Shown here: one piece after another, positions 1-64,000 of the stretch
Layout: every line of letters begins with the position of its first letter
Position numbering within the stretch: position 1 is the first letter of the stretch
Assembly: GCF_041261445.1 (NCBI RefSeq)
Contig: NZ_JBGCCU010000015.1
Coordinates: forward strand, 1-64,000
Length of the DNA: 64,000 bases
Direction of reading: 5' to 3'
Source of the DNA: Catenulispora sp. EB89
GTDB taxonomy: Bacteria; Actinomycetota; Actinomycetes; Streptomycetales; Catenulisporaceae
Translations under genes and position numbers: made by a program
Notes under the pieces: generated by a model
The model's database searches: none
Seen by the model: the letters and a program-made list of their open reading frames with translations, nothing else
What the model was told of the DNA's origin: nothing

Positions 1-90
1 GCGGCGCTGGCCCAGCGGGTGGTCGAGCTGCCGTCGTCGACGAGCGCGGCGGCGCGGCGCAGGCGGCGGCGCCGCCGCCGCCGCGCGTAG
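1..90 (+). CDS. 3' end of an unidentified protein (partial)
   Basis: Reading from base 1 in frame 1 gives about 29 codons that end in TAG at 88-90. The visible tail is an Ala/Ser segment followed by a run of Arg (residues near the end are almost all Arg and Ala). A basic Arg-rich tail is common on membrane or nucleic-acid-binding actinobacterial proteins, but too little is present to identify the family. Support for the frame comes from the terminator at 87-134, whose left arm begins exactly at this stop codon. The alternative is that 1-90 is noncoding GC-rich DNA. Confidence 0.35.
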   Translation, partial: AALAQRVVELPSSTSAAARRRRRRRRRRA

Positions 91-134
91 CGCTCCAGGC
101 CGCCCTGGCGGTGGGCGGCGGCCTGAAGCGCTAC
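87..134. terminator. Bidirectional terminator that contains both stop codons
   Basis: Left arm GTAGCGCTCCAGGCCGCC (87-104) pairs with GGCGGCCTGAAGCGCTAC (117-134): 18 positions with one mismatch and a 12-nt loop. The left arm includes the TAG of the rightward gene (88-90) and the right arm includes the stop codon of the leftward LacI gene (131-133). No U-tract is visible, as is usual in actinobacteria. Confidence 0.6.
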
Positions 135-1153
135 GCGCCGCCGGGGAGGGGCGGGCCGATGGGGGCGCCGCCGGAACCGCGGTCGATGAAGCGGGTTGCG
201 AGGACTACTGAGCGGGCGGAGGCGTTGTCGCCGTCGATGCGGCCGAACAGGAGTTGTGCGGCGGTGCGGCCGAGGGCTGCCGGGTCCTGGCTGACTACGG
301 AGATCGGTGGGTCGAGCTTGTCGGCGAGGAGGAAGTCGTCGAAGCCGACCAGGGCGAAGCGGCGGAAGGCGCCTGCTTCGACCGCGCCGAGGGTGACCAG
401 GTCGTTGCCGCTGAACAGGGCTGTCGGGGGGCTGGGTGCTGTCATCAGTTCGCTGATGGCGGCGGCTGCTTCCGGGACGCCGCGCAGGCCGTGGCGGACC
501 AGGGTCGGGTCCACGGCGAGGCCGGCGGCGCGCATGGCCTGTTCGTAGCCGATGAAGCGTTCGCGTTGGGTCCAGATCTCCTGGCGGTCGCCCAGGTAGG
601 CGATGCGGCTGTGGCCGAGGTCCAGGAGGTGGCGGACGGCGGTGGCGGTGCCGGCGCGGTTGTCGACGGCGACGCAGTCTACGTCCAGGCCGGTGGCGGG
701 GCGGTCGACGCAGACCACCTTCACGCCGCGCGCCATCTGGGCCCGGAAGAAGGGGCGGTTGCCGCCGGTGGGGACCAGGACCAGGCCGTCGACCTGGCGG
801 GCGCTGAAGGCGGAGACCACGTCGCGTTCGCGGCGGGGGTCGTCGTTGGTGCTGCCGACCAGGACCAGGAAGCCTCGGCGGTACGCTTCGTCCTCGACGG
901 AGCGGGCCAGGGCGGAGAAGAAGGGGTTCGCCAGGTCGTCGACCACCAGGCCGATCGTGCGGGAGTCCTGGGCCTTGCGGCGCAGGTTCCGGGCGATGTC
1001 GTTACGCTGGTATCCCAGAGCCCTGATCGCCTCCTCGACCCGGGCCGCGGTCTGCGGGGCCACGCCGGCCTCGCCGGCCACCACCCGCGAGACCGTCATC
1101 AGCGACACCCCCGCCGCCCGCGCCACGTCCTTCATCGTGGGCCGCGCTGCCAT
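131..1153 (-). CDS. LacI-family transcriptional regulator
   Basis: A 340-residue sugar-responsive repressor of normal family length. The N-terminus (about residues 6-52) is the LacI helix-turn-helix and hinge (TMKDVARAAGVSLMTVSRVV), and the rest is a periplasmic-binding-protein-like ligand domain with the typical GLVVDDLANPFFS start near residue 68. An AAGGAGG ribosome site lies just before the ATG. It is divergent from the GH92 mannosidase gene, and AACGTT-centred operators lie in the shared gap, so it probably represses that gene and itself in the absence of a mannoside or related sugar. The effector is not known from sequence. Confidence 0.93.
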   Translation of the reverse strand: MAARPTMKDVARAAGVSLMTVSRVVAGEAGVAPQTAARVEEAIRALGYQRNDIARNLRRKAQDSRTIGLVVDDLANPFFSALARSVEDEAYRRGFLVLVGSTNDDPRRERDVVSAFSARQVDGLVLVPTGGNRPFFRAQMARGVKVVCVDRPATGLDVDCVAVDNRAGTATAVRHLLDLGHSRIAYLGDRQEIWTQRERFIGYEQAMRAAGLAVDPTLVRHGLRGVPEAAAAISELMTAPSPPTALFSGNDLVTLGAVEAGAFRRFALVGFDDFLLADKLDPPISVVSQDPAALGRTAAQLLFGRIDGDNASARSVVLATRFIDRGSGGAPIGPPLPGGA

Positions 1154-1172
1154 CCGACCTCCTTGTTCGGCT

Positions 1173-1185
1173 GGTTAACGTTACC
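1173..1185. promoter_or_regulatory. LacI-type half-conserved operator near the lacI-like start
   Basis: GGTTAACGTTACC is centred on AACGTT, the core usual for LacI-family operators, and lies 20 bp upstream of the regulator's start codon. It is an imperfect dyad. Its position suggests autoregulation. Confidence 0.5.
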
Positions 1186-1210
1186 ATCCGTGATTCAGTA
1201 GTGCGTCCCA

Positions 1211-1263
1211 TTGACAACTCTTCTCAGGGGCCAGACAATCCCCGATGCCTGTGAACGTTCACA
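1211..1263 (+). promoter_or_regulatory. Promoter and LacI operator of the GH92 gene
   Basis: TTGACA (1211-1216) and GACAAT (1234-1239) are separated by 17 bp and make a strong vegetative promoter. TGTGAACGTTCACA (1250-1263) is a perfect 14-bp palindrome with the LacI-family AACGTT core, placed at about +5, where bound repressor would block transcription. The TTG at 1211 that opens the longest reading frame is this -35 box, so it is not the translation start. Confidence 0.8.
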
Positions 1264-1300
1264 AGATACTGAGTCAGTCGTCATCGAGAGAAGAGACATC

Positions 1301-3985
1301 GTGACCGGTTCGAACCACACAGGGCGCAGATCGCGCCTCAGCTCCCTGATACCGGCCGGGGCCCTGGTGGCCGCCGCCGCGCTGGGCACCGCCGGACTCT
1401 CCGCGGGCGCCGCGAACGCCAGCACCAAAGCCGCCGTGCACGCCGCCTTCGTCGCCGATCCGGCCTCGACGGTCAACACCCTGGTGATGACCTCCGGCGG
1501 CGGCAACGACTTCCCGGGCGCGGACTCGCCGTTCGGCATGGTCCAGTGGAGTCCGGACTCGGTGAGCGGCCGCAACGCCGGGGGAGGGTATGACTACAGC
1601 GACGGCCAGACCCGCGGCTTCTCGCTGACGCACATGGCCGGTCCCGGCTGCGGCGCCATGGGCGACATCCCGGTGCTGCCGCTGACCGGGGCGCTGCCCT
1701 CCGGCGACCCCGGTGTCATCGACGAGCCGATCGACCACAGCAGCGAGCAGGGCACCGCCGGCTACTACACCGTGAAGACCGGCTCGACCCCGGTGAAGAC
1801 CGAGCTGACGACCACCGCGCACACCGGCATGGCCCGCTTCACGTTCCCGTCCACCAGCCAGGCCGACGTCCTGCTCAAGCTGCTGGACAGCCAGAACGGC
1901 ACCACCGCCTCCAGCGCGCAGCTCGTCGGCAACAACGAGGTCACCGGCACCGCGACCTCCGGCGGCTTCTGCGGTGAGACCGGCAGCTACACGCTGCACT
2001 TCGACATGGTCTTCGACCAGCCCTTCACCTCGGCCTCGCAGATCGTCACCGAGTCCGGCCAGCCCGGCCCCAACTCGGTGTTCCTGCAGTTCAACGCCAG
2101 CTCCAACCAGGTCGTCCAGGCCAAGGTCGGCATCTCCTATGTGAGCGCCGCAAACGCTTCCGCGAACCTGTCCGCGGAGAACTCAGGGTTCTCCTTCAGC
2201 TCGGTGCAGACCGCGAACCACAACGCGTGGAACGCCCAGCTGAACAAGATCCAGATAGCCGGCGGCACCTCCACGCAGCAGCAGCTGTTCTACACCTCGC
2301 TCTACCACGCGCTGCTGCACCCCAACACGGTGACCGACGTCAACGGCCAGTACATGGGCTTCGACAACGCCGTGCACACCGCGCCGTCCGGGCACCAGCA
2401 GTACGACCAGTTCTCCGGCTGGGACGTCTACAAGGGCCAGACCCAGCTGGAGGCGATGGTCGATCCCTCGATCGCCTCGGACGCGGCGCAGTCCCTGGTC
2501 AACGACTACGCCCAGGGCGGGACGTTCCCGCAGTGGGGCTTCATGAACTTCTACAACTGGGTCATGGACGGCGACCCGGCCACCGCCGCGATCTCGAACT
2601 ACTACGCGTTCGGCGGTACCGGCTTCGACACCTCGACCGCGCTGTCGGACATGCTCACCGAGGCCACGACGAACAACAACGTGCGCCGCGGCACCAGCCT
2701 GGAGAACACCTATGGCTACCTGCCCTCCGACCTCTACACCGGCTCGCTGGGCTGCTGCAACGTCCGCGACACGGCCTCCAGCCTGATCGAGTACGACAAC
2801 GCCGACTTCGCCCTGTCGAAGTTCGCGCTGTCCCAGGGCGACACCGCGAACAGCGTCAAGTTCAACATCCGGGCCAACAACTGGAAGCACATCTTCAACC
2901 CGGCCAACGACCTGCTGAACCCGGTGCAGAGCAACGGCAGCTTCGACAGCATCAACACCGGCACCACGACCGGGTTCACCGAGTCCACGGCCGCGCAGAA
3001 CCGCTTCGACGTCGGCTTCGACCAGCCGGCGCTGGCCGCGCTCTACGGCGGCAACAGCGCGATCAACTCGGCGCTGGACTACTACTTCCAGACGTTCAAC
3101 AGCACCAGCTCCGACCAGTCGTTCCTGTCCAACGAGGTGGACCTGGGCACGCCCTGGTTCTACGACTGGACCGGCGAGCCCTCGCACACCCAGTCGGTGG
3201 TGAACCGGGTCCTGAACCAGCTGTACCAGGACACTCCCGCCGGCTTCCCGAACAACGACGACCTGGGCACCATGTCCTCGCAGTACGTGTGGGGCGCCCT
3301 GGGCATGTACCCGGTGACCCCGGGCAGCGCGGACCTGGCGTTCAACAGCCCGCTGTTCACGCAGGCGATCGTCCACCTGGACTCCGGCTCGAACATCACC
3401 ATCAACGCCCCGGCCGCCTCGGCGAGCAACTACTACGTGCAGTCGCTCAACGTGAACGGCGCGGCGAGCACCCACACCTGGCTCCCGGCCTCGACGTGGA
3501 AGGCCGGCGTGACGCTGGACTTCACCCTCGGCTCCGCGGCCTCGTCCTGGGGCACCGCGGCCACTGACGCGCCGCCTGCGTACGACCAGAGCGCCACCTC
3601 GAACACCGGCCCGATCACCTCCGGCATCGCCGGCAAGTGCGCGGACGACAACAACCGCAACACCGCCAACGGCACCAAGATCCAGCTGTGGACCTGCAAC
3701 GGCTCGGTCGCGCAGCAGTTCACCGTCAACTCCAACGGCAGCCTGGGCGTCATGGGCGGTTGCGTGGACGTCACCAACGGCGGTACCGCCAACGGCACGC
3801 TGGTGCAGCTGTACACGTGCAACGGCACCGGGTCGCAGGTGTGGCAGCAGACGTCCAACGGCTCGCTGCTGAACCCGCAGTCCGGCAAGTGCCTGGACGA
3901 CCCGAACAGCAGCACCACCGACGGCACGCAGTTGCAGATCTACACCTGCAACGCTACCAACGCTCAGAAGTGGAAGCTGCCGTAG
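1301..3985 (+). CDS. Secreted GH92 alpha-mannosidase with C-terminal ricin-type lectin domain
   Basis: An exported glycoside hydrolase of family 92, a family of calcium-dependent exo-alpha-mannosidases, about 894 residues. I start it at GTG 1301, which has a GAGAGAAGAG ribosome site; the longer frame begins inside the promoter. A signal peptide of about 40 residues ends near ANASTKA. GH92 signatures include GGGYDYSDGQTRGFSLTHM near the N-terminus, WDVYKGQTQLEAM, and PWFYDWTGEPSHTQSVV followed by NNDDLGTMSSQYVWGALGMYP. The last 130 residues hold three ricin-B repeats (IQLWTCNG, VQLYTCNG, LQIYTCNA) that should bind glycans. It probably trims fungal or yeast mannoproteins outside the cell under control of the adjacent LacI regulator. 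Confidence 0.93.
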   Translation: MTGSNHTGRRSRLSSLIPAGALVAAAALGTAGLSAGAANASTKAAVHAAFVADPASTVNTLVMTSGGGNDFPGADSPFGMVQWSPDSVSGRNAGGGYDYSDGQTRGFSLTHMAGPGCGAMGDIPVLPLTGALPSGDPGVIDEPIDHSSEQGTAGYYTVKTGSTPVKTELTTTAHTGMARFTFPSTSQADVLLKLLDSQNGTTASSAQLVGNNEVTGTATSGGFCGETGSYTLHFDMVFDQPFTSASQIVTESGQPGPNSVFLQFNASSNQVVQAKVGISYVSAANASANLSAENSGFSFSSVQTANHNAWNAQLNKIQIAGGTSTQQQLFYTSLYHALLHPNTVTDVNGQYMGFDNAVHTAPSGHQQYDQFSGWDVYKGQTQLEAMVDPSIASDAAQSLVNDYAQGGTFPQWGFMNFYNWVMDGDPATAAISNYYAFGGTGFDTSTALSDMLTEATTNNNVRRGTSLENTYGYLPSDLYTGSLGCCNVRDTASSLIEYDNADFALSKFALSQGDTANSVKFNIRANNWKHIFNPANDLLNPVQSNGSFDSINTGTTTGFTESTAAQNRFDVGFDQPALAALYGGNSAINSALDYYFQTFNSTSSDQSFLSNEVDLGTPWFYDWTGEPSHTQSVVNRVLNQLYQDTPAGFPNNDDLGTMSSQYVWGALGMYPVTPGSADLAFNSPLFTQAIVHLDSGSNITINAPAASASNYYVQSLNVNGAASTHTWLPASTWKAGVTLDFTLGSAASSWGTAATDAPPAYDQSATSNTGPITSGIAGKCADDNNRNTANGTKIQLWTCNGSVAQQFTVNSNGSLGVMGGCVDVTNGGTANGTLVQLYTCNGTGSQVWQQTSNGSLLNPQSGKCLDDPNSSTTDGTQLQIYTCNATNAQKWKLP

Positions 3986-4028
3986 CGGTACGCCGCCGCC
4001 GGCTCACACCGCGATGAGCTGAACACGA

Positions 4029-4063
4029 TCAGGGGCCTGGTTCACACCGAACCAGGCCCCTGA
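4029..4063. terminator. Perfect 15-bp hairpin terminator
   Basis: TCAGGGGCCTGGTTC (4029-4043), loop ACACC, GAACCAGGCCCCTGA (4049-4063). It lies between the rightward GH92 gene and the leftward oxidoreductase gene and can serve both. Confidence 0.85.
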
Positions 4064-4083
4064 CGTCTCCCCCCAGGGAGTCC

Positions 4084-4842
4084 TCAGTCCTGCGCGTGCG
4101 CCAGCAGCCGCCGCACGTTGTCCAACTCGAACGGGTGGTTCCCGCCGAGGATGATGTGGTCGGCGCCGGCGTCCAGGTACGCCTGGTAGTTGTCGATCTC
4201 GTCGTCGCCGATCATCACGGTGCGCTCCACGGCCTTGGGGTCGCGGCCGAGCTTCGCGCACCACTCGTTCAGCACCTGGTTCTTGTGCCGGAAGTTCTCC
4301 ACCGGCCCGAAGGTGTTCCACAGGTCGGCGTACTGCGCGACCAGCCGCAGCGTCACCTTCTCCCCGCCGCCGCCGATCAGGATCGGCAGGTCCGGGTCGG
4401 CCGGCTTGAGCTTGCCCAGCCGCTCCTTGATCCGCGGCAGCGCCTCGCCCAGGGCCCGCAGGCGCTCCGGCGCGGTGCCGAACTCGTAGCCGTACTCGGT
4501 GTAGTCCCGCTCGAACCAGCCGGCGCCGACGCCCAGCACGTACCGGCCGCCGGAGAGCAGGTCGACGGTCCGGGCCATGTCCGCCAGCAGCTCGGGGTTG
4601 CGGTAGCTGTTGCAGTACACGAGCATCCCGAACCGGGCCCGCGTGGTGGTCACGGCCATCGCGGCGAGCAGGCTGGACCCCTCGAAGTGGGTGCCCTCCG
4701 GGTCGCCGTTGAGCGGGTAGAAGTGGTCCCAGGTGAAGATCGAGTCGACGCCGAGCTCGTCCGCACGCTGCCACGCCTCGCGCAGGGCGGTGATGTCGGT
4801 GTGCTGGGGGCGCAGCTGGACGCCCACTTTGAATCGCGCCAT
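4084..4842 (-). CDS. LLM-class (luciferase-like) F420-type oxidoreductase
   Basis: A 252-residue TIM-barrel protein of the luciferase-like monooxygenase superfamily, in the subgroup that in actinobacteria usually uses coenzyme F420 rather than FMN. Visible signatures are the N-terminal strand FKVGVQLRPQH, the DSIFTWDHFYPL segment, the GGRYVLGVGAGWFERDY loop typical of the family, and PILIGGGGEKVTLRLVAQYAD. It is a little shorter than the common 290-310 residues but is complete at both ends. It stands alone between two terminator hairpins, so its substrate cannot be guessed from neighbours. Cofactor use is inferred from the family. Confidence 0.85.
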   Translation of the reverse strand: MARFKVGVQLRPQHTDITALREAWQRADELGVDSIFTWDHFYPLNGDPEGTHFEGSSLLAAMAVTTTRARFGMLVYCNSYRNPELLADMARTVDLLSGGRYVLGVGAGWFERDYTEYGYEFGTAPERLRALGEALPRIKERLGKLKPADPDLPILIGGGGEKVTLRLVAQYADLWNTFGPVENFRHKNQVLNEWCAKLGRDPKAVERTVMIGDDEIDNYQAYLDAGADHIILGGNHPFELDNVRRLLAHAQD

Positions 4843-4960
4843 GATCGGCGGTCCTCACTGTCGGTGGTGTGGGTGGTAGGGGTGTTCGGGGGTTCCGGTA
4901 CGGGGTTTCCCCGATCACTCCACCACAGGAACGGCTGAGTGGCCTTTTCGGCTCGCCGAT

Positions 4961-4978
4961 CGGACGGCACACCGTCCG
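4961..4978 (-). terminator. Short hairpin downstream of the phosphoesterase gene
   Basis: CGGACGG (4961-4967), loop CACA, CCGTCCG (4972-4978). It lies 70 bp after the leftward phosphoesterase stop codon. The same gap has a 14-bp tandem repeat (TTTGCCGACTATCG at 5012 and TTTGCCGGCTATCG at 5026). Confidence 0.5.
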
Positions 4979-5047
4979 GAACGGCGCGCCGCGGCCTGCC
5001 GGCGGTTGCTGTTTGCCGACTATCGTTTGCCGGCTATCGGCTACCTG

Positions 5048-6562
5048 CTACCGGCTCGCCGGTCCCGGCGGCGGATGCTCGGAGAGCACCAGCGAAGCGG
5101 CCGGCTGCTGGTTGAAGTCGAAGTCCTTCCACAGGTCGCCGAGCTGCGAGGCGTCCTCGCGCACGTCCGGACGCGGGTCGGGGCGGCCGTCGGTGGCCGG
5201 GTCCAGGCGCTGGCCCTTCAGGAAACGGTCCTCGATCAGCTTGTCGTAGGCGTCGAAGCTGAGCGTCTGGTGGTCGATCGTCCCCTGCTTGGCGTAGGGA
5301 TTGATGACGATGCCGGGGACGCGCAGCCCATAGCCGTTGCCGTCCACGGACGGCGGCGCCACGTGGTCGTAGAAGCCGCCCCAGTCGTCCCAGGACAGGA
5401 AGATCGCCGTGGAGCTCCAGTCCGGGCCCTTCATGACCGCGTTCACCAGGTTGGTAACGTAGGCCTGGCCGTCGGCGATCGAGGCCGGCGGGTGTTCGCT
5501 GACCTGCTGGGACGGCACGACCCAGGAGACCTGGGGCAGTGTGCCCTTGGTGGCGGCGGTGACGAAGTTGTCGACGGACTGGATGTTGCCGACCTGGCCG
5601 TCGTCCTTCACGGTCGAGAACTCCGGGAGCGGGTTCCAGATGCCGGGCGTCTTCACGTCCTGCTTCACCGGCGCGCACGTCGCGGCGTCGTCCTCGCAGT
5701 CCGGTTCGCTGCCGCTCACGAGGTAGTAACCCCAGCTGATTCCCGCGCGGTACATCAGATACGTCAGATCGGTCCAGGCATAGTTCTTCATGCCCGGGTT
5801 CTGCAGAGCGTTGGTACAGCTGCTCGGATCGTTGGCCTTGGTGCAGTGCGCCGACCACTCCGAGACCAGGAACAGGTGCGCCGGCAGCGACCAGGAGGCG
5901 TTCGGCTCGAACATGTGGTCCTGCAAGGTGAAATGCTGCGCGTAGGACCAGTAGTTGGGGATCTCGCGGGCGTCGTGCCAGCCCATGACGTCCGGCTCGC
6001 CGACCGGGACGCAGTTGGGGTTGTCAGGGTTCGTGCACGGTGTATTCTGCGCCGCGGCGCCGGTCGCGACCTGGCCGACGAAGCCGTCCATCTTGCCGCC
6101 GTCGATGTCGGCGGCGGCGTTGTTCTGGCTGTGCGGGCCGCCTTTGTTGACGAGGTTGCCGTCGTGGAACGGCGGGTCGCACTTGCCGGTTGCGGCATCG
6201 GGGACGCAGGCTCCGGCGGGGATGCCGGCGGCGCCGGGGTACGTGCCGAAGTAGGAGTCGAAGCTCCTGTTCTCCTGCATGATCACGACGATGTGCTGGA
6301 TCTTGTCGGCGCCGACCGGCGCGCCGGGCCCCGGGCCTGCGGGCAGCGCGGTCACGCCGGCGGGCAGCAGCGTGCCCGAGGACGGGGCCGACGGCGCGCC
6401 CGAGCCCGACGACGATGACGACGAGGTCGAGGTCGAGCTCGCGCTGCCATGAGGCTTTGCGGAACCGGTGGTGCAGGCGCCGGCGAGCAGTCCCGCTGCC
6501 AGCACCGCGCCCCAGCGCGTCGTCCGAGATCTCCGATCACTCATGGTGATGACCGTACTCAC
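5048..6562 (-). CDS. Exported lipoprotein phosphoesterase (phospholipase C / acid phosphatase family)
   Basis: A 504-residue member of the PF04185 phosphoesterase family, which includes bacterial phospholipase C and acid phosphatases. The N-terminus is a lipoprotein signal with lipobox LAGAC (Cys about residue 30), followed by a Ser-rich linker to residue 65. The catalytic-site motif [14 protein letters not shown] is at about 97-110, and the later [15 protein letters not shown] and [14 protein letters not shown] segments are typical metal-ligand regions. It should hydrolyse phosphate esters or phospholipids on the outer face of the membrane. Two starts are possible, GTG 6562 and ATG 6544; neither has a clear ribosome site. 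Confidence 0.88.
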
Positions 6563-6592
6563 ACGACGTAAGGATTCCGTCTAGCCCGCGCC

Positions 6593-8704
6593 CTATTGCG
6601 GTGGCGCGCCCTTCGAGCCGTTGCACATCGGGACGTTGCCGAACGCGCCGTTGTTGGCGCCGCCGTGGCCGTCGACGGCGTTGACCCAGCCCCAGTGCTG
6701 GTTGTTGGCCTCGGTCCAGGCCCACCAGTTGTTGAAGTACTGCCCGTTGCTCTCGCTCACGCTACGGCCCTGGGCCTGGCAGATCACCCAGTTCGTGCCC
6801 TGCGGCAGGTAGCCGACGTTGCCGCCGCCGCTGTCCAGGACCGGGGAGCCGCCGCTGTAGCCGTTGCCCGCCGTGTCGAAGGGGCAGTTGATGCCGGTGC
6901 CCTGCGGGGTCGATGCGGTGCCGCCGCACGGGACCGGCGCCGGCGCAGGGGCCTGCGACGTCGAGGGCGGCGGGGCGGGCGCCTTCGAGGTGGACGGCGG
7001 CGGGGCCTGCTGGGTGGTGGTATGCGAGGCCGGGGCGCTCGGCGCGCCGGCGGCCGAGGAATGCCCGGCCGAAGAGGGCTGGACCTGGCCGCCGGTCGAG
7101 GAGTTCTGGGCCTGGCCGGTCGGTGCAGCCGCCGAGGAGGTGCTGCTGCCGGACGGCGGGATGCCGTTGGAGGTCGGCAGGGAGTCACCCGGCTTGGAGT
7201 TGCCGCCGGACAGGTCGCCGCCGTCCTTTGCCGCCGAGCTCTGGGCGGCGGCCTGAGTCGAAGCGCTGCCCTGCGACGCGGTGGTGTCCGACTTGCCGCC
7301 GCCGAACGCCATCGCCACTCCCCCGGCGACCAGCCCGACCGCCACCACTGAGGCGGCGACGACGAGGGCGACCGGCCGCTTGCGGCTCGGCGGCATCTGC
7401 TCGGTGTCGCCGGGGCGTTGCGAGCCGGTGCCGTGCGGGCCTTGGGGACCGTACGGGCCGTTCGGGCCGCCGAGGCCGTTCGCACCGCCGGGACCGTTCG
7501 GACCGTTCGGACCGTTCGGACCACCGAGGCCGTACGGGCCGCCGTTCGAACCGCCGGACCGCGCGCGCCCGGACATGTCACCGAACCCCGCGGCGTTCAC
7601 CGCGCTGCCGGTCAAGCCTCCCGCCTCGTGGCCGGGGCCGAAGTCGGCGCCGAACCCGGCGACGCCGCCGGCGCCGGCCATCCCGCCGGAACCCGGCGGA
7701 CGCGGGTCCTGCCGCAGGTCCAGGCGCGCGGTCTCGGCGGCCGCGTGCGCCGCGGTCAGGTCGTAGTCGCGCACGGTGTGCATGGCCAGCGGCTTGGGCA
7801 GCCAGGTCGTGGCCAGCTCCAGCGTGTCGCCGGTGATGCCGCCGCTGGAGAAGTCGGTGGTGGTCACCGGCACGCCGGGCCAGTCGCTGGCGCCGCGCAG
7901 CCGCTCGGCCTCGGCGGCCATGCGCGTGGCGTCGGGGCGCTGCTCGGGGTCCTTGGCCAGGCACTGCGCGACCAGCGGCCGCAGTTCCTCGGGCAGGTCG
8001 GCCAGGTCCGGCGTGCCGTGCACGACTCGGTAGGCGACGGTGACCGGCTCGCCGCCGCCGAAGGCCAGCTTGCCGGTGGCCGCGAAGGCCAGCACCACGC
8101 CGCCGGCGAAGACGTCGCCGGCCGGCAGCATCGCCTGGCGCTCGATGCGCTCCGGCGCGATGAAGCCGGCCACGCCGAGCACGCCGGCGTGGGTGGCGGT
8201 GAGCTTGGTGTCGTCGGTCGCGCGGGCGATGCCGAAGTCGATGATGCGCGGACCGTCGGCGGCCAGCAGGATGTTGTTCGGCTTGATGTCCCGGTGCACC
8301 ACGCCGGCCGCGTGCACGGCCGCCAGCGCCTGGCCCAGGCACTGCGCGAGCACCGCGACGGTCTCGGTGGGCAGCGGACCGAAGCGCGTGACCGCGGCGT
8401 CCAGGGTGGGTCCGGCCACGTACTCGGTGGCCAGCCACGGCGACTCGGCATCCGGATCGGCGTCCAGGACCCGGGAGATCCACGGCCCGCTGACCCGCCG
8501 CGCCGAGGAGATCTCGCGGCGGAAGCGGGCCCGGAAGTCGGGGTCCTGCAGGAAGTCGTTGCGGACCACCTTCACGGCCGCCGGCTGACCGGCCGGGTCC
8601 CAGCCCAGGTAGACACTGCCCATGCCGCCGGCTCCCAGCCGGCCGGTCAGGACGTACGGCCCGATCCGGTGCGGGTCCCCGGCACCAAGAGTCTGCATCG
8701 TCAT
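6593..8704 (-). CDS. Membrane Ser/Thr protein kinase with extracellular C-terminal domain
   Basis: A 703-residue PASTA-less eukaryotic-type kinase. The kinase domain spans about residues 14-275: glycine loop GAGGMGSVYLG (23-33), invariant Lys 45, HRDIKPNN (137-143) and DFGIA (156-160) are all present, so it should be active. A Gly/Pro/Asn-rich collagen-like stretch follows (about 380-430), then one transmembrane helix (about 445-467), a long Ser/Ala/Pro linker and a conserved extracellular domain of about 100 residues with four Cys and many Trp (595-703), which resembles the SH3-like sensor tails of actinobacterial kinases. Signals sensed outside the cell probably control phosphorylation of unknown cytoplasmic targets. 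Confidence 0.92.
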   Translation of the reverse strand: MTMQTLGAGDPHRIGPYVLTGRLGAGGMGSVYLGWDPAGQPAAVKVVRNDFLQDPDFRARFRREISSARRVSGPWISRVLDADPDAESPWLATEYVAGPTLDAAVTRFGPLPTETVAVLAQCLGQALAAVHAAGVVHRDIKPNNILLAADGPRIIDFGIARATDDTKLTATHAGVLGVAGFIAPERIERQAMLPAGDVFAGGVVLAFAATGKLAFGGGEPVTVAYRVVHGTPDLADLPEELRPLVAQCLAKDPEQRPDATRMAAEAERLRGASDWPGVPVTTTDFSSGGITGDTLELATTWLPKPLAMHTVRDYDLTAAHAAAETARLDLRQDPRPPGSGGMAGAGGVAGFGADFGPGHEAGGLTGSAVNAAGFGDMSGRARSGGSNGGPYGLGGPNGPNGPNGPGGANGLGGPNGPYGPQGPHGTGSQRPGDTEQMPPSRKRPVALVVAASVVAVGLVAGGVAMAFGGGKSDTTASQGSASTQAAAQSSAAKDGGDLSGGNSKPGDSLPTSNGIPPSGSSTSSAAAPTGQAQNSSTGGQVQPSSAGHSSAAGAPSAPASHTTTQQAPPPSTSKAPAPPPSTSQAPAPAPVPCGGTASTPQGTGINCPFDTAGNGYSGGSPVLDSGGGNVGYLPQGTNWVICQAQGRSVSESNGQYFNNWWAWTEANNQHWGWVNAVDGHGGANNGAFGNVPMCNGSKGAPPQ

Positions 8705-8798
8705 CGGCCCCCATCCCGTTCTGCGACTGACGATCAGATGGTTACCATACCGATGATGGGCATGATCGTGGTCATCGTCTGTCGCGGAGCAGGTGCGC

Positions 8799-9158
8799 TT
8801 AGCTTTTGCGAACCTTGCCGGCAGCGCCGGGGCGCGCCACGCCCTCGACCTCGGTGCAGATGCCGGACACGCGCGCGTGACCGGTCCAGCCGTTGAGGCG
8901 GCCGCGGTTGTTGCTGATCTGGACGCGGGAGTTCGCGTGGTCGACGGCCGAGACCAGGTGCAGGTAGGTGGTGCCGGCGACGCGCGCCAGCACGATGTCG
9001 CCGACTTCGAGCGACGCGGGGTCCACCGGCGCGACGGTCACCTGCTGGCGGCTGCGGATCAGGGGGATCATGGACGAGCCGGTCGGGCGGAAGCGCACTT
9101 CGGTGCCCGCGGCGACGCGCGCCGCGAAGGCGTCCAGCATTCCCATGGCGGTGAGCAT
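8799..9158 (-). CDS. S24/S26-like peptidase-fold protein lacking the catalytic Lys
   Basis: A 119-residue protein whose core, GSSMIPLIRSRQQVTVAPVD then LEVGDIVLARVAG, matches the nucleophile region and following strands of signal-peptidase/LexA-fold proteins. The Ser of the GSSM motif is at about residue 29. Where active S26/S24 enzymes carry the general-base Lys, this protein has YLHLVSAVD, so the Lys is missing. It has no membrane anchor. It may be a non-proteolytic relative or a family that uses another base. Upstream of the kinase gene on the same strand with a 95-bp gap; no functional link is evident. Confidence 0.6.
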   Translation of the reverse strand: MLTAMGMLDAFAARVAAGTEVRFRPTGSSMIPLIRSRQQVTVAPVDPASLEVGDIVLARVAGTTYLHLVSAVDHANSRVQISNNRGRLNGWTGHARVSGICTEVEGVARPGAAGKVRKS

Positions 9159-9219
9159 GTCAGGGTTCGTCGCCGGCGCGCCACGGGGTTTGCGGCGCTC
9201 CCTTGCGGCGCTCCCCCTC

Positions 9220-10155
9220 TCACCCCGCCGATTCCGCGGGCCACGTCCGCAGCCCCCGCACCAGCCCGAGGAAGGCGCGTTCGGCCGGTGACAGCAGCCG
9301 GTCGCGGCGGTAGGCGACGACGACGGGGCGGGAGCGCAGTGGCGGGTCGACGTCGAGGACGACCAGGCGGCCGTCGCGGACTTCGGCGTCTATGGCGTGC
9401 TCGGAGATCAGGGATATGCCCAGGCCGGCGGCGACCGACTGTTTGATGGTCTCCGGGCCCCACATGTCGGCCTTGGCCATGTCGTCGAGGTCCCAGCCGA
9501 TGAGGGCCGCTTCCTGCAGGTCGCGGGTTTGGGAGCCGGGTTCGCGCAGCAGGAAGCGTTCGGCGGCCAGGTCGGGCGGGGTGAGGGTGCCGGGGGTCCG
9601 GGTGAGGTGGTGGCCGGGGGCGGCGACCAGGAGCAGCCGTTCGTCCAGGACCGTCTCGGTCTTCAGTTGGGGCGCGCCGGGTTGGCCGGCGACGATGGCC
9701 AGGCCGAGTTCGCCGTCCAGGAGGCGTTTGACGATCTGGCCGTTGTTGCCGACGACGATGTCGCACTCGATGTTGTTGTGCCGGTCGCGGAAGCGGGCGA
9801 GCAGGCGCGGCAGCAGGTAGGTGCCGACGGTGGTGGTGCCGCCGACTTCCAGGCGGCCGGTCTGGACGCCGGAGACCTCGCGGATGGCCGCGACCGCCTC
9901 CTCGGCGAGCAGGAACACCCGGCGTGCGTACTCGACCAGGACCTCGCCCTCGGCGGTGGGGCGGATGCGGGGTCCGGAGCGGTCGATGAGGGTGGTCTGC
10001 AGGGACTGTTCGAGGTTGCGGACGTGGTTGGAGACCGAGGGCTGGCTCATGTAGAGCTTTTGCGCGGCCGCGGAGAAGCCGCCGGTCTCGACCACGGTCA
10101 TGAAGATCGACAAGCGGTGCAAGTTCAGCTGCGTCACGGTAGGTCCACTTCCCAC
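9220..10155 (-). CDS. LysR-family transcriptional regulator
   Basis: About 305-311 residues with the LysR winged helix at the N-terminus (FMTVVETGGFSAAAQKLYMSQPSVSNHVRNLEQSL) and a C-terminal co-inducer domain of two Rossmann-like halves. The start is either GTG 10155, where an AGGAGG motif is only about 1 nt away, or GTG 10137, which fits the usual family N-terminus. The gene begins 55 bp after the stop of the aminotransferase gene on the same strand, so the two are probably co-transcribed and the regulator may control the aminotransferase operon. The CysB/CbbR-like SQPSVSNHV recognition helix is seen; the effector is unknown. Confidence 0.9.
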   Translation of the reverse strand: MGSGPTVTQLNLHRLSIFMTVVETGGFSAAAQKLYMSQPSVSNHVRNLEQSLQTTLIDRSGPRIRPTAEGEVLVEYARRVFLLAEEAVAAIREVSGVQTGRLEVGGTTTVGTYLLPRLLARFRDRHNNIECDIVVGNNGQIVKRLLDGELGLAIVAGQPGAPQLKTETVLDERLLLVAAPGHHLTRTPGTLTPPDLAAERFLLREPGSQTRDLQEAALIGWDLDDMAKADMWGPETIKQSVAAGLGISLISEHAIDAEVRDGRLVVLDVDPPLRSRPVVVAYRRDRLLSPAERAFLGLVRGLRTWPAESAG

Positions 10156-10210
10156 GCCTCCTGCCCCGTGTCCGTCAGCCTATTCCCCCGGGTTAACAAC
10201 GGGCCTCCGT

Positions 10211-11326
10211 TCAGCGACCGGCGCGGATCTTGGAGATGGACGTTTCCAGCGCGGTCAGGAAACGCTCCAGCGTCGGCAGCGGGAGCTCTCCCATCGTGGA
10301 CACCCGGAAGAAGGTCTTCGCCAGGTCGCCTTGGCCGGCGTAGATGACGAAGCCCTCGTCCTTGAGCGCGTCGTGGAGTTCGGGGTAGGTGATGCCCTCC
10401 GGCAGGTAGACCATCGAGATCGAGTTGGAGCGGTGCTCGGCGGGGATCAGGATCTCCAGGCCGAGCCGTTCGAATCCGGCGCGGACGAGCGCGGCGCGCG
10501 CCTGGTATTGCGCGACCCGTGCCGCGACGCCGCCGCGTTCCTCCAACTCCTTGATGGCCTCGTCGAGGGCGAAGCACACCTGCACGGCCGGGGTGAAGGG
10601 GACGTCGCCCTTGCGTTGGCCGGTGAGGTAGGTGTCGGCGTTGAGGTAGAGGGAGCGGACCGGTACTTCCTGGAGGCGTTCGATCCCTTTGTGGGAGCAC
10701 AGGATGAAGGAGATGCCGGGCAGGCCGTGCAGGCCTTTGTTGGCGGTGCCGCAGATGATGTCGGCGTTGAGGTCTTCGTGGCCCTCGTCCTCGATCGCGG
10801 TGGCGCTGATCGCGTCGACGACCATCAGCACCCCGGCCTCGCGGGCGATGCGGCCGATGGCGCCGACCGGGTTGATCATGCCGGTGGTGGTCTCGTGCTG
10901 GACGACCGCGACGGCGTCGACGTCGGGGTGCGCGGCGAGCGCGGCCCGCACGGCCTCGGGGTCGGCCGGCTGGGTCCACTCCCCCGTGACCGAGTGCGCG
11001 GTGATCCCGTTGACCTCGGCGATCCGGGCGAGCCGGTCGCCGTAGACGCCGTTGCGCACCACCAGGATCGAGCGGCCGGCCCGTACCGCGCTGATCACGG
11101 CCATCTCCATCGCGGAGGTGCCGGAGCCGGTGACGACGATCGCCTCGTGGGTGTCGGCGATGTTCAGCACTCGGGTGAGCCCGGCGCGGATGGAGCCGAG
11201 CAGCTCGGAGAACTCCGGCTCGCGGTGGCACCAGTCGCCGCGGCCGAGGGCGTCGCGGACGCGCTCGGAGGTGCACGCCGGACCGGGGTTGAGCAGGACG
11301 AGGGAGGCGGCGGGATGCGCTGTCAT
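10211..11326 (-). CDS. Class V aminotransferase, 2-aminoethylphosphonate/alanine-glyoxylate type
   Basis: A 371-residue fold-type I PLP enzyme. It starts with LLNPGPACTSERVRDAL, the hallmark of the PhnW / alanine-glyoxylate / serine-pyruvate transaminase group. The cofactor Asp is in VVDAISATA (about 171) and the Schiff-base Lys in GTANKGLHG (about 197). HREPEF near residue 34 is conserved in PhnW. The reaction is probably transamination of 2-aminoethylphosphonate or a short amino acid with pyruvate or glyoxylate; no phosphonate genes are adjacent, so the substrate is uncertain. A TAGCCT -10 box lies only 7 nt upstream of the ATG, which suggests a leaderless mRNA. Confidence 0.85.
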   Translation of the reverse strand: MTAHPAASLVLLNPGPACTSERVRDALGRGDWCHREPEFSELLGSIRAGLTRVLNIADTHEAIVVTGSGTSAMEMAVISAVRAGRSILVVRNGVYGDRLARIAEVNGITAHSVTGEWTQPADPEAVRAALAAHPDVDAVAVVQHETTTGMINPVGAIGRIAREAGVLMVVDAISATAIEDEGHEDLNADIICGTANKGLHGLPGISFILCSHKGIERLQEVPVRSLYLNADTYLTGQRKGDVPFTPAVQVCFALDEAIKELEERGGVAARVAQYQARAALVRAGFERLGLEILIPAEHRSNSISMVYLPEGITYPELHDALKDEGFVIYAGQGDLAKTFFRVSTMGELPLPTLERFLTALETSISKIRAGR

Positions 11327-11416
11327 GGCCCCCAGGCTAGGCGGGCGATCATGGGGCGCGGAATGGCTGTTCGGGCATGGCGGTCATAGCTGAAAGCGTG
11401 TGGGGCGCCCGGAAAG

Positions 11417-12676
11417 TCAGCCCGCCACAGCGTTGTTCCGCGCCGTCTGCTGCAGGAACCCCAGCGGGTCGGCCAGCAGCGGCTCGAACGCCTTCTCCGC
11501 GGCGCCGATCAGCGTGGAGTCCGCTCCGAGTCCCGGCGTCACCAGGCGCACGCCTTCGCGCACCACGCCCAGGCTCCCGGAGAGCAGGTTCGTGCGGATC
11601 TGCCCCTGGACCGCCGGGAACACGTCGTCGAACAGGCCGCCGAAGATCACCATGCTGGGGTTGAACACCGTGACGATGTTCGCCACGCCCAACGCGATCC
11701 AGCTGCCGATGTGCTCCAGCGCGCGGACGGCCTTCTCGTCCCCGGCGGTCGCCTCGGCGACGAGTTCGGCGACGGTCGCGCGGCGGCCGTCGGCGTGGCC
11801 GGCGGCGGCCAGGATCGCCGGTTCGCCGATCTCGGTCTCCCAGCAGCCGCGCGCGCCGCAGCGGCACAGCCGGCCGGAGGGGTTGACGACCATGTGGCCG
11901 ACTTCGCCGGCGTAGCCGTCGTGGCCGGACATGGCTTCGCCGCCGGCGATCACGCCGGCGCCGACGCCGACCTCGCCGACCAGGTACACCACGTCGTCGC
12001 AGCCGACGGCGGCGCCGCGGGTGCGTTCGGCCAGGGCGCCGAGGTCGGCGTCGTTGCCGACGGCGACGGGGGCGCCGATGCCGAAGGTCTCCACCAGGCG
12101 GCGGTGCAGGATGTCGCCGAGGGGGGCGTCGCCCCAGTCGTCCCAGTTCATGTTGGGCACGAAGCGCAGCATGCCGTCGGCGGAGCGGACGGCGGCCGGG
12201 ACGGCGGCGCCGACTCCGGCGCACAGCGCGCCGGGCGGGATGTCCTCGGCGGAGAGCAGTTCGCCGGTGAAGCGTTCGAGGTGCCCCATGACGTCTTCGA
12301 GGTCGTAGTCGCCGCGCGGGCGGTAGAGCTCGCGGCGGTCCAGGACCTGGCCGCCGAGTCCGACGCGGGCCGCGACGACGAAGTCGACGCCGATCATGTA
12401 GGCGAGCGCGTAGACGTGCGCGGCGCGCGGGACGACCACCAGGGAGGGGCGTCCGGCACCGAGGTGCTGTCCGGGGAGTTCCTCCTCGACCAGGCCGGCC
12501 GAGGACAGGTCCGCGGTGAGCGCGCCGATCGTGGAGCGGTTGAGGTTCATGCTCGCGGTCAGGACCGCCCGCGAGGTGGGTCCGTGTTCGTGGACGTAGC
12601 GCAGGAGAGTGGACAGGTTGTGCCGGCGCAGCTCCTCCTGGGTCACACCGTAGGTGAACCCCTTGCGGGCCCTCAT
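11417..12676 (-). CDS. ROK-family transcriptional regulator (XylR/NagC type)
   Basis: About 419 residues from ATG 12676, chosen because GAGGAGAG lies 6 nt upstream; a longer frame to 12760 has no support. The N-terminus is a winged helix (TYGVTQEELRRHNLSTLLRYVHEHGPTSRAVLTASMNLNRSTI), followed by the ROK sugar-kinase-like fold with the zinc motif CRCGARGCWE. The regulator follows the three ABC-transporter genes on the same strand after an 88-bp gap with an inverted repeat, so it probably responds to the imported sugar (xylose or a related pentose) and represses the operon. Confidence 0.92.
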   Translation of the reverse strand: MRARKGFTYGVTQEELRRHNLSTLLRYVHEHGPTSRAVLTASMNLNRSTIGALTADLSSAGLVEEELPGQHLGAGRPSLVVVPRAAHVYALAYMIGVDFVVAARVGLGGQVLDRRELYRPRGDYDLEDVMGHLERFTGELLSAEDIPPGALCAGVGAAVPAAVRSADGMLRFVPNMNWDDWGDAPLGDILHRRLVETFGIGAPVAVGNDADLGALAERTRGAAVGCDDVVYLVGEVGVGAGVIAGGEAMSGHDGYAGEVGHMVVNPSGRLCRCGARGCWETEIGEPAILAAAGHADGRRATVAELVAEATAGDEKAVRALEHIGSWIALGVANIVTVFNPSMVIFGGLFDDVFPAVQGQIRTNLLSGSLGVVREGVRLVTPGLGADSTLIGAAEKAFEPLLADPLGFLQQTARNNAVAG

Positions 12677-12720
12677 GGTTCTCTCCTCGCTGCGCGTTTC
12701 CCCGCGTGTCGGCCGGTATC

Positions 12721-12753
12721 GGCCGGTCTCGGACATTATGGCCGAGACCGGCC
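12721..12753. promoter_or_regulatory. 12-bp inverted repeat upstream of the ROK gene
   Basis: GGCCGGTCTCGG (12721-12732) and CCGAGACCGGCC (12742-12753) are perfect inverted arms around a 9-bp centre. A partial extra copy, GGCCGGTATC, lies at 12711-12720. It could be a ROK operator or a terminator for the ABC operon; position between permease stop and ROK start allows either. Confidence 0.55.
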
Positions 12754-12764
12754 GAATCACCCGG

Positions 12765-14093
12765 TCAGTGCGCGTCGCCCCGTCCGACCCGGCGGGAGGC
12801 CGCGTCGAAGCCGGCCGCGAGGAGCAGCACCAGGCCGGTCACGATCCACTGCCAGGCCTGGCTGTTCGCCCCCTTGATCAGGTCGCCCATGCCGTTCTGG
12901 ATGACCGCCACGACCAGGCCGCCCCAGACCGCGTCCATGATGCGGCCGCGGCCGCCGAACAGGCTGGTGCCGCCGATGACGGCCGCGCCGACGGCCAGCA
13001 GCAGGGTGTTGCCGGCGCCGAAGTTCGAGGCCACCGACTCCAGCTGGGAGGCCTGCACGACGCCGGCCACCGCGGCCAGCGTGGAGCACAGGACGAACAC
13101 CGAGATGCGGATCCGGTCGACCCGGATACCGGCCCGGCGCGAGGCCTCGTCGTTGCCGCCGACGGCGTAGATGTGCCGGCCGTAGCGGGTGCGGCCGAGC
13201 AGGAAGGTCAGGCCGACGGTGAGGACGATCAGCAGCAGCACCACCCAGGGGATGCCCTCGATCTTCAGGTTGTTGAAGAACGCGTTCTGCTGGATCGCGC
13301 GGTTCTCGCCGAGCAGGTAGACGAAGATCGCGCCGAGGATCAGCATCAGGACGGTCTTGAAGAACGTCACCAGGGCCGGCTCGGCTTCCAGGCCGGCCGC
13401 GCGCTTGCTGACCGCGATGCGCAGCTTCACCAGGGCGTAGCCGCCGGCCACCACGGCCAGCATGACCCAGCCCAGCCACAGCGGCATCAGGTTGTTGTTG
13501 TAGCCCTCGAGCGTGATGATCGGCTTGGCGGCCTGGTCCGGCAGCGAGATGGAGCCGGCCTTGCCGACCTGCATCAGCACGATGCCCTGGAAGGACAGGA
13601 ACGCGGCCAGGGTGACGACGAACGAGGGGATGCGGGCCTTGGCGCGCAGCCAGCCGATGGCGAAGCCCAGGACCGCGCCGACGATGATCGCGGCCAGCAC
13701 GGACCAGTACCAGGCGACGTTGTGCCGCACGATCATGACCGCCATCAGCGCCGCGCACACGCCGGAGGCGGTGCCCGCGCTCAGGTCGATCTCGCCCAGC
13801 AGCAGGACGAAGACCAGGCCCATGGCCAGCACGATGATCGGTGCGGCCTGGGTGACCAGGTTGGCGATGTTGTACAGCGACAGGAAGCCGTTCTGCACGA
13901 TCGCGAAGAAGATGACCAGGACGACCAGGCCGGCCACGGCGGGCATGGAGCCCAGCTCGCCGCCGCGGGCCCGGTCGATGCGGTTGCGGCCGTAGGCCAG
14001 CAGGGTGCCGGCCGCGCCGGCCGCGGGGGCCGCGTCGGCGGCGGTGCCGGTGGCCGCGGCGGTGGAGTTCTCGGTGACAGGCTGGCTGCTCAT
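12765..14093 (-). CDS. Sugar ABC transporter permease (XylH/RbsC family)
   Basis: About 442 residues starting at ATG 14093, whose ATGA overlaps the stop of the ATPase gene. After a 50-residue Ala-rich cytoplasmic head, about ten hydrophobic segments follow, starting MPAVAGLVVLVIFFAIVQ. The carbohydrate-uptake-2 permease motif IDLSAGTASGVCAALMAV is at about 115-130, and GGNDEASRRAGIRVDR and GGTSLFGGRGRI are the conserved cytoplasmic loops. The length and the extra central segment (residues 200-270) match XylH-type permeases more than RbsC. It forms the membrane channel for the pentose importer with the next two genes. Confidence 0.9.
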   Translation of the reverse strand: MSSQPVTENSTAAATGTAADAAPAAGAAGTLLAYGRNRIDRARGGELGSMPAVAGLVVLVIFFAIVQNGFLSLYNIANLVTQAAPIIVLAMGLVFVLLLGEIDLSAGTASGVCAALMAVMIVRHNVAWYWSVLAAIIVGAVLGFAIGWLRAKARIPSFVVTLAAFLSFQGIVLMQVGKAGSISLPDQAAKPIITLEGYNNNLMPLWLGWVMLAVVAGGYALVKLRIAVSKRAAGLEAEPALVTFFKTVLMLILGAIFVYLLGENRAIQQNAFFNNLKIEGIPWVVLLLIVLTVGLTFLLGRTRYGRHIYAVGGNDEASRRAGIRVDRIRISVFVLCSTLAAVAGVVQASQLESVASNFGAGNTLLLAVGAAVIGGTSLFGGRGRIMDAVWGGLVVAVIQNGMGDLIKGANSQAWQWIVTGLVLLLAAGFDAASRRVGRGDAH

Positions 14094-15067
14094 GAGGCCG
14101 CCCCCTTCCCGTCGGAATCGGTGTTCGCGTCGGCTGCGGTGTTCGCGTCGGCCGCTTCGAGCGCGTCGGTGATGCCGGTCCCGCCGGCGGCGGTGAGGCT
14201 GGTGCCTCCGACGGCCGGGGCGTTGTGCCCGTTGCCGTTGCCGTTGCCGTTGCCGCCGCCGTTGGTGCCGGGCTGCAGGCCCAGGTCCCCGGAGCGGCCG
14301 GCGGTGATCAGCTCGACGATCTGGGTCTGGGTCACGTCCGAGCGCTTGACCTGCGCGGCCATCCGGCCCAGGTACAGCGCGGCGATCCGGTCGGAGACCT
14401 CGAGCACGTCGCGCATGTTGTGCGAGATCAGGATGACCGCGTGGCCGCGGTCGGCCAGGCGCCGGACGAGCTCCAGGACCTGCTCGGTCTGGGCCACACC
14501 CAGGGCGGCGGTCGGCTCGTCGAGGATGACGACCTTGGAGTTCCAGAGCACCGACTTGGCGATGGCCACGGTCTGCCGCTGGCCGCCGGACAGGCTGGAG
14601 ACCTGCTGGCGCAACGACTTCACGGTGCGCACCGACAGGCCGGCCAGCGTCTCGCCGGCCAGGCGCTCCATGGTGTTCTCGTCCAGGGTCTTCCAGGCCG
14701 AGACACGCTCGCGGCCCAGGAACATGTTCCCGACGATGTCCAGGTTCTCGCACAGCGCGAGGTCCTGGTACACGATCTCGATGCCGAGCGCGGCGGCGTC
14801 GCGGGGGTCGTGCACCTTGACCGGCTGGCCCTCGAACAGGTACTCGCCGCTGTCGATGGCGTAGGTGCCACCGATGCACTTCACCAGCGTGGACTTGCCG
14901 GCGCCGTTGTCACCGACCAGGGCGGTGACCTCGCCGGCGTGCGCCTCGAACTCGACGTCCTGCAGGACGTGCACCGGTCCGAAGGACTTGTTGACTGCCC
15001 GCAACTGAAGGATCGGCTCGCCCGATCCTGCCGTCCGGGGTGTCGTGGACGTGGTTGTTTCCGTCAC
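14090..15067 (-). CDS. Sugar ABC transporter ATP-binding protein (single-domain XylG-like)
   Basis: A 325-residue ATPase with one nucleotide-binding domain: Walker A GDNGAGKST (about 52-60), Q-loop YQDLALCENL, signature LSGGQRQTVAIAKS, Walker B VVILDEPTAAL and the H-loop SHNM. Enteric XylG has two such domains in about 510 residues; this protein has one, as is usual for many actinobacterial carbohydrate-uptake-2 systems, so it should act as a homodimer. The last 70 residues are a Gly/Asn and Ala/Asp-rich tail with a GNGNGNGNG run. Start codon is preceded by GAGAGGTGTGAGG. It follows the binding-protein gene after 220 bp. Confidence 0.92.
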   Translation of the reverse strand: MTETTTSTTPRTAGSGEPILQLRAVNKSFGPVHVLQDVEFEAHAGEVTALVGDNGAGKSTLVKCIGGTYAIDSGEYLFEGQPVKVHDPRDAAALGIEIVYQDLALCENLDIVGNMFLGRERVSAWKTLDENTMERLAGETLAGLSVRTVKSLRQQVSSLSGGQRQTVAIAKSVLWNSKVVILDEPTAALGVAQTEQVLELVRRLADRGHAVILISHNMRDVLEVSDRIAALYLGRMAAQVKRSDVTQTQIVELITAGRSGDLGLQPGTNGGGNGNGNGNGHNAPAVGGTSLTAAGGTGITDALEAADANTAADANTDSDGKGAAS

Positions 15068-15289
15068 CTCACACCTCTCTCAACTCATGACGCCCAGCAA
15101 TCGAACGGTCGAGCCAGAGCGGTCGAGCCCGAACGGTCTTGCCTTGAGCGACCCTTCGACTTCTCGGCCGCGGGTCGCTCCGTGGGCTTCGCAGGGGGAT
15201 TGGACGCTCCCGCGCGGAGCACTCGCAGACCAGCGGCGGCGGCATCGGAAAGTGGGAACCCGATGCGCACCGCCGCGGGTCGAGCGGGG

Positions 15290-16441
15290 TTACTTGATAC
15301 CGGCCGCCGTGCACAGCGCCTGGAAGGAGCCGGTGCACACGTCGGAGGCCTTCTGGTAGCCGTCGGTGAACGGCAGGGTGATGTTGCTCTTGTCCACCAC
15401 GACCGGGGTGGCCAGGTAGGACGGGACGTCACGGTTGCCGGTCCCGTCGTGGACCGTGGCCGGCGCGGTCGGCTTCTGGCCGGACAGGATCTGGCTGGCC
15501 AGCTTGACGGCCACGTCGGCCTCGCCCTTGACCGGCTTGTAGATCGTGAAGCACTGGTCGCCGGTCAGGATGTTCTGCAGACCGGTCGCGGTCGCGTCCT
15601 GGCCGGAGACGGCCACCTTGCCGTTGAGGCCCTGCTGCTTGAGCACGGTGATGACGGCGTTGGCCATCTCGTCGTTGGCGACCATGACCGCGTTCAGGTT
15701 CGGCGCGCCCTGCAGCAGCTTCTGGAAGGTCGACTGCGCGGTACCGGCCGGGTTGTCCCAGTTGCCGGACTGGTCGCCGGCCAGGGTCCAGCCGGCCTGC
15801 TTGCTCAGCACGCCCTCGTAGCCCTGCTTGAACAGCGTCGCGTTGTTGTCGGTCGCGGCGCCGTCCTCCTCGACGTACTTCACGGCGGTCTTGCCGGCCA
15901 CCTGCGGGCACTTGACCAGGGCGTTGCCCTGAAGGGTGCCGACCGCGGTGTTGTCGAAGGACACGTAGTACTGCGCGCTGCCGCCGAGGGTGAGGCGGTC
16001 GTAGTCGATGGTGACGACGCCCTTGGCCTGGGCCTGGGCCTCGATCGCCTTGGCCGAGCCGGAGTCCAGGTTGACGATCATCAGGACGCCGACGCCCTCG
16101 TTGAGCATCGACTGCGCCTGGGTCGTCTGCGTCGTGGCCGAACCGTTCGCGTTCTGGATGTCGCAGACCAGACCCAAGCTGTCGCACTGGGTCTTGAGCT
16201 CGTTGGGGTCGGAGTTGACCCACCGCGGCGAGGAGTTGGTGTCCGGGAGCAGGACGCCGACCTTGTTGTTCGTGTAGTGCGGAGTGCCGCTGCTACTGCT
16301 GCTGCTGCCGCCGGCCGCGCTCGTGGTCGAGCTGCTGCCGCCGGTGGTGGAGCTGCCGCTGCTCTTCGAGCTACTGCATCCAGCTGCGCTCAACGCAACC
16401 GCGGCGCCGAGTGCGGTGATAGCGAGTATCGCCTTACGCAT
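15290..16441 (-). CDS. Xylose-type sugar-binding lipoprotein of the ABC importer
   Basis: A 383-residue solute-binding protein with lipoprotein signal MRKAILAITALGAAVALSAAG-C (lipid Cys about 22) and a Ser/Gly-rich linker to residue 48. The fold matches XylF: KVGVLLPDTNSSPRW at the start, IDYDRLTLGGSAQYYVSFDN in the middle and VAVSGQDATATGLQNILTGDQCFTIYKPV near the end. The YDRL and SFDN motifs are shared with E. coli XylF, so D-xylose is the best substrate guess. It is the first gene of the importer operon; the 220-bp gap to the ATPase gene contains no obvious second promoter. Confidence 0.9.
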   Translation of the reverse strand: MRKAILAITALGAAVALSAAGCSSSKSSGSSTTGGSSSTTSAAGGSSSSSSGTPHYTNNKVGVLLPDTNSSPRWVNSDPNELKTQCDSLGLVCDIQNANGSATTQTTQAQSMLNEGVGVLMIVNLDSGSAKAIEAQAQAKGVVTIDYDRLTLGGSAQYYVSFDNTAVGTLQGNALVKCPQVAGKTAVKYVEEDGAATDNNATLFKQGYEGVLSKQAGWTLAGDQSGNWDNPAGTAQSTFQKLLQGAPNLNAVMVANDEMANAVITVLKQQGLNGKVAVSGQDATATGLQNILTGDQCFTIYKPVKGEADVAVKLASQILSGQKPTAPATVHDGTGNRDVPSYLATPVVVDKSNITLPFTDGYQKASDVCTGSFQALCTAAGIK

Positions 16442-16547
16442 GGGAGCTTGCCCCTTTCTGGTTCCGCACGTCGCCTACCCCCGGGAGGCGCCGCCGATAT
16501 GTTGACGCGCAAAACCTATTCGGGTTTCGACCATGATCGCTATGAGC

Positions 16548-16567
16548 TGGCGGACACGAATCCGCCA
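16548..16567. promoter_or_regulatory. Inverted repeat upstream of the xylose importer operon
   Basis: TGGCGGA (16548-16554) and TCCGCCA (16561-16567) flank a 6-bp centre, about 105 bp upstream of the binding-protein start. It may be an operator. The rest of the 423-bp gap 16442-16864 shows an AAACC/GGTTT dyad (16513-16526) and no gene. Confidence 0.35.
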
Positions 16568-16864
16568 TGAACACGTCACGAAACGGCAACGTCCGGACCG
16601 CCTTGGCGCCCGGCGGGCGGCCCTGCTACGGATACCGCCTCGTCCAGGCCCGCACAGACCTTGTGAAGCAGGGCACTTGCCTGGTCGGCCGGGGTGTGGC
16701 GAGAAGGCGTCGCGCACCTCAAATTCGCTCAACGCCGAGGCGCGGTACCGGTTCCGGCGACCGGTGATCACCACACGCCCGATCACGCTCGGCGACGATC
16801 TTTAGGTGCGGCGCGCAACCTTGATCTTGTCCTGTAAGCACCCTTTGACAGATGATGTGCCGCT

Positions 16865-17086
16865 ATGTTCACCCCCGCCGACCGCGATCGTGTGCTCGCG
16901 GCGCTGGCCGCGCGCGCCGAGGCCGACGCGGACGTCACCGGCGCGGTGCTGCTGGGTTCGTCGGCGACCGGTCAGGCGGACCGCTGGTCGGATCGTGACG
17001 TCGCGCTCACGGTCGCCGGCTCCGCGGATGTCGCGGCGGTCACCGAAGGGTGGACCAGGGCTTTGGCGGCGGATCCGAACGATTGA
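16865..17086 (+). pseudogene. Truncated nucleotidyltransferase-domain gene
   Basis: Only 73 codons remain. They match the N-terminus of MNT-type nucleotidyltransferases (aminoglycoside adenylyltransferase-like): FTPADRDRVLAALAARAEADADVTGAVLLGSSATGQADRWSDRDVAL has the GS...G...SDxD active-site pattern. Complete relatives are about 230-270 residues, and here the frame stops at TGA just after the catalytic region. The downstream 90 bp do not continue the fold in any frame that I can recognise. It is therefore most likely a degraded remnant, though a stand-alone small protein cannot be excluded. Confidence 0.55.
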
Positions 17087-17175
17087 GGCCTTTGTTCGGG
17101 GCTTTGTTGTCCGGGGCCTGGGTCGGGAACCGCGGACTATTCAACTTATCCCGGCGGTCGGTTCGTCCCCGGCCG

Positions 17176-17988
17176 TCACTCCCAGCGTGAGGGCCGCGTC
17201 AGCCCTTCGCTGATCTTCGTCCTCTGATCTCCGAGGGCTGCGTTGAGCTGGGTCTGGGTCAGGAATATGGCGCCGGTCAGGTCGGCTCCGGCCAGGTTCG
17301 CGTCGCGCAGGTCGGCGCCGATCAGGTCGGCGCGGCGCAGGTCGGCGCCGGAGAGGTCGGTGCCGATCAGGTAGGCGCCGCGCAGGTCCGCGCCGTGCAG
17401 GTCGGCTCGTGGCAGGCGGGCGCCGATCAGGTCGGCACCTCGCCGGTCCTTCTTGCGGCCGGTGCCGATGCCGGCTCGGATCAGGGTGCTGACTTCGGAG
17501 AGCAGTTCACTGACACCCTGGCGGTGGGCGGCGACGTCCAGGGCCAGCAGTTCGTCGGCGGGCAGCCCGGTGAGGCGTTCGGTCTCCTCGGCGGACCAGC
17601 TGATCTCGGTGCGCAGCGCGGAGGCCGCGGCCAGGGTCTCGGCTTCGGTGAGGTACCAGAGCATCTCGTGCAGTTGGCGCATCAGCGGGAGCGCGGCGAA
17701 CATCTGCGCGGCGGTGTGCGGGGCCTCGCGCCAGGACACGCCGCCGAAGGTCTGCTGGGACAGCTTCTGGCCGGCGCCGAAGCAGTCGTAGACGGTGCAG
17801 CCCTGGAAGCCGCGGCCGCGCAGTCCGGTGTGGATGGAGCAGCGGTCGTCGGCGGCGAGGTTGGGGCACGGCGTCCCGGCGGACTTGTCGACGGCGAAGT
17901 CCCGGGACGCCGTGAAGGCCAGCCCCACGCAGCACAGCGCGAAGCAGTCGGCGCAGTCGGCGCTCAGGTCGGTGCGGGGGCTGGGCAT
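17176..17988 (-). CDS. Pentapeptide-repeat protein with Cys-rich N-terminal domain
   Basis: About 270 residues from ATG 17988. The N-terminal 70 residues hold a conserved Cys pattern (CADCFALCC, then CPN, RCSIH, GCTVYDCFGAGQ), resembling the small zinc/iron-chelating CxxCxxxCC domains. A helical middle follows, and the C-terminus from about residue 190 is a pentapeptide-repeat run (GADLIGARLPRADLHGADL, GADLRRADLIGADLRDANL) that would form a right-handed beta helix. The start is 12 nt after the stop of the oxidoreductase gene on the same strand, so the two are probably one operon. No function is established; similar two-domain proteins are found in streptomycetes. Confidence 0.8.
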   Translation of the reverse strand: MPSPRTDLSADCADCFALCCVGLAFTASRDFAVDKSAGTPCPNLAADDRCSIHTGLRGRGFQGCTVYDCFGAGQKLSQQTFGGVSWREAPHTAAQMFAALPLMRQLHEMLWYLTEAETLAAASALRTEISWSAEETERLTGLPADELLALDVAAHRQGVSELLSEVSTLIRAGIGTGRKKDRRGADLIGARLPRADLHGADLRGAYLIGTDLSGADLRRADLIGADLRDANLAGADLTGAIFLTQTQLNAALGDQRTKISEGLTRPSRWE

Positions 17989-17999
17989 CAGGGTGCTGC

Positions 18000-18926
18000 T
18001 TACAGCTGGCGCATCACGTCGTTCGCGATCAGGTCCAGGTGGTCCAGGTCGGACAGGTCCAGGATCTGCAGGTAGACGCGCTGGGTGCCGATGCCGGCGT
18101 AGCGGCCGAGCTTGTCCACGACCTCCGCCGGGGTGCCGGCCAGGCCGTTCTCGCGCAGCTCGGCCGGCTCGCGGCCGATCGCGGCGGCGCGCCTGGCGTA
18201 CTCGGCCTCGTCGCGGCCGACGCAGGCCACCAGGGCCGCGGAGTACGTCATCGACTCCGGGGCGCGGCCGTTGGCGGCGACGGCCTCGCGGACCGTGCCG
18301 AACAGGCGTTCGCTGTCCTCGAAGGACCTGAACGAGGTGTTGTACTCGGCGGCGTAGCGCGCGGCCAGGCGCGGGGTGCGCTTCGGGCCGCCACCGCCGA
18401 TGATGATCGGCGGGTGCGGCTTGGTGACCGGCTTGGGCAGCGCCGGGGAGTCGCTGAGGGTGTAGTGCTCGCCCTTGAAGCTGTAGGTCGCGCCTTCGGG
18501 GGTGTTCCACAGCCCGGTGACGATCTCCAGCTGCTCCTCCAGCAGGCCGAAGCGCTTCTCCGGGAAGGGGATGCCGTAGGCGGTGTGCTCGTCGCCGAAC
18601 CAGCCGGTGCCCAGGCCCAGCTCCACGCGGCCCGGACCGGCCATGGCGTCGACCTGCGCGACGGCGATGGCCAGCGGGCCGGGCAGCCGGAAGGTGGCCG
18701 GGCTGACCAGGGTGCCGAGCTTGATGCGGCTGGTCTCGCGGGCCAGGCCGGCCAGCGTGATCCAGGCGTCGGTGGGCCCGGGGGCGCCGGTGACGTCGCC
18801 CATCTTCAGGTAGTGGTCGGAGCGGAAGAACGCGTCGAAGCCCAGGTCCTCGGTGGCTTTGGCGACGGTGAGGAGGGTGTCGTAGTCGGCGCCCTGCTGG
18901 GGCTCGGTGAAGATGCGCAAGTCCAT
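18000..18926 (-). CDS. LLM-class F420-type oxidoreductase
   Basis: A 308-residue luciferase-like TIM barrel of normal length. Signatures are MDLRIFTEPQQGADYDTLL, DAFFRSDHYLKMGD, GRVELGLGTGWFGDEHTAYG and PPIIIGGGGPKRTPRLAARYA. The RSDH and GTGWF segments are conserved in the actinobacterial subgroup assigned to coenzyme F420. It is a second paralogue in the window (the other at 4084-4842, about 250 residues, clearly related but divergent). It heads a two-gene operon with the pentapeptide-repeat protein and is divergent from the aminotransferase gene at 19077. Substrate is unknown. Confidence 0.87.
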   Translation of the reverse strand: MDLRIFTEPQQGADYDTLLTVAKATEDLGFDAFFRSDHYLKMGDVTGAPGPTDAWITLAGLARETSRIKLGTLVSPATFRLPGPLAIAVAQVDAMAGPGRVELGLGTGWFGDEHTAYGIPFPEKRFGLLEEQLEIVTGLWNTPEGATYSFKGEHYTLSDSPALPKPVTKPHPPIIIGGGGPKRTPRLAARYAAEYNTSFRSFEDSERLFGTVREAVAANGRAPESMTYSAALVACVGRDEAEYARRAAAIGREPAELRENGLAGTPAEVVDKLGRYAGIGTQRVYLQILDLSDLDHLDLIANDVMRQL

Positions 18927-19076
18927 GGGGCAAGCCTTTCACACGGTGCGGCGCACTCGCGGCGGCGCTCGCGCGGCGGATGCACGTCGGGTGCGCCGCG
19001 GATGCGCGGCGGACGCACGAGCCGAGGACGCGCGGGCCACCCGTGCGTGACGGTGCCGGTACGGCAGGATGGCGTC

Positions 19077-20240
19077 ATGCGCATGCCCTACGTCAACAGC
19101 CGCCTGGCCCCGATGGGCACCACCATCTTCGCCGAGATGTCGGCGCTGGCCGTGGCCACCGGCTCGATCAACCTGGGCCAGGGCTTCCCGGACACCGACG
19201 GCCCCGAGGAGATCAAGCGCGCGGCGGCCGAGGCGGTGCTGTCCGGGCACGGCAACCAGTACCCGCCCGGGCCCGGCATCCCGGAGCTGCGCAGGGCCGT
19301 GGCCGAGCACCAGAAGCGCTTCTACGGCCTGGACTTCGACCCGGACACCGAGGTGCTGGTCACCGCCGGCGCCACCGAGGCCATCGCGGCGGCGCTGCTG
19401 GCGCTGCTGGAGCCCGGCGACGAGGTGGTCGCGTTTGAGCCGTACTACGACTCGTACACGGCCTGCATCGCGATGGCCGGCGGCGTGCGCGTGCCGGTGA
19501 CGCTGCGTCCCCCGCACTTCCGCCCCGACCTGGACGCGCTGCGCGCCGCCGTAACCGACCGCACCCGCCTGCTGCTGCTGAACACCCCGCACAACCCGAC
19601 CGGCATGGTGCTCACCCGCGCCGAGTCCGAGGCGATCGCGCGGCTGGCGTGCGAGCGCGACCTGCTGGTCGTCACCGACGAGGTCTACGAGCACCTGACG
19701 TTCGGCCCCGAGCACATCCCGCTGGCCACGCTGCCCGGGATGCGCGAGCGCACGGTCACGATCGGCTCGGCGGGCAAGACCTTCTCCTTCACCGGCTGGA
19801 AGGTCGGCTGGGTGACGGCGCCGCCGGCGCTGGTCTCCGCGGTCCGCAGCGCGAAGCAGTTCCTGACGTACGTGGCGAGCGGCCCCTTCCAGTACGCCGC
19901 CGCTACCGCCCTGGCTCTGCCGGACGAGTACTTCACGACGCTGCGCGCCGACCTGCGGCGCAAGCGCGACCTGCTGGCCGGCGGGCTGAGCGCGGCCGGG
20001 TTCGAGGTGTTCGTGCCGGACGGGACGTACTTCGTCACCACCGACATCAGCGGGCTGAGCGAGAAGAACGGGATGGAGTTCTGCCGCGAACTGCCTGAGC
20101 GGTGCGGCGTCGTGGCGATTCCGAACCAGGTGTTCTACGACGACGTCGAGGCGGCGCGGAGCCTGGTGCGGTTCGCGTTCTGCAAGAAGGACGAGGTGCT
20201 GGTCGAGGCTGTCGAGCGGTTGGGGCGGTTGAAGGGTTAG
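19077..20240 (+). CDS. PLP-dependent class I/II aminotransferase (kynurenine/methionine aminotransferase type)
   Basis: A 387-residue fold-type I enzyme. Start ATG 19077 follows GGCAGGAT at good spacing; ATG 19083 is an alternative. Sequence landmarks: INLGQGFPDTDGPEEIKRAA, YPPGPGIPELRRAV, LLNTPHNPTG (substrate carboxylate and cofactor ring contacts), VTDEVYEHL, and IGSAGKTFSFTGWKVGW with the Schiff-base Lys. This pattern is shared by kynurenine-oxoglutarate transaminase, YbdL methionine aminotransferase and the actinobacterial DapC-like N-succinyldiaminopimelate aminotransferases. Which of these it is cannot be decided without a tree. Confidence 0.88.
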   Translation: MRMPYVNSRLAPMGTTIFAEMSALAVATGSINLGQGFPDTDGPEEIKRAAAEAVLSGHGNQYPPGPGIPELRRAVAEHQKRFYGLDFDPDTEVLVTAGATEAIAAALLALLEPGDEVVAFEPYYDSYTACIAMAGGVRVPVTLRPPHFRPDLDALRAAVTDRTRLLLLNTPHNPTGMVLTRAESEAIARLACERDLLVVTDEVYEHLTFGPEHIPLATLPGMRERTVTIGSAGKTFSFTGWKVGWVTAPPALVSAVRSAKQFLTYVASGPFQYAAATALALPDEYFTTLRADLRRKRDLLAGGLSAAGFEVFVPDGTYFVTTDISGLSEKNGMEFCRELPERCGVVAIPNQVFYDDVEAARSLVRFAFCKKDEVLVEAVERLGRLKG

Positions 20241-20308
20241 CCAGGCGTGCGTTCGCCGTCAGCGAAAGCGCGCGGGTTCCGGGCGGTCGCTTGCCTAGGG
20301 TCGGTTCC

Positions 20309-20902
20309 ATGACCGACTACGAAGCCGCATTTCAGGCCTATGAGAAGCTGACGCCCCTGGACCCGGCGGCGAAGCCGGCCGCGATCCTGGTCGCGGGGGT
20401 GCCGGGGGCCGGAAAGAGCACGTTGGCCGAGGGGTTGGCGCGGGAGTTGCGGGCGGCGGTGTTCTCCACGGACTGGCAGCTCGGGGCTTTGACGCCGTTC
20501 CGGGTGCTGACGGAGGAGAACATGGTGCCGCTGGCCGAGATGATGCTCGTCGGGGCGCTCGCGCGGCAGCTACAGCTGGGACTGGACGTGGTGCTGGACG
20601 TGCCGGGGCACGAGGTCGAGGTGCGGGAGCGCTATCGGCGGGTGGCCGAGAGTCTGGGGGCGCGCTTCGTGGGGGTGGAGTGCGTGTGCTCGGATCCGGA
20701 AGTGCACAAGGCGCGGGTCGAGGGTCGGGACCGGGGGATCCCGGGGTGGCGGCCCACGGTGCCGTGGACACATGTGCAGCGGATGCAGGGGTTGTGGGAG
20801 GCGTGGCCGGAGCCGCATCTGGTGCTGGACTCCGCGACACAGGATGCTGAGACGTCGCTCAAGCAAACGCTGGACGAGGTCTCGGCGACACGCACCGCCT
20901 GA
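20309..20902 (+). CDS. Small P-loop AAA/zeta-like kinase
   Basis: About 197 residues from ATG 20309. Walker A VAGVPGAGKSTLA is at about 31-43; the DVVLDVPGHEVEVRERYR segment is the Walker B-like strand and lid region typical of small P-loop kinases such as gluconate or chloramphenicol kinases and AAA_33 proteins. FSTDWQL after the P-loop helix gives the usual Asp for substrate activation. It lies 68 bp after the aminotransferase gene, possibly one transcript. It probably phosphorylates a small molecule; there is no partner antitoxin gene, so a zeta toxin is not supported. Confidence 0.75.
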   Translation: MTDYEAAFQAYEKLTPLDPAAKPAAILVAGVPGAGKSTLAEGLARELRAAVFSTDWQLGALTPFRVLTEENMVPLAEMMLVGALARQLQLGLDVVLDVPGHEVEVRERYRRVAESLGARFVGVECVCSDPEVHKARVEGRDRGIPGWRPTVPWTHVQRMQGLWEAWPEPHLVLDSATQDAETSLKQTLDEVSATRTA

Positions 20903-20921
20903 CTAAGGCTCCTGCGACAGA

Positions 20922-20960
20922 CCGCCGGCCCCGGCCCGCGCGAAGCAGGCCGGGGCGGCG
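20922..20960. terminator. GC-rich hairpin between convergent genes
   Basis: CCCCGGCC (20929-20936) pairs with GGCCGGGG (20948-20955), extended by CGCCG (20923-20927) with CGGCG (20956-20960) across one bulged G; AAAA follows on the right. It serves the kinase gene and possibly the convergent Rpf gene. Confidence 0.7.
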
Positions 20961-20983
20961 AAAAGGCACCGGGGATCCGGTTC

Positions 20984-21910
<927 letters not shown>

Positions 21911-22020
21911 GAACGATGACATGCCGTTGATAAGGGACACACCGGCAGTAAGGGAATTGGCGCCTTTCCGACGCAGATCTCACGAAGCGTGGCGAGCGGA
22001 TCACATTCGGGACAAACGAA

Positions 22021-22059
22021 TCCGGGAAGGCCCTGAACTCTTCTCAGAGCCTTCCCGGA
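22021..22059 (-). terminator. Strong hairpin terminator of the phospholipase gene
   Basis: TCCGGGAAGGC (22021-22031) pairs with GCCTTCCCGGA (22049-22059), then CTGA with TCAG after one mismatch; loop ACTCTTC. It lies 19 bp after the leftward phospholipase stop codon. Confidence 0.85.
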
Positions 22060-22077
22060 GGGGCAAAAACGGACTAA

Positions 22078-23538
22078 TCAGCCCATATGGCGCCTATGTC
22101 CGCGTTCCTGGCGCGGCATGCTCTGCACGGTCGGCGGAACGACGGCCGGTAGCGTCGCGACCTCGTTCAGTTCCTGCTGGTAGAGCGCCGCGGCGTCCGG
22201 GAGCTTCGGGAACCGGTGCTGCGGCCGGTCGTGCATACGCAACGTCCCGGTCAGGTCACCGACGGTGCGGCGGCGCCAGGCGCTGATGTTCGTCTCCCGC
22301 ACGCCGAAGCGGCGCTCCAGCAGCCGCAGCGTCGAGGTGTGGTCGAACACCTCCGAGCACACGAAGCCGCCGGCGCTCCACGGCGAGACCACGATCGTCG
22401 GCACCCGGAAGCCGAGCCCGGAGGGCCCGGCGATGCCCTGGCACTCCGCCGGCAGCGGGTCGACGGTGATCCACTCCCCCGGCGTCCCGGCCGGCGCGGT
22501 CGGCGGCCGCACGTGGTCGAACAGGCCGTCGTTCTCGTCGTAGGTGATGATCAGCAGGGTCTTGGCCCACACCTCGGGGTGCTGCCCGAGCGCGTCCAGC
22601 ACGCCCCAGATGTACTGCGCCCCGGCCCCGGGCAGCGCCGGCGGGTGCTCGCTGGCCTCCGGCTGCCCGATCGAGGGCAGGTACTGCGAGTTCAGCCAGC
22701 TGACGGCGGGCAGGTCGCCGTTGGCGATGTCGTCGGCGATCGCCTGCGGCGGCCGCGGCTGCATCCCGTTGATCCACAGGGGGGAATCGTGCGGGGCGTT
22801 CTGGAAGCTCTGGAACCAGCTCAGGTCCGAGCCCTGAGTGTTGGCGACGTAATAGCGCCAGCTGATGCCCGCCGCCTCCAGGCGCTCGGCGTAGGTGGTC
22901 CAGCGGAACGGCGCCGGGTTGCTGTTGCTCACCACCGGGCCGCCGGCCACGCCGTCGGGGTCGTTGGTGCCGCTGATCGCGAACAGCCGGTTGGCGTGCG
23001 TGGGGCCGAAGGCCGAGCAGTGGTAGTTGTCGCAGACGGTGAAGGCGTCGGCGAGCGCGTAGTGGAACGGCAGGTCCTCGCGCGTCAGGTAGCCCATGGA
23101 CCACGGGCCGCCGTCGGCCGGGCGGTGCGCGGCCATCCAGCCGTCCATGGCGCCGTTGTTCCAGGAGGCGTGCTGGCCGTGCCAGCTGTGGTCGGTACTC
23201 GGGTACTTGGCGCCGCTGGTCTTGGTGGTGTCGATGCGGAACGGCAGGGTGTAGCCGTCGGGGTTGGCGGTGTCGGGCTGGTAGAACACCGGACGGCCGT
23301 CGGGCAGGCGGATCGCGTCGCGGTCGCCGAACCCCCGCACGCCGGACAGCGTGCCGAAGTAGTGGTCGAAGCTGCGGTTCTCCTGCATCAGGATCATGAC
23401 GTGCTCGATCTGGTCCAGGGCGTGCAGCCGGTCGTCCGGGGCGGCGGCGGCCATCGCCTTGGTGAGCGAGGCCGGCAGCAGGGACAGGGCCGAGGTGGCG
23501 GCGCCCGTGGTGAGCAGGCGGCGGCGGGTCAACGACAT
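22078..23538 (-). CDS. Tat-exported phospholipase C (phosphoesterase family)
   Basis: About 486 residues from ATG 23538, with GGGAG 8 nt upstream; the frame is open further upstream but that part is not coding. The N-terminus is a twin-arginine signal (SLTRRRLLTTGAATSALSLLPAS) cut near AAAAP. The catalytic motif ENRSFDHYFG is at about 53-62, with ASEHPPALPGAGAQYI and ITYDENDGLFDHVRPP as further metal-site segments, as in the non-haemolytic phospholipase C group. It is a distant paralogue of the lipoprotein phosphoesterase at 5048-6562. It should hydrolyse phosphatidylcholine or related lipids outside the cell to gain phosphate and carbon. Confidence 0.92.
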   Translation of the reverse strand: MSLTRRRLLTTGAATSALSLLPASLTKAMAAAAPDDRLHALDQIEHVMILMQENRSFDHYFGTLSGVRGFGDRDAIRLPDGRPVFYQPDTANPDGYTLPFRIDTTKTSGAKYPSTDHSWHGQHASWNNGAMDGWMAAHRPADGGPWSMGYLTREDLPFHYALADAFTVCDNYHCSAFGPTHANRLFAISGTNDPDGVAGGPVVSNSNPAPFRWTTYAERLEAAGISWRYYVANTQGSDLSWFQSFQNAPHDSPLWINGMQPRPPQAIADDIANGDLPAVSWLNSQYLPSIGQPEASEHPPALPGAGAQYIWGVLDALGQHPEVWAKTLLIITYDENDGLFDHVRPPTAPAGTPGEWITVDPLPAECQGIAGPSGLGFRVPTIVVSPWSAGGFVCSEVFDHTSTLRLLERRFGVRETNISAWRRRTVGDLTGTLRMHDRPQHRFPKLPDAAALYQQELNEVATLPAVVPPTVQSMPRQERGHRRHMG

Positions 23539-23686
23539 GCGCGGGCTCCCGTCTTCGCCGGACCGGTGCGGATCCGGCGGATAGAGATCAGAGAATTGAG
23601 ATGTCGTCCTCCTTTGGCAAGGTAATCGCCGATGGTGGATTCGGGGAGAACGCACGGATGCCTCGCGGTGCGGCGATGATTGCCGG

Positions 23687-24178
23687 GTGACCGTTTCCGT
23701 CGTGTGGGCCCGCGAGGCCATCCCGTCCGGACCGAGCGTCTTCCTGGCCGGTCCGACTCCGCGTTCCGAGGCCGTGGCCTCCTGGCGTCCGCAGGCGATC
23801 GCGGCCCTGGAGGCCGCGTGGACCGCGCCGCGGACGCTGCACGTCCTGGTGCCGGAGAGCCCGGGAGGACTGCGGGAAACCGAGTACGAGGACCAGATCG
23901 AGTGGGAGTGGGAGGGATTGGAGCGCGCCTCGGCGATCCTGTTCTGGATCCCGCGCGATCTGCGGACATTGCCCGGCTTCACGACGAATGTGGAGTTCGG
24001 ATTCGTCGCGCGCACCGGCAAAGTGGTGCTCGGCTGCCCGCCGGAGTGCCCGAATCCGGAAAGGAACCGGTACCTGATCCGGTTGGCGCGTAGGTTGGGC
24101 GTACCTGTGACGCAGACGTTGGCGGAGACCGTCACGAAGGCGGTGGAGATCATCTCAGCGATCGACATCACGCCTTAG
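23687..24178 (+). CDS. Nucleoside 2-deoxyribosyltransferase-like protein
   Basis: A 163-residue protein of the nucleoside 2-deoxyribosyltransferase-like domain family. Landmarks are SVFLAGPTPRSEAVASWRP, the YEDQIEWEWEGLERASAILFWIPRDL segment with the acidic residues, and LPGFTTNVEFGFVARTGKVVLG with the conserved Asn-Val-Glu. The fold matches enzymes that move a deoxyribose between bases, but many members are of unknown substrate. GTG 23687 starts the gene without a clear ribosome site and may be leaderless. It is divergent from the Tat phospholipase gene (148 bp apart). Confidence 0.8.
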   Translation: MTVSVVWAREAIPSGPSVFLAGPTPRSEAVASWRPQAIAALEAAWTAPRTLHVLVPESPGGLRETEYEDQIEWEWEGLERASAILFWIPRDLRTLPGFTTNVEFGFVARTGKVVLGCPPECPNPERNRYLIRLARRLGVPVTQTLAETVTKAVEIISAIDITP

Positions 24179-24303
24179 TCTCGGGCGGTGCACTTTTGGA
24201 CCGGGATATCGGGAATGACCCTCCGGTCTGTGCACTCGCCGTCAACCCGTTGCGGTAGCGTGGCGAAGCACTTCGCACGTCCAACAACAATGGGGGTAAC
24301 ACC

Positions 24304-24885
24304 ATGTCCACCACGCGTGGCGTACGGACTCTCGTCGGCTTGGCAGTGGCCTCGTCAGTCATTCTGCTCGGGGGCTGCGCTTCGTCCGGAACCACCACCG
24401 GCTCCACCGGGGGGAACCCGCTCGCGGGCGGTCTGGGGTCGAGCACGACCGCCGCCTCCGGCGGGTCGTCGTCGACCGGCGGGTCGTCCACCGGCGGCGC
24501 GTCGTCGTCGGACACCGCGGGCTCCACCGGCGGCGCCTCGTCCTCGGACAGCTCCAGCACCGGCGGTTCCTCGGGGGGCACCGTCGGCGGGCTCGGGGGC
24601 AGCGACCCCGGCTGCCAGGCGGCCACCTCGGACCTGGCCAGCGGCTCCAGCGCGCTCAGCGGCGCGGCGAGCGACCCGGCCGGCGCGCTGTCCGCGATCA
24701 AGGGCATCGGGGACAAGCTGCACGCCGACGCCGGGAAGTCCACCAACCCGGCCGCGGCCGCGGCGATCAAGAAGGTCGGCGACGACTACATCAACCTCGC
24801 GCAGCAGGCCGGCGCCGGGAAGATGCCCGACACCACCTCGGTGCTGAACGACGCTCAGGCGATGGTCACCGCCTGCCAGGGCTGA
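24304..24885 (+). CDS. Ser/Gly-rich lipoprotein of unknown function
   Basis: A 193-residue lipoprotein with signal ending in the lipobox LLGGC (lipid Cys about 25) and a GGGGG-type ribosome site before the ATG. Residues 27-100 are a Ser/Gly/Thr-rich low-complexity spacer with repeated SSTGG. The C-terminal 90 residues are helical, contain a Cys pair (PGCQAATSD and the final TACQG) and are probably a small folded domain that stands off the membrane on the flexible linker. I do not recognise a family. Confidence 0.75.
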   Translation: MSTTRGVRTLVGLAVASSVILLGGCASSGTTTGSTGGNPLAGGLGSSTTAASGGSSSTGGSSTGGASSSDTAGSTGGASSSDSSSTGGSSGGTVGGLGGSDPGCQAATSDLASGSSALSGAASDPAGALSAIKGIGDKLHADAGKSTNPAAAAAIKKVGDDYINLAQQAGAGKMPDTTSVLNDAQAMVTACQG

Positions 24886-24943
24886 CGAGCCCGCACGGCG
24901 CCGCATCGGGCGGCGGCACCACAGCACCACAGCTACACAGCAC

Positions 24944-24982
24944 GACGGCCCGGCCGGGGATTGGATTCCCGGCCGGGCCGTC
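24944..24982. terminator. Perfect 15-bp GC-rich terminator between convergent genes
   Basis: GACGGCCCGGCCGGG (24944-24958) pairs with CCCGGCCGGGCCGTC (24968-24982), extendable by two pairs, with a 9-nt central region. It lies between the rightward lipoprotein gene and the leftward secreted-protein gene. Confidence 0.88.
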
Positions 24983-25015
24983 GGCTTTCCGTACGCTACC
25001 GGCTCATCTCAGAGC

Positions 25016-26485
25016 TCACACACACCCGTGGATGTCGCTCGTCGAGGAGGCCACGGTCGTGTCCAGCAGGCCGGGCACGATCACGTGCACCGCGTTGACC
25101 GTGAGCACGTGGTCGGTGGCGGTGTTCGTGGCGATCTGCTCGTTCAGGATCAGCTTGATCCCCAGGATGTTCACCGTGGTGTTCGGGCCCGGGGTGACGC
25201 TGACCGGGACCACGACGCCGCCGACCGTGATGCTGGCGATGGTGGCGCCGCCGGTGCTGCCGGAGCAGACCGAGTGCGAGGTGGACGTGACCGCACCGAT
25301 CGCGATCGCCGGCAGGCCCAGCAGGCCAATGCCGACGTGCTGCACCGAGGCGTTGGCCGTGGAGGAGGCGGGGCCGACCGCGGTGGAGACGTTCGCGCAC
25401 AGAGTTCCGGCGCTGATCAGGCCACTGATGGTCACCACGCACGGCGGCGAGCTGTTGCTGGCCACGGTGGTCGCCACCGGACCGGCCTCAGGGGTCGGTG
25501 TGATGCCCACCAGGCCGGAGGATTTCAGGCCGTAGGCGTCGCCGGTGAGCAGGACGTCCCAGATGACCGAGACGGTGTTGGAGGTGATGGTGCCGGCCGG
25601 GTTCGACGTCGAGGCGCCGACGGTGTCAGTGCCCGAAGCCGTGCCGGTATAGCTGAACGTCGCGTTGCCCGAGGCGTCCGTGGAGACGGCGCCTCCCACC
25701 CCGGCATTCGGGCCGCTGGCGACCTTGAACGCGATCGACGCGCCCTGCAGCGGGTCGCCGCAGCTGTTGACGTAGGTGGCGGTGACCGAGGCCGTGGACC
25801 CGACCGCGAGTTCCTGCTGGCTCGGCGCCAGCTTCAGGATCGAGCCCGGGCACGAGACGCTGCCGACCGGGGCCCACTGCTGGGACTCGTTGCCCATGCC
25901 GCAGCTGGCGCCGTCGACGCCGCCGGTGTTCAGGATCTTGCCGGTGTCCGGGAAGTTGCTGACCACGCCGTCGATGGACACCGTGACCAGCGGGACCACG
26001 CCGGACTGGTTGCAGTTCCCGGACCAGGACGCGCCGTTGGGCCCGATGTCCGAGGTGTCGAAGGAACCGTCGGAGGTGCAGCCGGAGCTGAAGGAGTTGA
26101 TGGTCTGGGTGACGATGTACTGCCCGTTCGGACCGAGCGGGACGTTGTGCCGCCAGATGTCGAACACGCAGGTGCCGAAGCTCACCTTGATGTAGTCGAC
26201 GTTGACGTTGACCCCGGTGTTGTTGATCACGCGCAGCGCGCCGGCGTCGAACGTGCAGCCGCCGGGGACGCTGCAGCCGCCGTAGGTGACGTTCGGCGCG
26301 CCTTCCCACGGGGTCGGGAAGTTGTTGGGGTTCGCGCGCAGGTTGTCGGCGTAGCCGACCTGCACCGCGACGTTCGCCGCGGCGTGCGCCCGGCTCGCGG
26401 GCGCGACCACCACCGCGGCGAAGGTGAGGGCGAGCATCCCGAGGAACGCCAAGGCTCTTCGTACACTGATTGAGGCTGCTGACAT
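25016..26485 (-). CDS. Secreted choice-of-anchor P-like protein with Ig-like domain
   Basis: About 489 residues from ATG 26485 (AAGGGGTGG upstream). A signal peptide ends near SRAHAAA. The N-terminal half (about 40-235) is a Cys-containing beta domain. An Ig-like Big-1-type domain follows (about 240-345: APSQQELAVGSTASVTATYVN to AGTITSNTVSV). The C-terminal part begins GDAYGLKSSGLVGITPTP and ends DIHGCV; this GDAYGL to final-Cys region matches the actinobacterial choice-of-anchor P family. The protein is probably extracellular or wall-associated and structural or adhesive. No enzyme motif is seen. Confidence 0.75.
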   Translation of the reverse strand: MSAASISVRRALAFLGMLALTFAAVVVAPASRAHAAANVAVQVGYADNLRANPNNFPTPWEGAPNVTYGGCSVPGGCTFDAGALRVINNTGVNVNVDYIKVSFGTCVFDIWRHNVPLGPNGQYIVTQTINSFSSGCTSDGSFDTSDIGPNGASWSGNCNQSGVVPLVTVSIDGVVSNFPDTGKILNTGGVDGASCGMGNESQQWAPVGSVSCPGSILKLAPSQQELAVGSTASVTATYVNSCGDPLQGASIAFKVASGPNAGVGGAVSTDASGNATFSYTGTASGTDTVGASTSNPAGTITSNTVSVIWDVLLTGDAYGLKSSGLVGITPTPEAGPVATTVASNSSPPCVVTISGLISAGTLCANVSTAVGPASSTANASVQHVGIGLLGLPAIAIGAVTSTSHSVCSGSTGGATIASITVGGVVVPVSVTPGPNTTVNILGIKLILNEQIATNTATDHVLTVNAVHVIVPGLLDTTVASSTSDIHGCV

Positions 26486-26713
26486 GTTCCACCCCTTCTG
26501 AACCCGAATGGGAACCGCGCGGCACCATCCCCACTGGGACCACCAGTTCACCGGTGGCCGGGCCGCGCGAGGAGTGAACCTATTCGAGCTCTGATTCGGT
26601 TGTCTGCCGGGCGGGAGCCGGGCGTCGGCTGGCGCACCGGGAGGCCGGACGCCATGCTCATGCCGCATAGACCGGCGCCCGGCGGCGGACGTCGGCTGAA
26701 TCAGAGAACTGAG

Positions 26714-27469
26714 TCAGTTGGCGGCCGGGGTCAGCAGCTCGGCGGACAGCCCCAGCGCGCCGGAGAACACCTCGCGGCCGGCCGGCGTGACGAGCACCGC
26801 GCGGGTACTGCCGACCCGCCGGATCCAGCCCTTGTCGAGAGCGTGGCCGCACAGCGCCGCGCCGACGGCACCGGCCAGGTGCGGACGGCGCTCGGTCCAG
26901 TCCAGGCACGGCCGCAGCGCCGGCCGCTTGGCCGCGGCGGGCACGTCGATGGCGAGCTCGGCGAGCCAGCGCTCGCCACCCGGCGTGAGCCGCAGGCCGT
27001 GCTCCCAGTCCACCAGCGCGCGCTCGGTCATCGCGTCGGCGATGGCCACGCCGACCCGGCCGGCCAGGTGGTCGTAGCAGGTGCGGGCGTGGGCCAGCGC
27101 GCGCCGCCGGCTGTCGGCGGACAGCGTGCGCGGCGGCGGTGCGGAGCGCACGGGTGCGGCGGCGGCCAGGGTCTCGATGAGCTCGGCGACCTGCTGGTCG
27201 GCCAGGCGCACGTAGCGGTGCCGGCCTTGGCGTTCCTCGGCGAGCAGGCCGCCGGTGACCATGGCGTTGAGGTGCTCGGTGGCGGTGGACGGCGCGACGC
27301 CGGCGTGTCTGGCCAGCTCGGTGGGGGTCCAGGCGCGGCCGTCGAGCAGGGCCAGGCAGAAGGTGGCGCGGGTGCCGTCGGCGAGCAGGCGGGCCATGGC
27401 GGCCAGGTCGGCGCCGGCCAGCAGGGGGTTCGCGGTGGTACTGCCTGTGCTACTGCCTGTGGTGCTCAT
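26714..27469 (-). CDS. ArsR/SmtB-type winged-helix regulator
   Basis: About 251 residues from ATG 27469. The DNA-binding domain is near the N-terminus (ADLAAMARLLADGTRATFCLALLDGRAWTPTELARHAGVAPSTATEHLNAMVTGGLL), as in ArsR-family repressors, but it carries a C-terminal extension of about 150 residues with a second winged-helix-like part ending in LTPAGREVFSGALGL. No metal-binding Cys pair (such as CVC) is present, so it is unlikely to sense metals. It is divergent from the flavin reductase gene with 65 bp between starts and two perfect palindromes in the gap, so it probably controls that enzyme. Confidence 0.85.
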   Translation of the reverse strand: MSTTGSSTGSTTANPLLAGADLAAMARLLADGTRATFCLALLDGRAWTPTELARHAGVAPSTATEHLNAMVTGGLLAEERQGRHRYVRLADQQVAELIETLAAAAPVRSAPPPRTLSADSRRRALAHARTCYDHLAGRVGVAIADAMTERALVDWEHGLRLTPGGERWLAELAIDVPAAAKRPALRPCLDWTERRPHLAGAVGAALCGHALDKGWIRRVGSTRAVLVTPAGREVFSGALGLSAELLTPAAN

Positions 27470-27482
27470 ACCAGCGATTATT

Positions 27483-27510
27483 CTCCGGCCGGAGTTCGGC
27501 GGCCGCCGAA
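27483..27510. promoter_or_regulatory. Two abutting perfect palindromes, likely ArsR operator
   Basis: CTCCGGCCGGAG (27483-27494, 12 bp) is followed without gap by TTCGGCGGCCGCCGAA (27495-27510, 16 bp). Both are perfect dyads and fill the middle of the 65-bp divergent gap between the ArsR and flavin-reductase genes. Confidence 0.6.
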
Positions 27511-27534
27511 GTGTCCGCTGCCTACGGTCGCTCC

Positions 27535-28218
27535 ATGAGCAGCGCAACGAGTAGGACGAGCACGCAGAGCGCACATGTCACGCAGGGCGCGCATGTCACG
27601 ATCGAGCCGTCGATCCTGTACTTCGGCACCCCGGTGGTCCTGTTGTCGACCGAGAACGACGACGGCTCGGCCAACCTGGCGCCGATCTCCTCGGCGTGGG
27701 CGCTGGGTTACACGATCGTGCTCGGTCTGGGCGCCGAGGGCCAGACCGCGTACAACCTGGCACGGCGTCCGCAGATCGTGATCAACGTCCCGGGGCCGCA
27801 CCTGTGGCGGCGGATCGAGAGCCTGGCCGGGGTGACCGGCCGGTTCCCGGTGCCGGAGGGGAAGCCGCCGGGGATGCGGTTCGAGCCTGACAAGTTCGGT
27901 CTATCGGGGTTCACATCCGCCGAGTCCGAGCTTGTCAATCCGCCGCGGGTCGCCGAGTGCGGCCTGCAGTTCGAGGCCGCCGTGGCGCGGGCGCTGCCGG
28001 ACGTCACCGACGACTTCCTCATCGTGGAGGCGCGGGTGCTCCGGGTGCACGCCGATCCGGCGATCGTGATCCCGGGGACGAACCATGTCGAGCCGGCGGC
28101 CTGGAGCCCGCTGATCTACAACTTCCGGCACTACTTCGGGCTCGGGCGTGAGCTCGGCTTCACCTACCGGAGTCAAACCCCGCGCGGTCCGGCGTCTCAG
28201 GACTCGCATACCGATTAG
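27535..28218 (+). CDS. Flavin reductase-like FMN-binding split-barrel protein
   Basis: About 227 residues from ATG 27535. The segment ILYFGTPVVLLSTENDDGSANLAPISSAWALGYTIVLGL is the FMN-binding motif of the flavin reductase domain (split barrel), and LARRPQIVINVPGPHLWRRIESLAGVTGR is the usual follow-on. Members reduce flavin with NAD(P)H for partner monooxygenases, or act as stand-alone enzymes. The neighbours are an ArsR regulator (divergent) and, downstream, the cholesterol oxidase operon with its own operator, so a partner oxygenase cannot be assigned. Confidence 0.82.
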   Translation: MSSATSRTSTQSAHVTQGAHVTIEPSILYFGTPVVLLSTENDDGSANLAPISSAWALGYTIVLGLGAEGQTAYNLARRPQIVINVPGPHLWRRIESLAGVTGRFPVPEGKPPGMRFEPDKFGLSGFTSAESELVNPPRVAECGLQFEAAVARALPDVTDDFLIVEARVLRVHADPAIVIPGTNHVEPAAWSPLIYNFRHYFGLGRELGFTYRSQTPRGPASQDSHTD

Positions 28219-28299
28219 TAGCGATCTACCTGGGCTTTTTGATCTGATGCTCCGTTATATTACTTGTCAGTAGCTCGTGACTTCTCATGCCGGCGGTAG

Positions 28300-29985
<1,686 letters not shown>

Positions 29986-29993
29986 GCTGATCG

Positions 29994-31253
29994 ATGGCGG
30001 ATGAGCTGATCCCCACCGCGGTGTGGGGTACCGGGAACATCGGGCGTGCGGCGATCCGAGCGGTCGCCGCACGCCCCGGGCTGGCGTTGTGCGCGGTGCT
30101 GGTGCACGATCCAGCGAAGGTCGGGCGGGATGCCGGGGAGTTGGCGGGGCTGGGGTGCGCGCTTGGGGTGGCGGCTGCGTTGGCGCCGTCTGCGGGGACG
30201 GGGGCGGCGGCCGCGGGGGCGGCGGGGGCCGGGGCGGCGACTACGGGAGCGGCGGCGGGGGCCGCAGGGGCGGGGGCGGCGACTGCGGCGTCCTCGGCTG
30301 CGGGATCTGCGGGATCTGCGGGATCTGCGGCGTCCGCGGCGTCCGCGGCGTCTGATGTCGAGGCGGCGCTTGGCGGGGCGCGGGCCGTCGTGTACGCGGC
30401 GTCCGGCGACGTGCGGCCCGAGGAGGCGCTGGACGACGTGGTCCGCGCCGTGCGGGCGGGCGCGATCGTGGTCACGCCGGCGTTGTACGCGTTCTACGAT
30501 CCGCGCAGCGCGCCGCCGGACCAGCGCGAGCGGGTGCTCGCGGCGGTGGCCGAGGGCGGCGGGTCGCTGTTCGCCTCGGGCGTGGATCCGGGGTGGGCCA
30601 ACGATGTGCTGCCGCTGATGATGACCGGGCTCGGGTCCCGGATCGAGGCGGTGCGCTGCCAGGAGATCTTCGACTACTCGACGTACGACCAGGAGGACTC
30701 GGTCCGGTACCTGGTCGGCATGGGACAGCCGATGGAGTACGAGCCGCTGATGACCGCACCGGGCGTACCCACGATGGTGTGGGGCGGCCAGATCCGGCTG
30801 ATGGCGCGGGCCCTGGGAGCGCAGCTGTCGGGGATCTCGGAGCACGTCGAGCGCGCGGCACTGGGCGAGGACGTCGAGACCGCGACGATGGGCAAGTTCG
30901 CGGCGGGCACGCAGGGCGGCGTGCGATTCGAGGTGCGCGGCGAAGTCGGAGGCGTGGCGCGGATCGTGATCGAGCACGTGACCCGCATCCACGGCTCGGT
31001 GGCCCCGGAGTGGCCGCAAGCCCCGGACGGCGTCGGGGCACACCGCGTGGTGATCGAGGGCCGGCCCCGGATCGAGGTCACGATCGAGGCCGCCGACGAG
31101 GGCGGAAACCGCTCGGCGGGCGGAAACGCCACAGCCGTCGGCCGCCTGGTCGGCACGATCGACTGGCTGGCGGGGCAGGCGCCGGGGGTTTACGACGCGC
31201 TGGACGTGCCGGTGGCGCCGGCATTCGGGATCTGGGAGGACGGGACGCAGTGA
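29994..31253 (+). CDS. DapB-like NAD(P)-binding reductase with Ala/Gly-rich insertion
   Basis: A 419-residue protein of the dihydrodipicolinate reductase-like / amine dehydrogenase group. The Rossmann start is TAVWGTGNIGRAAIRAV; GSLFASGVDPGWANDVLPLMMTG and QEIFDYSTYDQEDSVRYLVGMG are conserved in the family. Residues 60-120 are an insertion made almost only of Ala, Gly and Ser, encoded by tandem repeats such as GGATCTGCG (30301-30330). Relatives without the insertion are about 350 residues. It is the middle gene of the cholesterol oxidase operon and overlaps the next gene by 4 bp. The substrate is unknown; a steroid-related reduction is inference from context. Confidence 0.78.
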   Translation: MADELIPTAVWGTGNIGRAAIRAVAARPGLALCAVLVHDPAKVGRDAGELAGLGCALGVAAALAPSAGTGAAAAGAAGAGAATTGAAAGAAGAGAATAASSAAGSAGSAGSAASAASAASDVEAALGGARAVVYAASGDVRPEEALDDVVRAVRAGAIVVTPALYAFYDPRSAPPDQRERVLAAVAEGGGSLFASGVDPGWANDVLPLMMTGLGSRIEAVRCQEIFDYSTYDQEDSVRYLVGMGQPMEYEPLMTAPGVPTMVWGGQIRLMARALGAQLSGISEHVERAALGEDVETATMGKFAAGTQGGVRFEVRGEVGGVARIVIEHVTRIHGSVAPEWPQAPDGVGAHRVVIEGRPRIEVTIEAADEGGNRSAGGNATAVGRLVGTIDWLAGQAPGVYDALDVPVAPAFGIWEDGTQ

Positions 31254-31729
31254 TCATCGACATACCAGAAGGCAAGGAGCCGATCGGCTACGTGTGGGGC
31301 GAGATGGTGCCCGGCATAGGGCCCGCGGCGGCGGCGTTCTCGATGGCGGTGTATCAGCACACGACATTGGGCCTCCGCGAGTTCGAGGCGGCACGGCTGC
31401 GCATCGCCCAGATCAACGGCTGCCTGTTCTGCCTGGACTGGCGCACCGAACGCGACGGAGCGAAGGTCGAGGACGGCTTCGACGCTGCGGTCGCCGAGTG
31501 GCGCACGGCCGACGGCTTCGACGAACGGACGCGGCTCGCCGCCGAGTACGCCGAGCGGTACGCGCTGGACCATCACGGCCTGGACGAGGAGTTCTGGGGG
31601 CGGATGCTCGCGGCGTACTCGCAGGCCGAGGTGGTGGAGCTGACGATGTGTCTGGGGTCGTGGTTGGCTTTCGGGCGGCTCAACCATGTGCTGGGGATTG
31701 ACGCGGTGTGCGTGTTGCCGGGGCACTGA
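31250..31729 (+). CDS. Carboxymuconolactone decarboxylase / AhpD-like protein
   Basis: About 159 residues from GTG 31250; the GTGA overlaps the stop codon of the preceding gene, so translation is coupled. The AhpD-type redox motif is in INGCLFCLDWR (Cys about 58 and 61), followed by the usual His-containing helix LGIDAVCVLPGH at the end. Members either decarboxylate carboxymuconolactone or act as thiol peroxidase partners; the CxxC favours an AhpD-like antioxidant role, which would suit a neighbour that makes hydrogen peroxide (cholesterol oxidase). That link is inference. Confidence 0.85.
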   Translation: MIIDIPEGKEPIGYVWGEMVPGIGPAAAAFSMAVYQHTTLGLREFEAARLRIAQINGCLFCLDWRTERDGAKVEDGFDAAVAEWRTADGFDERTRLAAEYAERYALDHHGLDEEFWGRMLAAYSQAEVVELTMCLGSWLAFGRLNHVLGIDAVCVLPGH

Positions 31730-32059
31730 GGCGGCGGCGGGGCGGGGTGTGGCGGCCCGGCAGTGCAGGGCGGGGCGGCGCAATGTGTTGCGGTGCGGCG
31801 TGAGGAAACGAGCGGTGGTAGGGCGGCGCGGCGGTACCGACAGTGGCCGGGCGGTATGGGGCGGCAAGGCCGCGGCGCGGCGCGAGCGGTCCGGCGCTGC
31901 GGCGTGAGATGGTACGGCGCGAGACGGCGGCGCGGCGGCACCGGGCGGTGTGACCTGCCGGTATGGGCGGCAGGGCCGCGGCGCGAGCAGTCTGGCGCGG
32001 GGCGCGATGCACTGTGTTGCGGTGCGGCGGAGTTGTGCAGCGGCCCGGCGGGGCGGTCG
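31730..32059. other. G-rich degenerate intergenic block
   Basis: The plus strand is strongly G-rich with few C and contains repeated fragments, for example TGTGTTGCGGTGCGGCG at 31784-31800 and 32013-32029, and two diverged copies of a GGTATGGG-CGGCA-GGCCGCGGCGCG segment near 31853 and 31960. It follows three convergent-strand genes and leads into the 58-bp repeat. No credible gene is seen; frames open here by composition only. Confidence 0.6.
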
Positions 32060-32117
32060 GCGCATTCTGTTAGGACATTTTCGCCCCTTGTATACGTATA
32101 GCGCCCGCCACCGACAC
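32060..32117. repeat. 58-bp dispersed repeat, copy 1
   Basis: The block starting GCGCATTCTGTTAGGACATT and ending in the palindrome TATACGTATA plus GCGCCCGCCACCGACAC recurs at 50985-51042 with three differences in 58. Both copies lie between convergent gene ends. The following stretch 32118-32264 shows only imperfect CGCGCCGCCGGA repeats and no gene. Confidence 0.85.
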
Positions 32118-32264
32118 TAACTCGCGCCGCCGGAGAGCTGCTCGCGCCGCCGGACAACTGCTTCCGTCACCGATGCCGACTCGTGCCACCGCCAGCGACC
32201 GGGACACACTGGGGCGGCAACGCTGCCGCCCCCACCATCGTGAACTCCCCGGCGCCCCGCCGCC

Positions 32265-32840
32265 TCAGCGCGAGAGCTCCACCATCGTGTCCTCGAAGTC
32301 CGGGAACTCGTCGCGGGCTGCGGCGACCACTTCGCGGGCCGTCATGCGGTCTGTGCCGGCGTGCTTCTCGGCGATGGCTGTGAACTCCGGGTGGGGGTTG
32401 GAGCGGCGGGTGGGGTGCTCCACGGCTTCGTAGGGGCCTGAGCCGTCGGCCACCAGCCAGAGGAACGAGGGCAGGTCGCAGGCGACCACGCCGGTCTCGC
32501 CCTCCGAGCCCAGGAACACGATGGGCTGCTCGGCCAGGGGGGCTTCCTCGCGGACCAGCCAGAAGGCTGCGTAGCCGCCGTCGGCTGTCTGGCCGAAGAC
32601 GCGGAACTGGTCGGCGTCGGCGTCCGGGTTGCCGGTCCAGCCTTGGAACCAGTCGGCGGTGTCCTCGGAGTCCAGGAACTCCTCGAAGGGTTCGAAGTCC
32701 ACCGGGGGGTGTTCGGGGGCGTCGTCCTCGTCGCGCTCGTCGTCGCCCTGCTCGTCCTCGTCGGCTTCCAGGGGGAAGCCGATCGCGGCTATCGCGGCCA
32801 GCGCCGCGGGCAGGGCGAGGTCGTCGTCGTCTTCGATAGT
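32265..32840 (-). CDS. Acidic SMI1/KNR4-like (SUKH) hypothetical protein
   Basis: About 191 residues. I start it at GTG 32840 because TAATCT sits 7 nt upstream as a -10 box (leaderless), and the longer frame upstream looks noncoding. The first 70 residues are very acidic (EDDDD and DEDEQGDDERDEDD). The core ADQFRVFGQTADGGYAAFWLV, QPIVFLGSEGETGVVACDLPSFLWLVADG resembles SUKH-superfamily proteins, which include immunity proteins for contact-dependent toxins. No toxin gene is adjacent. Function is unknown. Confidence 0.65.
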   Translation of the reverse strand, partial: TIEDDDDLALPAALAAIAAIGFPLEADEDEQGDDERDEDDAPEHPPVDFEPFEEFLDSEDTADWFQGWTGNPDADADQFRVFGQTADGGYAAFWLVREEAPLAEQPIVFLGSEGETGVVACDLPSFLWLVADGSGPYEAVEHPTRRSNPHPEFTAIAEKHAGTDRMTAREVVAAARDEFPDFEDTMVELSR

Positions 32841-33002
32841 CACGAGCCGTAGATTAGCCGCGCCCGGGCCGTCTACTCCAGCCTCCCGGGGAGCATCTCG
32901 GGGTGGCGGGCCGATGGCGCGCTCCCTAGGGGTATATCCGATGGCGCCGGCGTGTGCGGTCCTGGTGAAATGGGTTGCGTAGCGTTGGGGGAGGGTGTGC
33001 CG

Positions 33003-33194
33003 ATGAACGCGGTCATCGAACGCGAGCGTCAAGGCAACGAGTGGGGTCCGGTGACCATCGTCCACACGTGGGGCGGATGGCCGTGGCGGGCTCAGTGCGA
33101 GGAGTGCACCACGCGCTCGCCGGGGCAGCGGACGCACGAGGAGGCCCAGCAGTGGGCTGAGAGCCACTATCACGCGTTCCACGAGATCGACTGA
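33003..33194 (+). CDS. Small conserved hypothetical protein
   Basis: 63 residues from ATG 33003, preceded by the strong ribosome site GGGGGAGGG. Trp-rich with one CxxC pair (NEWGPVTIVHTWGGWPWRAQCEECTTRS) and a C-terminal helix EEAQQWAESHYHAFHEID. The CxxC and His could bind a metal. It is divergent from the SUKH-like gene (162 bp apart) and ends in a shared terminator. I do not know the family's function. Confidence 0.7.
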   Translation: MNAVIERERQGNEWGPVTIVHTWGGWPWRAQCEECTTRSPGQRTHEEAQQWAESHYHAFHEID

Positions 33195-33217
33195 GACCGA
33201 AAACTAAAGAAAGCAAA

Positions 33218-33254
33218 AAGGCCCGACCCCTGCCACCGCAGGGAACCGGGCCTT
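33218..33254. terminator. Terminator between small protein gene and asparagine synthetase
   Basis: AAGGCCCG (33218-33225) pairs with CGGGCCTT (33247-33254), and CCCTGC (33228-33233) with GCAGGG (33238-33243), separated by a small internal loop. An A-rich run precedes it, giving a U-rich tail for the leftward gene. Confidence 0.8.
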
Positions 33255-33291
33255 CCAGCATGGTGGGACTCAGACGCCGTGAGCCCAAGCG

Positions 33292-35955
33292 CTACTTCTG
33301 CTTGGGCAGCACCACCACGGCCAGCGGCGTACGCTGCGCGCCCTGCCCCAGCGGGTTGTCCTTGAAGATCTCCGCGATCTTCTCCTCGGCGACCGTCGTG
33401 GCCTGCCCCAGGATGTTGCACCCCAGGTCGTTGGCGTCGATGATGGCCACGCCCTGGAACGTGTCAGCAGCCTGCTTCGGCAGCGCCCGGCGCAGCCGGT
33501 CGGCCAGCTCCGAAGCCGCCTTCCCGGGGTCGGCCGGCGCCAGCTTCGCCGAGACGTTCGACGGGTACAGCGAGTACTGCGTCGGCCCGTCGATGGCCCG
33601 CACCGCGGGGCCGGCCAGCTGGTAGAACAGGCCCTTGCGGCCCACGACCTTGCCGACCGCGCCCGCCGCCGAGGCGGCCACGATCCGCGCCAGCCCCGCC
33701 TCCTGGATCGCCAGCTGCATGGTCTCCGGGGAGCCCAGCCCGATGCCGGCGGGCGTGCGGACCACGAACTTCTGCAGCTTGCGCGCCGCGAACGAGGGCT
33801 TGATCTCCCACAGGAAGTAGCTGCGGCCCTGCGAGATGGCGACAACCTTCTCGCTGACCGCCAGGAACCAGGGGCTGTTCAGCGCCTCGGCGTGGTCGTC
33901 GGACTCCGCCACCCGGGTCGCGAACTCCGCGCCGTACTCGGAGATCTTGGTGTGGAAGTCGTCGCCCTTGGCGAAGGCGTCGGTCTGGATCGGGAAACGC
34001 AGCACCTGTCCGCTGGACGGCGTGCTGATCGCGATCTCCTTGCCCGGGTTGGCCGCGAAGTACTCCTTGGCCGCCGAGGTCGTGGAGTCCACGTGGGTCC
34101 CGGGGGCGTCCACGAAGGTGCGCAGCCACAGCTCGACGTTCAGCATCCGCCAGAACAGCATCGTGTCGCTGTTCTTGCCGGAGATGAACTCCTCGAACGC
34201 GCGCAGCACCGAGGCCTGGTCGAAGTACGGCCGCGAGCCGAAGGAGTCCGAGCGGAACACCGTGTGCACGTGGTTCTTGATCCGCAGGAACCACTCGCGC
34301 TCCGGCGTGGTGAAGCCGATCTTGTTGCGGCGGTCGACGATCTGGTCCGGCAGCAGCCCGCGCACCGAGTCGCGCAGGACCTTCTTGTTCCAGCCGCCCT
34401 TGATGATCGCCTCGGGCTCCAGCGTGAACAGGTAGCGCACCAGGTTGAAGTCCAGGAAGGGCACGCGGCCCTCCAGCGAGAAGCGCATGGTGTTGCGGTC
34501 TTCGTAGCGCAGCAGCGAGGGCAGGGAGTTGGCGAAGATGTCCTCGACCAGGCGGGCCCGCAGGTCGTCCGGGACCGGGCTGAACGTCTCGGCCTTGTGC
34601 TGCTTGGCGAAGCCCTTGTCCAGCATCTGCCGGATGTCCACCGGCTTGTCCAGGCCGAGCTTGCCGCGCACCACCTGCTTGCCGTACCGGGACAGCACGT
34701 CGGTGGAGGAGACGACCTCGCGCATCAGCTTCGTGTACTGCTTCTGCTTGCGCAGCTGGCGCAGGTAGACGAAGTAGTACGGCAGGTAGCCGGCCATCAT
34801 CTCGTCCGCGCCCTGGCCGTCGAGCAGGACGGTGACGTGCTTGGTGGCCTCCTGCATGACCTTGTACTGCGCGTAGGGGCCGGTGGAGATGGTCGGCTCT
34901 TCCTGCGTGCGCACGAAGTCGGCGAGGTCCTCCAGGAACTCGTCCGGGTTCGGGTGGATCTTGTGGCACTCGATCGGGCCGTCGGCCTTCGCCATGACTG
35001 CGTCGACGTAGCGCTCCTCGTCGTTGACGCTGCCGGGGAACACCGCGGAGAAGCTGTTCTGCGTCGCGCCGACCGACTCCACGTCCTGCGCGTGCTGCTT
35101 CATCAGCTTGCTGATCACCGCGACCACGGTCGAGGAGTCCAGGCCCCCGGACAGCGCGGTGCCCACCGGCACCTCGCCGACCAGGCGCATCCGGATCGAC
35201 TCGGTGAGCCGCTCCTTGAACTCCTTGGTGGTGTCCTTGGTGAACGGCGAGCGCGGGCCGTCGGCCAGCAGGTCCTCGCGCAGCGTGGTGAACATGCGGC
35301 GCTGCACGTCGGCACCGTCGATGACGACGACCTCACCCGGGCGGACCTTCTCGATCCCGGCGAAGAAGGTGCGGTCGGAGTCCTCGTGGATGCGGAAGCG
35401 CAGGTAGCGGTAGAGGGTGGCGTCGTCCGGAGCCGCCTGGACCAGGCCGGAGGCCAGGATCGCCTTGATCTCCGAGCCGAAGACCAGCCGGTGGCTGTCG
35501 TCGGCGCCGGTGACCGAGGCCAGGTAGAGCGGCTTGATGCCGAAGTGGTCGCGCGCCAGGTAGCTCTTGCCGGTCTCGGCGTCGTGGATGGCCACCGCGA
35601 ACATGCCGTTGAACCGGTCGAAGGCCGCCTCGCCCCACTCGGCGAAGGCGCGGACCACGACCTCGGTGTCGCAGACCGTGCGGAAGGTGTGGCCGAGGGC
35701 TTCCAGCTCGGCCATCAGCTCCCGGTAGTTGTAGACCTCGCCGTTGTAGACGGCGGCGTAGCGGCCGTCCTCGGTGAGGAAGGGCTGGTCGCCGTGGGCC
35801 CGGTCGATGATCGCCAGGCGGCGGTGGGCGTAACCGACGTTCGATCCGTCGCTGTAGACGCCCTCGCCGTCGGGCCCCCGGTGGGCGATGGCGTCGCCCA
35901 TCCGCTTGAGCATGGCCTCGTCATGAGCCCCGAAGACACCCGCGATACCGCACAT
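33292..35955 (-). CDS. asnB: Asparagine synthetase (glutamine-hydrolysing) fused to a CofE-like domain
   Basis: About 887 residues, 250 longer than ordinary AsnB. ATG 35955 is chosen so that Cys2 becomes the N-terminal nucleophile of the glutaminase domain (MCGIAGVFG), and GAGGAGTG precedes it. RLAIID, AVYNGEVYNYREL and CDTEVVVRAFAEWG complete the glutaminase site. The synthetase domain has the ATP pyrophosphatase loop SGGLDSS at 269-275. From about residue 637 a different domain begins: EIKPSFAARKLQKFVVRTPAGIGLGSPETMQLAI, GRKGLFYQLAGPAVRAIDGPTQY, YPSNVSAKLAPADPG, IIDANDLGCNILGQ and FKDNPLGQG match coenzyme F420-0 gamma-glutamyl ligase-like proteins. The reading frame is continuous. The second activity is unproven. 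Confidence 0.9.
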   Translation of the reverse strand: MCGIAGVFGAHDEAMLKRMGDAIAHRGPDGEGVYSDGSNVGYAHRRLAIIDRAHGDQPFLTEDGRYAAVYNGEVYNYRELMAELEALGHTFRTVCDTEVVVRAFAEWGEAAFDRFNGMFAVAIHDAETGKSYLARDHFGIKPLYLASVTGADDSHRLVFGSEIKAILASGLVQAAPDDATLYRYLRFRIHEDSDRTFFAGIEKVRPGEVVVIDGADVQRRMFTTLREDLLADGPRSPFTKDTTKEFKERLTESIRMRLVGEVPVGTALSGGLDSSTVVAVISKLMKQHAQDVESVGATQNSFSAVFPGSVNDEERYVDAVMAKADGPIECHKIHPNPDEFLEDLADFVRTQEEPTISTGPYAQYKVMQEATKHVTVLLDGQGADEMMAGYLPYYFVYLRQLRKQKQYTKLMREVVSSTDVLSRYGKQVVRGKLGLDKPVDIRQMLDKGFAKQHKAETFSPVPDDLRARLVEDIFANSLPSLLRYEDRNTMRFSLEGRVPFLDFNLVRYLFTLEPEAIIKGGWNKKVLRDSVRGLLPDQIVDRRNKIGFTTPEREWFLRIKNHVHTVFRSDSFGSRPYFDQASVLRAFEEFISGKNSDTMLFWRMLNVELWLRTFVDAPGTHVDSTTSAAKEYFAANPGKEIAISTPSSGQVLRFPIQTDAFAKGDDFHTKISEYGAEFATRVAESDDHAEALNSPWFLAVSEKVVAISQGRSYFLWEIKPSFAARKLQKFVVRTPAGIGLGSPETMQLAIQEAGLARIVAASAAGAVGKVVGRKGLFYQLAGPAVRAIDGPTQYSLYPSNVSAKLAPADPGKAASELADRLRRALPKQAADTFQGVAIIDANDLGCNILGQATTVAEEKIAEIFKDNPLGQGAQRTPLAVVVLPKQK

Positions 35956-36228
35956 GTACCGTGCCACTCCTCGCCGTAATAGAACCTGCCGCGCTGAGCC
36001 AAACCTATACGACGAGCGGGTGACGCCTGTGCGACGTCGAGTAGTGTGATCTTCGAGCGGGCAGAGGTACCCCGTGAGCTGTCCCGTCGCCCCCCGCACC
36101 CGTGTGATCGGTGTGGGCGCCCGGCCCGGCGTGGGATCTTCCGACGTTGCTACCATCGGAGTCGGAGGCGAATTTCCAGCGCATCCGCCCATGCCGGACG
36201 CCACGGCTACCGATCCGGGGGGACGACG

Positions 36229-37440
36229 ATGGCGAATGAGACCGTGACCGACAGGGCGCAGGACCCGCTCGACGCCGGTTCCGGCACAGCTCGCGAACCC
36301 GGGGGCGCAGTGGAGGCACCCGGCGCCGCCGTCGGCGGCGACCCCGTCCGGACCGCGGATGCCGAGGCTGCGACCGACACGGCCACGGGCACCGATGGCG
36401 CGCTCCCCCTGGACCCGCAGGCTGCCGCCGCAGCCGCAGCTCCGGGGCTCGCCGCCAAGGCCGACCGCACGGCCGCCGAGGCCGATCGCACGGCCGCCGG
36501 CGCGAAGCCCGCCGCCGACGGCGCTGCCAATGCCGACGCCGATGCCGAAACCGACGCCAAGACCGACGCCAAGACCGACGCCGAAACCAGCTCCGTGCTC
36601 GCCCTGGACCCGCAGGCCGCCGCCGCCGTCGCGGCCGCGGACCTGGCCGTCGACGCGGACCGCGCCGCGGAGGCGAACGGCGCCGCCGACGCGTTCCTCG
36701 CCGATGCCGACCCGGACGCCGCGCCCCAGCGCAACCCGGTGGTCCGCGCCGCCACGGCCGTGGCCCGCACCTTCGCCCACGACATGGTCGTCTTCTTCTC
36801 GGTCCCGGTCCGCGAGGTCCGCACGAAGCACCTGCTGGCCATCCCGGCCACGCTGATCTGCGTGGCGACCATCGGCGTGCTGTGGATCCTGGAGCTGATC
36901 CGGCCCACCGGGCTGGCGTTCGTGCTGGACGTCGCCGGCGTGCGCCAGGGCGAGCCGATCTGGAAGCTGCTCCCCCAGCTCCCGCTGTCCCTGTTCGCCC
37001 CGGCCCCGGACCTGCCGGCCTGGGGCGCGATGGCGCAGGTGCTGATCGCCTTCGGGATCGCGGAGTGCTGGCTGGGCTGGAAGAAGATGATCGCGATCGC
37101 GATGATCACCAGCGCGGTGACCTCGATGGCCGCCCGGGTGATGGTCTACGCCAGCAACTGGCTGCACATCGGCACCCCGCAGATCGACAACTTCCAGGTC
37201 GACACCGGCCCCTCGGTAGCGGTGGTGTCGCTGCTGATCTACCTGGCGCTGCGGCTGCGGACGTACTGGGTGGTGGCGCTGACCGCGGTGTCGATGGGCG
37301 GCGAGGCGGCGATCCTGCCGAACCTGGCCGGACGCGAGCACCTGGTGGCGATCAGCCTGGGCATCATCACGTACTTCCTGCTGGACCGGTGGTGGCCGGC
37401 GTGGAAGCGACGACGGATCGAGCGGGCGACGTCGGACTGA
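36229..37440 (+). CDS. Multi-pass membrane protein with disordered Ala/Asp-rich head
   Basis: About 403 residues from ATG 36229 (GGGGGGAC upstream). The first 170 residues are low complexity, rich in Ala, Asp and Thr, with an internal duplication (LPLDPQAAAAAAAPGLAAKADR near 58 and LALDPQAAAAVAAADLAVDADR near 122). The second half has about five or six hydrophobic helices: HLLAIPATLICVATIGVLWI, MAQVLIAFGIAECWLGW, IAIAMITSAVTSMAARVMVY, VAVVSLLIYLALRL and LVAISLGIITYFLL, ending in a basic tail. It recalls rhomboid-like membrane proteins but the serine protease motif is not clear. Function unknown. It is divergent from the asparagine synthetase gene. Confidence 0.7.
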   Translation: MANETVTDRAQDPLDAGSGTAREPGGAVEAPGAAVGGDPVRTADAEAATDTATGTDGALPLDPQAAAAAAAPGLAAKADRTAAEADRTAAGAKPAADGAANADADAETDAKTDAKTDAETSSVLALDPQAAAAVAAADLAVDADRAAEANGAADAFLADADPDAAPQRNPVVRAATAVARTFAHDMVVFFSVPVREVRTKHLLAIPATLICVATIGVLWILELIRPTGLAFVLDVAGVRQGEPIWKLLPQLPLSLFAPAPDLPAWGAMAQVLIAFGIAECWLGWKKMIAIAMITSAVTSMAARVMVYASNWLHIGTPQIDNFQVDTGPSVAVVSLLIYLALRLRTYWVVALTAVSMGGEAAILPNLAGREHLVAISLGIITYFLLDRWWPAWKRRRIERATSD

Positions 37441-37486
37441 GCGGGACACGTCGGGCGAAGCGGGCCACGTCGGACTGAGCGGCTAC

Positions 37487-38851
37487 TCAGCCGACTGAAT
37501 CACCGGCTGAGTCGCGCGCCGAGCCACCCGCCGCATCGCGCGGCCGCATCCGCGCCGGGTTGAGCCTCAACCCCCGGATCGAGGCGTCGATGATCTCGAT
37601 CGGGTGCAGCACCGGGGTGTCGTCGCCGAGGTGCCGCTGGATCTGCAGCAGGCAGCCGGGGTTGCCGGTGGCGACCAGGTCGGGGTCCGTGGCCCGGACC
37701 CGCTCGGCCTTGCGCCGTCCCAGTTCCTCCGCGGCCTCCGGTCGCACCAGGTTGTGCACGCCCGCCGAGCCGCAGCAGAACGCGGCCTCCGCCGGCTCGA
37801 CCACTTCCAGGCCCGGGACGTCGTTCAACAGCTTGCGCGGCTGCGCGCGGACGCCCTGGCCGTGCGCCAGGTGGCAGGCGTCGTGGTAGGCGACGCGGGC
37901 TTCGATCGGGTGGCGTTCGGCGCGGGGTTCGAGGTCGGCCAGGACTTCGGAGACGTCGCGGATCTTCGCGGCGAACTCGGCGGCCGGTTCGGCGTACTCG
38001 GGGTCGTCGGCGAGCAGTTCGCCGTACTGCTTCAGCGTGGAGCCGCAGCCGGCGACGTTGACCACGACCGCGTCGAGGTTGCCCAGCGGCACCGTCACGG
38101 ACGTGGCGGACACCGGGCGCCGGAAGGCGTCGATCAGCCGCCGCGCGTAGCGCTTGGCCTCCTCCTCGCGCCCCGCGTGCAGCGACAGCGCGCCGCAGCA
38201 GCCCTGCTCCGGCACCATGACGTGGCAGCCCTCGGCTTGCAGCACCCGCACGGTCGCGGCGTTGACGTCGCCGAAGAACACGCGCTGCACACAGCCGGAG
38301 ATCATGCCGACGATCGCGCGCCGCTCCCCCTGCGGCTGGCTGCTGGCCGGCAGCCTGCGCCACGCCTTGCGCAGCGTGGTCTCCGGCATCAGCGCCTCCA
38401 TGGCGCCGAGCTTGGGGAAGCGCCGCAGCAGTCCACTGGAACGGACCAGCGCCGCACCACCCGTCCGGCGGTACGCGACCGCGCCGAGCGCCGCGACCCG
38501 CAGCCGTGCCGGGTGCGGGAACAGGCCGAACACGAGTTCCCGGAAGGCCCGGTCGCCGCGGTGCTCGGCGTAGGCCTGCTCGACCTCGGGGCGGAACTCC
38601 TCGATGATCCGGTCGTACTGGACGCCGGAGGGGCACGCGCTGACGCAGGACAGACAGCCCAGGCAGGAGTCGACGTGTTCGGCGACGGCGTCGTCGAGTT
38701 CGGCCTGGCCCTCGATCACCTGGCGGATCAGGTGGATGCGGCCGCGCGGGGAGTCGTTCTCGTCACCCGTGAGGGCGTAGGTGGGACAGGCCGGGAGGCA
38801 GAAGCCGCAGTGGACGCACTTGGCGGTGAGGTCGTCCAGGTTCTCGCCCAT
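37487..38851 (-). CDS. glcF: Glycolate oxidase iron-sulfur subunit
   Basis: A 454-residue iron-sulfur subunit of glycolate (or lactate) oxidase. Two ferredoxin motifs, CVHCGFCLPACPTYALTG (12-29) and CLGCLSCVSACPSG (63-76), would hold two 4Fe-4S clusters, and two CCG domains follow (EQGCCGALSLHAG, FCCGSAGVHNL). It passes electrons from the flavin subunits to the membrane chain. The flavin subunits glcD and glcE are 2.8 kb away on the other strand (41650-44432), separated by tRNA-His, orn, a cupin and a regulator gene, so this operon is split. The start is ATG 38851. Confidence 0.92.
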   Translation of the reverse strand: MGENLDDLTAKCVHCGFCLPACPTYALTGDENDSPRGRIHLIRQVIEGQAELDDAVAEHVDSCLGCLSCVSACPSGVQYDRIIEEFRPEVEQAYAEHRGDRAFRELVFGLFPHPARLRVAALGAVAYRRTGGAALVRSSGLLRRFPKLGAMEALMPETTLRKAWRRLPASSQPQGERRAIVGMISGCVQRVFFGDVNAATVRVLQAEGCHVMVPEQGCCGALSLHAGREEEAKRYARRLIDAFRRPVSATSVTVPLGNLDAVVVNVAGCGSTLKQYGELLADDPEYAEPAAEFAAKIRDVSEVLADLEPRAERHPIEARVAYHDACHLAHGQGVRAQPRKLLNDVPGLEVVEPAEAAFCCGSAGVHNLVRPEAAEELGRRKAERVRATDPDLVATGNPGCLLQIQRHLGDDTPVLHPIEIIDASIRGLRLNPARMRPRDAAGGSARDSAGDSVG

Positions 38852-38890
38852 GATGGGAGTGTACTGATCAGAAGATCCAGATGACAGAAA

Positions 38891-38929
38891 AGCGGCCCCT
38901 GCTCTCGTTCACCGAGATCAGGGACCGCT
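38891..38929 (-). terminator. Terminator of tRNA-His
   Basis: AGCGG-C-CCCTG (38891-38901) pairs with CAGGG-A-CCGCT (38919-38929), with an inner TCTCG/CGAGA stem. On the minus strand it is followed by TTTTCTGTC, a U-rich tail. Confidence 0.8.
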
Positions 38930-38937
38930 CCATGGAG

Positions 38938-39010
38938 GGTGAGCGACGGGGCTCGAACCCGCGACAACTGGGATCACAACCCAGGACTCTACCAACTGAG
39001 CTACGCCCAC
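38938..39010 (-). tRNA. tRNA-His (anticodon GTG)
   Basis: On the minus strand GTGGGCG (acceptor) pairs with CGCTCAC, the D arm is GCTCAGTTGGTAGAGT, the anticodon stem-loop is CTGGG-TTGTGAT-CCCAG with anticodon GTG, and the T arm is GCGGG-TTCGAGC-CCCGT. An extra G at position -1 (39011) faces C73, the identity element of tRNA-His. CCA is not encoded. The neighbour orn is the usual neighbour of tRNA-His in actinobacteria. Confidence 0.97.
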
Positions 39011-39140
39011 CATGCACCGTCGCGTCGGTGGACTCCGGTCTCCCGGGTCCCGCGCCGCGCTGGCACCGCCAAGCATACATGGATCCGGCGGTGCTCCGCA
39101 CAACCCTTTCGCCCGGGTCCCGAAGGACCCGATCGGGAGG

Positions 39141-39782
39141 TCAGGACTCCGCACGTGCCGCCGCGGCGGCGGCCTCCTCGGCCTCGATCCGGCCGGCCAG
39201 GGTGCGCGCGGTCTCCGAGTCCGGGCCGGGCTGCGGGACGAAGATCGCGTCGCGGTAGTAGCGGAGTTCGGCGATGGAGTCGCGGATGTCGCCGAGGGCG
39301 CGGTGGTTGCCGGTCTTCTTCGGGGCGTTGAAGTAGACGCGCGGGTACCAGCGGCGGGCCAGTTCCTTGATCGAGGAGACGTCCACGATGCGGTAGTGCA
39401 GGTGCTGTTCGAGATCGGGCATGTCGCGGGCCAGGAAGCCGCGGTCGGTGCCGACGGAGTTGCCGGCCAGCTGCGCCTTGCCGGCCTCCGGGACGTGCTC
39501 ACGGACATAGGCCAGGACGCGCTCCTCGGCCTCGGCCATGGGGATCCCGTCCGCGAGCTCCTCCAGCAGGCCGGAGGAAGTGTGCATGTCGCGGACCACG
39601 TCCACCATGCCGGCCAGCAGGCCCGGCAGGTCGTCGGCCGGTGGGGCGACCACCACGTCGACCCCGTCCCCCAGGACGTTCAGCTCCGAGTCCGTGACCA
39701 GGACGGCCACCTCGATCAGAGCGTCCTTGTCCAGGTCGAGCCCGGTCATCTCGCAGTCGATCCACACCAGCCTGTCACTCAT
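39141..39782 (-). CDS. orn: Oligoribonuclease
   Basis: A 213-residue DEDDh exonuclease that degrades 2-5-nt RNA, including pGpG from cyclic-di-GMP turnover. The ExoI motif is [12 protein letters not shown] (Asp9, Glu11), ExoII is [15 protein letters not shown] and the final [11 protein letters not shown] supplies His and Asp of the active site. The last 20 residues are an Ala/Glu-rich tail. The gene is immediately upstream of tRNA-His on the same strand, the arrangement seen in streptomycetes and relatives. Confidence 0.96.
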
Positions 39783-39816
39783 GCTCCCACCCTAGTGGGG
39801 GTGGGAGTGGGAGCGG

Positions 39817-39885
39817 GATCGACAACTGTGTTGACCATTTGACCGACGGCGCTCTAGGCTCAGATCGACAACCCCGTTGACCATT
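39817..39885 (+). promoter_or_regulatory. Cupin promoter with two identical dyad operators
   Basis: Two 23-bp elements of the form GATCGACAAC-NNN-GTTGACCATT lie at 39817-39839 and 39863-39885; each is an inverted repeat (ATCGACAAC / GTTGACCAT). The -35 TTGACC (39831-39836) is inside the first and the -10 TAGGCT (39855-39860) is 18 bp downstream, so the transcription start falls inside the second. A repressor bound to both would close the promoter. Confidence 0.75.
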
Positions 39886-39906
39886 ACTGAGAACCAGGAG
39901 TCAGCC

Positions 39907-40281
39907 ATGCCCTTGTCCACCCTCGCCGAGGCCCCGCGATTCGACCTCGACGGCTTCACCTTCCGCCCGCTCGCGGTCCCCTCGCGCGGCAGCACCGAAC
40001 TGGCGATCTGGGCCCTGGACCTGGAGCCCGGCGCCCGCAGCCAGCCGCACACCATGGACCGCGAGGAGGTGTTCGTCGTGGTCAGCGGCGCCGTCTCGGC
40101 CACCGTCGGCGAGCGCGAGGTGCAGGCCGGCCCCGGAGACGCGGTCATCGTGCCGCCGCACACCACCTTGCGGCTGGGCAACGCCAGCACCGAGAGCCCG
40201 GCGGTGCTCACCGCCGTGACGTCCGCCGGGATGAACGCGACCGTCGGCGGCGCGGCGTTCGCGCCGCCGTGGGCTCAGTAG
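39907..40281 (+). CDS. Single-domain cupin protein
   Basis: About 124 residues from ATG 39907, with AGGAG 7 nt upstream. The two cupin motifs are visible: DLEPGARSQPHTMDREEVFVVVSGAVSATVG (with His and Glu metal ligands) and AGPGDAVIVPPHTTLRLGN (second His). It should bind a divalent metal in a small beta barrel. Substrate is unknown. The twin-dyad promoter shows it is tightly controlled by a dyad-binding repressor, and the divergently placed GlxA-type regulator downstream is convergent, not obviously its controller. Confidence 0.85.
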   Translation: MPLSTLAEAPRFDLDGFTFRPLAVPSRGSTELAIWALDLEPGARSQPHTMDREEVFVVVSGAVSATVGEREVQAGPGDAVIVPPHTTLRLGNASTESPAVLTAVTSAGMNATVGGAAFAPPWAQ

Positions 40282-40329
40282 GGCCGGTGGGAGCGGGTCC
40301 GTCCGGAACGGGTCCGTCCGGAACGGGTC

Positions 40330-41361
40330 CTACCCGTCGCGGCCCTCGCGGCCGCCCCTGGCCCGGGACGCCAGGTAGGCCTCGCGATAGCGCGCGGGCT
40401 GGGTGCCGAGCACCCGCAGGAAGTTGGCGCGCATCGCCGGACCCGAGGCGAACCCGGAGCGCCGGGCCACCTCGTCCACCGGCAGGTCGGTGGACTCCAG
40501 GATGCGCTGGGCGGCGATCACGCGCTGGGAGTTCACCCAGCGCAGCGGCGTGGTGCCGGTGACCTCCAGGAAGCGGCGGTCGAAGGTCCGGCGGGACATC
40601 GCGGAGTGTTTGGCGAACTCGTCCACGTCGAAGGGTTCGGCCAGGTGGTCCAGGGCCCAGGACATCGCGTCGCCGATCGGCGTGCCGGCGCCGAGTTCGG
40701 AGGGCAGGTGGCGGTCGAAGTAGGCGGCCTGGCCGCTGCGCCGTCCCGGGCCCACCACCAGGCGGCGGGCCAGCGCGCTGGCGGCTTCGGCCCCGTGGTC
40801 CATCCGGACCAGGTACAGACACAGATCCAGGCCGGCCGCGGCGCCCGCCCCGGTGACCACGTCGCCGTGGTCGATCTGCATCGAGCGGGCGTCCACCTTC
40901 ACCCTGCGGTGGTGGCGGGCCAGGGCCGGCGCGTACATCCAGTGCGTGGTGGCCCCTCGGCCGTCCAGGACGCCGGCCGCGGCGAGGACGAAGACCCCAG
41001 AGTCGAACGCGGCCAGCCGCGCGCCCTCCTTGTGAGCCTTGCGCACCGCGGCCAGCGCCGGTTCCGGGGGCCGCTCGCCCGGCGCCCGCCACGCCGGCAC
41101 GATCACGGTGCCGGCCTGGTCGGCCCCCGACAGCCCGAACGGCGTGGAGATCCGCAGGGAGCCGGTGGTGGCCAACGGCCCGGCCTCCCCGGCGCACACC
41201 AGTAACCGGTAGTACGGCAGGCCCATGACGCGCCGGTCGACGCCGAACACCGAGATCGGGATCGACGACTCGAACAAGGGGGCGTCCCGGAACAGCAGGA
41301 CGGCGACGGTACCCCGGTCGCGCGTGGGGGCCAGGCGCGGGCGGGGGGCAGTCAGTGTCAT
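40330..41361 (-). CDS. GlxA-type AraC-family transcriptional regulator
   Basis: About 343 residues from ATG 41361. The N-terminal domain (about 18-190) is DJ-1/PfpI-like (RGTVAVLLFRDAPLFESSIPISVFG), but the usual Cys position reads AAFDSGVFVLA, so it is a ligand or structural domain, not an amidase. Two AraC helix-turn-helices follow (DVDEFAKHSAMSRRTFDRRFLEVTGTTPLRWVNSQRV and PVDEVARRSGFASGPAMRANFLRV). An in-frame ATG at 41410 has AAAGGA just before it and would add 16 residues. It is divergent from glcD-glcE and is a candidate regulator of them. Confidence 0.88.
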   Translation of the reverse strand: MTLTAPRPRLAPTRDRGTVAVLLFRDAPLFESSIPISVFGVDRRVMGLPYYRLLVCAGEAGPLATTGSLRISTPFGLSGADQAGTVIVPAWRAPGERPPEPALAAVRKAHKEGARLAAFDSGVFVLAAAGVLDGRGATTHWMYAPALARHHRRVKVDARSMQIDHGDVVTGAGAAAGLDLCLYLVRMDHGAEAASALARRLVVGPGRRSGQAAYFDRHLPSELGAGTPIGDAMSWALDHLAEPFDVDEFAKHSAMSRRTFDRRFLEVTGTTPLRWVNSQRVIAAQRILESTDLPVDEVARRSGFASGPAMRANFLRVLGTQPARYREAYLASRARGGREGRDG

Positions 41362-41412
41362 TCGGCGGGCTGACCTCTCTGGTCCAGATGGATCGTCGGA
41401 ACGAGCCATTTT

Positions 41413-41428
41413 CCTTTGTGCGCAAAGG
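41413..41428. promoter_or_regulatory. Inverted repeat upstream of the AraC-type gene
   Basis: CCTTTG (41413-41418), TGCG, CAAAGG (41423-41428), flanked by T- and A-runs. It is AT-rich against the background and lies in the gap between the regulator and glcD; a likely operator. Confidence 0.5.
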
Positions 41429-41564
41429 CAAAAGCGACTTGGAGCGGAAGCCGTGCCGGGCCGGTGATTATCAGAACACATACATGATCGGGGCACGGGT
41501 GTCCACCCGCGCTCCAGGCCCCGCCGGGGCTCGCGGCGGTGGCGCACAATGGTGATCTGTGTTG

Positions 41565-41616
41565 ATCTATTAATAATCTGGGTGGCCTCACCAATCATCA
41601 TGTGGTGATCCATCAC
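41565..41616 (+). promoter_or_regulatory. AT-rich promoter region and dyad upstream of glcD
   Basis: The segment TCTATTAATAATCT (41566-41579) is exceptionally AT-rich for this genome and is a probable -10 region. GTGATCCATCAC (41605-41616) is a small dyad of the GntR/FadR kind between it and the glcD start. Confidence 0.4.
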
Positions 41617-41649
41617 GACGCGGGGGACGGCGGAAAGGGGGCACGGCCG

Positions 41650-43152
41650 ATGGATGCGCAAGCCGCGGCGGACCGGCGGCGAAAGCTCGACGCGGTACTG
41701 GCTGACCTGCGCCGCGAGTGCGGTCCCAGCCTCCGGGTGCTGGCCGTGGCGGCCGAACGCCGCGCGTACGAGACCGACGCGCTCACCTCGCACCGCGTGC
41801 TGCCGGGTCTGGTGCTGCTGCCCGCCGACCGTTCCCAGGTCGCGCCGATCGTCCGCGCCTGTCTGCGGCACGGCGTGCCCTACGTCGCGCGCGGCGCCGG
41901 GACCGGTTTGTCCGGGGGCGCGCTGCCGACTGAATCAGGGGTCGTCATCGCATTGGCAAAGCTCAACCGCATACTTGATGTGGATCCGGACCGGATGGTG
42001 GCCGTCGTGGAGCCGGGCGCGACCAACCTGTCGATCAGCGCGGCCGTCGCCGGATACGGGCTCTACTACGCGCCGGACCCGTCGTCGCAGGTGGTGTGCA
42101 CGATCGGCGGCAACGTCGCGGAGAACTCCGGCGGTGCGCACTGCCTGAAATACGGCTTCACCTCGCATCATGTGCTCGCGGTCGAAACGGTGCTGCCGGA
42201 CGGCTCGACGGTGGTCCTGGGCTCGGATGACATAGAAGCACCTTGTTATGACGCCCCCGGCTATGACCTGCGCGGAGTGTTCGTCGGCGCGGAGGGAACG
42301 TGCGGCGTCGCCACCCGGATCGCGGTGCGGCTGCTGCGCAAACCCGAGGTCGTCCGGACGCTGGTCGCGGACTTCCCGGACGTGCCCTCGGCCTGCGAGA
42401 CGGTCAGCGCGGTCATCGCCGCCGGGATCGTGCCCGCGGCCATCGAAATGATGGACAACCTGGCCATTCGCGCCTGTGAGGACGCCGTGCACGCCGGCTA
42501 CGACCGGGAGGCCGCGGCTTCGCTGATCATCGAGCTGGACGGCCCCGGCGAGGAGTGCGCGGAGCTGTTCGAGCAGGTCAGCGCCCTGTGTTCGGAGCAC
42601 GCCTGCACCCGGCTGCGCATCGCCGCCGACGACGCCGAGCGCGCGGCGATCTGGGCCGGCCGAAAAGCCGCCTTCGCGGCCATGGGACGGCTCTCTCCGG
42701 AATTCCTTTTGCAGGACGGAGTCGTACCGCGGACCCGCCTTGCTGAGGCATTGGCCGGAATTGCGGACCTTTCTTCGGCCGCAGGGTTGCGTGTTGCCAA
42801 TGTGTTCCACGCGGGCGATGGAAACCTCCATCCGCTCGTTTTGTACCGCGAATCGGACGGCGAGGGTCCGGCCGCCGAAGCGCTCGCCGCGGCGATCGCG
42901 GAGCTGTGCGTCGCGCTCGGCGGCTCGCTGTCCGGCGAGCACGGGATCGGCGTGGACAAAGCGTGCTCGATGCCCAAAATGTTCTCCCCCGCGGACTTGA
43001 CGGCGATGGACCGTCTGCGTGCCGCGTTCGACCCGTCAGGGCTGTGCAACCCCAACAAGGTGTTCCCGACTCCCGCGTTGTGCGGCGAGGCCAGGGGCGG
43101 GGCCTATCAGCCGCACCCGCTCGAAGAGACCGGAAAGATCCAGAGATGGTAG
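41650..43152 (+). CDS. glcD: Glycolate oxidase FAD subunit
   Basis: About 500 residues from ATG 41650, with AAAGGGGG 9 nt upstream. It is an FAD-linked oxidase of the GlcD / D-lactate dehydrogenase family. The PCMH FAD-binding domain is seen at PYVARGAGTGLSGGALP, CTIGGNVAENSGGAHCLKYG and GVFVGAEGTCGVATRI; the C-terminal domain has VFHAGDGNLHPLVLY (metal and substrate His) and GSLSGEHGIGVDKA. It oxidises glycolate to glyoxylate with GlcE and GlcF. glcE begins inside its last codons. Confidence 0.93.
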   Translation: MDAQAAADRRRKLDAVLADLRRECGPSLRVLAVAAERRAYETDALTSHRVLPGLVLLPADRSQVAPIVRACLRHGVPYVARGAGTGLSGGALPTESGVVIALAKLNRILDVDPDRMVAVVEPGATNLSISAAVAGYGLYYAPDPSSQVVCTIGGNVAENSGGAHCLKYGFTSHHVLAVETVLPDGSTVVLGSDDIEAPCYDAPGYDLRGVFVGAEGTCGVATRIAVRLLRKPEVVRTLVADFPDVPSACETVSAVIAAGIVPAAIEMMDNLAIRACEDAVHAGYDREAAASLIIELDGPGEECAELFEQVSALCSEHACTRLRIAADDAERAAIWAGRKAAFAAMGRLSPEFLLQDGVVPRTRLAEALAGIADLSSAAGLRVANVFHAGDGNLHPLVLYRESDGEGPAAEALAAAIAELCVALGGSLSGEHGIGVDKACSMPKMFSPADLTAMDRLRAAFDPSGLCNPNKVFPTPALCGEARGGAYQPHPLEETGKIQRW

Positions 43153-44432
43153 GCGCATCATCGTCCTCCGCTTCCACGCCCGGCGGGCATTCATCCGGCG
43201 GGCATTCGTCCGGCGGCGGCTCGTCGGCGGGCCAGAACTCGTCGGCCGACGGCACGCCGACCTTCGAGGCGTCGTCCAGCCCGCGCTCGATCACGCCGAC
43301 GACGGTGAAGGACCTGCGCGACGCCGTCACCACGAACGGCCCGGTGCTGATACGGGGCACAGGGACGGCGACCACGTGGGGCGCGCCGGTGCGCGACGCG
43401 CGCACCACGGTGTCGCTGGCCGGCATGGACCGGGTGCTGGACTACCGGCCCGCGGACATGACCGTGCACGTCCAGGGCGGGATCCGGCTGGACGTGCTGC
43501 AGGAGGAGCTGGCCGAGCACGGCCAGTGGCTGCCGTACGACCCGGCGCGCTCGGAGGCGACGATCGGCGGGCTGCTGGCCACCGGCGACGCCGGGCCCCG
43601 GCGCATGGCGTACGGCTCGCTGCGGGAGCTGGTCATCGGCGCGACGATGGTGTTCCCGGACGGCGCGATCGCCAAGAGCGGCGGGCACGTCATCAAGAAC
43701 GTAGCCGGCTACGACCTGGCGAAGCTGTGCCACGGATCGCTGGGCACCCTGGGGGTGGTGGTCGAGCTCGTACTGCGGGTGCACCCGCTCCCCCAGGCCT
43801 CGCGCACGGTGATGGCACGCGACGTCGACACCGCGACGGCGCAGCGCCTGACGTGGGCGCTGACGAAGTCGGCGGTCGAACCGACGGCGGTGGAGTGGTG
43901 CGAACCGGAGCAGGTGCTGGCGGTGCGCTTCGACGGAACCGCCGACGGCGCGGCGGCCCGCGCGGCTTCCGCGCGCTCGATGCTCACAGGGAGCCTGGCA
44001 GAACTGGACGCGGGCGAGGCGCACAGCTTCTGGGAGTCGCACGCGGCCCGCGTCGTCGCAGAACCCGGAGACACGGTGCTCCGCGCCGCGACCCGGCCCG
44101 GCGTCGACCCGGCGCTGGTCGGCGCGCTGTCGGCGTGGGCGGACCGGGCAGGGGTCAAGGCACTGCTGACCTGCAGCCCGGCGACCGGTGCGTACACGGT
44201 GCGCATCACGGGCGCGGACGCGAAGGCGCACGCGGAGGTGGTGAAGAACTGGCGCGCCTCGGTCGAGGCGGTCGGCGGGTTCGTGATGCTGCGGAGGCGG
44301 CGCCCGGGGGTCGACGCGATGGTGGAGTCCTGGGGGCGCGCGCCGGGGAGCGTTGAGGTGATGCGGCGGGTGAAGGCGAACTTTGATCCGGAGAATCGGT
44401 TTGCTCCGGGGCGGTTTGCGCCTTGGTTCTGA
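43146..44432 (+). CDS. glcE: Glycolate oxidase FAD-binding subunit
   Basis: About 428 residues; ATG 43146 overlaps the end of glcD by 7 bp, so translation is coupled. The first 45 residues are a Ser/Gly/His-rich low-complexity head (GGHSSGGHSSGGGSSAG), unusual for GlcE. The FAD-binding domain then begins SITPTTVKDLRDAVTTNGPVLIRGTGTATTWG and contains SEATIGGLLATGDAGPRRMAYG and VIKNVAGYDLAKLCHGSLGTLGVV. The final NFDPENRFAPGRFAPW is diagnostic for GlcE. It works with GlcD and GlcF in glycolate oxidation. Confidence 0.92.
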   Translation: MVGASSSSASTPGGHSSGGHSSGGGSSAGQNSSADGTPTFEASSSPRSITPTTVKDLRDAVTTNGPVLIRGTGTATTWGAPVRDARTTVSLAGMDRVLDYRPADMTVHVQGGIRLDVLQEELAEHGQWLPYDPARSEATIGGLLATGDAGPRRMAYGSLRELVIGATMVFPDGAIAKSGGHVIKNVAGYDLAKLCHGSLGTLGVVVELVLRVHPLPQASRTVMARDVDTATAQRLTWALTKSAVEPTAVEWCEPEQVLAVRFDGTADGAAARAASARSMLTGSLAELDAGEAHSFWESHAARVVAEPGDTVLRAATRPGVDPALVGALSAWADRAGVKALLTCSPATGAYTVRITGADAKAHAEVVKNWRASVEAVGGFVMLRRRRPGVDAMVESWGRAPGSVEVMRRVKANFDPENRFAPGRFAPWF

Positions 44433-44738
44433 GGGGTTGGGGGCGCGGGGCTGAGGGCCTGAGCCGGACGCGGGCGTGACGCTGCCGGACGGCGTCGCAG
44501 GCCGCGCCGTTCGTCGCCGCCACGCCCACGTTCGGCGCAACTTCCTCGGCGAGTCCTGCCGCCGGCGTTGACCGCGACCGCCGCCGGCGCCGATGCTGGC
44601 TGAGGATTCGTTGGCGCGCGCTCTCCTTTGAGGTTGGTGGCCCCCTTTGGGTGGGGCGGCCCTACCCATCGCGCGAAAACGCCGCGCCAGGGCAACACGC
44701 TTGGCCCTGCTTGCACCGAAGCCCACCGGCGGCGCGCC
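44433..44738. other. Intergenic spacer after glcE
   Basis: About 306 bp between the convergent glcE and DUF6114 genes. I see no gene, tRNA or strong hairpin, only GC-rich sequence with short CCGCCGGC motifs (for example 44559-44566 and 44581-44588). Confidence 0.5.
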
Positions 44739-45206
44739 TCAGGCGGTCGGCAGTCCTTCGGTCACGTTCTCCATCTGCTGCGCGGGTTGCTCCTCCGCCT
44801 GCTCCGCCTCGGTCCAGCCGAACGCCAGCGAGCCGCCGACCATGGCCAGCAGCATGCCGATCAGGAAACCGCCGAGGTTGCTGGTCATCCAGCTGGCGGC
44901 GGCGAACAGCAGGGACAGGACCGAGTAGAAGACGCGGTGCTGGGGGTCGAAGATCAGGCACAGGCCCAGGACCACCAGCAGGACCGGGACCGCGTAGCCG
45001 GCCAGGCCGTACAGGCCCATGTGGATGCTGGCCTTCATGGCGGCGTGGTACAGCAGCAGCATCTCGCCGCCGCCGAGGATCACCAGCAGTCCGCCCCAGA
45101 ACGGCCGGGTGCGGCGCCAGTGCCGGAAGGCACGGCGCGCTCCTCGGTGTTCCTCGGGGGCCGGGGCCTCCGGGAAGAGGAGCGCGCCTTCTTCATGCTC
45201 GGTCAC
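44739..45206 (-). CDS. DUF6114 membrane protein
   Basis: A 155-residue membrane protein. After a 35-residue cytoplasmic head, four hydrophobic helices are seen: FWGGLLVILGGGEMLLLYHA, LYGLAGYAVPVLLVVLGLCLIF, VFYSVLSLLFAAASWM and GGFLIGMLLAMVGGSLAFGW. The pattern and the partner gene match the DUF6114 family, which in streptomycetes is coded next to DUF6230 proteins. The start is 3 bp after the DUF6230 stop codon, so the two are one translational unit. Function unknown; probably a membrane partner of the DUF6230 protein. Confidence 0.82.
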   Translation of the reverse strand: MTEHEEGALLFPEAPAPEEHRGARRAFRHWRRTRPFWGGLLVILGGGEMLLLYHAAMKASIHMGLYGLAGYAVPVLLVVLGLCLIFDPQHRVFYSVLSLLFAAASWMTSNLGGFLIGMLLAMVGGSLAFGWTEAEQAEEQPAQQMENVTEGLPTA

Positions 45207-45209
45207 CGT

Positions 45210-45839
45210 TCAGCAGCCCGTGCTCTGGAAGCTCATGCTCAGGCCCGGCAGGGTGAACGTCGAAGCGGTGGTCGCGTAGCTGTCCTGGCGGACGTTGTCG
45301 ATGTCGACCGTGTCCGCCTGCTGGCCGAAGCTGTACTTCGGGCCCACCTGGGTGTCCTCGGACAGGTTGGACGCGTCGCGGCCGATCTGGATGTTCTGGA
45401 AGGTCGCGTCGCCGGACAGGTCCGTGGAGTCCAGGATCAGGTTGCTGGCGTGCACCGGGGTGCCCTTGTCGCCCGCCCTGATCACCAGGTCGATCCCGGG
45501 CAGGTGGACGCTCTGGCACAGGTTGGTGATCTGCGCGTCGCCGATGACCGAGGTCATCACCAGGGCCTGGCAGTTCGAGCTCTTCAGCCAGGGGTTGTCG
45601 CACTTGTTCTGGCTGTTGAGCAGGGTCGTGTCGAGCCCGGCGAACTGCTCGAAGTTCGACCCGTGCAGGTGGCTCGCGGTCACCACGAACGGCATGCCCG
45701 AGATCGCGAACTGCACGCCGAGGGCGCCCTGCGCCGTCAGGATCACGAGCGCGCCGGTGGTGGCCAGGGCGGCCATCCCGGGTATCGCGGCGCGACGGTA
45801 GCGGACTTTGCCTTCGGCCTTGACGGATTTCGTCGCCAT
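45210..45839 (-). CDS. DUF6230 membrane-anchored secreted protein
   Basis: About 209 residues from ATG 45839, with AAAGGAG 5 nt upstream. One N-terminal hydrophobic segment (GMAALATTGALVILTAQGALG) anchors or exports it; the rest is extracytoplasmic with Cys in NKCDNPWLKSSNCQALV, TNLCQSV and the C-terminal STGC. SGMPFVVTASHLHGSNFEQFAG and IQIGRDASNL are conserved in DUF6230. Old annotations call such proteins cholesterol esterase, but no esterase motif is present. It has a strong promoter with an operator at the transcription start. Confidence 0.85.
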   Translation of the reverse strand: MATKSVKAEGKVRYRRAAIPGMAALATTGALVILTAQGALGVQFAISGMPFVVTASHLHGSNFEQFAGLDTTLLNSQNKCDNPWLKSSNCQALVMTSVIGDAQITNLCQSVHLPGIDLVIRAGDKGTPVHASNLILDSTDLSGDATFQNIQIGRDASNLSEDTQVGPKYSFGQQADTVDIDNVRQDSYATTASTFTLPGLSMSFQSTGC

Positions 45840-45936
45840 TCGGCTCCTTTCCGTTCCTGTCACCAGGCGCGGGTGATGCCGGCGCGATCGCCTGGACGAG
45901 ATGGAACCAGCACCGGCACAGCTGGAATGTGACATG

Positions 45937-45992
45937 AGTCACCTGCTAGGTGACTGACGGGTAACATACTCTCAGGGTTTTGAATCGGTCAA
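45937..45992 (-). promoter_or_regulatory. DUF6230 operon promoter with +1 operator
   Basis: On the minus strand TTGACC (45987-45992) and TATGTT (45963-45968) are 18 bp apart. Directly downstream, AGTCACCT-GCT-AGGTGACT (45937-45955) is a perfect inverted repeat with 8-bp arms located at the predicted transcription start. The dyad should be a repressor site. Confidence 0.75.
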
Positions 45993-46023
45993 CCGTTCGG
46001 TACCTGATTCTTCGTGCGCTGAT

Positions 46024-46989
46024 TCAGTCGCTGCCGACACCGGCGTCGGCCTGCGGCGGGACGCACGGTGCGACCGAGCGGGGATGATCTGCCAGCGCGG
46101 CGTGCGAGGCCTTCGCGGCGATCTCGGGGCCGACGAAGGGTGCGACGACGAAATAGACCAGACCGGGCAGCAGGTTCGGCAGTTCGGTCGTGCGGCCGTT
46201 GGCGATGTACCGGTAGAGGGTGCCGTACGCGCCGGCAACCACCGCGTTCACCAGCTCCCCGCGGTCCACGGCCGGCGGCGTGGCCGGCGCCAGGGCGAAG
46301 AAGGCCTCGAAGTCGCGCAGCCGCTCGGAGCGGGCCTGGCGGCCGGCCGGGCCGACGGCGTCGATCTCGACGATCGCGGCCGTGGCGAAGGCCGGGACGC
46401 TGGCCAGGACGTCCAGCAGGACACTGAGAACCGCGCTGGTGGCACGGGTCCACGTCTCGACGTCGGTCTCGTAGTCGGCGGCGGGGCAAGGGATTTCGGC
46501 GGCGTGCGCCGTGCCGTCGGCCGCGTGCGCGGTGACGTCGTCGGCGTCGGCATACGCGCCGGCGGCATCGGCGGAAGCGCCCGCGCCGGCGGCGGCACCC
46601 GCGTCATCCGAGTCATCCACGGCACCCGAGCCATCCGCACCGTCCACGACCTCGTCGATGTCGACCGCGTCGCGAAAAGCATGCCGCAGCATGGCGAACA
46701 GCACGTCCGTCCCATGCCGGTAGGCGGCCAGGAAGGCGCCCTGCTTGCTCTCGAAGTGCTCGTAGAAAGCCGGCCGCGTGACGCCGGAGACCCGGCAGAT
46801 ATCGCTGACCGAGGCGTTCGCGTATCCGCGTTCGGCGACCGTGCGCACCAAGCCGTCGTACAGCCGGTCCCGCTGCGTCGCCACGACCTGCTCGCGCGGC
46901 ACCCGGCTGGGCCCGCGTTTGATAGCCCGCTGCGGATCACGCGGCGAACGCGCGCCGGGCAGCGGGGTCAGAACGGGTGAAACAGGCAT
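46024..46989 (-). CDS. TetR-family regulator with Ala/Asp-rich insertion
   Basis: About 322 residues from ATG 46989 (GGGGGAGAAG upstream). The N-terminal 40 residues are basic and extended; the TetR helix-turn-helix follows (RDRLYDGLVRTVAERGYANASVSDICRVSGVTRPAFYEHFESKQGAF). Residues about 112-165 are an acidic Ala/Asp/Gly-rich insertion not found in ordinary TetR proteins of about 200 residues. It lies between the DUF6230 operon and two divergent secreted-protein genes, with a TACCGGCCGGTA palindrome in the divergent gap, so it is the likely controller of this locus. Confidence 0.85.
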   Translation of the reverse strand: MPVSPVLTPLPGARSPRDPQRAIKRGPSRVPREQVVATQRDRLYDGLVRTVAERGYANASVSDICRVSGVTRPAFYEHFESKQGAFLAAYRHGTDVLFAMLRHAFRDAVDIDEVVDGADGSGAVDDSDDAGAAAGAGASADAAGAYADADDVTAHAADGTAHAAEIPCPAADYETDVETWTRATSAVLSVLLDVLASVPAFATAAIVEIDAVGPAGRQARSERLRDFEAFFALAPATPPAVDRGELVNAVVAGAYGTLYRYIANGRTTELPNLLPGLVYFVVAPFVGPEIAAKASHAALADHPRSVAPCVPPQADAGVGSD

Positions 46990-47049
46990 CTTCTCCCCCG
47001 GGGGCTTGACTGGAGAACCCCGCAGAGTTACAACTCCCACGGGTTTTGT

Positions 47050-47061
47050 TACCGGCCGGTA
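47050..47061. promoter_or_regulatory. 12-bp perfect palindrome, likely TetR operator
   Basis: TACCGGCCGGTA lies 61 bp upstream of the TetR start and 183 bp upstream of the divergent secreted-protein operon. This half-site type (TACCGG) is common for TetR-family operators. Nearby 47082-47125 has a triplicated phrase (CTCGACCCCTGAAA and CTCGACCCCCGCAA). Confidence 0.6.
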
Positions 47062-47243
47062 TCAGAGTGTGATCTGTACTCGACCCCTGAAAATCCGTAC
47101 TCGACCCCTGAAAGTCCCTGCTCGACCCCCGCAAGAGCGCTCTTGGATCTGCACAAACGCCTTCTCGATCTTGCTTCTCCCCGGCGTCGTCGTCGACGCA
47201 GTCCCCGCTCATCTGACATCCCCGCTGACGAGGGAGCGTGAAC

Positions 47244-48176
47244 ATGGCTGTCCCAGGCCTGTTCCATCGGTTCAGAACACGTACAGCCGCCGCGGTCGCG
47301 GCCGCCCTGGCGCTGGTCGCCGTGGCCGCCTCGCCGTCCGCCGCGGCGACCGGGCAGCCTTCGGGCCCGTACACGGGCATGGGCACGTGCCCCACCTCCA
47401 GCACCCAGATGCAGGACCCGAACCAGGCCGTGGTCGGCTGCGTGGTGGCCACCATAGGCGGTGGCGGGTTTTCTGTGGGTTCCACTCAGGTGAACTTCAG
47501 CTCACCGATGACCGTGACGTTCGGCGTCACCTGGGCCAAGGGCGGCCCGACGGTCACGTTCCCGGACAAGACGGTCGCGCAGCTGTTCTCCACCGTGTCC
47601 CCGACCGACGGCGACGAGCTCCAGGCCAGCCCGCTGGACGTGCCGATCCCCGGCCTGTCCAACTTCTGGCCCGGCGTCACCAGCGCCATCGTGCAGATCG
47701 AGCTGGCCGGGCCGATCACGAACTTCGCCCCGCTGTCCGCCGGCGAGAACTACCCGCTGTTCCAGCTGCCGATCAAGCTCCATCTGATGAACCTGTTCCT
47801 CGGCTCCGACTGCTACGTCGGTTCCGACAGTGCCCCGATCCTGCTCAGCCCGACGGCCGGGACCACGAGCCCGCCGCCGCCGAACCAGCCGGTCAAGGGC
47901 AGCACCGGCACCATCTCCATCGGCCGGGACCCCAACGGCTTCAAGCCCACGATCGTCGGCTTCAACGGCGCGACGCTGAACGACAACGCGCTGCCGGTGC
48001 CCTCGGCCAACGGCTGCGGCCTGTTCGACACCGCCGACTGGATCGTGAACCTGTTGTTCGGCCTGCCCTCGGCGGCCGGCCACAACGCGATCACGCTCTC
48101 CTCGGTCACCACCGCCCTCGCCGTCGACAACAGCGACAGCGATCTGATCAACGCCATCAACGCCACCAGAAAGTGA
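47244..48176 (+). CDS. Secreted protein of the DUF6230/TetR locus
   Basis: About 310 residues from ATG 47244, with AGGGAG 7 nt upstream. A signal peptide of about 35 residues ends SPSAAATG. The mature part is a beta-rich, Cys-poor protein: GTCPTSSTQMQDPNQAVVGCVVATIGGGGFSVGST, then PLDVPIPGLSNFWPGVTSAIVQIELAGPITNFAP and LPIKLHLMNLFLGSDCYVGSDSAPI. I do not recognise an enzymatic motif; the segment FLGSDCYVGS suggests a disulphide with the later NGCGLFD. It is followed 7 bp later by a second exported protein gene, forming an operon divergent from the TetR gene. Confidence 0.72.
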   Translation: MAVPGLFHRFRTRTAAAVAAALALVAVAASPSAAATGQPSGPYTGMGTCPTSSTQMQDPNQAVVGCVVATIGGGGFSVGSTQVNFSSPMTVTFGVTWAKGGPTVTFPDKTVAQLFSTVSPTDGDELQASPLDVPIPGLSNFWPGVTSAIVQIELAGPITNFAPLSAGENYPLFQLPIKLHLMNLFLGSDCYVGSDSAPILLSPTAGTTSPPPPNQPVKGSTGTISIGRDPNGFKPTIVGFNGATLNDNALPVPSANGCGLFDTADWIVNLLFGLPSAAGHNAITLSSVTTALAVDNSDSDLINAINATRK

Positions 48177-48183
48177 GTCCGTC

Positions 48184-48834
48184 ATGCGCACCCGTACCCT
48201 CGCCCTGACCGCTCTGGCCGCCGCCGGCCTCGTGCTCGGCGCGGCCGGCCAGGCCGGCGCCAGCACCGGCGGCGTGCTGACCGTCGGCAGCGCCGGCGGC
48301 ACCAACGCGAACGTCGGCGACACCCTCACCGGCGCGATCAACAGCGACTTCATCTTCACCACCAGCAGCGGCACCATCGACTGCAGCACCGGCTCGTTCA
48401 CCGCCGGCGTCACCGCCAACCCGGCGGTCGGCTCCGGAAACGCCACCGAGTCCATCACCGGCCTGCACGCCGACCCGGCGAACTGCAGCACCACCATCGG
48501 CGGCACCCTCGGCGTGGTCAGCGTGGAGATCAACGGCGCGGCGAACGGCACCGTCGTGGACGGCTCCAGCCCGAAGCTGAAGGTCACCAACCTGGACGAG
48601 CAGGTCACGCTGTCCTCGTTCCTGGGCGACGTCACGTGTGACTACGGGACCACCGGCTCGGTCACCGAGATCGACGGCGCGCTGTCGAACGTCAGCAAGT
48701 CGATCAGCTTCGCGACCCAGAACGTCAACCTGATCAGCGGCTCCGGGCTGTGCCCGAGCAACGGCACGTTCAGCGGCGGCGTCGGTCCGGTGCTGGACTC
48801 CTCGCAGAGCAACCAGGCGGTGTACGTCAATTAA
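48184..48834 (+). CDS. Second secreted protein of the locus
   Basis: A 216-residue exported protein with a 27-residue signal peptide (LALTALAAAGLVLGAAGQAGAS). The mature protein is rich in Ser, Thr and Gly and looks all-beta; four Cys are seen (TIDCSTG, ANCSTT, VTCDYG, GLCPSN), likely two disulphides. No known domain is recognised. It starts 7 bp after the previous gene and ends before a strong terminator, so it is the last gene of the operon. Confidence 0.72.
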   Translation: MRTRTLALTALAAAGLVLGAAGQAGASTGGVLTVGSAGGTNANVGDTLTGAINSDFIFTTSSGTIDCSTGSFTAGVTANPAVGSGNATESITGLHADPANCSTTIGGTLGVVSVEINGAANGTVVDGSSPKLKVTNLDEQVTLSSFLGDVTCDYGTTGSVTEIDGALSNVSKSISFATQNVNLISGSGLCPSNGTFSGGVGPVLDSSQSNQAVYVN

Positions 48835-48896
48835 GGGAAGCTACCGGGCGGAAACTGGCAGCGAGCCCGCACAACCAATACGCTGAACCGCCCCAC

Positions 48897-48935
48897 AAGC
48901 GGAGGGGCCCGGTCGGGCTCCGGGCTCCTCCGCTT
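48897..48935. terminator. Strong terminator of the secreted-protein operon
   Basis: AAGCGGAGG (48897-48905) pairs with CCTCCGCTT (48927-48935) and GCCCGG (48907-48912) with CCGGGC (48920-48925), across one mismatch, followed by CTTGTGTTGTACTGGGGTTTTT. Confidence 0.9.
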
Positions 48936-48994
48936 CTTGTGTTGTACTGGGGTTTTTACGCCTTTTTTGCGCTGTGTTCCCTGCCTCGTGCGCG

Positions 48995-50107
48995 CTATCT
49001 GGTCTTGTCCAGATAGCGGCGGCCGAGCTCGACCAACCCGGGAACCGCCGCCCCGGCGCGTTCGAAGCCCTCGCCGAGGGTCAGGCCGTGCTCGTGGCGG
49101 TAGTGGATGCCCTCCAGGATCACCGCGAGCTTGTAGTGGCTGAAGGCGATGTACCAGTCGAGGTCGTCGACGATCAGGCCGGTCGCGCTCTGGTAGCGGT
49201 CGACGATCTCGCGGCTGCCGGGGAAGCCCTCCTGGTTGGTGAGGCCGCCGCCGCTGGCCGCGAGGATGTCCTTCGGCGGGTGGCCGGGATCCTCCCAGTA
49301 GGTGAGCAGCAGGCCGAGGTCGGCCAGCGGGTCGCCGAGGGTGGACATCTCCCAGTCGAAGACGGCGGCGACGGCGGGGCGATCTGGTGGCCCGCCTGGG
49401 TTTGCGGGCGTGTTCCTAGCTCCGTCCGGAACACCGGGCAGCCGCATCATCACGTTGTCCAGCCGGTAGTCGCCGTGCAGGATCGTCGAGCGCTGAGTCA
49501 CCGGGACGGCGGCGCGCAGGCCGTCGCCGAGCTCGAACAGGCCCCTGATCTCTCGGCTCTGCGATGACGCGTACTGCCGGTCCCACCGGTCCAGCTGCCG
49601 GTGCAGATACCCTTCCGGGCGCCCGAAATCGGCCAGTCCCACCTGCGCCGGATCGACGGCGTGCAGCGCGGCCAGCACGTCGACCAGGCTCTCGCCGACC
49701 GAGCGCCGCTGCTCCGCGGTGAGCGCCGCGCACTGCTCGCGTGTCCGGAGCACCACGCCGTCGACCTTCTCCATCACGTAGAACGGCGCACCGATCACGT
49801 CCGGGTCCTCGCACAGCACGTGGGCGCGCGCCACCGGCACGGTACCGGTGCCGTGCAGCGCGGAGATCACGCGGAACTCGCGGCGCATGTCGTGCGCGGT
49901 GGGCAGGACGTGCCCGAGCGGCGGGCGGCGCAGCACCCAGGCGCGGCCGTCGGCGTCGCGGAGTTCGTAGGTGAGATTGGAAAGACCGCCGGCGATCAGC
50001 TCGGCGGTCAGCGGGGGTCGGGCCTCCACGTGCGGGACGGCGGCGAGGTAGCCGGCGACGGCGGCCGGGTCGAGCCCGGACAGGGCGGGCGCGGCGGGGT
50101 CTGTCAC
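48995..50107 (-). CDS. Phosphotransferase-family (APH-like) protein, ACAD10-type
   Basis: About 370 residues from GTG 50107; the frame is open further upstream but that part overlaps the divergent gene. It is an aminoglycoside-phosphotransferase-like kinase: GGLSNLTYELRDADGRAWVLRRPP (nucleotide loop and Lys equivalent), STILHGDYRLDNVMM (HGDxxxxN catalytic loop) and AAVFDWEMSTLGDPLADLGLLLTYW (metal DWE). This set is typical of ACAD10/11-associated kinases in fatty acid or hydroxyacyl-CoA metabolism, where a 4-hydroxy acid is phosphorylated. It is divergent from an SDR gene (67 bp). Confidence 0.88.
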   Translation of the reverse strand: MTDPAAPALSGLDPAAVAGYLAAVPHVEARPPLTAELIAGGLSNLTYELRDADGRAWVLRRPPLGHVLPTAHDMRREFRVISALHGTGTVPVARAHVLCEDPDVIGAPFYVMEKVDGVVLRTREQCAALTAEQRRSVGESLVDVLAALHAVDPAQVGLADFGRPEGYLHRQLDRWDRQYASSQSREIRGLFELGDGLRAAVPVTQRSTILHGDYRLDNVMMRLPGVPDGARNTPANPGGPPDRPAVAAVFDWEMSTLGDPLADLGLLLTYWEDPGHPPKDILAASGGGLTNQEGFPGSREIVDRYQSATGLIVDDLDWYIAFSHYKLAVILEGIHYRHEHGLTLGEGFERAGAAVPGLVELGRRYLDKTR

Positions 50108-50174
50108 CCTTCGAAAGGTATGGCCTATCGTTCCGTCGCGGAAGAGCGAAGACTGCAGCACGAAGGAGCAACCT

Positions 50175-50951
50175 GTGGACATCCGACTCGACGGCAAGGT
50201 CGCCCTGGTGACCGGCGGTTCCCGCGGCATCGGCCAGGCCATCGCGGCCACCTACGCGGCCTGCGGCGCCCGGGTGGTGATCAGCTCCCGCAAGCTCGAC
50301 GGCCTGGAGCGCGCCGCCGAGGAGATCCGAGCCCAGGTCCCGGACGCCCAGGTACTGCCGTTCGCCGCGCACGCCGGCGACCCGCAGGCGGCGCACGACT
50401 GCGTGAAGTTCGCCGTCGACACCTTCGGCACCCTGGACATCCTGGTCAACAACGCCGCGACGAACCCGCACTTCGGCAACGTGATCGACGTGGACCCCCC
50501 GCGTTTCGACAAGACGGTCGAGGTCAACCTGCGCGGCCCGCTGATCTGGACCCAGGAGGCCTGGCGCCAGGCGATGAACCCGGAGGCGGAGCGGCCCGGC
50601 GGGTGCGTGATCAACCTGTCGTCGGTCAGCGGGCTGCAGTTCAACGACCCCTTGGGCGTCTACGGCACCACGAAGGCGGCGCTGATCCATCAGACGAAGC
50701 ACTTGGCGGGCGAGCTGGCGCCGGCGGTGCGGGTGAACGCGATCGCGCCGGGGCTGGTGAAGACGGAGTTCGCGCGGATGCTGTGGGAGGGCGCGGAGCC
50801 GGACGCGAAGTACCCGTGGGCGCTGGAGCGGCTGGGGGAGCCGCAGGATATTGCGAACGCGGCGCTGTTCTTGGCGAGCGAGCTGGCTTCGTGGATCACC
50901 GGGGAGGTGCTGGTGGTGGATGGTGGGGCGATGATCAAGGGTGGGATTTGA
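50175..50951 (+). CDS. Short-chain dehydrogenase/reductase
   Basis: A 258-residue classical SDR. The cofactor motif is LVTGGSRGIGQAIA, with NNAATNPHF, the catalytic Ser in INLSSVSGLQ and YGTTKAALIHQ (Tyr/Lys), and the C-terminal IAPGLVKTEF and GEVLVVDGGAMIKGG. GTG 50175 has AAGGAG 6 nt upstream. Divergence from the ACAD10-type kinase gene suggests a role in acyl-CoA or hydroxy-acid oxidation; the substrate is not certain. NADP or NAD preference is not decided (SSRKLDGLERA after the second strand suggests NADP). Confidence 0.9.
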   Translation: MDIRLDGKVALVTGGSRGIGQAIAATYAACGARVVISSRKLDGLERAAEEIRAQVPDAQVLPFAAHAGDPQAAHDCVKFAVDTFGTLDILVNNAATNPHFGNVIDVDPPRFDKTVEVNLRGPLIWTQEAWRQAMNPEAERPGGCVINLSSVSGLQFNDPLGVYGTTKAALIHQTKHLAGELAPAVRVNAIAPGLVKTEFARMLWEGAEPDAKYPWALERLGEPQDIANAALFLASELASWITGEVLVVDGGAMIKGGI

Positions 50952-50984
50952 GAGTGGGAGGCTGGGGCGGTGGGGGCGATGATC

Positions 50985-51042
50985 GCGCATTCTGTTAGGA
51001 CGTTTTCGCCCCTTGTATACGTATAGCGCGCGCCACTGACAC
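50985..51042. repeat. 58-bp dispersed repeat, copy 2
   Basis: 55 of 58 bases match copy 1 at 32060-32117, including the full TATACGTATA palindrome. It lies between the convergent SDR and bioA genes, 34 bp after the SDR stop codon; the remaining gap to 51127 has only CCGGCCGCCGACAC-type imperfect repeats. Confidence 0.85.
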
Positions 51043-51127
51043 CGCCTTGACCACCAACACGGCCCCGGCCGCCGACACGGCCTTGACCACCGACCTCACT
51101 CCGCCGGCACCGCCCCGGCCGCCGACC

Positions 51128-52417
51128 TCACTCCCCCGAAGCCCGAGCCGCGGCCACCAACCCCGCCGCGATCCGCGCGACGTCCTCCTCCCCCGTCACG
51201 TACGGGGGCATGACGTACAGCAGCTTCCCGAACGGCCGGATCCACACCCCCTGCGCCATCGCCGCCCCGGTCGCCACGCGCATGTCCGTCGGCTGCTCCA
51301 TCTCGATCACCCCGATGGCCCCCAGCACCCGCACGTCCGCCACGCCCGGCAGCTCGCGCGCCGGTTCCAGGTGCTCCGTGAGCAGCTTCCCGATTCCGGC
51401 GACCTGTTCGCGCCACGTGCCTTCCAGCAGCAGCCCGGTCGAGGCGTACGCCGCCGCGCACGCCAGCGGGTTGGCCATGAACGTCGGCCCGTGCATCAGC
51501 ACCGGGGCCTCGCCGCTGGAGATGCCGTGGGCGACGCGGGTCGTGCACAGCACCGCGGCCAGCGTCATGTAGCCGCCGGTCAGTGCCTTGCCGACGGTCA
51601 TGATGTCCGGGCTGACGGCGGCGTGCCCGGCGGCGAACAGCTCGCCGGTGCGTCCGAAGCCGGTGGCGATCTCGTCGAAGACCAGCAGCAGGCCGTGCTC
51701 GTCGCACAGCGCGCGCAGTACCTTCAGCACTTCGGGGTCGTAGAAGTGCATGCCTCCGGCGCCCTGCACGACCGGCTCGACGATGATCGCCGCCAGCGTG
51801 TCGGCGTGCCGGGCCGCCAGCCGCGCCAGGTGTGCGGCGTACTCCTCGGTGAGGGTCTTCGGCGGGCGGTCGGCGAAGACGTGCTCGGGCAGCACGTCGG
51901 CCCAGAGCTGGTGCATGCTGCCCGCCGGGTCCGTCACGGCCATCGCCCCGAAGGTGTCGCCGTGGTAGCCGCCGCGCACCGTCATCAGGCGCGTGCGGGA
52001 CGCGTGGCCCTGCGAGCGCTGGTACTGCAGGCACATCTTGATCGCCACCTCGACCGAGACCGAGCCGGAGTCGGCGAAGAACACGTGCTCCAGGCCGGCC
52101 GGGGCCATCGCGGTCAGGCGTTCGGCGAGGCGGACGGCCGGGGCGTGGGTGAGGCCGCCGAACATCACGTGCGCCATGGAGTCCAGCTGGTCGCGGACCG
52201 CCTGGTCCAGGACCGGGTGGCGGTAGCCGTGGATCGCCGACCACCAGGAGGCCATGCCGTCGACCAGTTCGCGGCCGTCGGCCAGGCGGATGCGGACGCC
52301 GTCGGCGCCGACCACCGGGAAGGGCTCGACCACCGAGGGCATCGGGGCGTAGGGGTGCCAGACCTTGTCGCGGTCCGCGGCGGCGAGTTCGGGGGTCCAG
52401 GGCAGTGCGTCGGTCAC
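51128..52417 (-). CDS. bioA: Adenosylmethionine-8-amino-7-oxononanoate aminotransferase
   Basis: A 429-residue class III aminotransferase of biotin synthesis that converts KAPA to DAPA with S-adenosylmethionine as amino donor. [51 protein letters not shown] at the N-terminus is diagnostic for BioA. The PLP Asp is in [15 protein letters not shown] and the Schiff-base Lys in [12 protein letters not shown]. The rest of the biotin operon (bioB, bioD, bioF) is not in the window, so it may be a lone copy. The coding strand is opposite to the flanking genes. Confidence 0.96.
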
Positions 52418-52697
52418 CGGGCTATGAAAACACTTCGGTGTGCGCGGCTCCCACCGGCGCTCGTCACGGGGCCGAACGAGCGGGGCGCGGGGCGCCGGGG
52501 CAGACGGCCGAGCAGGGCGTCGGGCAGGCCGTCGGACAGACGATCAACGAGACACTACCCACCCCCGTTCAAACTTCCGGGGGACAACTCGGTGCGCCTT
52601 CCGCCGTTCGGCTCATCGATCGGCATATATGAGGAGGAAGCGGCGCACATGTATCGGTATGCACCGCTCATCCGCCACGAACCTGAGGAAGACCAGA

Positions 52698-53888
52698 GTG
52701 CGCACCGGGACCCCGCGCCACACCCGCCGGACCCTCGGCGTCGCCGCCGTCGCCACGCTGCTCGGCGGGGCCCTCGGCTCGGCCGCCGTGCCGGGCACCG
52801 CGAACGCCACCGTACAGCCGGTGGCCACGCCGATTCCGCTGACCAGCGTGCCGACCGACGGCGCCACCGGCATCCGGACCGAGGTGCCGGTGAGCGTCAC
52901 GGCGCAGTCCGGGGAGAAGCTGGCCGCGGTCACGCTGGCCGCGCCGGACGGGAACGCCGTGCCGGGGTCGCTGAACCCGGAGGGCACCGTGTGGACCGCG
53001 GACGACCATCTGCGGACGCACACCAAGTACACGCTCACGGCGATCGGCGTCGCCTCCGACGGCACCCAGGTGACCCGGAGCTCGTCGTTCACCACCTTCT
53101 CCCCCACGGCCGACAGCCAGCTGAAGTTCCAGACCACCGAGCCGCAGAACGGCGACCTGGTCGGCGTCGGCATGCCGATCCTGGTGCAGTTCACGCACCC
53201 GGTCACCGACCGCGCGGCGGTGGAGAAGGCGCTGGTCGTGCAGACCGACCCGCCGCAGCCGGGGCACTGGAGCTGGCTGTCGGACGCGCGCCTGGACTGG
53301 CGCCCGGAGAGCTACTGGCAGCCCGGCACCAAGGTCCGGGTGTCGCTGAACCTGGACGGCGTGCCGGCCGGGGCCGGGCAGTACGGCGGCAGCGACACCT
53401 CGTTCGCCTTCAACGTCGGGCGCAAGCAGCTCTCGCTGGTGGACCTGTCCAAGCACGAGATGACGGTCTACGACAACGACAAGGTGATCCGCTCGATGCC
53501 GGTCACCGGCGGCAAGCCGGGGGACGACACCTGGGGCGGGACCATGGCGGTCATCGACAAGGCGGCGTCGGTGCACATGCAGTCGCGCACCGTCGGGTTC
53601 GGCGACGCGTACGACATCCCGAACGTCCAGTGGGCGATCCACCTGACGTATTCGGGCACGTACATCCACGCCGCGCCGTGGTCGGTCGGATCGCAGGGCT
53701 ATGCGAACGTCAGCCACGGGTGTGTCGGGCTGTCGACCGACCGCGCGGCCTGGCTGTTCCAGAGCACCCTGCCCGGGGACCTGGTGCAGGTGGTGAACTC
53801 GCCGAAGACCGTCGCGCCGGGCAACGGTTATGGAGACTGGCAGGAGAACTGGAACCAGTGGCTGAGCGGGAGCGCGGTGAAGGCTTAG
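52698..53888 (+). CDS. L,D-transpeptidase (YkuD) with Ig-like domains
   Basis: About 396 residues from GTG 52698, which has GAGGAAGA 6 nt upstream. A signal peptide (GVAAVATLLGGALGSAAVPGTANA) leads into two Ig-like domains (about 40-145 and 150-245, containing FTHPVTDRAAVEKALVVQTDPPQPGHWSWLSDARLDWRPESYWQPGT), as in mycobacterial LdtMt2. The YkuD catalytic domain has IHAAPWS and the active-site SHGCVGLSTDRAAWLF. It makes 3-3 crosslinks in peptidoglycan. A second in-frame start is ATG 52659; the strong GAGGAGGAAG at 52631 points at ATG 52649, which is out of frame. Confidence 0.93.
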   Translation: MRTGTPRHTRRTLGVAAVATLLGGALGSAAVPGTANATVQPVATPIPLTSVPTDGATGIRTEVPVSVTAQSGEKLAAVTLAAPDGNAVPGSLNPEGTVWTADDHLRTHTKYTLTAIGVASDGTQVTRSSSFTTFSPTADSQLKFQTTEPQNGDLVGVGMPILVQFTHPVTDRAAVEKALVVQTDPPQPGHWSWLSDARLDWRPESYWQPGTKVRVSLNLDGVPAGAGQYGGSDTSFAFNVGRKQLSLVDLSKHEMTVYDNDKVIRSMPVTGGKPGDDTWGGTMAVIDKAASVHMQSRTVGFGDAYDIPNVQWAIHLTYSGTYIHAAPWSVGSQGYANVSHGCVGLSTDRAAWLFQSTLPGDLVQVVNSPKTVAPGNGYGDWQENWNQWLSGSAVKA

Positions 53889-53919
53889 GCTTTCGCCGCC
53901 GGTCCGGGACGGTGCGCGC

Positions 53920-53958
53920 TTGACCTGGAGTCGACTCCAGGTCGTAGCGTCCCAATCA
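53920..53958 (+). promoter_or_regulatory. MerR-type promoter with 22-bp palindrome, leaderless
   Basis: TTGACC (53920-53925) and TAGCGT (53945-53950) are separated by 19 bp, the overlong spacer typical of MerR-activated promoters. The spacer holds a perfect 22-bp palindrome, 53922-53943, with arms GACCTGGAGTC and GACTCCAGGTC. The ATG at 53958 is 8 bp after the -10, so the mRNA is leaderless. The motif resembles AdhR/NmlR-type operators. Confidence 0.85.
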
Positions 53959-55058
53959 TGACGATGAACTACCGCGTCCTCGGTGCCACCGGCATCGAAG
54001 TGAGCACCTACGCACTCGGCACCATGATGTTCGGCGCGATCGGCAACCCCGACCACGCCGACGGCGAGCGGATCATCCACGCCGCGCTGGACGCCGGGAT
54101 CAACTTCGTCGACACCGCGGACATGTACTCCACCGGGGAGTCCGAGGAGATCGTCGGCAAGGCCCTGAAGGGCCGGCGGGACGACGTCGTGCTGGCCACC
54201 AAGGTCCACTTCTCCCTGGACGGCGAGCGCAACCACGGCGGCAACTCCCGGCGCTACATCACCCGCGCCGTCGAGGACAGCCTGCGGCGACTGCAGACGG
54301 ACTGGATCGACCTGTACCAGATCCACCGGCCGGACCCGAAGACGGACATCGAGGAGACCCTCGGCGTCCTGACCGACCTGGTGCGCGCCGGCAAGATCCG
54401 CTCCTTCGGCAGCTCCACGTTCCCGGCCGAGCAGACCGTCGAGGCCTGGCACGTGGCCGAGCGCCGCGGCCTGATGAAGTTCCGCACGGAGCAGCCGCCG
54501 TACTCGATCCTGTCCCGCGACATCGAGCGCGCACTCCTGCCCACCGCCCAGCGGCTGAACATGGGCGTCCTCACCTGGAGCCCACTGGCCTGGGGCTTCC
54601 TGAGCGGCAAGTACCGCCGCGGCACGGACGTGGACTTCACCGCCGGCCGCGCCGCCCTGCGCGCCGACCGCTTCGACCCCACCCTGCCGGCCAACGCCGC
54701 GAAGTACGACGCGGTCGAGGACCTGGTGAAGCTCGCCGACGACCTGGGCGTCACCCTCCCGCAGCTGGCGACGGCGTTCCCACTGGCGCACCCCGCGGTG
54801 ACCTCGGTGATCATCGGCCCACGCACGATGGAGCAGCTGGAGTCCTCCCTGGCCGGCCAGCACCTGGTCCTGGACGACGCGACCCTGGACCGCATCGACG
54901 AGATCGTGCCCCCGGGCACGGACCTGGCGTGGGTCCAGGACGGCGGCGGCTGGCTGCCCCCGGCACTGAGCGAGAAGGCACTGCGGCGGCGCGGGGTCGG
55001 AGACAGGGCCGCGGCGGCTGCTGAGGAGTCGGGTTCGGAGTCGGGTTCGCAGTCGTAG
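53958..55058 (+). CDS. Aldo/keto reductase
   Basis: A 366-residue NADPH-dependent TIM-barrel reductase of the tas/YajO-like group. GLGATGIEVSTYALGTMMFG-type N-terminus, NFVDTADMYSTGESEEIVGKAL (catalytic Asp and Tyr), ATKVHF (Lys), QIHRPDP (His) and the C-terminal VIIGPRTMEQLESSL (cofactor binding) are all present. The last 30 residues are a Glu/Ser-rich low-complexity tail. Its MerR-type promoter suggests induction by an electrophile or aldehyde, so it may detoxify carbonyls. The regulator itself is not next to it. Confidence 0.93.
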   Translation: MTMNYRVLGATGIEVSTYALGTMMFGAIGNPDHADGERIIHAALDAGINFVDTADMYSTGESEEIVGKALKGRRDDVVLATKVHFSLDGERNHGGNSRRYITRAVEDSLRRLQTDWIDLYQIHRPDPKTDIEETLGVLTDLVRAGKIRSFGSSTFPAEQTVEAWHVAERRGLMKFRTEQPPYSILSRDIERALLPTAQRLNMGVLTWSPLAWGFLSGKYRRGTDVDFTAGRAALRADRFDPTLPANAAKYDAVEDLVKLADDLGVTLPQLATAFPLAHPAVTSVIIGPRTMEQLESSLAGQHLVLDDATLDRIDEIVPPGTDLAWVQDGGGWLPPALSEKALRRRGVGDRAAAAAEESGSESGSQS

Positions 55059-55088
55059 CCGACGGACGATTCGGCCGAGTGAACGAAA

Positions 55089-55128
55089 CCGGGATCCGCG
55101 GGTGGACGGCAGCACCCGCGGATCCCGG
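55089..55128 (+). terminator. Perfect 16-bp terminator after the aldo/keto reductase
   Basis: CCGGGATCCGCGGGTG (55089-55104) pairs with CACCCGCGGATCCCGG (55113-55128); loop GACGGCAG. The next gene begins 22 bp later. Confidence 0.9.
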
Positions 55129-55150
55129 CCCGAGCGGAGATAATCGCAGC

Positions 55151-55450
55151 ATGATCGAATCAGTCGCCACCGTCGCCACAGACCGCCCCGCGCGCTATCT
55201 GAAGCAGCTGGTCTCGCACCTGGGCCGCGAAGTCGACGCCGAGCAGTCGGAAGACGGCCAGAACGGCGCACTGATCTTCAGCTCAGGAGGCTGCACCCTG
55301 TCCGCCGAACCCGGCACGCTCCGCATGACGGCCCGCGCCGAGGACGCCGAACGCCTCGCAGCGGTCGAGGCCGTGGTGGCGCGGCATTTGGTGCGGTTCG
55401 GGGAGAAGGACGAGCTGGTGGTGGAGTGGTCGGCCTCGGCGGAGGTTTAG
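55151..55450 (+). CDS. DUF2218 protein
   Basis: 99 residues from ATG 55151. The pattern ATDRPARYLKQLVSHLGREVDAEQSEDGQNGALIFSSGGCTLSAEPGTLRMTARAEDAERLAAVEAVVARHLVRFGEKDELVVEW is the DUF2218 domain, small proteins often coded next to iron-uptake or siderophore-linked genes. No such gene is adjacent here. Function unknown. After it, 55451-55747 is a low-complexity GGGGCTCGG/CTGGGGG spacer with no gene. Confidence 0.85.
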   Translation: MIESVATVATDRPARYLKQLVSHLGREVDAEQSEDGQNGALIFSSGGCTLSAEPGTLRMTARAEDAERLAAVEAVVARHLVRFGEKDELVVEWSASAEV

Positions 55451-55747
55451 GCGGCTCGGGGGCTGAGGGCTCGGGGGCTGGGGGCTGGGGGCTGGGAGGC
55501 TCGGCGGGCTCGCGGGCGGCGAACGCGGCGTGCGCAGCGCTGGCAGACGAGCGCGCTAGCCGCATAGCAGCCCGGATCCGGCGCAGGTACAGCTGATGCG
55601 AAGTGGCGGCTCGGCGGCTTGCGACTGGCTGAGCCATCGCAGCACAGCCCGGCATCAGGCCAGCTGACAGCGGAGCGGTCGGCTGCCGCAGAGGTACGGC
55701 CGTAGACAGCGGCCCGTATTCGCTGTGTGCCAGCGGATTCGCCCTCA

Positions 55748-56695
55748 TCAACTCTCCCGGCCGGCGCGCACCCGGCGTACCAGGTCTCGCGCCGCGTCGT
55801 CCCAGTGGGGGTAGGTGAAGCGGAAGCCGGTGTCGGGGAGGCGGCCGGGGATCACGCGGCGGCTCTTGAGCAGCAGCTCTGTGTCGGAGCGGAGGGCGAA
55901 GGCGCCGAGGGCGGCCATGGTGCGGGTCGCCGGGAGGCCGATGGGGGTGCCCCAGGCGTGGCGGAGGGTGCGCATGAAGTCGCGTTGGGGGAGGGGGTTC
56001 GGGGCGGCGAGGTTGATCGGGCCTGTCAGGTCGGGGTGGGTGGTGAGGTGGTCGAGGGCGGCGACGAAGTCGTGGGCGTGGATCCAGGACACGTACTGGT
56101 GTCCGCCCGCCACCGGGCCGCCGAGGCCGAGGCGGGCCATCCAGGCCAGGTAGTCGAAGACGCCGCCGCGGTCGGGGCTCATCACCATCGCGGAGCGGAG
56201 CGCCACTTTGCGCGTGTGCGGGGTGTTCGCCTCGGCCTGTTCGCGCTCCCAGTTCTTCGCGATCTCGACGCTGTAGGCCCAGTACGCCGGCACGCCGCTC
56301 TCGCCGCCGCCGATGACGCCGTCCTCGTCGTTCGGTGCGCCGAAGGTGTGCTGGTAGATGGTCGCCGTGCTGGCCTGGAGCCAGACCCGCGGCGGACGCT
56401 CGGCCCGGGCGATCGCCTCGCCGACCACGCGGGCCGACAGCACGCGCGAATCCATCATCTCCTGGAGGTTCGCGGGCGTGTAGCGGCAGCTGACGCTGCG
56501 TCCCGCCAGGTTCAGCACGACGTCGCACCCGTCGATCTCCCCCGCCCACGCGCCCAGTGTCCGGCCGTCCCAGCGCGCCTCGTTCGGCCGCCGCGGGTTA
56601 CGGCTGAGCACGACGACCGAGTGGCCGGCCGCCGTGAACGCACGCTCGACCACCGCGCCGACCTGTCCGGACCCGCCGGGTATCACGATCTTCAC
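55748..56695 (-). CDS. TIGR01777-family NAD-dependent epimerase
   Basis: About 315 residues from GTG 56695, with GGGAGG 6 nt upstream; the longer frame to 56749 would cross the operator. It is an extended SDR of the TIGR01777 (YfcH-like) group: VKIVIPGGSGQVGAVVERAF, CDVVLNLAGRSVSCRYTP, ASTATIYQHTFG, and the C-terminal GRLPDTGFRFTYPHWDDAARDL, which is the DUF1731 tail. Members are poorly characterised; a nucleotide-sugar or lipid substrate is possible. A TetR-type palindrome sits just upstream. Confidence 0.88.
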   Translation of the reverse strand: MKIVIPGGSGQVGAVVERAFTAAGHSVVVLSRNPRRPNEARWDGRTLGAWAGEIDGCDVVLNLAGRSVSCRYTPANLQEMMDSRVLSARVVGEAIARAERPPRVWLQASTATIYQHTFGAPNDEDGVIGGGESGVPAYWAYSVEIAKNWEREQAEANTPHTRKVALRSAMVMSPDRGGVFDYLAWMARLGLGGPVAGGHQYVSWIHAHDFVAALDHLTTHPDLTGPINLAAPNPLPQRDFMRTLRHAWGTPIGLPATRTMAALGAFALRSDTELLLKSRRVIPGRLPDTGFRFTYPHWDDAARDLVRRVRAGRES

Positions 56696-56708
56696 CTTGC
56701 GCCTCCCG

Positions 56709-56726
56709 TTTAAGCGATCGCTCAAA
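56709..56726. promoter_or_regulatory. 18-bp near-perfect palindrome, likely TetR operator
   Basis: TTTAAGCGATCGCTCAAA has a perfect AGCGATCGCT core (56713-56722) and one mismatch pair in the flanks. It lies 13 bp upstream of the epimerase start codon. Dyads of this form are common targets of TetR-family repressors. Confidence 0.6.
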
Positions 56727-56823
56727 TCGTAGCGGAGGGGGTTTTGCACAGGTAGGCGGGGTCCGGGATTGTCGGGTTCCGTTGCCGGGGAAGGCTTTCG
56801 GCGCCTGGTCCTACGACTAGACG

Positions 56824-56917
56824 GAGAACCAGGCGAAGATCCGGAGGGAGAGCCAGCCGGAGGACCAGGCCGAGAACTAGGCCGAGAACTAGGGCGCCGA
56901 TCAGGCCAAGAACCAGG
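56824..56917. repeat. Degenerate GAGAACCAGG repeats
   Basis: Five copies of a 10-bp phrase: GAGAACCAGG (56824), GAGGACCAGG (56860), GAGAACTAGG (56872 and 56884, 12 bp apart) and AAGAACCAGG (56908). They fill the short spacer before the imine-reductase-like gene. No gene is seen. Confidence 0.55.
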
Positions 56918-56929
56918 TGCGAAAGCTGG

Positions 56930-57811
56930 CTAGGCGCCGTAGATCGTCGCCAACCGGCCCAAGCCGTCCGCGCCGTACCCCTGCGCGACGGCCCGGTCGA
57001 TGGCGGCGTGCACGGCGTCGAGCATGCCGGTGTCCAGGCCGTGCGCACGCACCGCGGCAGCGATGTGCCGGATGCTTGATGCCGCGGAGGCGATCGTCGA
57101 GCGCGTACCGGGGAAGTCCCCACTTTCGATCTGGACGGCGAACCGCGTCGCCATATCCGGCAGCAGGCCGCCGATGCCGGAGGCGAATGCCGCGAACTCG
57201 GTCGGCGCGATCCCCTCGGCGGCGGCCAGGGCGAAGGAATGCAGCAGGCCGTTGGTCGCGGTCGCGAACAGGTCCAGGAGCGCCACGTCGAAGGCGCTCG
57301 CGCGGGCCGGATCGGGGCCGAGGTGGACGACGCGTCCGCCGAGGGCCGACAGCGCCGGTGCTACGACGGCGTGGACCTTCGGGTCGCCGCTCAGCAGGAC
57401 CGTTCCGGCCGGCGTGCCGATCATGGGCGTCGGCGTGAGGATCGCGCCGGGCAGGTAGGCGATGTCCCGTGACGCCGCCCAGGCCGCCGTCTCCCGCACC
57501 TGGCCGGGATCCCCGCTCGTCAGATTCACCAACGGACGCCCGCCGAACTCGACGCCGTCCACGACACGACGTACCGCCTCGTCGTCGATCAGGCACGCCA
57601 CCACGACATCGGACGCGAGAACCGCCTCCGCGACCGAGCCGGCCTCCGCGACCGGCCCGAAAGCCGGCTCCGACTCCAACAACGCCGAAGCCTTCCCCGG
57701 CGTCCGATTCCACACCGTCACCGCATGCCCGGCGCGGGAGAACGCCGAGGCCAACGCCTGCCCCATCGGGCCGAGGCCGAGTACTGCGATCTGCTGTGCA
57801 TCACTGTCCAT
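56930..57811 (-). CDS. Imine-reductase-like NAD(P)-dependent oxidoreductase
   Basis: A 293-residue beta-hydroxyacid-dehydrogenase-fold enzyme. IAVLGLGPMGQALASAFSRAGHAVTVWNRTPGKA binds NADP. GRPLVNLTSGDPGQVRETAAWA, AYLPGAILTPTPMIG and FDVALLDLFATATNGLLHSFALA (with the Asp that replaces the dehydrogenase Lys) match imine reductases rather than 6-phosphogluconate or 3-hydroxyisobutyrate dehydrogenases, whose Lys is absent. It is divergent from a MerR-family gene and has a MerR-type leaderless promoter, so the regulator probably activates it. Confidence 0.82.
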   Translation of the reverse strand: MDSDAQQIAVLGLGPMGQALASAFSRAGHAVTVWNRTPGKASALLESEPAFGPVAEAGSVAEAVLASDVVVACLIDDEAVRRVVDGVEFGGRPLVNLTSGDPGQVRETAAWAASRDIAYLPGAILTPTPMIGTPAGTVLLSGDPKVHAVVAPALSALGGRVVHLGPDPARASAFDVALLDLFATATNGLLHSFALAAAEGIAPTEFAAFASGIGGLLPDMATRFAVQIESGDFPGTRSTIASAASSIRHIAAAVRAHGLDTGMLDAVHAAIDRAVAQGYGADGLGRLATIYGA

Positions 57812-57817
57812 GCCGCG

Positions 57818-57849
57818 AAGCTAAAGCCTCACATTGACGTGAGAGTCAA
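57818..57849 (-). promoter_or_regulatory. MerR-type leaderless promoter of the imine-reductase-like gene
   Basis: On the minus strand TTGACT (57844-57849) and TTAGCT (57819-57824) are 19 bp apart. Inside is CTCAC-ATTGAC-GTGAG (57828-57843, plus-strand reading). The start codon of the leftward gene is 7 bp from the -10 box. The divergent MerR gene begins at 57870. Confidence 0.65.
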
Positions 57850-57869
57850 CCCTGCGTTCTCCTGATTTC

Positions 57870-58235
57870 ATGAAGATCGGCGAACTCTCCCGCCGCACCG
57901 GCGCCTCGATCCGGGCCCTGCGCTACTACGAGGAGCAAGGCCTGCTCGCCCCGGCCCGGCTTCCCAGCGGCTACCGCATCTACGACGAACGCAGCGTCGC
58001 GACCGTCCATCGCATCCGCATCCTGCTCTCCGCGGGGCTGGGCACGTCGGCCATCGGCGAGATCCTGCCGAACGTGTACGACGACTCCGTCGTCCTCACC
58101 GGCCGCTGCCCGGAACTGCACGAGGGCCTGGCTGTCGAGCGTGCACGCATCAGCAAGCAGATCGAGGACTTGGAGGCGGCGCGGGACATCCTGGACTCGC
58201 TGATCGGGCGGCCGCTGGTGATGGCCGCCGGCTGA
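57870..58235 (+). CDS. MerR-family transcriptional regulator
   Basis: A 121-residue regulator of normal small-MerR length. The winged helix is MKIGELSRRTGASIRALRYYEEQGLLAPARLPSGYRIYDE, then a dimerisation coiled coil in the last 40 residues (ERARISKQIEDLEAARDILDSLIG). A single Cys in LTGRCPELHEG could be part of an inducer site, but no CxxC is present, so metals are unlikely effectors. It is divergent from the imine-reductase-like gene (58 bp between starts), whose overlong-spacer promoter it probably controls. Confidence 0.9.
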   Translation: MKIGELSRRTGASIRALRYYEEQGLLAPARLPSGYRIYDERSVATVHRIRILLSAGLGTSAIGEILPNVYDDSVVLTGRCPELHEGLAVERARISKQIEDLEAARDILDSLIGRPLVMAAG

Positions 58236-58240
58236 AGCGG

Positions 58241-58312
58241 CATACCTCGGTGTCGCTATACCTCGGCGCCGAGGTATAGCGATCGCGAGGTATATCGGAG
58301 GCGAGGTACGGC
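58241..58312. repeat. 30-bp perfect palindrome within five GAGGTATA-type elements
   Basis: TCGCTATACCTCGG and CCGAGGTATAGCGA around CG form a perfect 30-bp palindrome (58253-58282). The half-motif ATACCTCGG / CCGAGGTAT or GAGGTATA appears in five places from 58241 to about 58309 (58241, 58258, 58270, 58287, 58302). It lies between convergent MerR and TetR genes and may be a terminator or an iterated protein-binding site. Confidence 0.75.
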
Positions 58313-58319
58313 AGCCCGG

Positions 58320-58934
58320 TCAAACAGCCTCGGTTACGGCCCCGAGCAGCGCCGGCAGAAAAAGCCGCTCCAGCGTCCCCGGCGGCAGCTCCCCCGGCTC
58401 CACATAGCTCTGCGCCAGCGCGCCCTCGCGAATCGCGATCAGCATCCTGACCAGCGACTCCAGCTCCACTCCGGCACGCACCCGCATCCCGGCGCGCGTC
58501 AGCAGCTCCCCCAGCAGCTGGACCGCCTCGGCGCGCAGGCCGGCGTCGTGCTCCGCGAGCCGCTGCGCCGCATCCGGGTCGCGGATCGCCGACAGGGTGA
58601 ACTCGGTCGTCACCAGGTACCAGGTGCGCTCGGCCTCGTCGAAGTCCGCGAGCGCCGCGGCGATGTCCGCCAGCGTCAGGGGTCCCGTGCCGAGTGCCGC
58701 CGCCTGTTTCTCGAAGCGTTCCAGGACGCGCTCGGCGTGCCGGTCGAAGAGTGCGAAGAAGAGCTCTTCTTTGCTCGCGAAGTTCGAGTAGAAGGCGCCG
58801 CGCGTGTAGCCGGCGCGTTCGCAGACGTCCTCGATGCGGGTGCCGCCGAACCCGTTCTCTGCGAACGCTTCGAGCGCCGCGTCGAGAAGCTTGGCCAACG
58901 TCTGCGGCCGGCGCTTCGTCGTTCCCTTGGGCAC
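58320..58934 (-). CDS. TetR-family transcriptional regulator
   Basis: About 204 residues from GTG 58934, with AGGAGGAGG upstream; normal family length. The helix-turn-helix is near the N-terminus (TLAKLLDAALEAFAENGFGGTRIEDVCERAGYTRGAFYSNFASKEELF). The rest is an all-helical ligand domain. It is divergent from the class II aldolase gene and two dyads of GATAC-GTATC type lie between, so it probably represses the aldolase and itself. Confidence 0.9.
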   Translation of the reverse strand: MPKGTTKRRPQTLAKLLDAALEAFAENGFGGTRIEDVCERAGYTRGAFYSNFASKEELFFALFDRHAERVLERFEKQAAALGTGPLTLADIAAALADFDEAERTWYLVTTEFTLSAIRDPDAAQRLAEHDAGLRAEAVQLLGELLTRAGMRVRAGVELESLVRMLIAIREGALAQSYVEPGELPPGTLERLFLPALLGAVTEAV

Positions 58935-58966
58935 GGGTTCTTGACACCTCCTCCTGGTGCGGCAAC

Positions 58967-58999
58967 GATACAGGAACGCATCCGATACGGAAATGTATC
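58967..58999. promoter_or_regulatory. Two tandem TetR operators
   Basis: GATACAGGAACGCATC (58967-58982) and GATACGGAAATGTATC (58984-58999) are related dyads with arms GATAC / G(T/C)ATC, 17 bp from start to start. They lie in the 85-bp gap between the TetR and aldolase start codons. Confidence 0.8.
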
Positions 59000-59019
59000 C
59001 GATAACCGGGAGGGCCGCC

Positions 59020-59835
59020 ATGACCACCACCGAACCGGACGTTGAGTACGTCGAGCAGGCCGTGGGCAACTCCGCCCAGGAGCTCTACTTCCCGGTCCCG
59101 CCGACCTTCGACGACGTCGCGGCCGAGCGCCAGTACCGCAAGGAGCAGCTGGCCGCGGGGTTCCGGATCTTCGGGCGGTTCGGCTTCTCCGAGGGCGTGG
59201 CCGGGCACATCACGGTGCGCGACCCGGAGTTCCCGGACACGTTCTGGGTCAACGGTTTCGGGCAGTCCTTCAACCAGATCAAGGCCTCCGACCTGATCCG
59301 CTGCGACCACGAGGGCAACGTCCTGGAGGGCCGCTTCCACGTCAACCGGGCCGCGTTCGTCATCCACGCCGAGGTGCACCGCGCGCGCCCGGACGTCGTC
59401 GCCGCCGCGCACTCGCACTCGCTGCACGGCAAGGCCTTCGCCTCCCTGGGCATCCCGCTGGACCCGATCACGCAGGACGCGTGCGCCTTCTTCGAGGACC
59501 ACGGTCTGTACCTCGGGTACGGCGGCGTGGCCAGCGACGTCGAGGAGGGCAAGCGCATCGGCGCCGCGCTGGCCGGCTACAAGGCCGCGATCCTGCAGAA
59601 CCACGGTCTGATCACGGTCGGCGAGTCGGTGGCCGAGGCGGTGTGGTGGTTCGTGACGATGGAGCGCTCGTGCCAGGCGCAGCTGCTGGCGATGGCGGCC
59701 GGGACGCCGAAGCTGATCGACCGGGAGACCGCGCTGATGGTGCGCGAACAGATCGGCGGGCACTTCGCGGGGTGGTTCCAGGCGCGGCCGCTGTGGGACC
59801 AGATCACGGTCTCGGACCCGGACCTGTTCGGCTGA
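59020..59835 (+). CDS. Class II aldolase/adducin-family protein
   Basis: About 271 residues from ATG 59020 with GGGAGGG upstream. The zinc-dependent fold has SEGVAGHITVRDPEFPDTFWVNGFG, the Glu/His metal set in HAEVHRARPDVVAAAHSHSLHGKAF and QNHGLITVGESVAEAVWWFVTMERSCQAQL. This pattern belongs to the short-chain class II aldolase group often annotated as aldolase or decarboxylase in small-molecule and siderophore-like pathways. The adjacent TetR gene with tandem operators suggests induction by its substrate. The substrate is not known. Confidence 0.88.
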   Translation: MTTTEPDVEYVEQAVGNSAQELYFPVPPTFDDVAAERQYRKEQLAAGFRIFGRFGFSEGVAGHITVRDPEFPDTFWVNGFGQSFNQIKASDLIRCDHEGNVLEGRFHVNRAAFVIHAEVHRARPDVVAAAHSHSLHGKAFASLGIPLDPITQDACAFFEDHGLYLGYGGVASDVEEGKRIGAALAGYKAAILQNHGLITVGESVAEAVWWFVTMERSCQAQLLAMAAGTPKLIDRETALMVREQIGGHFAGWFQARPLWDQITVSDPDLFG

Positions 59836-59884
59836 GGGAGCGCGTTTCGATCGAGGTGGCGATGCGACTGGCGCGCAGGTGTTG

Positions 59885-60472
59885 TCAGTCGAGCCATTCC
59901 AGGAGCACGTCGGTGTCGTCGGCCTGCATGGAGCTGCGCACGACCGGGTCCATGAGCTCCACCGAGCCGACGTGCTCCAACTCCAACGCCCACACGGCTT
60001 CGAGCCCGGCGAGTTGGGCCAGGCGCGCGTAGCCGCTGCGCAGCGTCGTGCGGTTCTTCAGACGTAGGCAGCGGCGCAGTGCATGTTGCACGACGACCGC
60101 GTCGCCGGCGTATGTCAGAGGCCAGGCATAGTCGGTCGGACCCCAGGCGCCCACGACCGACGGCATCACGCGCCCGACCCCGCCCAACTGCTCGCAGCGC
60201 CGGACGACGGCGATCCGTACCGACTCGGCGGTGGTGTCGTTGACGAACACGGCCTGCAGCACCTCGGGCGCGATCCGCGTCCGCCGCACCAGCCGCATCC
60301 GCGCGCTCTGGGCCGCGCGTTGGTGGCCCGCGATCCACAGGTGCCAGCGCCGGGGCCCGGGCAGCCGCACCACCGCACGCTGCACGGCCCACGCACACCC
60401 GCGCGGGGTCAGCCGCACGATCAGCACCAGCGTGAGCACGAGGGAGAACACCGCTACGACGGCGTGGATCAC
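59885..60472 (-). CDS. Membrane-anchored hypothetical protein
   Basis: 195 residues from GTG 60472. One N-terminal hydrophobic helix (HAVVAVFSLVLTLVLIVRL) is followed by a cytoplasmic region with many Arg (RHWLWIAGHQRAAQSARMRLVRRTR-type) and a folded C-terminal half (VGRVMPSVVGAWGPTDYAWPLTYAGDAVVVQHALRRCLRL to SSMQADDTDVLLEWLD). I recognise no family. Codon usage is typical of the genome, and the frame has a sensible stop, so I accept it as a gene. Confidence 0.55.
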   Translation of the reverse strand: MIHAVVAVFSLVLTLVLIVRLTPRGCAWAVQRAVVRLPGPRRWHLWIAGHQRAAQSARMRLVRRTRIAPEVLQAVFVNDTTAESVRIAVVRRCEQLGGVGRVMPSVVGAWGPTDYAWPLTYAGDAVVVQHALRRCLRLKNRTTLRSGYARLAQLAGLEAVWALELEHVGSVELMDPVVRSSMQADDTDVLLEWLD

Positions 60473-60613
60473 ATCGGTTCACGGTAACGCAGAACGCTGA
60501 GGAAGGTGGGCGGCTGTTGCCTGGTGAGTGTTGCCAAAAGACAACTGGCAACCGCCGGGCCGGCGCGCTGTCCGAGCCCGCGCCCGAACCACACGCCTCG
60601 GGGCCACACGCCT

Positions 60614-60853
60614 CGGACCGCGAGCGGCGCCGAACCACGAGCAGCCCGATTCACGAGCGCCACGCAGCGCGAGCGCACCGCACCACGAGCGCATCGCACC
60701 GCACCGCATCGCACCGCACCGCACCGCACCGCACCGCACCGCACCGCGAGCGCACCACGAGCGCACCGCACCGCGAGCGCCACGGACCGCGAGCGGCGCC
60801 GAACCACGAGCAGCCCGATTCACGAGCGCCACGCAGCGCGAGCGCACCGCACC
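60614..60853. repeat. Two identical 71-bp direct repeats 169 bp apart
   Basis: 60614-60684 and 60783-60853 are identical over 71 bases; each begins CGGACCGCGAGCGGCGCCGA and ends GAGCGCACCGCACC. They flank a 5-bp tandem array. The region 60473-61070 has no convincing gene; long frames on both strands here are low-complexity artefacts. Confidence 0.85.
60691..60745. repeat. GCACC/GCATC pentanucleotide tandem array
   Basis: Eleven consecutive 5-bp units, GCACC or GCATC, lie between the two 71-bp repeats. Related GAGCGCACC fragments extend either side. The array is prone to slippage. Confidence 0.85.
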
Positions 60854-61070
60854 CGCATCGCACCGCACCGCAAGCGCCCCGAAGCGCGGGCCGTCCGCAC
60901 CCGCAGCACCCCGCACCCAAGCGGCGGCCGCCGGACCGAAGTCCGACGACCGCCGCGGGTGGCCCGCCGGCGCCCGGCGTCGGCCCTGTCTCAGGACGTC
61001 AGCGCCGACTCCGGCCGGATCCGGCCCGGACCCGGCACGCCGGGCGGGCCGGTCCGGTTTCAGCGCCCGG

Positions 61071-63014
61071 TCACGGCATCGCCGCCAGGTGCGGGGCGAC
61101 GGTGTTCACGAAACTCCAGCCGTTGCTGGCGTCCCAGTTGATCGACCAGGTCATCGCGCCGCGGATGGTCGGCCACTTGGTCGGCGGGACGTAGGAGCCG
61201 CAGCTCGTCCCGGCCGCCAGGCAGTCCAGCGCGTTGTTCACCACCGACGGCGAGACATAGCCGGCGCCGGCGCTGCCCGAGGCCGGCAGGCCCAGGCCCA
61301 CCTGGTCCGGACGCAGGCCGTTCTGCAGCTGGATGCACGCCAGCTCGGTGAGGAAGTTCTCCGTGCCCTCGGCGTAGACGCCCTGGTCGCAGCCGTTCAT
61401 CGTGCCGGAGTTGTAGTACTGCATGTTGACGATCGTGAGGATGTTCTTGATGTTCAGCGCCAGCTGGAAGTACGCCATGCCGGTGGACTGCATGTCGATC
61501 GTCTGCGGGGCCATCGTGATGATCAGGCTCGAGCCGACCTTGCTCGACAGCGACTGCAGCGCCTGCGCCATGTACGTGGCGTTGACGCCGTTCTCCAGGT
61601 CGATGTCGACGCCGTCGAACCCGTAGCTCTGCATGATTCCGTAGACGCTGTTGGCGAAGTTGGTCGCGGACGTCGAGTCGGCGACGCTGATCGCGCCGTT
61701 CTGCCCGCCGACCGAGATGATCACCTTCTGGCCGCGCGAGTGCAGCGTCGCGATGTCCGCCTTGAACTGCGCGTCGGTGTAGCCGCCGAGCGCCGAGGAC
61801 AGCCCGGAGTCGACGCTGAACGTCACGCCGCCGGGGTTGCTCGGGTCGGCGTTGGCGAAGGCCACCGCGACCAGGTTGTAGCCGGCCGGCACGGCGGCCA
61901 GGCTCAGCGGCTGCGCGGCGTTCACGAAGTCGTGCCAGTAGCCGGTCAGCACGTGCTTGGGCAGCGAGCCGTTGCCGCCGCCGGAGCTCGCGGTCGTCGC
62001 GCTCACCGCCGAGGACTTCGCGGACTCGCCGGCGGAGTTGGTCGCCGTGACCGCGTAGCTGTAGGTGGTGGAGGCGCTGAGGCCGGAGTCGGTGTACGAC
62101 GTGCCGGACGCGCTCGCGACCTTCGAACCGCCGCGGTACACGTTGTAGCCGGTCGCGCCGCTGGACGCGCTCCACGAGAGCGACACCGAGCTCGACGTCG
62201 TCCCGCTCACCGACAGACCGGTCGGGGTCGGCGGGACGGAGGGACCGCCTCCGGTCGTGGTGCCCGTGACAGCCCCGGACTGCGCCGACTCCCCTGCAGA
62301 GTTCGTCGCGGTGACCGTGTAGCTGTAACTGGTCGAGGCGCTGAGGCCGGAGTCGGTGTACGACGTGCCCGACACGCTCCCGACCTTCGAACCGCCGCGG
62401 TACACGTTGTAGCCGGTCGCGCCGCTGGACGCGCTCCACGACAACGACACCGAACTCGACGTCGTCCCGCTCACCGCGAGGCCGGTCGGCACGGGGGGCA
62501 CCTGAGTCTGGCCACCCGGTCCGACGAGCGAGACGTCGTCGGCGTAGTACGTGCCCTGCCCGTACCAGCCGTGCAGGTAGATCTGGACGCTCGTGGTCGA
62601 GGCGCCGGTGGTGAAGCTGGTGCTCAGCTGCTGGTAGGAGGTCGCGGACGGGGTCCACGTGGAGCTGTAGTTGGTGGCGCCGATGTAGACGTAGGCGCCC
62701 TCGACGTAGGCCGACAGCGTGTAGGCCGAGTTCGGCTGCACGGCGATCGTCTGTGTGCACTGCGCGTCGTCGGAGTTGTTCGCGGCTCCGGACAGCGCGT
62801 GGCTGCCGCTGTGGACGGGTGAGGACACGACACTGCCGGTACCGGCGTCACAGGTCCACGGGCTCAGGCTTCCGGTCTCGAAGCCTGGGTTCACCACCAG
62901 GTTGCTGTCGGCCCGGGCGCGGGACGCGCTCAGGGCGACGGACATCGTGGCGGCTATCAGGACTGCGGCCAGCATGGCCGCGAACGCACGAAGGCGCGTT
63001 CTCGCACAGGTCAA
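61071..63014 (-). CDS. Secreted GH18 chitinase with CBM and two FnIII domains
   Basis: A 647-residue exported chitinase. The signal peptide ends near ASRARA; a carbohydrate-binding module follows (about 38-170, NLVVNPGFETGSLSPWTC to YYADDVSLVG), then two nearly identical fibronectin type III domains (about 176-262 and 270-350) and a GH18 barrel (about 365-647). The catalytic motif DGVDIDLE is at about 467-474, with VIISVGGQNG upstream. It hydrolyses chitin to GlcNAc oligomers. Two dre-like sites in the promoter suggest control by DasR and GlcN-6-P. Confidence 0.95.
   Translation of the reverse strand: MTCARTRLRAFAAMLAAVLIAATMSVALSASRARADSNLVVNPGFETGSLSPWTCDAGTGSVVSSPVHSGSHALSGAANNSDDAQCTQTIAVQPNSAYTLSAYVEGAYVYIGATNYSSTWTPSATSYQQLSTSFTTGASTTSVQIYLHGWYGQGTYYADDVSLVGPGGQTQVPPVPTGLAVSGTTSSSVSLSWSASSGATGYNVYRGGSKVGSVSGTSYTDSGLSASTSYSYTVTATNSAGESAQSGAVTGTTTGGGPSVPPTPTGLSVSGTTSSSVSLSWSASSGATGYNVYRGGSKVASASGTSYTDSGLSASTTYSYAVTATNSAGESAKSSAVSATTASSGGGNGSLPKHVLTGYWHDFVNAAQPLSLAAVPAGYNLVAVAFANADPSNPGGVTFSVDSGLSSALGGYTDAQFKADIATLHSRGQKVIISVGGQNGAISVADSTSATNFANSVYGIMQSYGFDGVDIDLENGVNATYMAQALQSLSSKVGSSLIITMAPQTIDMQSTGMAYFQLALNIKNILTIVNMQYYNSGTMNGCDQGVYAEGTENFLTELACIQLQNGLRPDQVGLGLPASGSAGAGYVSPSVVNNALDCLAAGTSCGSYVPPTKWPTIRGAMTWSINWDASNGWSFVNTVAPHLAAMP
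62075..62488 (-). repeat. Duplicated FnIII coding segments in the chitinase gene
   Basis: 62075-62227 and 62336-62488 are highly similar at DNA level, offset by 261 bp, for example the shared block with TTCGAACCGCCGCGGTACAC. This matches the two FnIII domains and indicates a recent tandem duplication or gene conversion. Confidence 0.8.
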
Positions 63015-63059
63015 AGCACACCTCTCACGGGGAAGACTCCTGTGATCTTGTGGGGTTAG

Positions 63060-63101
63060 TGGTCTACACCACAGGGGCTGTGTTCAAAATGGTGTAGACC
63101 A
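63060..63101 (-). promoter_or_regulatory. Two inverted dre-like (DasR) sites in the chitinase promoter
   Basis: TGGTCTACACCA (63060-63071) and its exact reverse complement TGGTGTAGACCA (63090-63101) match the dre consensus TGGTCTAGACCA at 11 of 12 positions each. A TTGAAC -35 box (63082-63087, minus strand) lies between them. These sites occur upstream of chitinase genes in streptomycetes. Confidence 0.8.
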
Positions 63102-63240
63102 GACGGGGTGTCAAGAGTCTGAACCCCTGGCGATTCCTAAGGGAATGCAAAGGTTCGCCACGGCTCGGCGAGAAGCCTGCCTGGTTCCGTGATCCCGCGA
63201 CGGCAGGAGCCGTCGCGGACCGGAACCGGAAGGAACTCCC

Positions 63241-63741
63241 ATGACGTTTCGCAGAAGGCTGATCCCGGTCGCCGCGCTGGTGGTGGCGATCGGCGCTTCG
63301 GCGGCCGGTGCGGCCACTGCTGCGGAGACCGGCGGAGGCAGCGGCGGTGGCGCCGACAAGGTGCGGAAGGGGGCGAGCTGCAAGGTCGAGCTCGGCGGCA
63401 CGACCCTCAAGAACGACATCGAAGCCAAGATCGCGGGCAAGGGTCACATCACAGGCAAGGGTCGGATCGTGGCCGAGGGCGGGGGTGGGGACGCTCTGGC
63501 CGCGTGCAAGAAGAAGGTCGCGACGGTCCGTCTGGACGCGGTCGCCGCGAAGCTCGGCGTGTCGAAGTCCGCGCTCACCCTGGCGCTGAAGCAGACCGAG
63601 CAGTGGGCCGTCGGCTCGTCGACGAAGCCCTCGGTGGCACAGGTCGAACAGCACCTGGCCGACTTGCTGCACGTGCCGGTTTCCAAGGTGACTTCGCTGC
63701 TCGGCGGTTTCACGCACGTCGCCGTGAAGCCCGGCGCGTGA
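63241..63741 (+). CDS. Small secreted Gly/Lys-rich protein
   Basis: 166 residues with a clear signal peptide (LIPVAALVVAIGASAAGAATA) and GGAAGGAA ribosome site. The mature protein starts with a Gly-rich stretch, then KVELGGTTLKNDIEAKIAGKGHITGKGRIVAEGG and a helical end (VDAVAAKLGVSKSALTLALKQTEQW, then LADLLHVPVSKVTSLLGGF). The repeated helix-loop pattern of alternating LGVSKSALTLAL and LLHVPVSKVTSLL recalls proteins seen beside two-component systems; no family is recognised. It is divergent from the chitinase gene and precedes a response regulator. Confidence 0.75.
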   Translation: MTFRRRLIPVAALVVAIGASAAGAATAAETGGGSGGGADKVRKGASCKVELGGTTLKNDIEAKIAGKGHITGKGRIVAEGGGGDALAACKKKVATVRLDAVAAKLGVSKSALTLALKQTEQWAVGSSTKPSVAQVEQHLADLLHVPVSKVTSLLGGFTHVAVKPGA

Positions 63742-63795
63742 TCCGGGCGTGATCCTCTCAGCACGGTCTCAGCCCACGAAGCCAGACTGCCGACC

Positions 63796-64000
63796 ATGCG
63801 CATCCTGGTAGTGGACGACGACCCGGCCGTCCGCCGCGCGCTGGAACACGCGTTGCGGCGCGACGGTTATCAGGTCGCCCTGGCCGCCTCCGGTACCGAG
63901 GCCCTCAGCGAGCACGCCGAGAACCCGCCGGACGCGCTGGTCCTGGACGTCATGATGCCCGAGCCGAACGGGCTGGAGATCTGCCGGCGGCTGCGCGAGG
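63796..64000 (+). CDS. Response regulator, partial (MprA/OmpR type)
   Basis: Only the first 68 codons are in the window; the gene runs off the end. The receiver domain start is clear: ILVVDDDPAVRRALEHALRRDGYQV, with the phosphorylatable Asp in VLDVMMPEPNGLEICRRLR (about residue 51). The sequence most resembles MprA-like OmpR regulators. The kinase gene would be downstream of the window. It follows the small secreted protein gene by 54 bp and may form one operon with it. Confidence 0.88.
   Translation, partial: MRILVVDDDPAVRRALEHALRRDGYQVALAASGTEALSEHAENPPDALVLDVMMPEPNGLEICRRLRE

Follow-up and report, generated by a model that had tools for sequence, protein, structure and literature searches.

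N-acetylglutaminylglutamine (NAGGN) amidotransferases (TIGR03104) are members of the AsnB family whose substrate has no free alpha-amino group. A peptide ligase (ngg) is annotated beside them, and this partner is not known to have the CofE fold. In the AsnH/AsnB1 systems, an AsnB-family enzyme amidates a residue of a peptidoglycan precursor, and this step is linked to that of a ligase (PMC4155827). In human asparagine synthetase (ASNS), Glu-364 is essential, given that both E364A and E364Q are inactive, and modelling places it next to the ligand's amino group (PMC6748925). For CofE, it is known that residues G153-C155 contact the F420 ring (PMC10861534), and a chlamydial CofE homologue (COG1478) has been proposed to carry out folate polyglutamylation (PMC1971073).

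The DNA analysed here, a stretch of 64,000 nucleotides from Catenulispora sp. EB89 (hereafter the window), holds a gene in which an AsnB-like amidotransferase is fused to a divergent CofE-like domain. Based on its Pfam and NCBIfam matches, the product would be labelled an asparagine synthase or an F420 ligase, and the evidence favours neither. The enzyme is widespread and often the sole AsnB-family protein of reduced Patescibacteria genomes, so a wrong name would distort what is predicted about asparagine synthesis and F420 use in that group.

The fused gene and its two halves

A sequence-only reading had proposed one continuous frame of 887 codons, and this is what the window contains (Table 1), with zero internal stops and a single terminal one. 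The translation contains MCGIAG (with Cys2), NGE, SGGLDSS, and all four motifs that this reading had named in the C-terminal part. The frame is open further upstream, to 1385 codons, only as an effect of high GC content, which keeps the strand opposite a gene free of stops; 35955 is the correct start, since a class II GATase requires Cys at position 2. A sequencing or frame artefact, which a stop or frameshift near residue 637 would have revealed, was ruled out: the same unbroken fusion occurs in all 10 of the 10 Catenulispora genomes searched (the window's own included), at 92-98% identity. Among the named Catenulispora loci the C domain is 93-99% identical. Pairwise dN/dS in this genus is about 0.04-0.19 in both halves, and therefore both the AsnB and the CofE-like half are under purifying selection there.

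Table 1. Features of the fused gene (window positions)
Feature	Position	Strand	Residues	Details
Fused gene, AsnB-like amidotransferase + CofE-like domain	33292..35955	-		887 codons, stop codon included
Ribosome-binding site GAGGAG	35967..35972	-		11 nt upstream of ATG; from sequence reading
Class II glutaminase domain	35341..35955	-	about 1-205	Cys2 + NGE; PF13537/PF13522, motif census
PP-loop synthetase domain	34111..35238	-	about 240-615	PF00733 E 4.6e-67; model pLDDT 88; Foldseek 7ylz/1ct9
PP-loop SGGLDSS	35131..35151	-	269-275
DGQGADE	34801..34821	-	379-385	Gln381 (34813-34815) at human ASNS Glu-364 position
Interdomain linker region	34003..34110	-	about 616-651	model confidence low at 622-627
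CofE-like domain	33295..34032	-	642-887
SEKVVAISQGRS motif	33820..33855	-	701-712	conserved
IDGPT motif	33580..33594	-	788-792	Asp789 aligns with Asp of CofE AGVDASN
DANDLG motif	33421..33438	-	840-845	Asp840 aligns with Asp of CofE ITDTNG
DNPLGQG motif	33340..33360	-	866-872	conserved

The identity of the AsnB half, for which a HMMER search with PF00733 and PF13537 had been suggested as a check, is clear. Pfam assigns GATase_7, GATase_6, and Asn_synthase to the first 612 residues (PF13537 at E 8.3e-44; for PF00733 see Table 1), and the motif census finds the catalytic motifs of the Catenulispora protein (Cys2, PP-loop) intact. The half scores 416.9 bits against the NCBI asparagine synthase model (TIGR01536; cut-off 267.1) and 319.3 bits against TIGR03104, below the cut-off of 570.1. 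The best structural matches to the full-length model in Foldseek are AsnB-family proteins, with TsnB9 (7ylz) first. In a quick tree with some long branches, a single clade (SH-aLRT 99) unites the AsnB halves of 29 fusions with the products of two adjacent genes, and six other AsnB proteins lie outside it.

The assignment of the C-terminal part to a CofE-like domain is borne out as well, for a divergent member. PF01996 scores 28.7 bits (E 1.2e-6) with the C-terminal part alone and 24.0 bits with the whole protein (cut-off 25). A PDB search with the single C-domain sequence gave no match; with a profile of ten relatives, it returned CofE only (7uld, 2phn, 2g9i; E 2-3e-4). Structure prediction, which the earlier reading had suggested as a check, gave a CofE fold: in a Foldseek search of the PDB with the model of the C domain (from a 46-sequence alignment, pLDDT 92), CofE entries alone fell below E 0.001, the best at E 9.8e-8 (probability 1.00, TM 0.54, 16% identity). 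Alignment with hhalign against 20 CofE/FbiB sequences gave a probability of 93 and E 3.5e-7 over 122 columns. The CofE loop GRC (G153-C155), shortly after the Asp of ITDTNG, is Asp-Leu-Gly here, and the pattern D-x-G is conserved in the relatives. From the aligned Asp residues, the fold, and the loop change, we take the fold to be shared, nucleotide/metal chemistry to be plausible, and the F420 contact to be lost. Ligase chemistry is thus a plausible prediction for this domain, given a CofE similarity that is weak (the TM and identity values above) and an active-site loop that is partly replaced.

Within the genus, the genes around the fusion are less conserved than the fusion itself (about 65-92%). 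The downstream gene (32265-33182, minus strand; 305 aa, 65-92% conserved within the genus) is possibly co-transcribed with it. The product of the divergent neighbour (36046-37440, plus strand) is variable and rich in Ala and Asp in the middle, and its C-terminal half is conserved. Neither product matched Pfam or NCBIfam. The sole tRNA of the window is tRNA-His (GTG), at 38937-39010 on the minus strand.

Distribution, neighbourhoods, and decay of the AsnB half

The C-terminal domain was found in 25 of the 396 Actinomycetota genomes sampled. Of 573 stretches confirmed when 84,980 species genomes were scanned, the 80 best were retained. As the sequence-only reading had proposed checking, the same architecture recurs elsewhere, in Actinomycetota, Coriobacteriales, Patescibacteria, Chloroflexota, and Bacillota. 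Among the matches listed, the carriers of a fusion are Catenulispora, Sinomonas, Arthrobacter, Terrabacter, Flexivirga, Brachybacterium, Geodermatophilus, Stackebrandtia, Coriobacteriales, Patescibacteria (Roizmanbacteria, Saccharibacteria, and Nomurabacteria), Symbiobacterium, Eubacteriales, and Chloroflexota. In two loci (L036, L128) AsnB is a separate, adjacent gene, and many Clostridia and Microbacterium have the CofE-like domain alone. In the C-domain tree, the main fused clade (100/98) mixes standalone forms with fusions whose AsnB half is either intact or dead (L093, which lies at a contig end, should not be taken as standalone). Two loci of Patescibacteria (L083, L086) group with actinobacterial forms, away from the Microgenomates clade, in both the C-domain and the AsnB trees, a placement that suggests transfer.

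No relative was found on viral contigs, and no C-domain relative on plasmids. MT835656.1 (L165), filed as a human-faeces bacteriophage, carries the AsnB-CofE-like fusion in full on DNA of high GC content and is probably a mislabelled bacterial contig. More distant CofE-like domains end the long proteins of L042, L048, and L050, the N-terminal part of which is repeat-like (TPR-like by eye).

Comparison of neighbour genes between lineages revealed no common pathway. In Microgenomates, gatCAB lies downstream, and the locus comprises LemA, an M48 peptidase, a CofE-like gene with or without a fused AsnB half, and then gatC-gatA-gatB. The order LemA - M48 peptidase - (AsnB)-CofE-like - gatC-gatA-gatB is common to L064, L067, L084, L088, L100, L101, and L105. 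The glutamyl-tRNA synthetase gene (gltX) is upstream in L116 and L134. Beside standalone CofE-like genes in Clostridia and Microbacterium there is an ATP-grasp gene (PF14397), and one or two such genes directly adjoin the CofE-like gene at L121:8820-10639, L129:3891-5607, L135:9941-11660, and L131:11712-12719. In Microbacterium, an alanine-racemase-like gene follows the CofE-like/ATP-grasp genes; a penicillin-binding protein occurs in L138, NlpC/P60 in L079, and a phosphoglucomutase/GlmM-like gene in L114. As context for a role like that of the peptidoglycan amidotransferases AsnH, AsnB1, and LtsA, these cell-envelope neighbours of some homologues (penicillin-binding protein, NlpC/P60, GlmM-like gene, racemase) are suggestive only.

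The two halves do not share the same fate. Cys2 and/or the PP-loop are broken in seven AsnB halves (L063, L065, L066, L072, L085, L087, L095), and, with L066 and L087 as the exceptions, identity in the AsnB part is down to 25-36%; the C domains of all seven are 50-60% identical to that of Catenulispora. AsnB is absent from L069, L080, L100, L101, and L105, where the CofE-like domain is kept (again 50-60% identical). In one pair of Brachybacterium species, the AsnB parts share 34% identity and the C domains 80%. Decay or loss of AsnB with the C domain kept therefore marks the C domain as the constant activity. The seven dead-AsnB fusions are natural loss-of-function forms, and intact and dead AsnB halves offer natural control pairs for tracing the product. 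Within Brachybacterium, for example, the half is intact in B. epidermidis and dead in Brachybacterium sp. SGAir0954.

What the fusion may do

The position of human ASNS Glu-364 is informative about what the AsnB half amidates. Across the 44 catalytically intact fusions, it is Gln in 36, His in 6, Leu in 2, and Glu in none. Two AsnB proteins that lie outside the fusion clade keep Glu: another AsnB of the Catenulispora genome (C9; SGESADE) and the one beside the Coriobacteriales fusion (SGEGADE). Streptomyces NAGGN amidotransferases, which score about 950 bits against TIGR03104 and likewise exceed the TIGR01536 cut-off, have Gln at this position (SGQGADE). Judging from these residues, we infer that the carboxylate amidated by the fused AsnB half has no free amino group next to it; with Gln in place of Glu where aspartate would bind, plain asparagine synthesis is a doubtful activity for the fusion.

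The reading that we prefer, and to which we give an about even chance, is that the ligase adds a residue, probably acidic, to an acceptor other than F420 and that the AsnB half caps a carboxylate as an amide. The C-terminal domain, given its fold and two conserved Asp residues, would be an NTP- and metal-dependent amide ligase joining the amino acid to a carboxylate of the acceptor. The AsnB-family half would hydrolyse glutamine, channel the ammonia, and adenylate a carboxylate without a free alpha-amino group to give a primary amide, most simply on the same ligated product; ligation probably precedes capping. Ligation would be the core activity and amide capping an optional trimming, which is why AsnB could decay or vanish. 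In favour of this reading are a fusion or adjacency that is conserved across phyla, the single AsnB clade, the CofE homology, the Glu-364 change, the repeated decay of AsnB, purifying selection on both halves in the genus, the ATP-grasp neighbours of standalone forms, and the precedents of AsnH/AsnB1 and NAGGN synthesis for a ligase followed by AsnB-family amidation; against it are the TIGR01536 score above cut-off (shared by NAGGN amidotransferases), the status of the fusion as sole full-size PF00733 protein in several genomes, the varying neighbours, and the weak CofE similarity with its partly replaced loop. By analogy with AsnH and AsnB1, a cell-envelope precursor is our leading but weak guess for the acceptor; we keep a peptidoglycan role low because the peptidoglycan types of the carriers have, to our knowledge, no feature in common. 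The general idea of the sequence-only reading, in which amidotransfer and amide ligation are coupled on a cofactor or peptide, fits this evidence, but its link to F420 fails (see below). The broader proposal of an undescribed amide-building pathway common to Actinomycetota and Patescibacteria, in which a CofE-fold ligase that has left F420 metabolism adds a residue to a precursor of the cell envelope or of a cofactor and the AsnB half fused to it caps the product as an amide, is tentative, and we would sooner bet against it than for it. If true, decay of the cap would alter the charge of the product between species.

Other readings give the AsnB half a different part. It could be an ordinary asparagine synthetase that feeds free Asn to the fused ligase, with asparagine or another amide as the amine substrate, as the TIGR01536 score would allow. 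Moreover, several genomes of Patescibacteria, Sinomonas, Brachybacterium, and Intrasporangium have no full-size PF00733 protein besides the fusion, so that asparagine synthesis is possible in those organisms. Yet Gln, His, or Leu replaces Glu-364, where Gln abolishes the activity of human ASNS, and the Catenulispora genome has C9 as another AsnB. Carriers in the main clade have no AsnRS above cut-off, so free Asn may be unneeded for tRNA charging there. Overall, AsnRS is above cut-off in 3 of 25 genomes and has sub-cut-off matches in all 25, and AsnRS and AsnB counts neither favour nor refute asparagine supply for tRNA. We consider the asparagine-feeding explanation unlikely. Similarly unlikely is a compatible-solute enzyme resembling the NAGGN system, in which the CofE-like domain would make a short peptide and the AsnB half would amidate its C-terminus. 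The order of ligase then AsnB and the Glu-to-Gln signature would be the same, and the three best Streptomyces AsnB matches tested are NAGGN amidotransferases (TIGR03104), but the fusion itself fails that model (319 vs 570 bits), an osmolyte role would be ill-suited to reduced Patescibacteria genomes, and AsnB is lost or decayed in places. Fusion and adjacency also suggest channelling, and the AsnB half might provide its ammonia, or its tunnel, to the CofE-like site, so that one amide is made from one carboxylate; we regard this as improbable, given that the AsnB half retains a complete synthetase site of its own and that the CofE-like domain persists without AsnB.

The two readings that follow from the known roles of the CofE fold fare worst. 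A role in amidating or lengthening the F420 polyglutamate tail would suit the fold and a genome that has FbiB. However, this FbiB is canonical and encoded separately, elsewhere in the Catenulispora genome (187.9 bits), the F420-contacting loop of the fusion is replaced, and the F420 pathway gene CofH is unmatched in 15 of the 23 carrier genomes (completeness not stated), including 8 of 8 Patescibacteria, and is above cut-off in 5 of the 23. On these grounds, the F420 link suggested in the sequence-only reading was rejected, and we rate it as very improbable. Folate polyglutamylation has a precedent in COG1478, and folC above cut-off is missing in 7 of 8 Patescibacteria tested; against this, all actinobacterial carriers tested have folC above cut-off and AsnB would be left without a role, which makes the folate explanation unlikely in the extreme.

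Comparison with described enzymes

The architecture had been put forward as undescribed. A search of the open-access literature found no paper on an AsnB-CofE-like fusion, in agreement with that claim, although the fusion is not peculiar to the Catenulispora genome. Both folds are known; as far as searched, there is no description of the two as a stable pair, of the altered residues, or of a distribution free of F420.

The nearest solved AsnB-family structure to the AsnB half is that of the hydroxyamidotransferase TsnB9 (7ylz), which, unlike the fusion, has no CofE-like domain and keeps Glu (SGEAADE). With AsnB/ASNS (TIGR01536), the fusion shares the Cys2 glutaminase, the PP-loop, and the overall fold, and it differs in having Gln for Glu-364, in forming a separate clade, and in its extra C-terminal domain. 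AsnH/AsnB1, compared by description, are alike in ligase-linked amidation by an AsnB-family enzyme; in contrast to the fusion, they are unfused, and their partners are ATP-grasp or Mur ligases. NAGGN amidotransferases resemble the fusion in family, in Gln at the Glu-364 position, and in having a peptide-ligase partner, whereas the fusion scores below the cut-off of their model. With CofE and the N-terminal domain of FbiB (PF01996, COG1478), the C domain shares the fold, the order of motifs, two aligned Asp residues, and an EK/GR segment, but it is only 15-18% identical (TM about 0.54). The GRPWR-type (GRxWR) loop of CofE by the F420 ring is DLG in the fusion, and the fusion family has motifs of its own (TPAGIGLGxPETM, IDGPT, DANDxG, and DNPLGQG) and is present without F420 genes.

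Follow-up and report, generated by a model that had tools for sequence, protein, structure and literature searches.

The question raised by this locus is whether five neighbouring genes of Catenulispora sp. EB89, coding for a DUF6114 membrane protein, a DUF6230 protein, a TetR-family regulator and two exported proteins that we refer to as D and E, belong together, and if so what they might handle at the cell surface. The genes were analysed within a window of 64,000 nucleotides, to which all positions below refer.

Organization of the locus

The gene for the DUF6114 protein (positions 44739 to 45206, minus strand; 155 amino acids from a GTG start) lies 3 bp from that for the DUF6230 protein (45210 to 45839, minus strand; 209 amino acids, with the start MATK placed after an AGGAG ribosome site). 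Beside them is the regulator gene (46024 to 46989, minus strand; 321 amino acids from an ATG), and beyond it the divergent D-E pair on the plus strand, with D at 47244 to 48176 (310 amino acids) and E, starting 7 bp downstream of D, at 48184 to 48834 (216 amino acids). These coordinates confirm the layout that had been given in the preliminary description of this DNA. The DUF6230 protein matches PF19741 with 144.1 bits against a gathering cut-off of 27.5, the DUF6114 protein matches PF19609 with 124 bits against 27.9, and the regulator carries an N-terminal TetR helix-turn-helix domain (TetR_N, 39.1 bits against a Pfam cut-off of 24); neither D nor E scored above the cut-off of any Pfam or NCBIfam family. 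From its sequence the DUF6230 protein is predicted to be exported or anchored through an N-terminal hydrophobic segment. D and E had been described as exported, disulphide-bearing and beta-rich. Their signal-peptide-like N-termini and the four invariant cysteines of each family (C49, C66, C190 and C258 in 15 of 15 rows for D; C67, C101, C152 and C190 in 24 of 24 rows for E) agree with the first two properties; the third is borne out for E by a structure model.

Promoters and putative operators

Two promoter-like elements, each with a dyad close by, were located. The DUF6230-DUF6114 pair is preceded by a promoter-like TTGACC-18-TATGTT (45963 to 45992, minus strand), near-invariant in all nine Catenulispora loci, with the inverted repeat GTCACCT-3-AGGTGAC (45938 to 45954) at approximately +1. 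The D-E pair has a promoter-like TTGACT-17-TACAAC (47006 to 47034, plus strand), kept in 9 of 9 Catenulispora loci, and 15 nucleotides past its -10 element is the palindrome TACCGGCCGGTA (47050 to 47061), a candidate TetR operator. Across the nine loci, the window included, both promoter/dyad blocks are conserved where the flanking DNA partly is not, and so are the ribosome site and start of DUF6230. The palindrome is identical in eight loci and carries a single change in the ninth (L095); the DUF6230-side repeat is retained in the congeners with altered letters and spacer, and is weaker in two of them (L094 and L097). Genome-wide the 12-mer TACCGGCCGGTA has two sites, compared with three for the reversed control, so the support for an operator comes from its conserved position and not from its rarity. 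A genome-wide regulon defined by this palindrome was rejected on the same count, the second site (L253) being near an unrelated-looking small gene. Many Streptomyces loci also have a TTGAC-TACAA shape ahead of E, and Streptomyces has a dyad of its own, GGATCCG-6-CGGATCC. Its arms are exact in 66 of 78 named loci, a further 11 loci deviate from the 20-mer by at most two mismatches, and in two loci (L198 and L231) the arms co-vary.

Co-conservation of the gene set

In the preliminary description the idea of a common system depended on the genes being kept together in other actinobacteria, and on this point it has held. The full set of five genes is present in eight of nine congeners and in two of four genomes of sister genera (G012 and G013). 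Among 80 named loci, which were collected through DUF6230 alone, DUF6114 adjoins DUF6230 in every case and a divergent E is found in 72, the remaining eight being interrupted by a contig end. Likewise, of the 21 E-bearing Streptomyces loci that were fetched, 20 have E next to the DUF6230-DUF6114 pair, as does one genome of another family (G240). Homologues of E were found in 32 and of D in 17 of 60 genomes, the own genome included in both counts; a first scan of the named genomes with E alone as query found no relative. The five genes are a real module, a co-conserved and divergently arranged locus for membrane and exported proteins with common regulatory DNA.

A different reading would be that two adjacent units without joint function are at hand, where TetR controls D-E only and the DUF6230-DUF6114 pair serves the surface on its own. 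The pair does occur without E in many genomes (DUF6230 in 61 of 296 genomes of the class, against 19 of 296 for E, two of the latter at marginal E-values, from 5 of 115 genera), and most loci with E are devoid of D, which was seen in one of the 80 named loci. However, the E-linked DUF6230 proteins form a single, separate clade with a support of 100/100 and have E alongside in every evaluable named locus, and the shared dyads sit in a common gap, which makes two unrelated units improbable.

The TetR regulator

Homologues of the regulator occupy the same position in Catenulispora, in two sister-genus genomes and in three further cases (G032, G240 and L210), and in most Streptomyces loci the gap contains no such TetR gene. 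As the TetR gene lies between two transcription units with conserved dyads by both promoters, TetR control of the locus is likely. The unusual acidic insertion pointed out earlier (46453 to 46674, minus strand) is real in the window protein, where 20 of its 74 residues, in an Ala/Asp-rich stretch, are acidic, but it is not a conserved feature. Of the 13 homologues compared, the window protein has 74 residues at this place, eight congeners have between 24 and 65, two Streptomyces proteins have 8 and 30, and both sister-genus proteins have 6. Because of this range from 6 to 74 residues we ruled it out as a functional element. The regulator resembles TetR/AcrR regulators of lipid metabolism such as FasR, FadR and Mce3R (5.1e-8 with the FasR model, 3.1e-9 with the Mce3R structure), but the likeness is mainly one of helix-turn-helix domains and singles out no ligand class, and the scores against the regulator models are far under the NCBIfam cut-offs.

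DUF6230 and the cholesterol esterase lead

Actinomycete cholesterol esterases have reportedly been treated by Xiang et al. in 2007. In Streptomyces a type-1 DUF6230 gene lies between thioredoxin and DUF6114, after which come one gene and pyruvate kinase, and this order fits that of SCO5420 of Streptomyces coelicolor, which is three genes from pyk2 (SCO5423); SCO5420 may thus be the type-1 DUF6230 paralogue, an equation made by gene order only. SCO5420 is named a cholesterol esterase and is approximately 37-fold elevated on Tween (PMC7494193), which gives a lead for a lipid role of DUF6230. The earlier view of an undescribed surface system without any enzymatic motif needs to be amended to that extent. 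The type-1 form shares the two Pfam families and the DUF6230-DUF6114 pair with the window locus, but it has thioredoxin and pyruvate kinase as neighbours where the window locus has TetR, D and E, and it belongs to a different part of the DUF6230 tree, outside the E-linked clade.

The enzyme name should not be taken to mean a classical Ser-His-Asp esterase or lipase, which is unlikely for DUF6230, since a conserved histidine column is absent from the DUF6230 alignments (at best, 7 rows out of 24 and 14 out of 38 share one) and since the structure model is all-beta and, in a fold search, matched nothing at Z of 5 or above (top Z 2.8). The quality of this model is middling (pLDDT 65.8), which limits its weight against an alpha/beta hydrolase fold, and the poor fold matches are no evidence of a new fold either. 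For DUF6114 a peptidase of the M50 type was considered and rejected, as the Peptidase_M50B match, which extends over membrane segments, is sub-threshold (24.8 against 26 bits) and the sequence has no HExxH.

As far as a full-text literature search for "DUF6230" or "DUF6114" goes, the module itself is undescribed; the search found only a listed promoter, the S. albulus DUF6230 promoter, which was moderate in a constitutive-promoter screen (PMC12835213) and so speaks against the inducible module proposed below. A putative cholesterol esterase of strain SirexAA-E, which may not be a DUF6230 protein, is elevated on xylose and xylobiose (PMC12772271), a further point against a lipid role. DUF6230 is present in 19 of the 115 genera sampled from the class, yet the leads to its function found here amount to the name of an enzyme and a single response to Tween.

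D and its link to mce operons

In Streptomyces five of six D homologues adjoin an mce operon (mkl-type ATPase, MlaE and Mce), the sixth being interrupted by a contig end, and these mce-side proteins are 31-35% identical to D of the window. The mce lipid-import operon in question has the D homologue and the sec40 and DUF6801 genes as neighbours. The window genome, however, has no match to PF02405, the MlaE permease, and D can therefore not be an Mce partner here; weak relatives of D in two further loci (L254 and L255) have no mce genes nearby. Comparisons of D with DUF6801, of E with D and of E with DUF6230 gave nothing, and a literature search on DUF6801 found nothing. A weak profile match of D to the hydrophobin MPG1 (E-value 0.0033) was judged to be due to chance, because the matched profile stretch, 102-177, is without the four invariant cysteines of D.

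The E protein

Structure prediction gives E the form of a beta-barrel with eight strands (pLDDT 83.6, pTM 0.74). The model aligns with OmpW at Z 10.1 (3.0 Å, 145 residues aligned), followed by DynF (9.5), OprG (9.2), the polyisoprenoid-binding protein 1wub (8.1) and AlkL (8.0), but such matches are modest and common to many unrelated barrels, and the best Foldseek E-value is 0.35. The OmpW/OprG/AlkL, DynF and YceI-type barrels are linked to hydrophobic molecules, so that the model adds a third lead towards lipids. The likeness to them, at Z 8.0-10.1, is one of predicted fold without sequence similarity: E gave no Pfam match to a YceI or OmpW profile at E-values up to 1, and it is an exported Gram-positive protein with four invariant cysteines. 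Homology of E to the mce-neighbour sec40 protein was likewise considered; hhalign gave a probability of 73 with the signal peptides, but once these were removed the score was 15.9, whereas the best of 30 shuffles reached 16.6, and the homology was dropped as unproven.

TetR regulators are often drug sensors, and some YceI-like proteins sequester antibiotics. It could then be imagined that the locus serves defence or competition, with the secreted barrel E or D hitting other microbes or sequestering their products, DUF6230-DUF6114 protecting the envelope and TetR sensing an antimicrobial. The E model does align with the antibiotic-sequestering protein 7bwl, but common arrangements also reach Z values of this size (7.3), and E is conserved and not diversified (mean column identity 69% in 36 rows), so we consider a role in defence very improbable.

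Proposed function

Our working proposal, tentative and to be given somewhat less than an even chance, is that the five genes form a surface module, under TetR control and induced by a ligand, for hydrophobic compounds from outside the cell, with lipid or sterol esters as the most likely ones. We infer that TetR would repress its own locus through the dyads by the two divergent promoters and would be freed from them by a hydrophobic ligand. The DUF6230 protein, made together with the membrane protein DUF6114 and exported or anchored in the membrane, might then act on or bind a substrate at the cell surface, E, as a small disulphide-braced barrel, would bind or shuttle the hydrophobic product, and D might help its delivery to the envelope. 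The E-linked clade ties DUF6230 to a secreted barrel, a regulator and candidate operators, which makes its function testable in ordinary Streptomyces.

It is also conceivable, if somewhat unlikely, that D, E and DUF6230 are structural parts of a coat on hyphae or spores, switched by TetR according to growth stage and without any handling of nutrients. Such a role would suit small exported proteins that have disulphides and lack enzymatic residues. Among the 296 genomes of the class, E was seen only in Catenulispora and a sister genus, Streptomyces and a few others, and the named genera are filamentous; moreover, E is duplicated in four genomes (G007, G009, G012 and G013). On the other hand, E was found in 21 of 45 sampled Streptomyces, and to be missing from about half of them is odd for a core developmental part. 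In addition, the mce link of D and the Tween response of the DUF6230 paralogue point to lipids, in line with the proposed surface module for hydrophobic compounds.

A leader hairpin in Streptomyces

The Streptomyces E genes carry a covarying leader hairpin of 21 pairs with a near-constant UACGGAGAAGG loop, which is single-copy with one dedicated place per genome. Eight E loci gave no match in Rfam 15 at the gathering threshold, and the window stretch gave only one match, which was sub-threshold. As far as Rfam 15 shows, the hairpin is a new, uncatalogued structured element, and a literature search on a Streptomyces leader RNA returned no report that fitted by its title or the opening of its abstract. 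A more elaborate form of the proposal, which we regard as rather doubtful, is that E, as a secreted Gram-positive OmpW/YceI-like barrel, ferries hydrophobic compounds between the outside and the DUF6230-DUF6114 membrane unit in an undescribed system. Control in Streptomyces would then combine the dyad in the promoter DNA with a leader RNA that senses a ligand, a protein or a small RNA and sets the translation of E. When viral contigs were scanned for the hairpin loop, it was found in 14 of them.

Layout and co-conservation of the locus

The genome carrying the window is 11.9 Mb in size and belongs to the genus Catenulispora, and the five-gene locus DUF6114, DUF6230, TetR, D and E occupies positions 44739-48834. 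The layout given in the preliminary description was confirmed. DUF6114 and DUF6230 lie 3 bp apart on the minus strand, the TetR gene of the locus is on the same strand, and D (47244-48176) and E (48184-48834), two exported proteins for which no family above cut-off was found in Pfam or NCBIfam, are encoded on the plus strand with a gap of 7 bp. A second site of the same genome holds a tandem DUF6230-DUF6114-DUF6230-DUF6114-DUF6230 array (L089, G000:C17:33500-51500), also seen at a congener locus (L099). Elsewhere in the genome, L165:7829-8521 (G000:C21) is a further gene resembling E, though distantly (102 bits).

The five-gene locus is genuine and co-conserved. The comparison used 60 stretches, each centred on a match to DUF6230, E or D from a search of 60 genomes, and covered the DUF6230 matches in part. 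All five genes are co-located in eight of nine other Catenulispora genomes, and the ninth (G006, 77% complete) gave no match to DUF6230, D or E. Among sister-genus genomes of the same family the set is together in G012 and G013 and not in G010 and G011. E is present in 21 of 45 Streptomyces genomes, with DUF6230-DUF6114 divergent from it at 20 of the 21 E loci (the exception being G040), and in G240, from another family, DUF6114-DUF6230-TetR faces E.

We also scanned named genomes, some of whose species recur in the 60-genome set, with a DUF6230 alignment, and used the best 80 of 129 loci (78 Streptomyces, one Catenulispora and one labelled Micromonospora), selected by likeness to the DUF6230 of the window with E not a criterion. 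DUF6114 is present in all of these 80, and a divergent E in 72; at the eight loci without E the contig stops at most approximately 850 bases upstream of DUF6230. Since D was found in one and a locus-type TetR (score >300) in two of the best 80 of 129 loci, DUF6230, DUF6114 and E make up the core of the module, and TetR and D are lineage-restricted parts.

E is duplicated, adjacent or close by, at L100, L103, L049 and L107 (two congeners and two sister-genus genomes). In 14 Streptomyces loci among L051-L071, E has an LPMO gene (PF03067, cluster 7) beside or near it, and several of these loci appear to carry a conservon beyond DUF6114.

DUF6230 phylogeny

In a tree of 85 DUF6230 rows, which kept one in eight of the rows from named Streptomyces and had the G240 locus entered twice, all 45 E-linked rows, a label also given to those with E beyond a contig end, fell on one side of a single branch with support 100/100; some distant rows are long-branched and of uncertain placement. 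The contig labelled Micromonospora sp. KC213 (L210, order E-TetR-DUF6230-DUF6114) groups with the G240 locus and may be mislabelled or transferred.

Promoters, dyads and the Streptomyces leader hairpin

Upstream of D-E, Catenulispora has the promoter-like sequence TTGACT-17-TACAAC together with the palindrome TACCGGCCGGTA; upstream of DUF6230 it has the promoter-like TTGACC-18-TATGTT with an inverted repeat after it. The Streptomyces E promoter often has a TTGAC-TACAA shape (38 of the 72 E loci among the best 80 of 129, by a strict pattern searched within 400 bases), and the dyad that follows it, GGATCCGTGGCGCCGGATCC, differs from the Catenulispora palindrome. Exact arms of this dyad occur in 66 of the best 80 of 129 loci, 65 of them within the gap or on the upstream side of DUF6230; the L232 dyad was tallied outside the gap owing to a misplaced E coordinate. 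The remaining 14 comprise 11 Streptomyces loci with at most two mismatches from the 20-mer, L248 with four, and two non-Streptomyces loci with five and six. Both arms are altered together in L198 and L231, and the exact-arm pattern was found in none of the examined loci of type-1 DUF6230, the Streptomyces paralogue outside the E-linked clade. Because gaps and dyads are shared, the five genes are, judging from sequence, probably co-regulated.

Between the dyad and the E start codon, most Streptomyces loci within L173-L251 carry a covarying hairpin of 21 pairs (for example L190:7250-7313, minus strand). When 43 distinct copies were aligned, 92.1% of cells were paired and 12 of the 21 pairs showed two-sided changes, while slid versions of the alignment reduced the paired share to 22-50%. 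The loop, UACGGAGAAGG, is near-constant, to an extent that reflects our choice of the 43 copies by the exact motif CGGAGAAGGC, and copies found later by model have small changes in this region. The exact motif located the hairpin in 53 of the 72 named E loci among the best 80 of 129 and the model in nine more (62 in total), the ten without it including the Catenulispora and Micromonospora-labelled loci; in the 60-genome sample it is present in 15 of 20 Streptomyces loci with E beside DUF6230. Of 61 Streptomyces genomes scanned with a covariance model, 17 have the hairpin, each at a single place when matches read on both strands are counted once, and E follows it in 16; in G359 the contig ends there, with DUF6230 adjacent. 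The same model had no match in the window. Promoter, dyad and hairpin could all be located in 59 loci, and in every one of these the order is promoter, dyad, hairpin, E; in eight such loci Rfam gave no match. These data fit a function of the hairpin in RNA or in DNA, and that it lies downstream of the promoter speaks for RNA. The families are already catalogued as DUFs. Judging from the literature and Rfam searches made, neither the E-linked module nor the leader hairpin appears to have been described.

Lipid-related leads

The best-supported function is a surface role in lipid handling, which we put forward tentatively. Excerpts of one report give S. coelicolor pyk2 as SCO5423 and name SCO5420, up almost 37-fold on Tween, a cholesterol esterase (PMC7494193). 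The gene order at Streptomyces type-1 loci (thioredoxin, DUF6230, DUF6114, an unknown gene, pyruvate kinase) suggests that SCO5420 is a type-1 DUF6230. Actinomycete cholesterol esterases were reportedly treated by Xiang et al. in 2007. Against such a reading, no conserved His was found in DUF6230 and its model is all-beta (pLDDT 65.8), and therefore DUF6230, if an esterase, would be a non-classical one; genes called cholesterol esterase or DUF6230 are also tied to other conditions in excerpts of three papers (PMC12835213, PMC4098958, PMC12772271).

The predicted structure of E (pLDDT 83.6) is a barrel of the eight-stranded type, with Z of 8-10 against both hydrophobic-ligand and outer-membrane barrels, and Foldseek with this model gave no match at E 0.001. 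The likeness of TetR to lipid regulators is confined to the HTH. Five of the six Streptomyces D homologues adjoin an mce operon, the sixth being truncated by a contig end. Such operons serve the import of lipids and sterols. MlaE, however, is missing from the genome of the window. Excerpts of PMC1810536 describe the mce cluster of Streptomyces, with SCO2422 as its ATPase. At L073, L074, L076, L080 and L081 the D homologue and mce operon are accompanied by a DUF6801 protein, by sec40, which is small and exported, and by a regulator of the PucR type.
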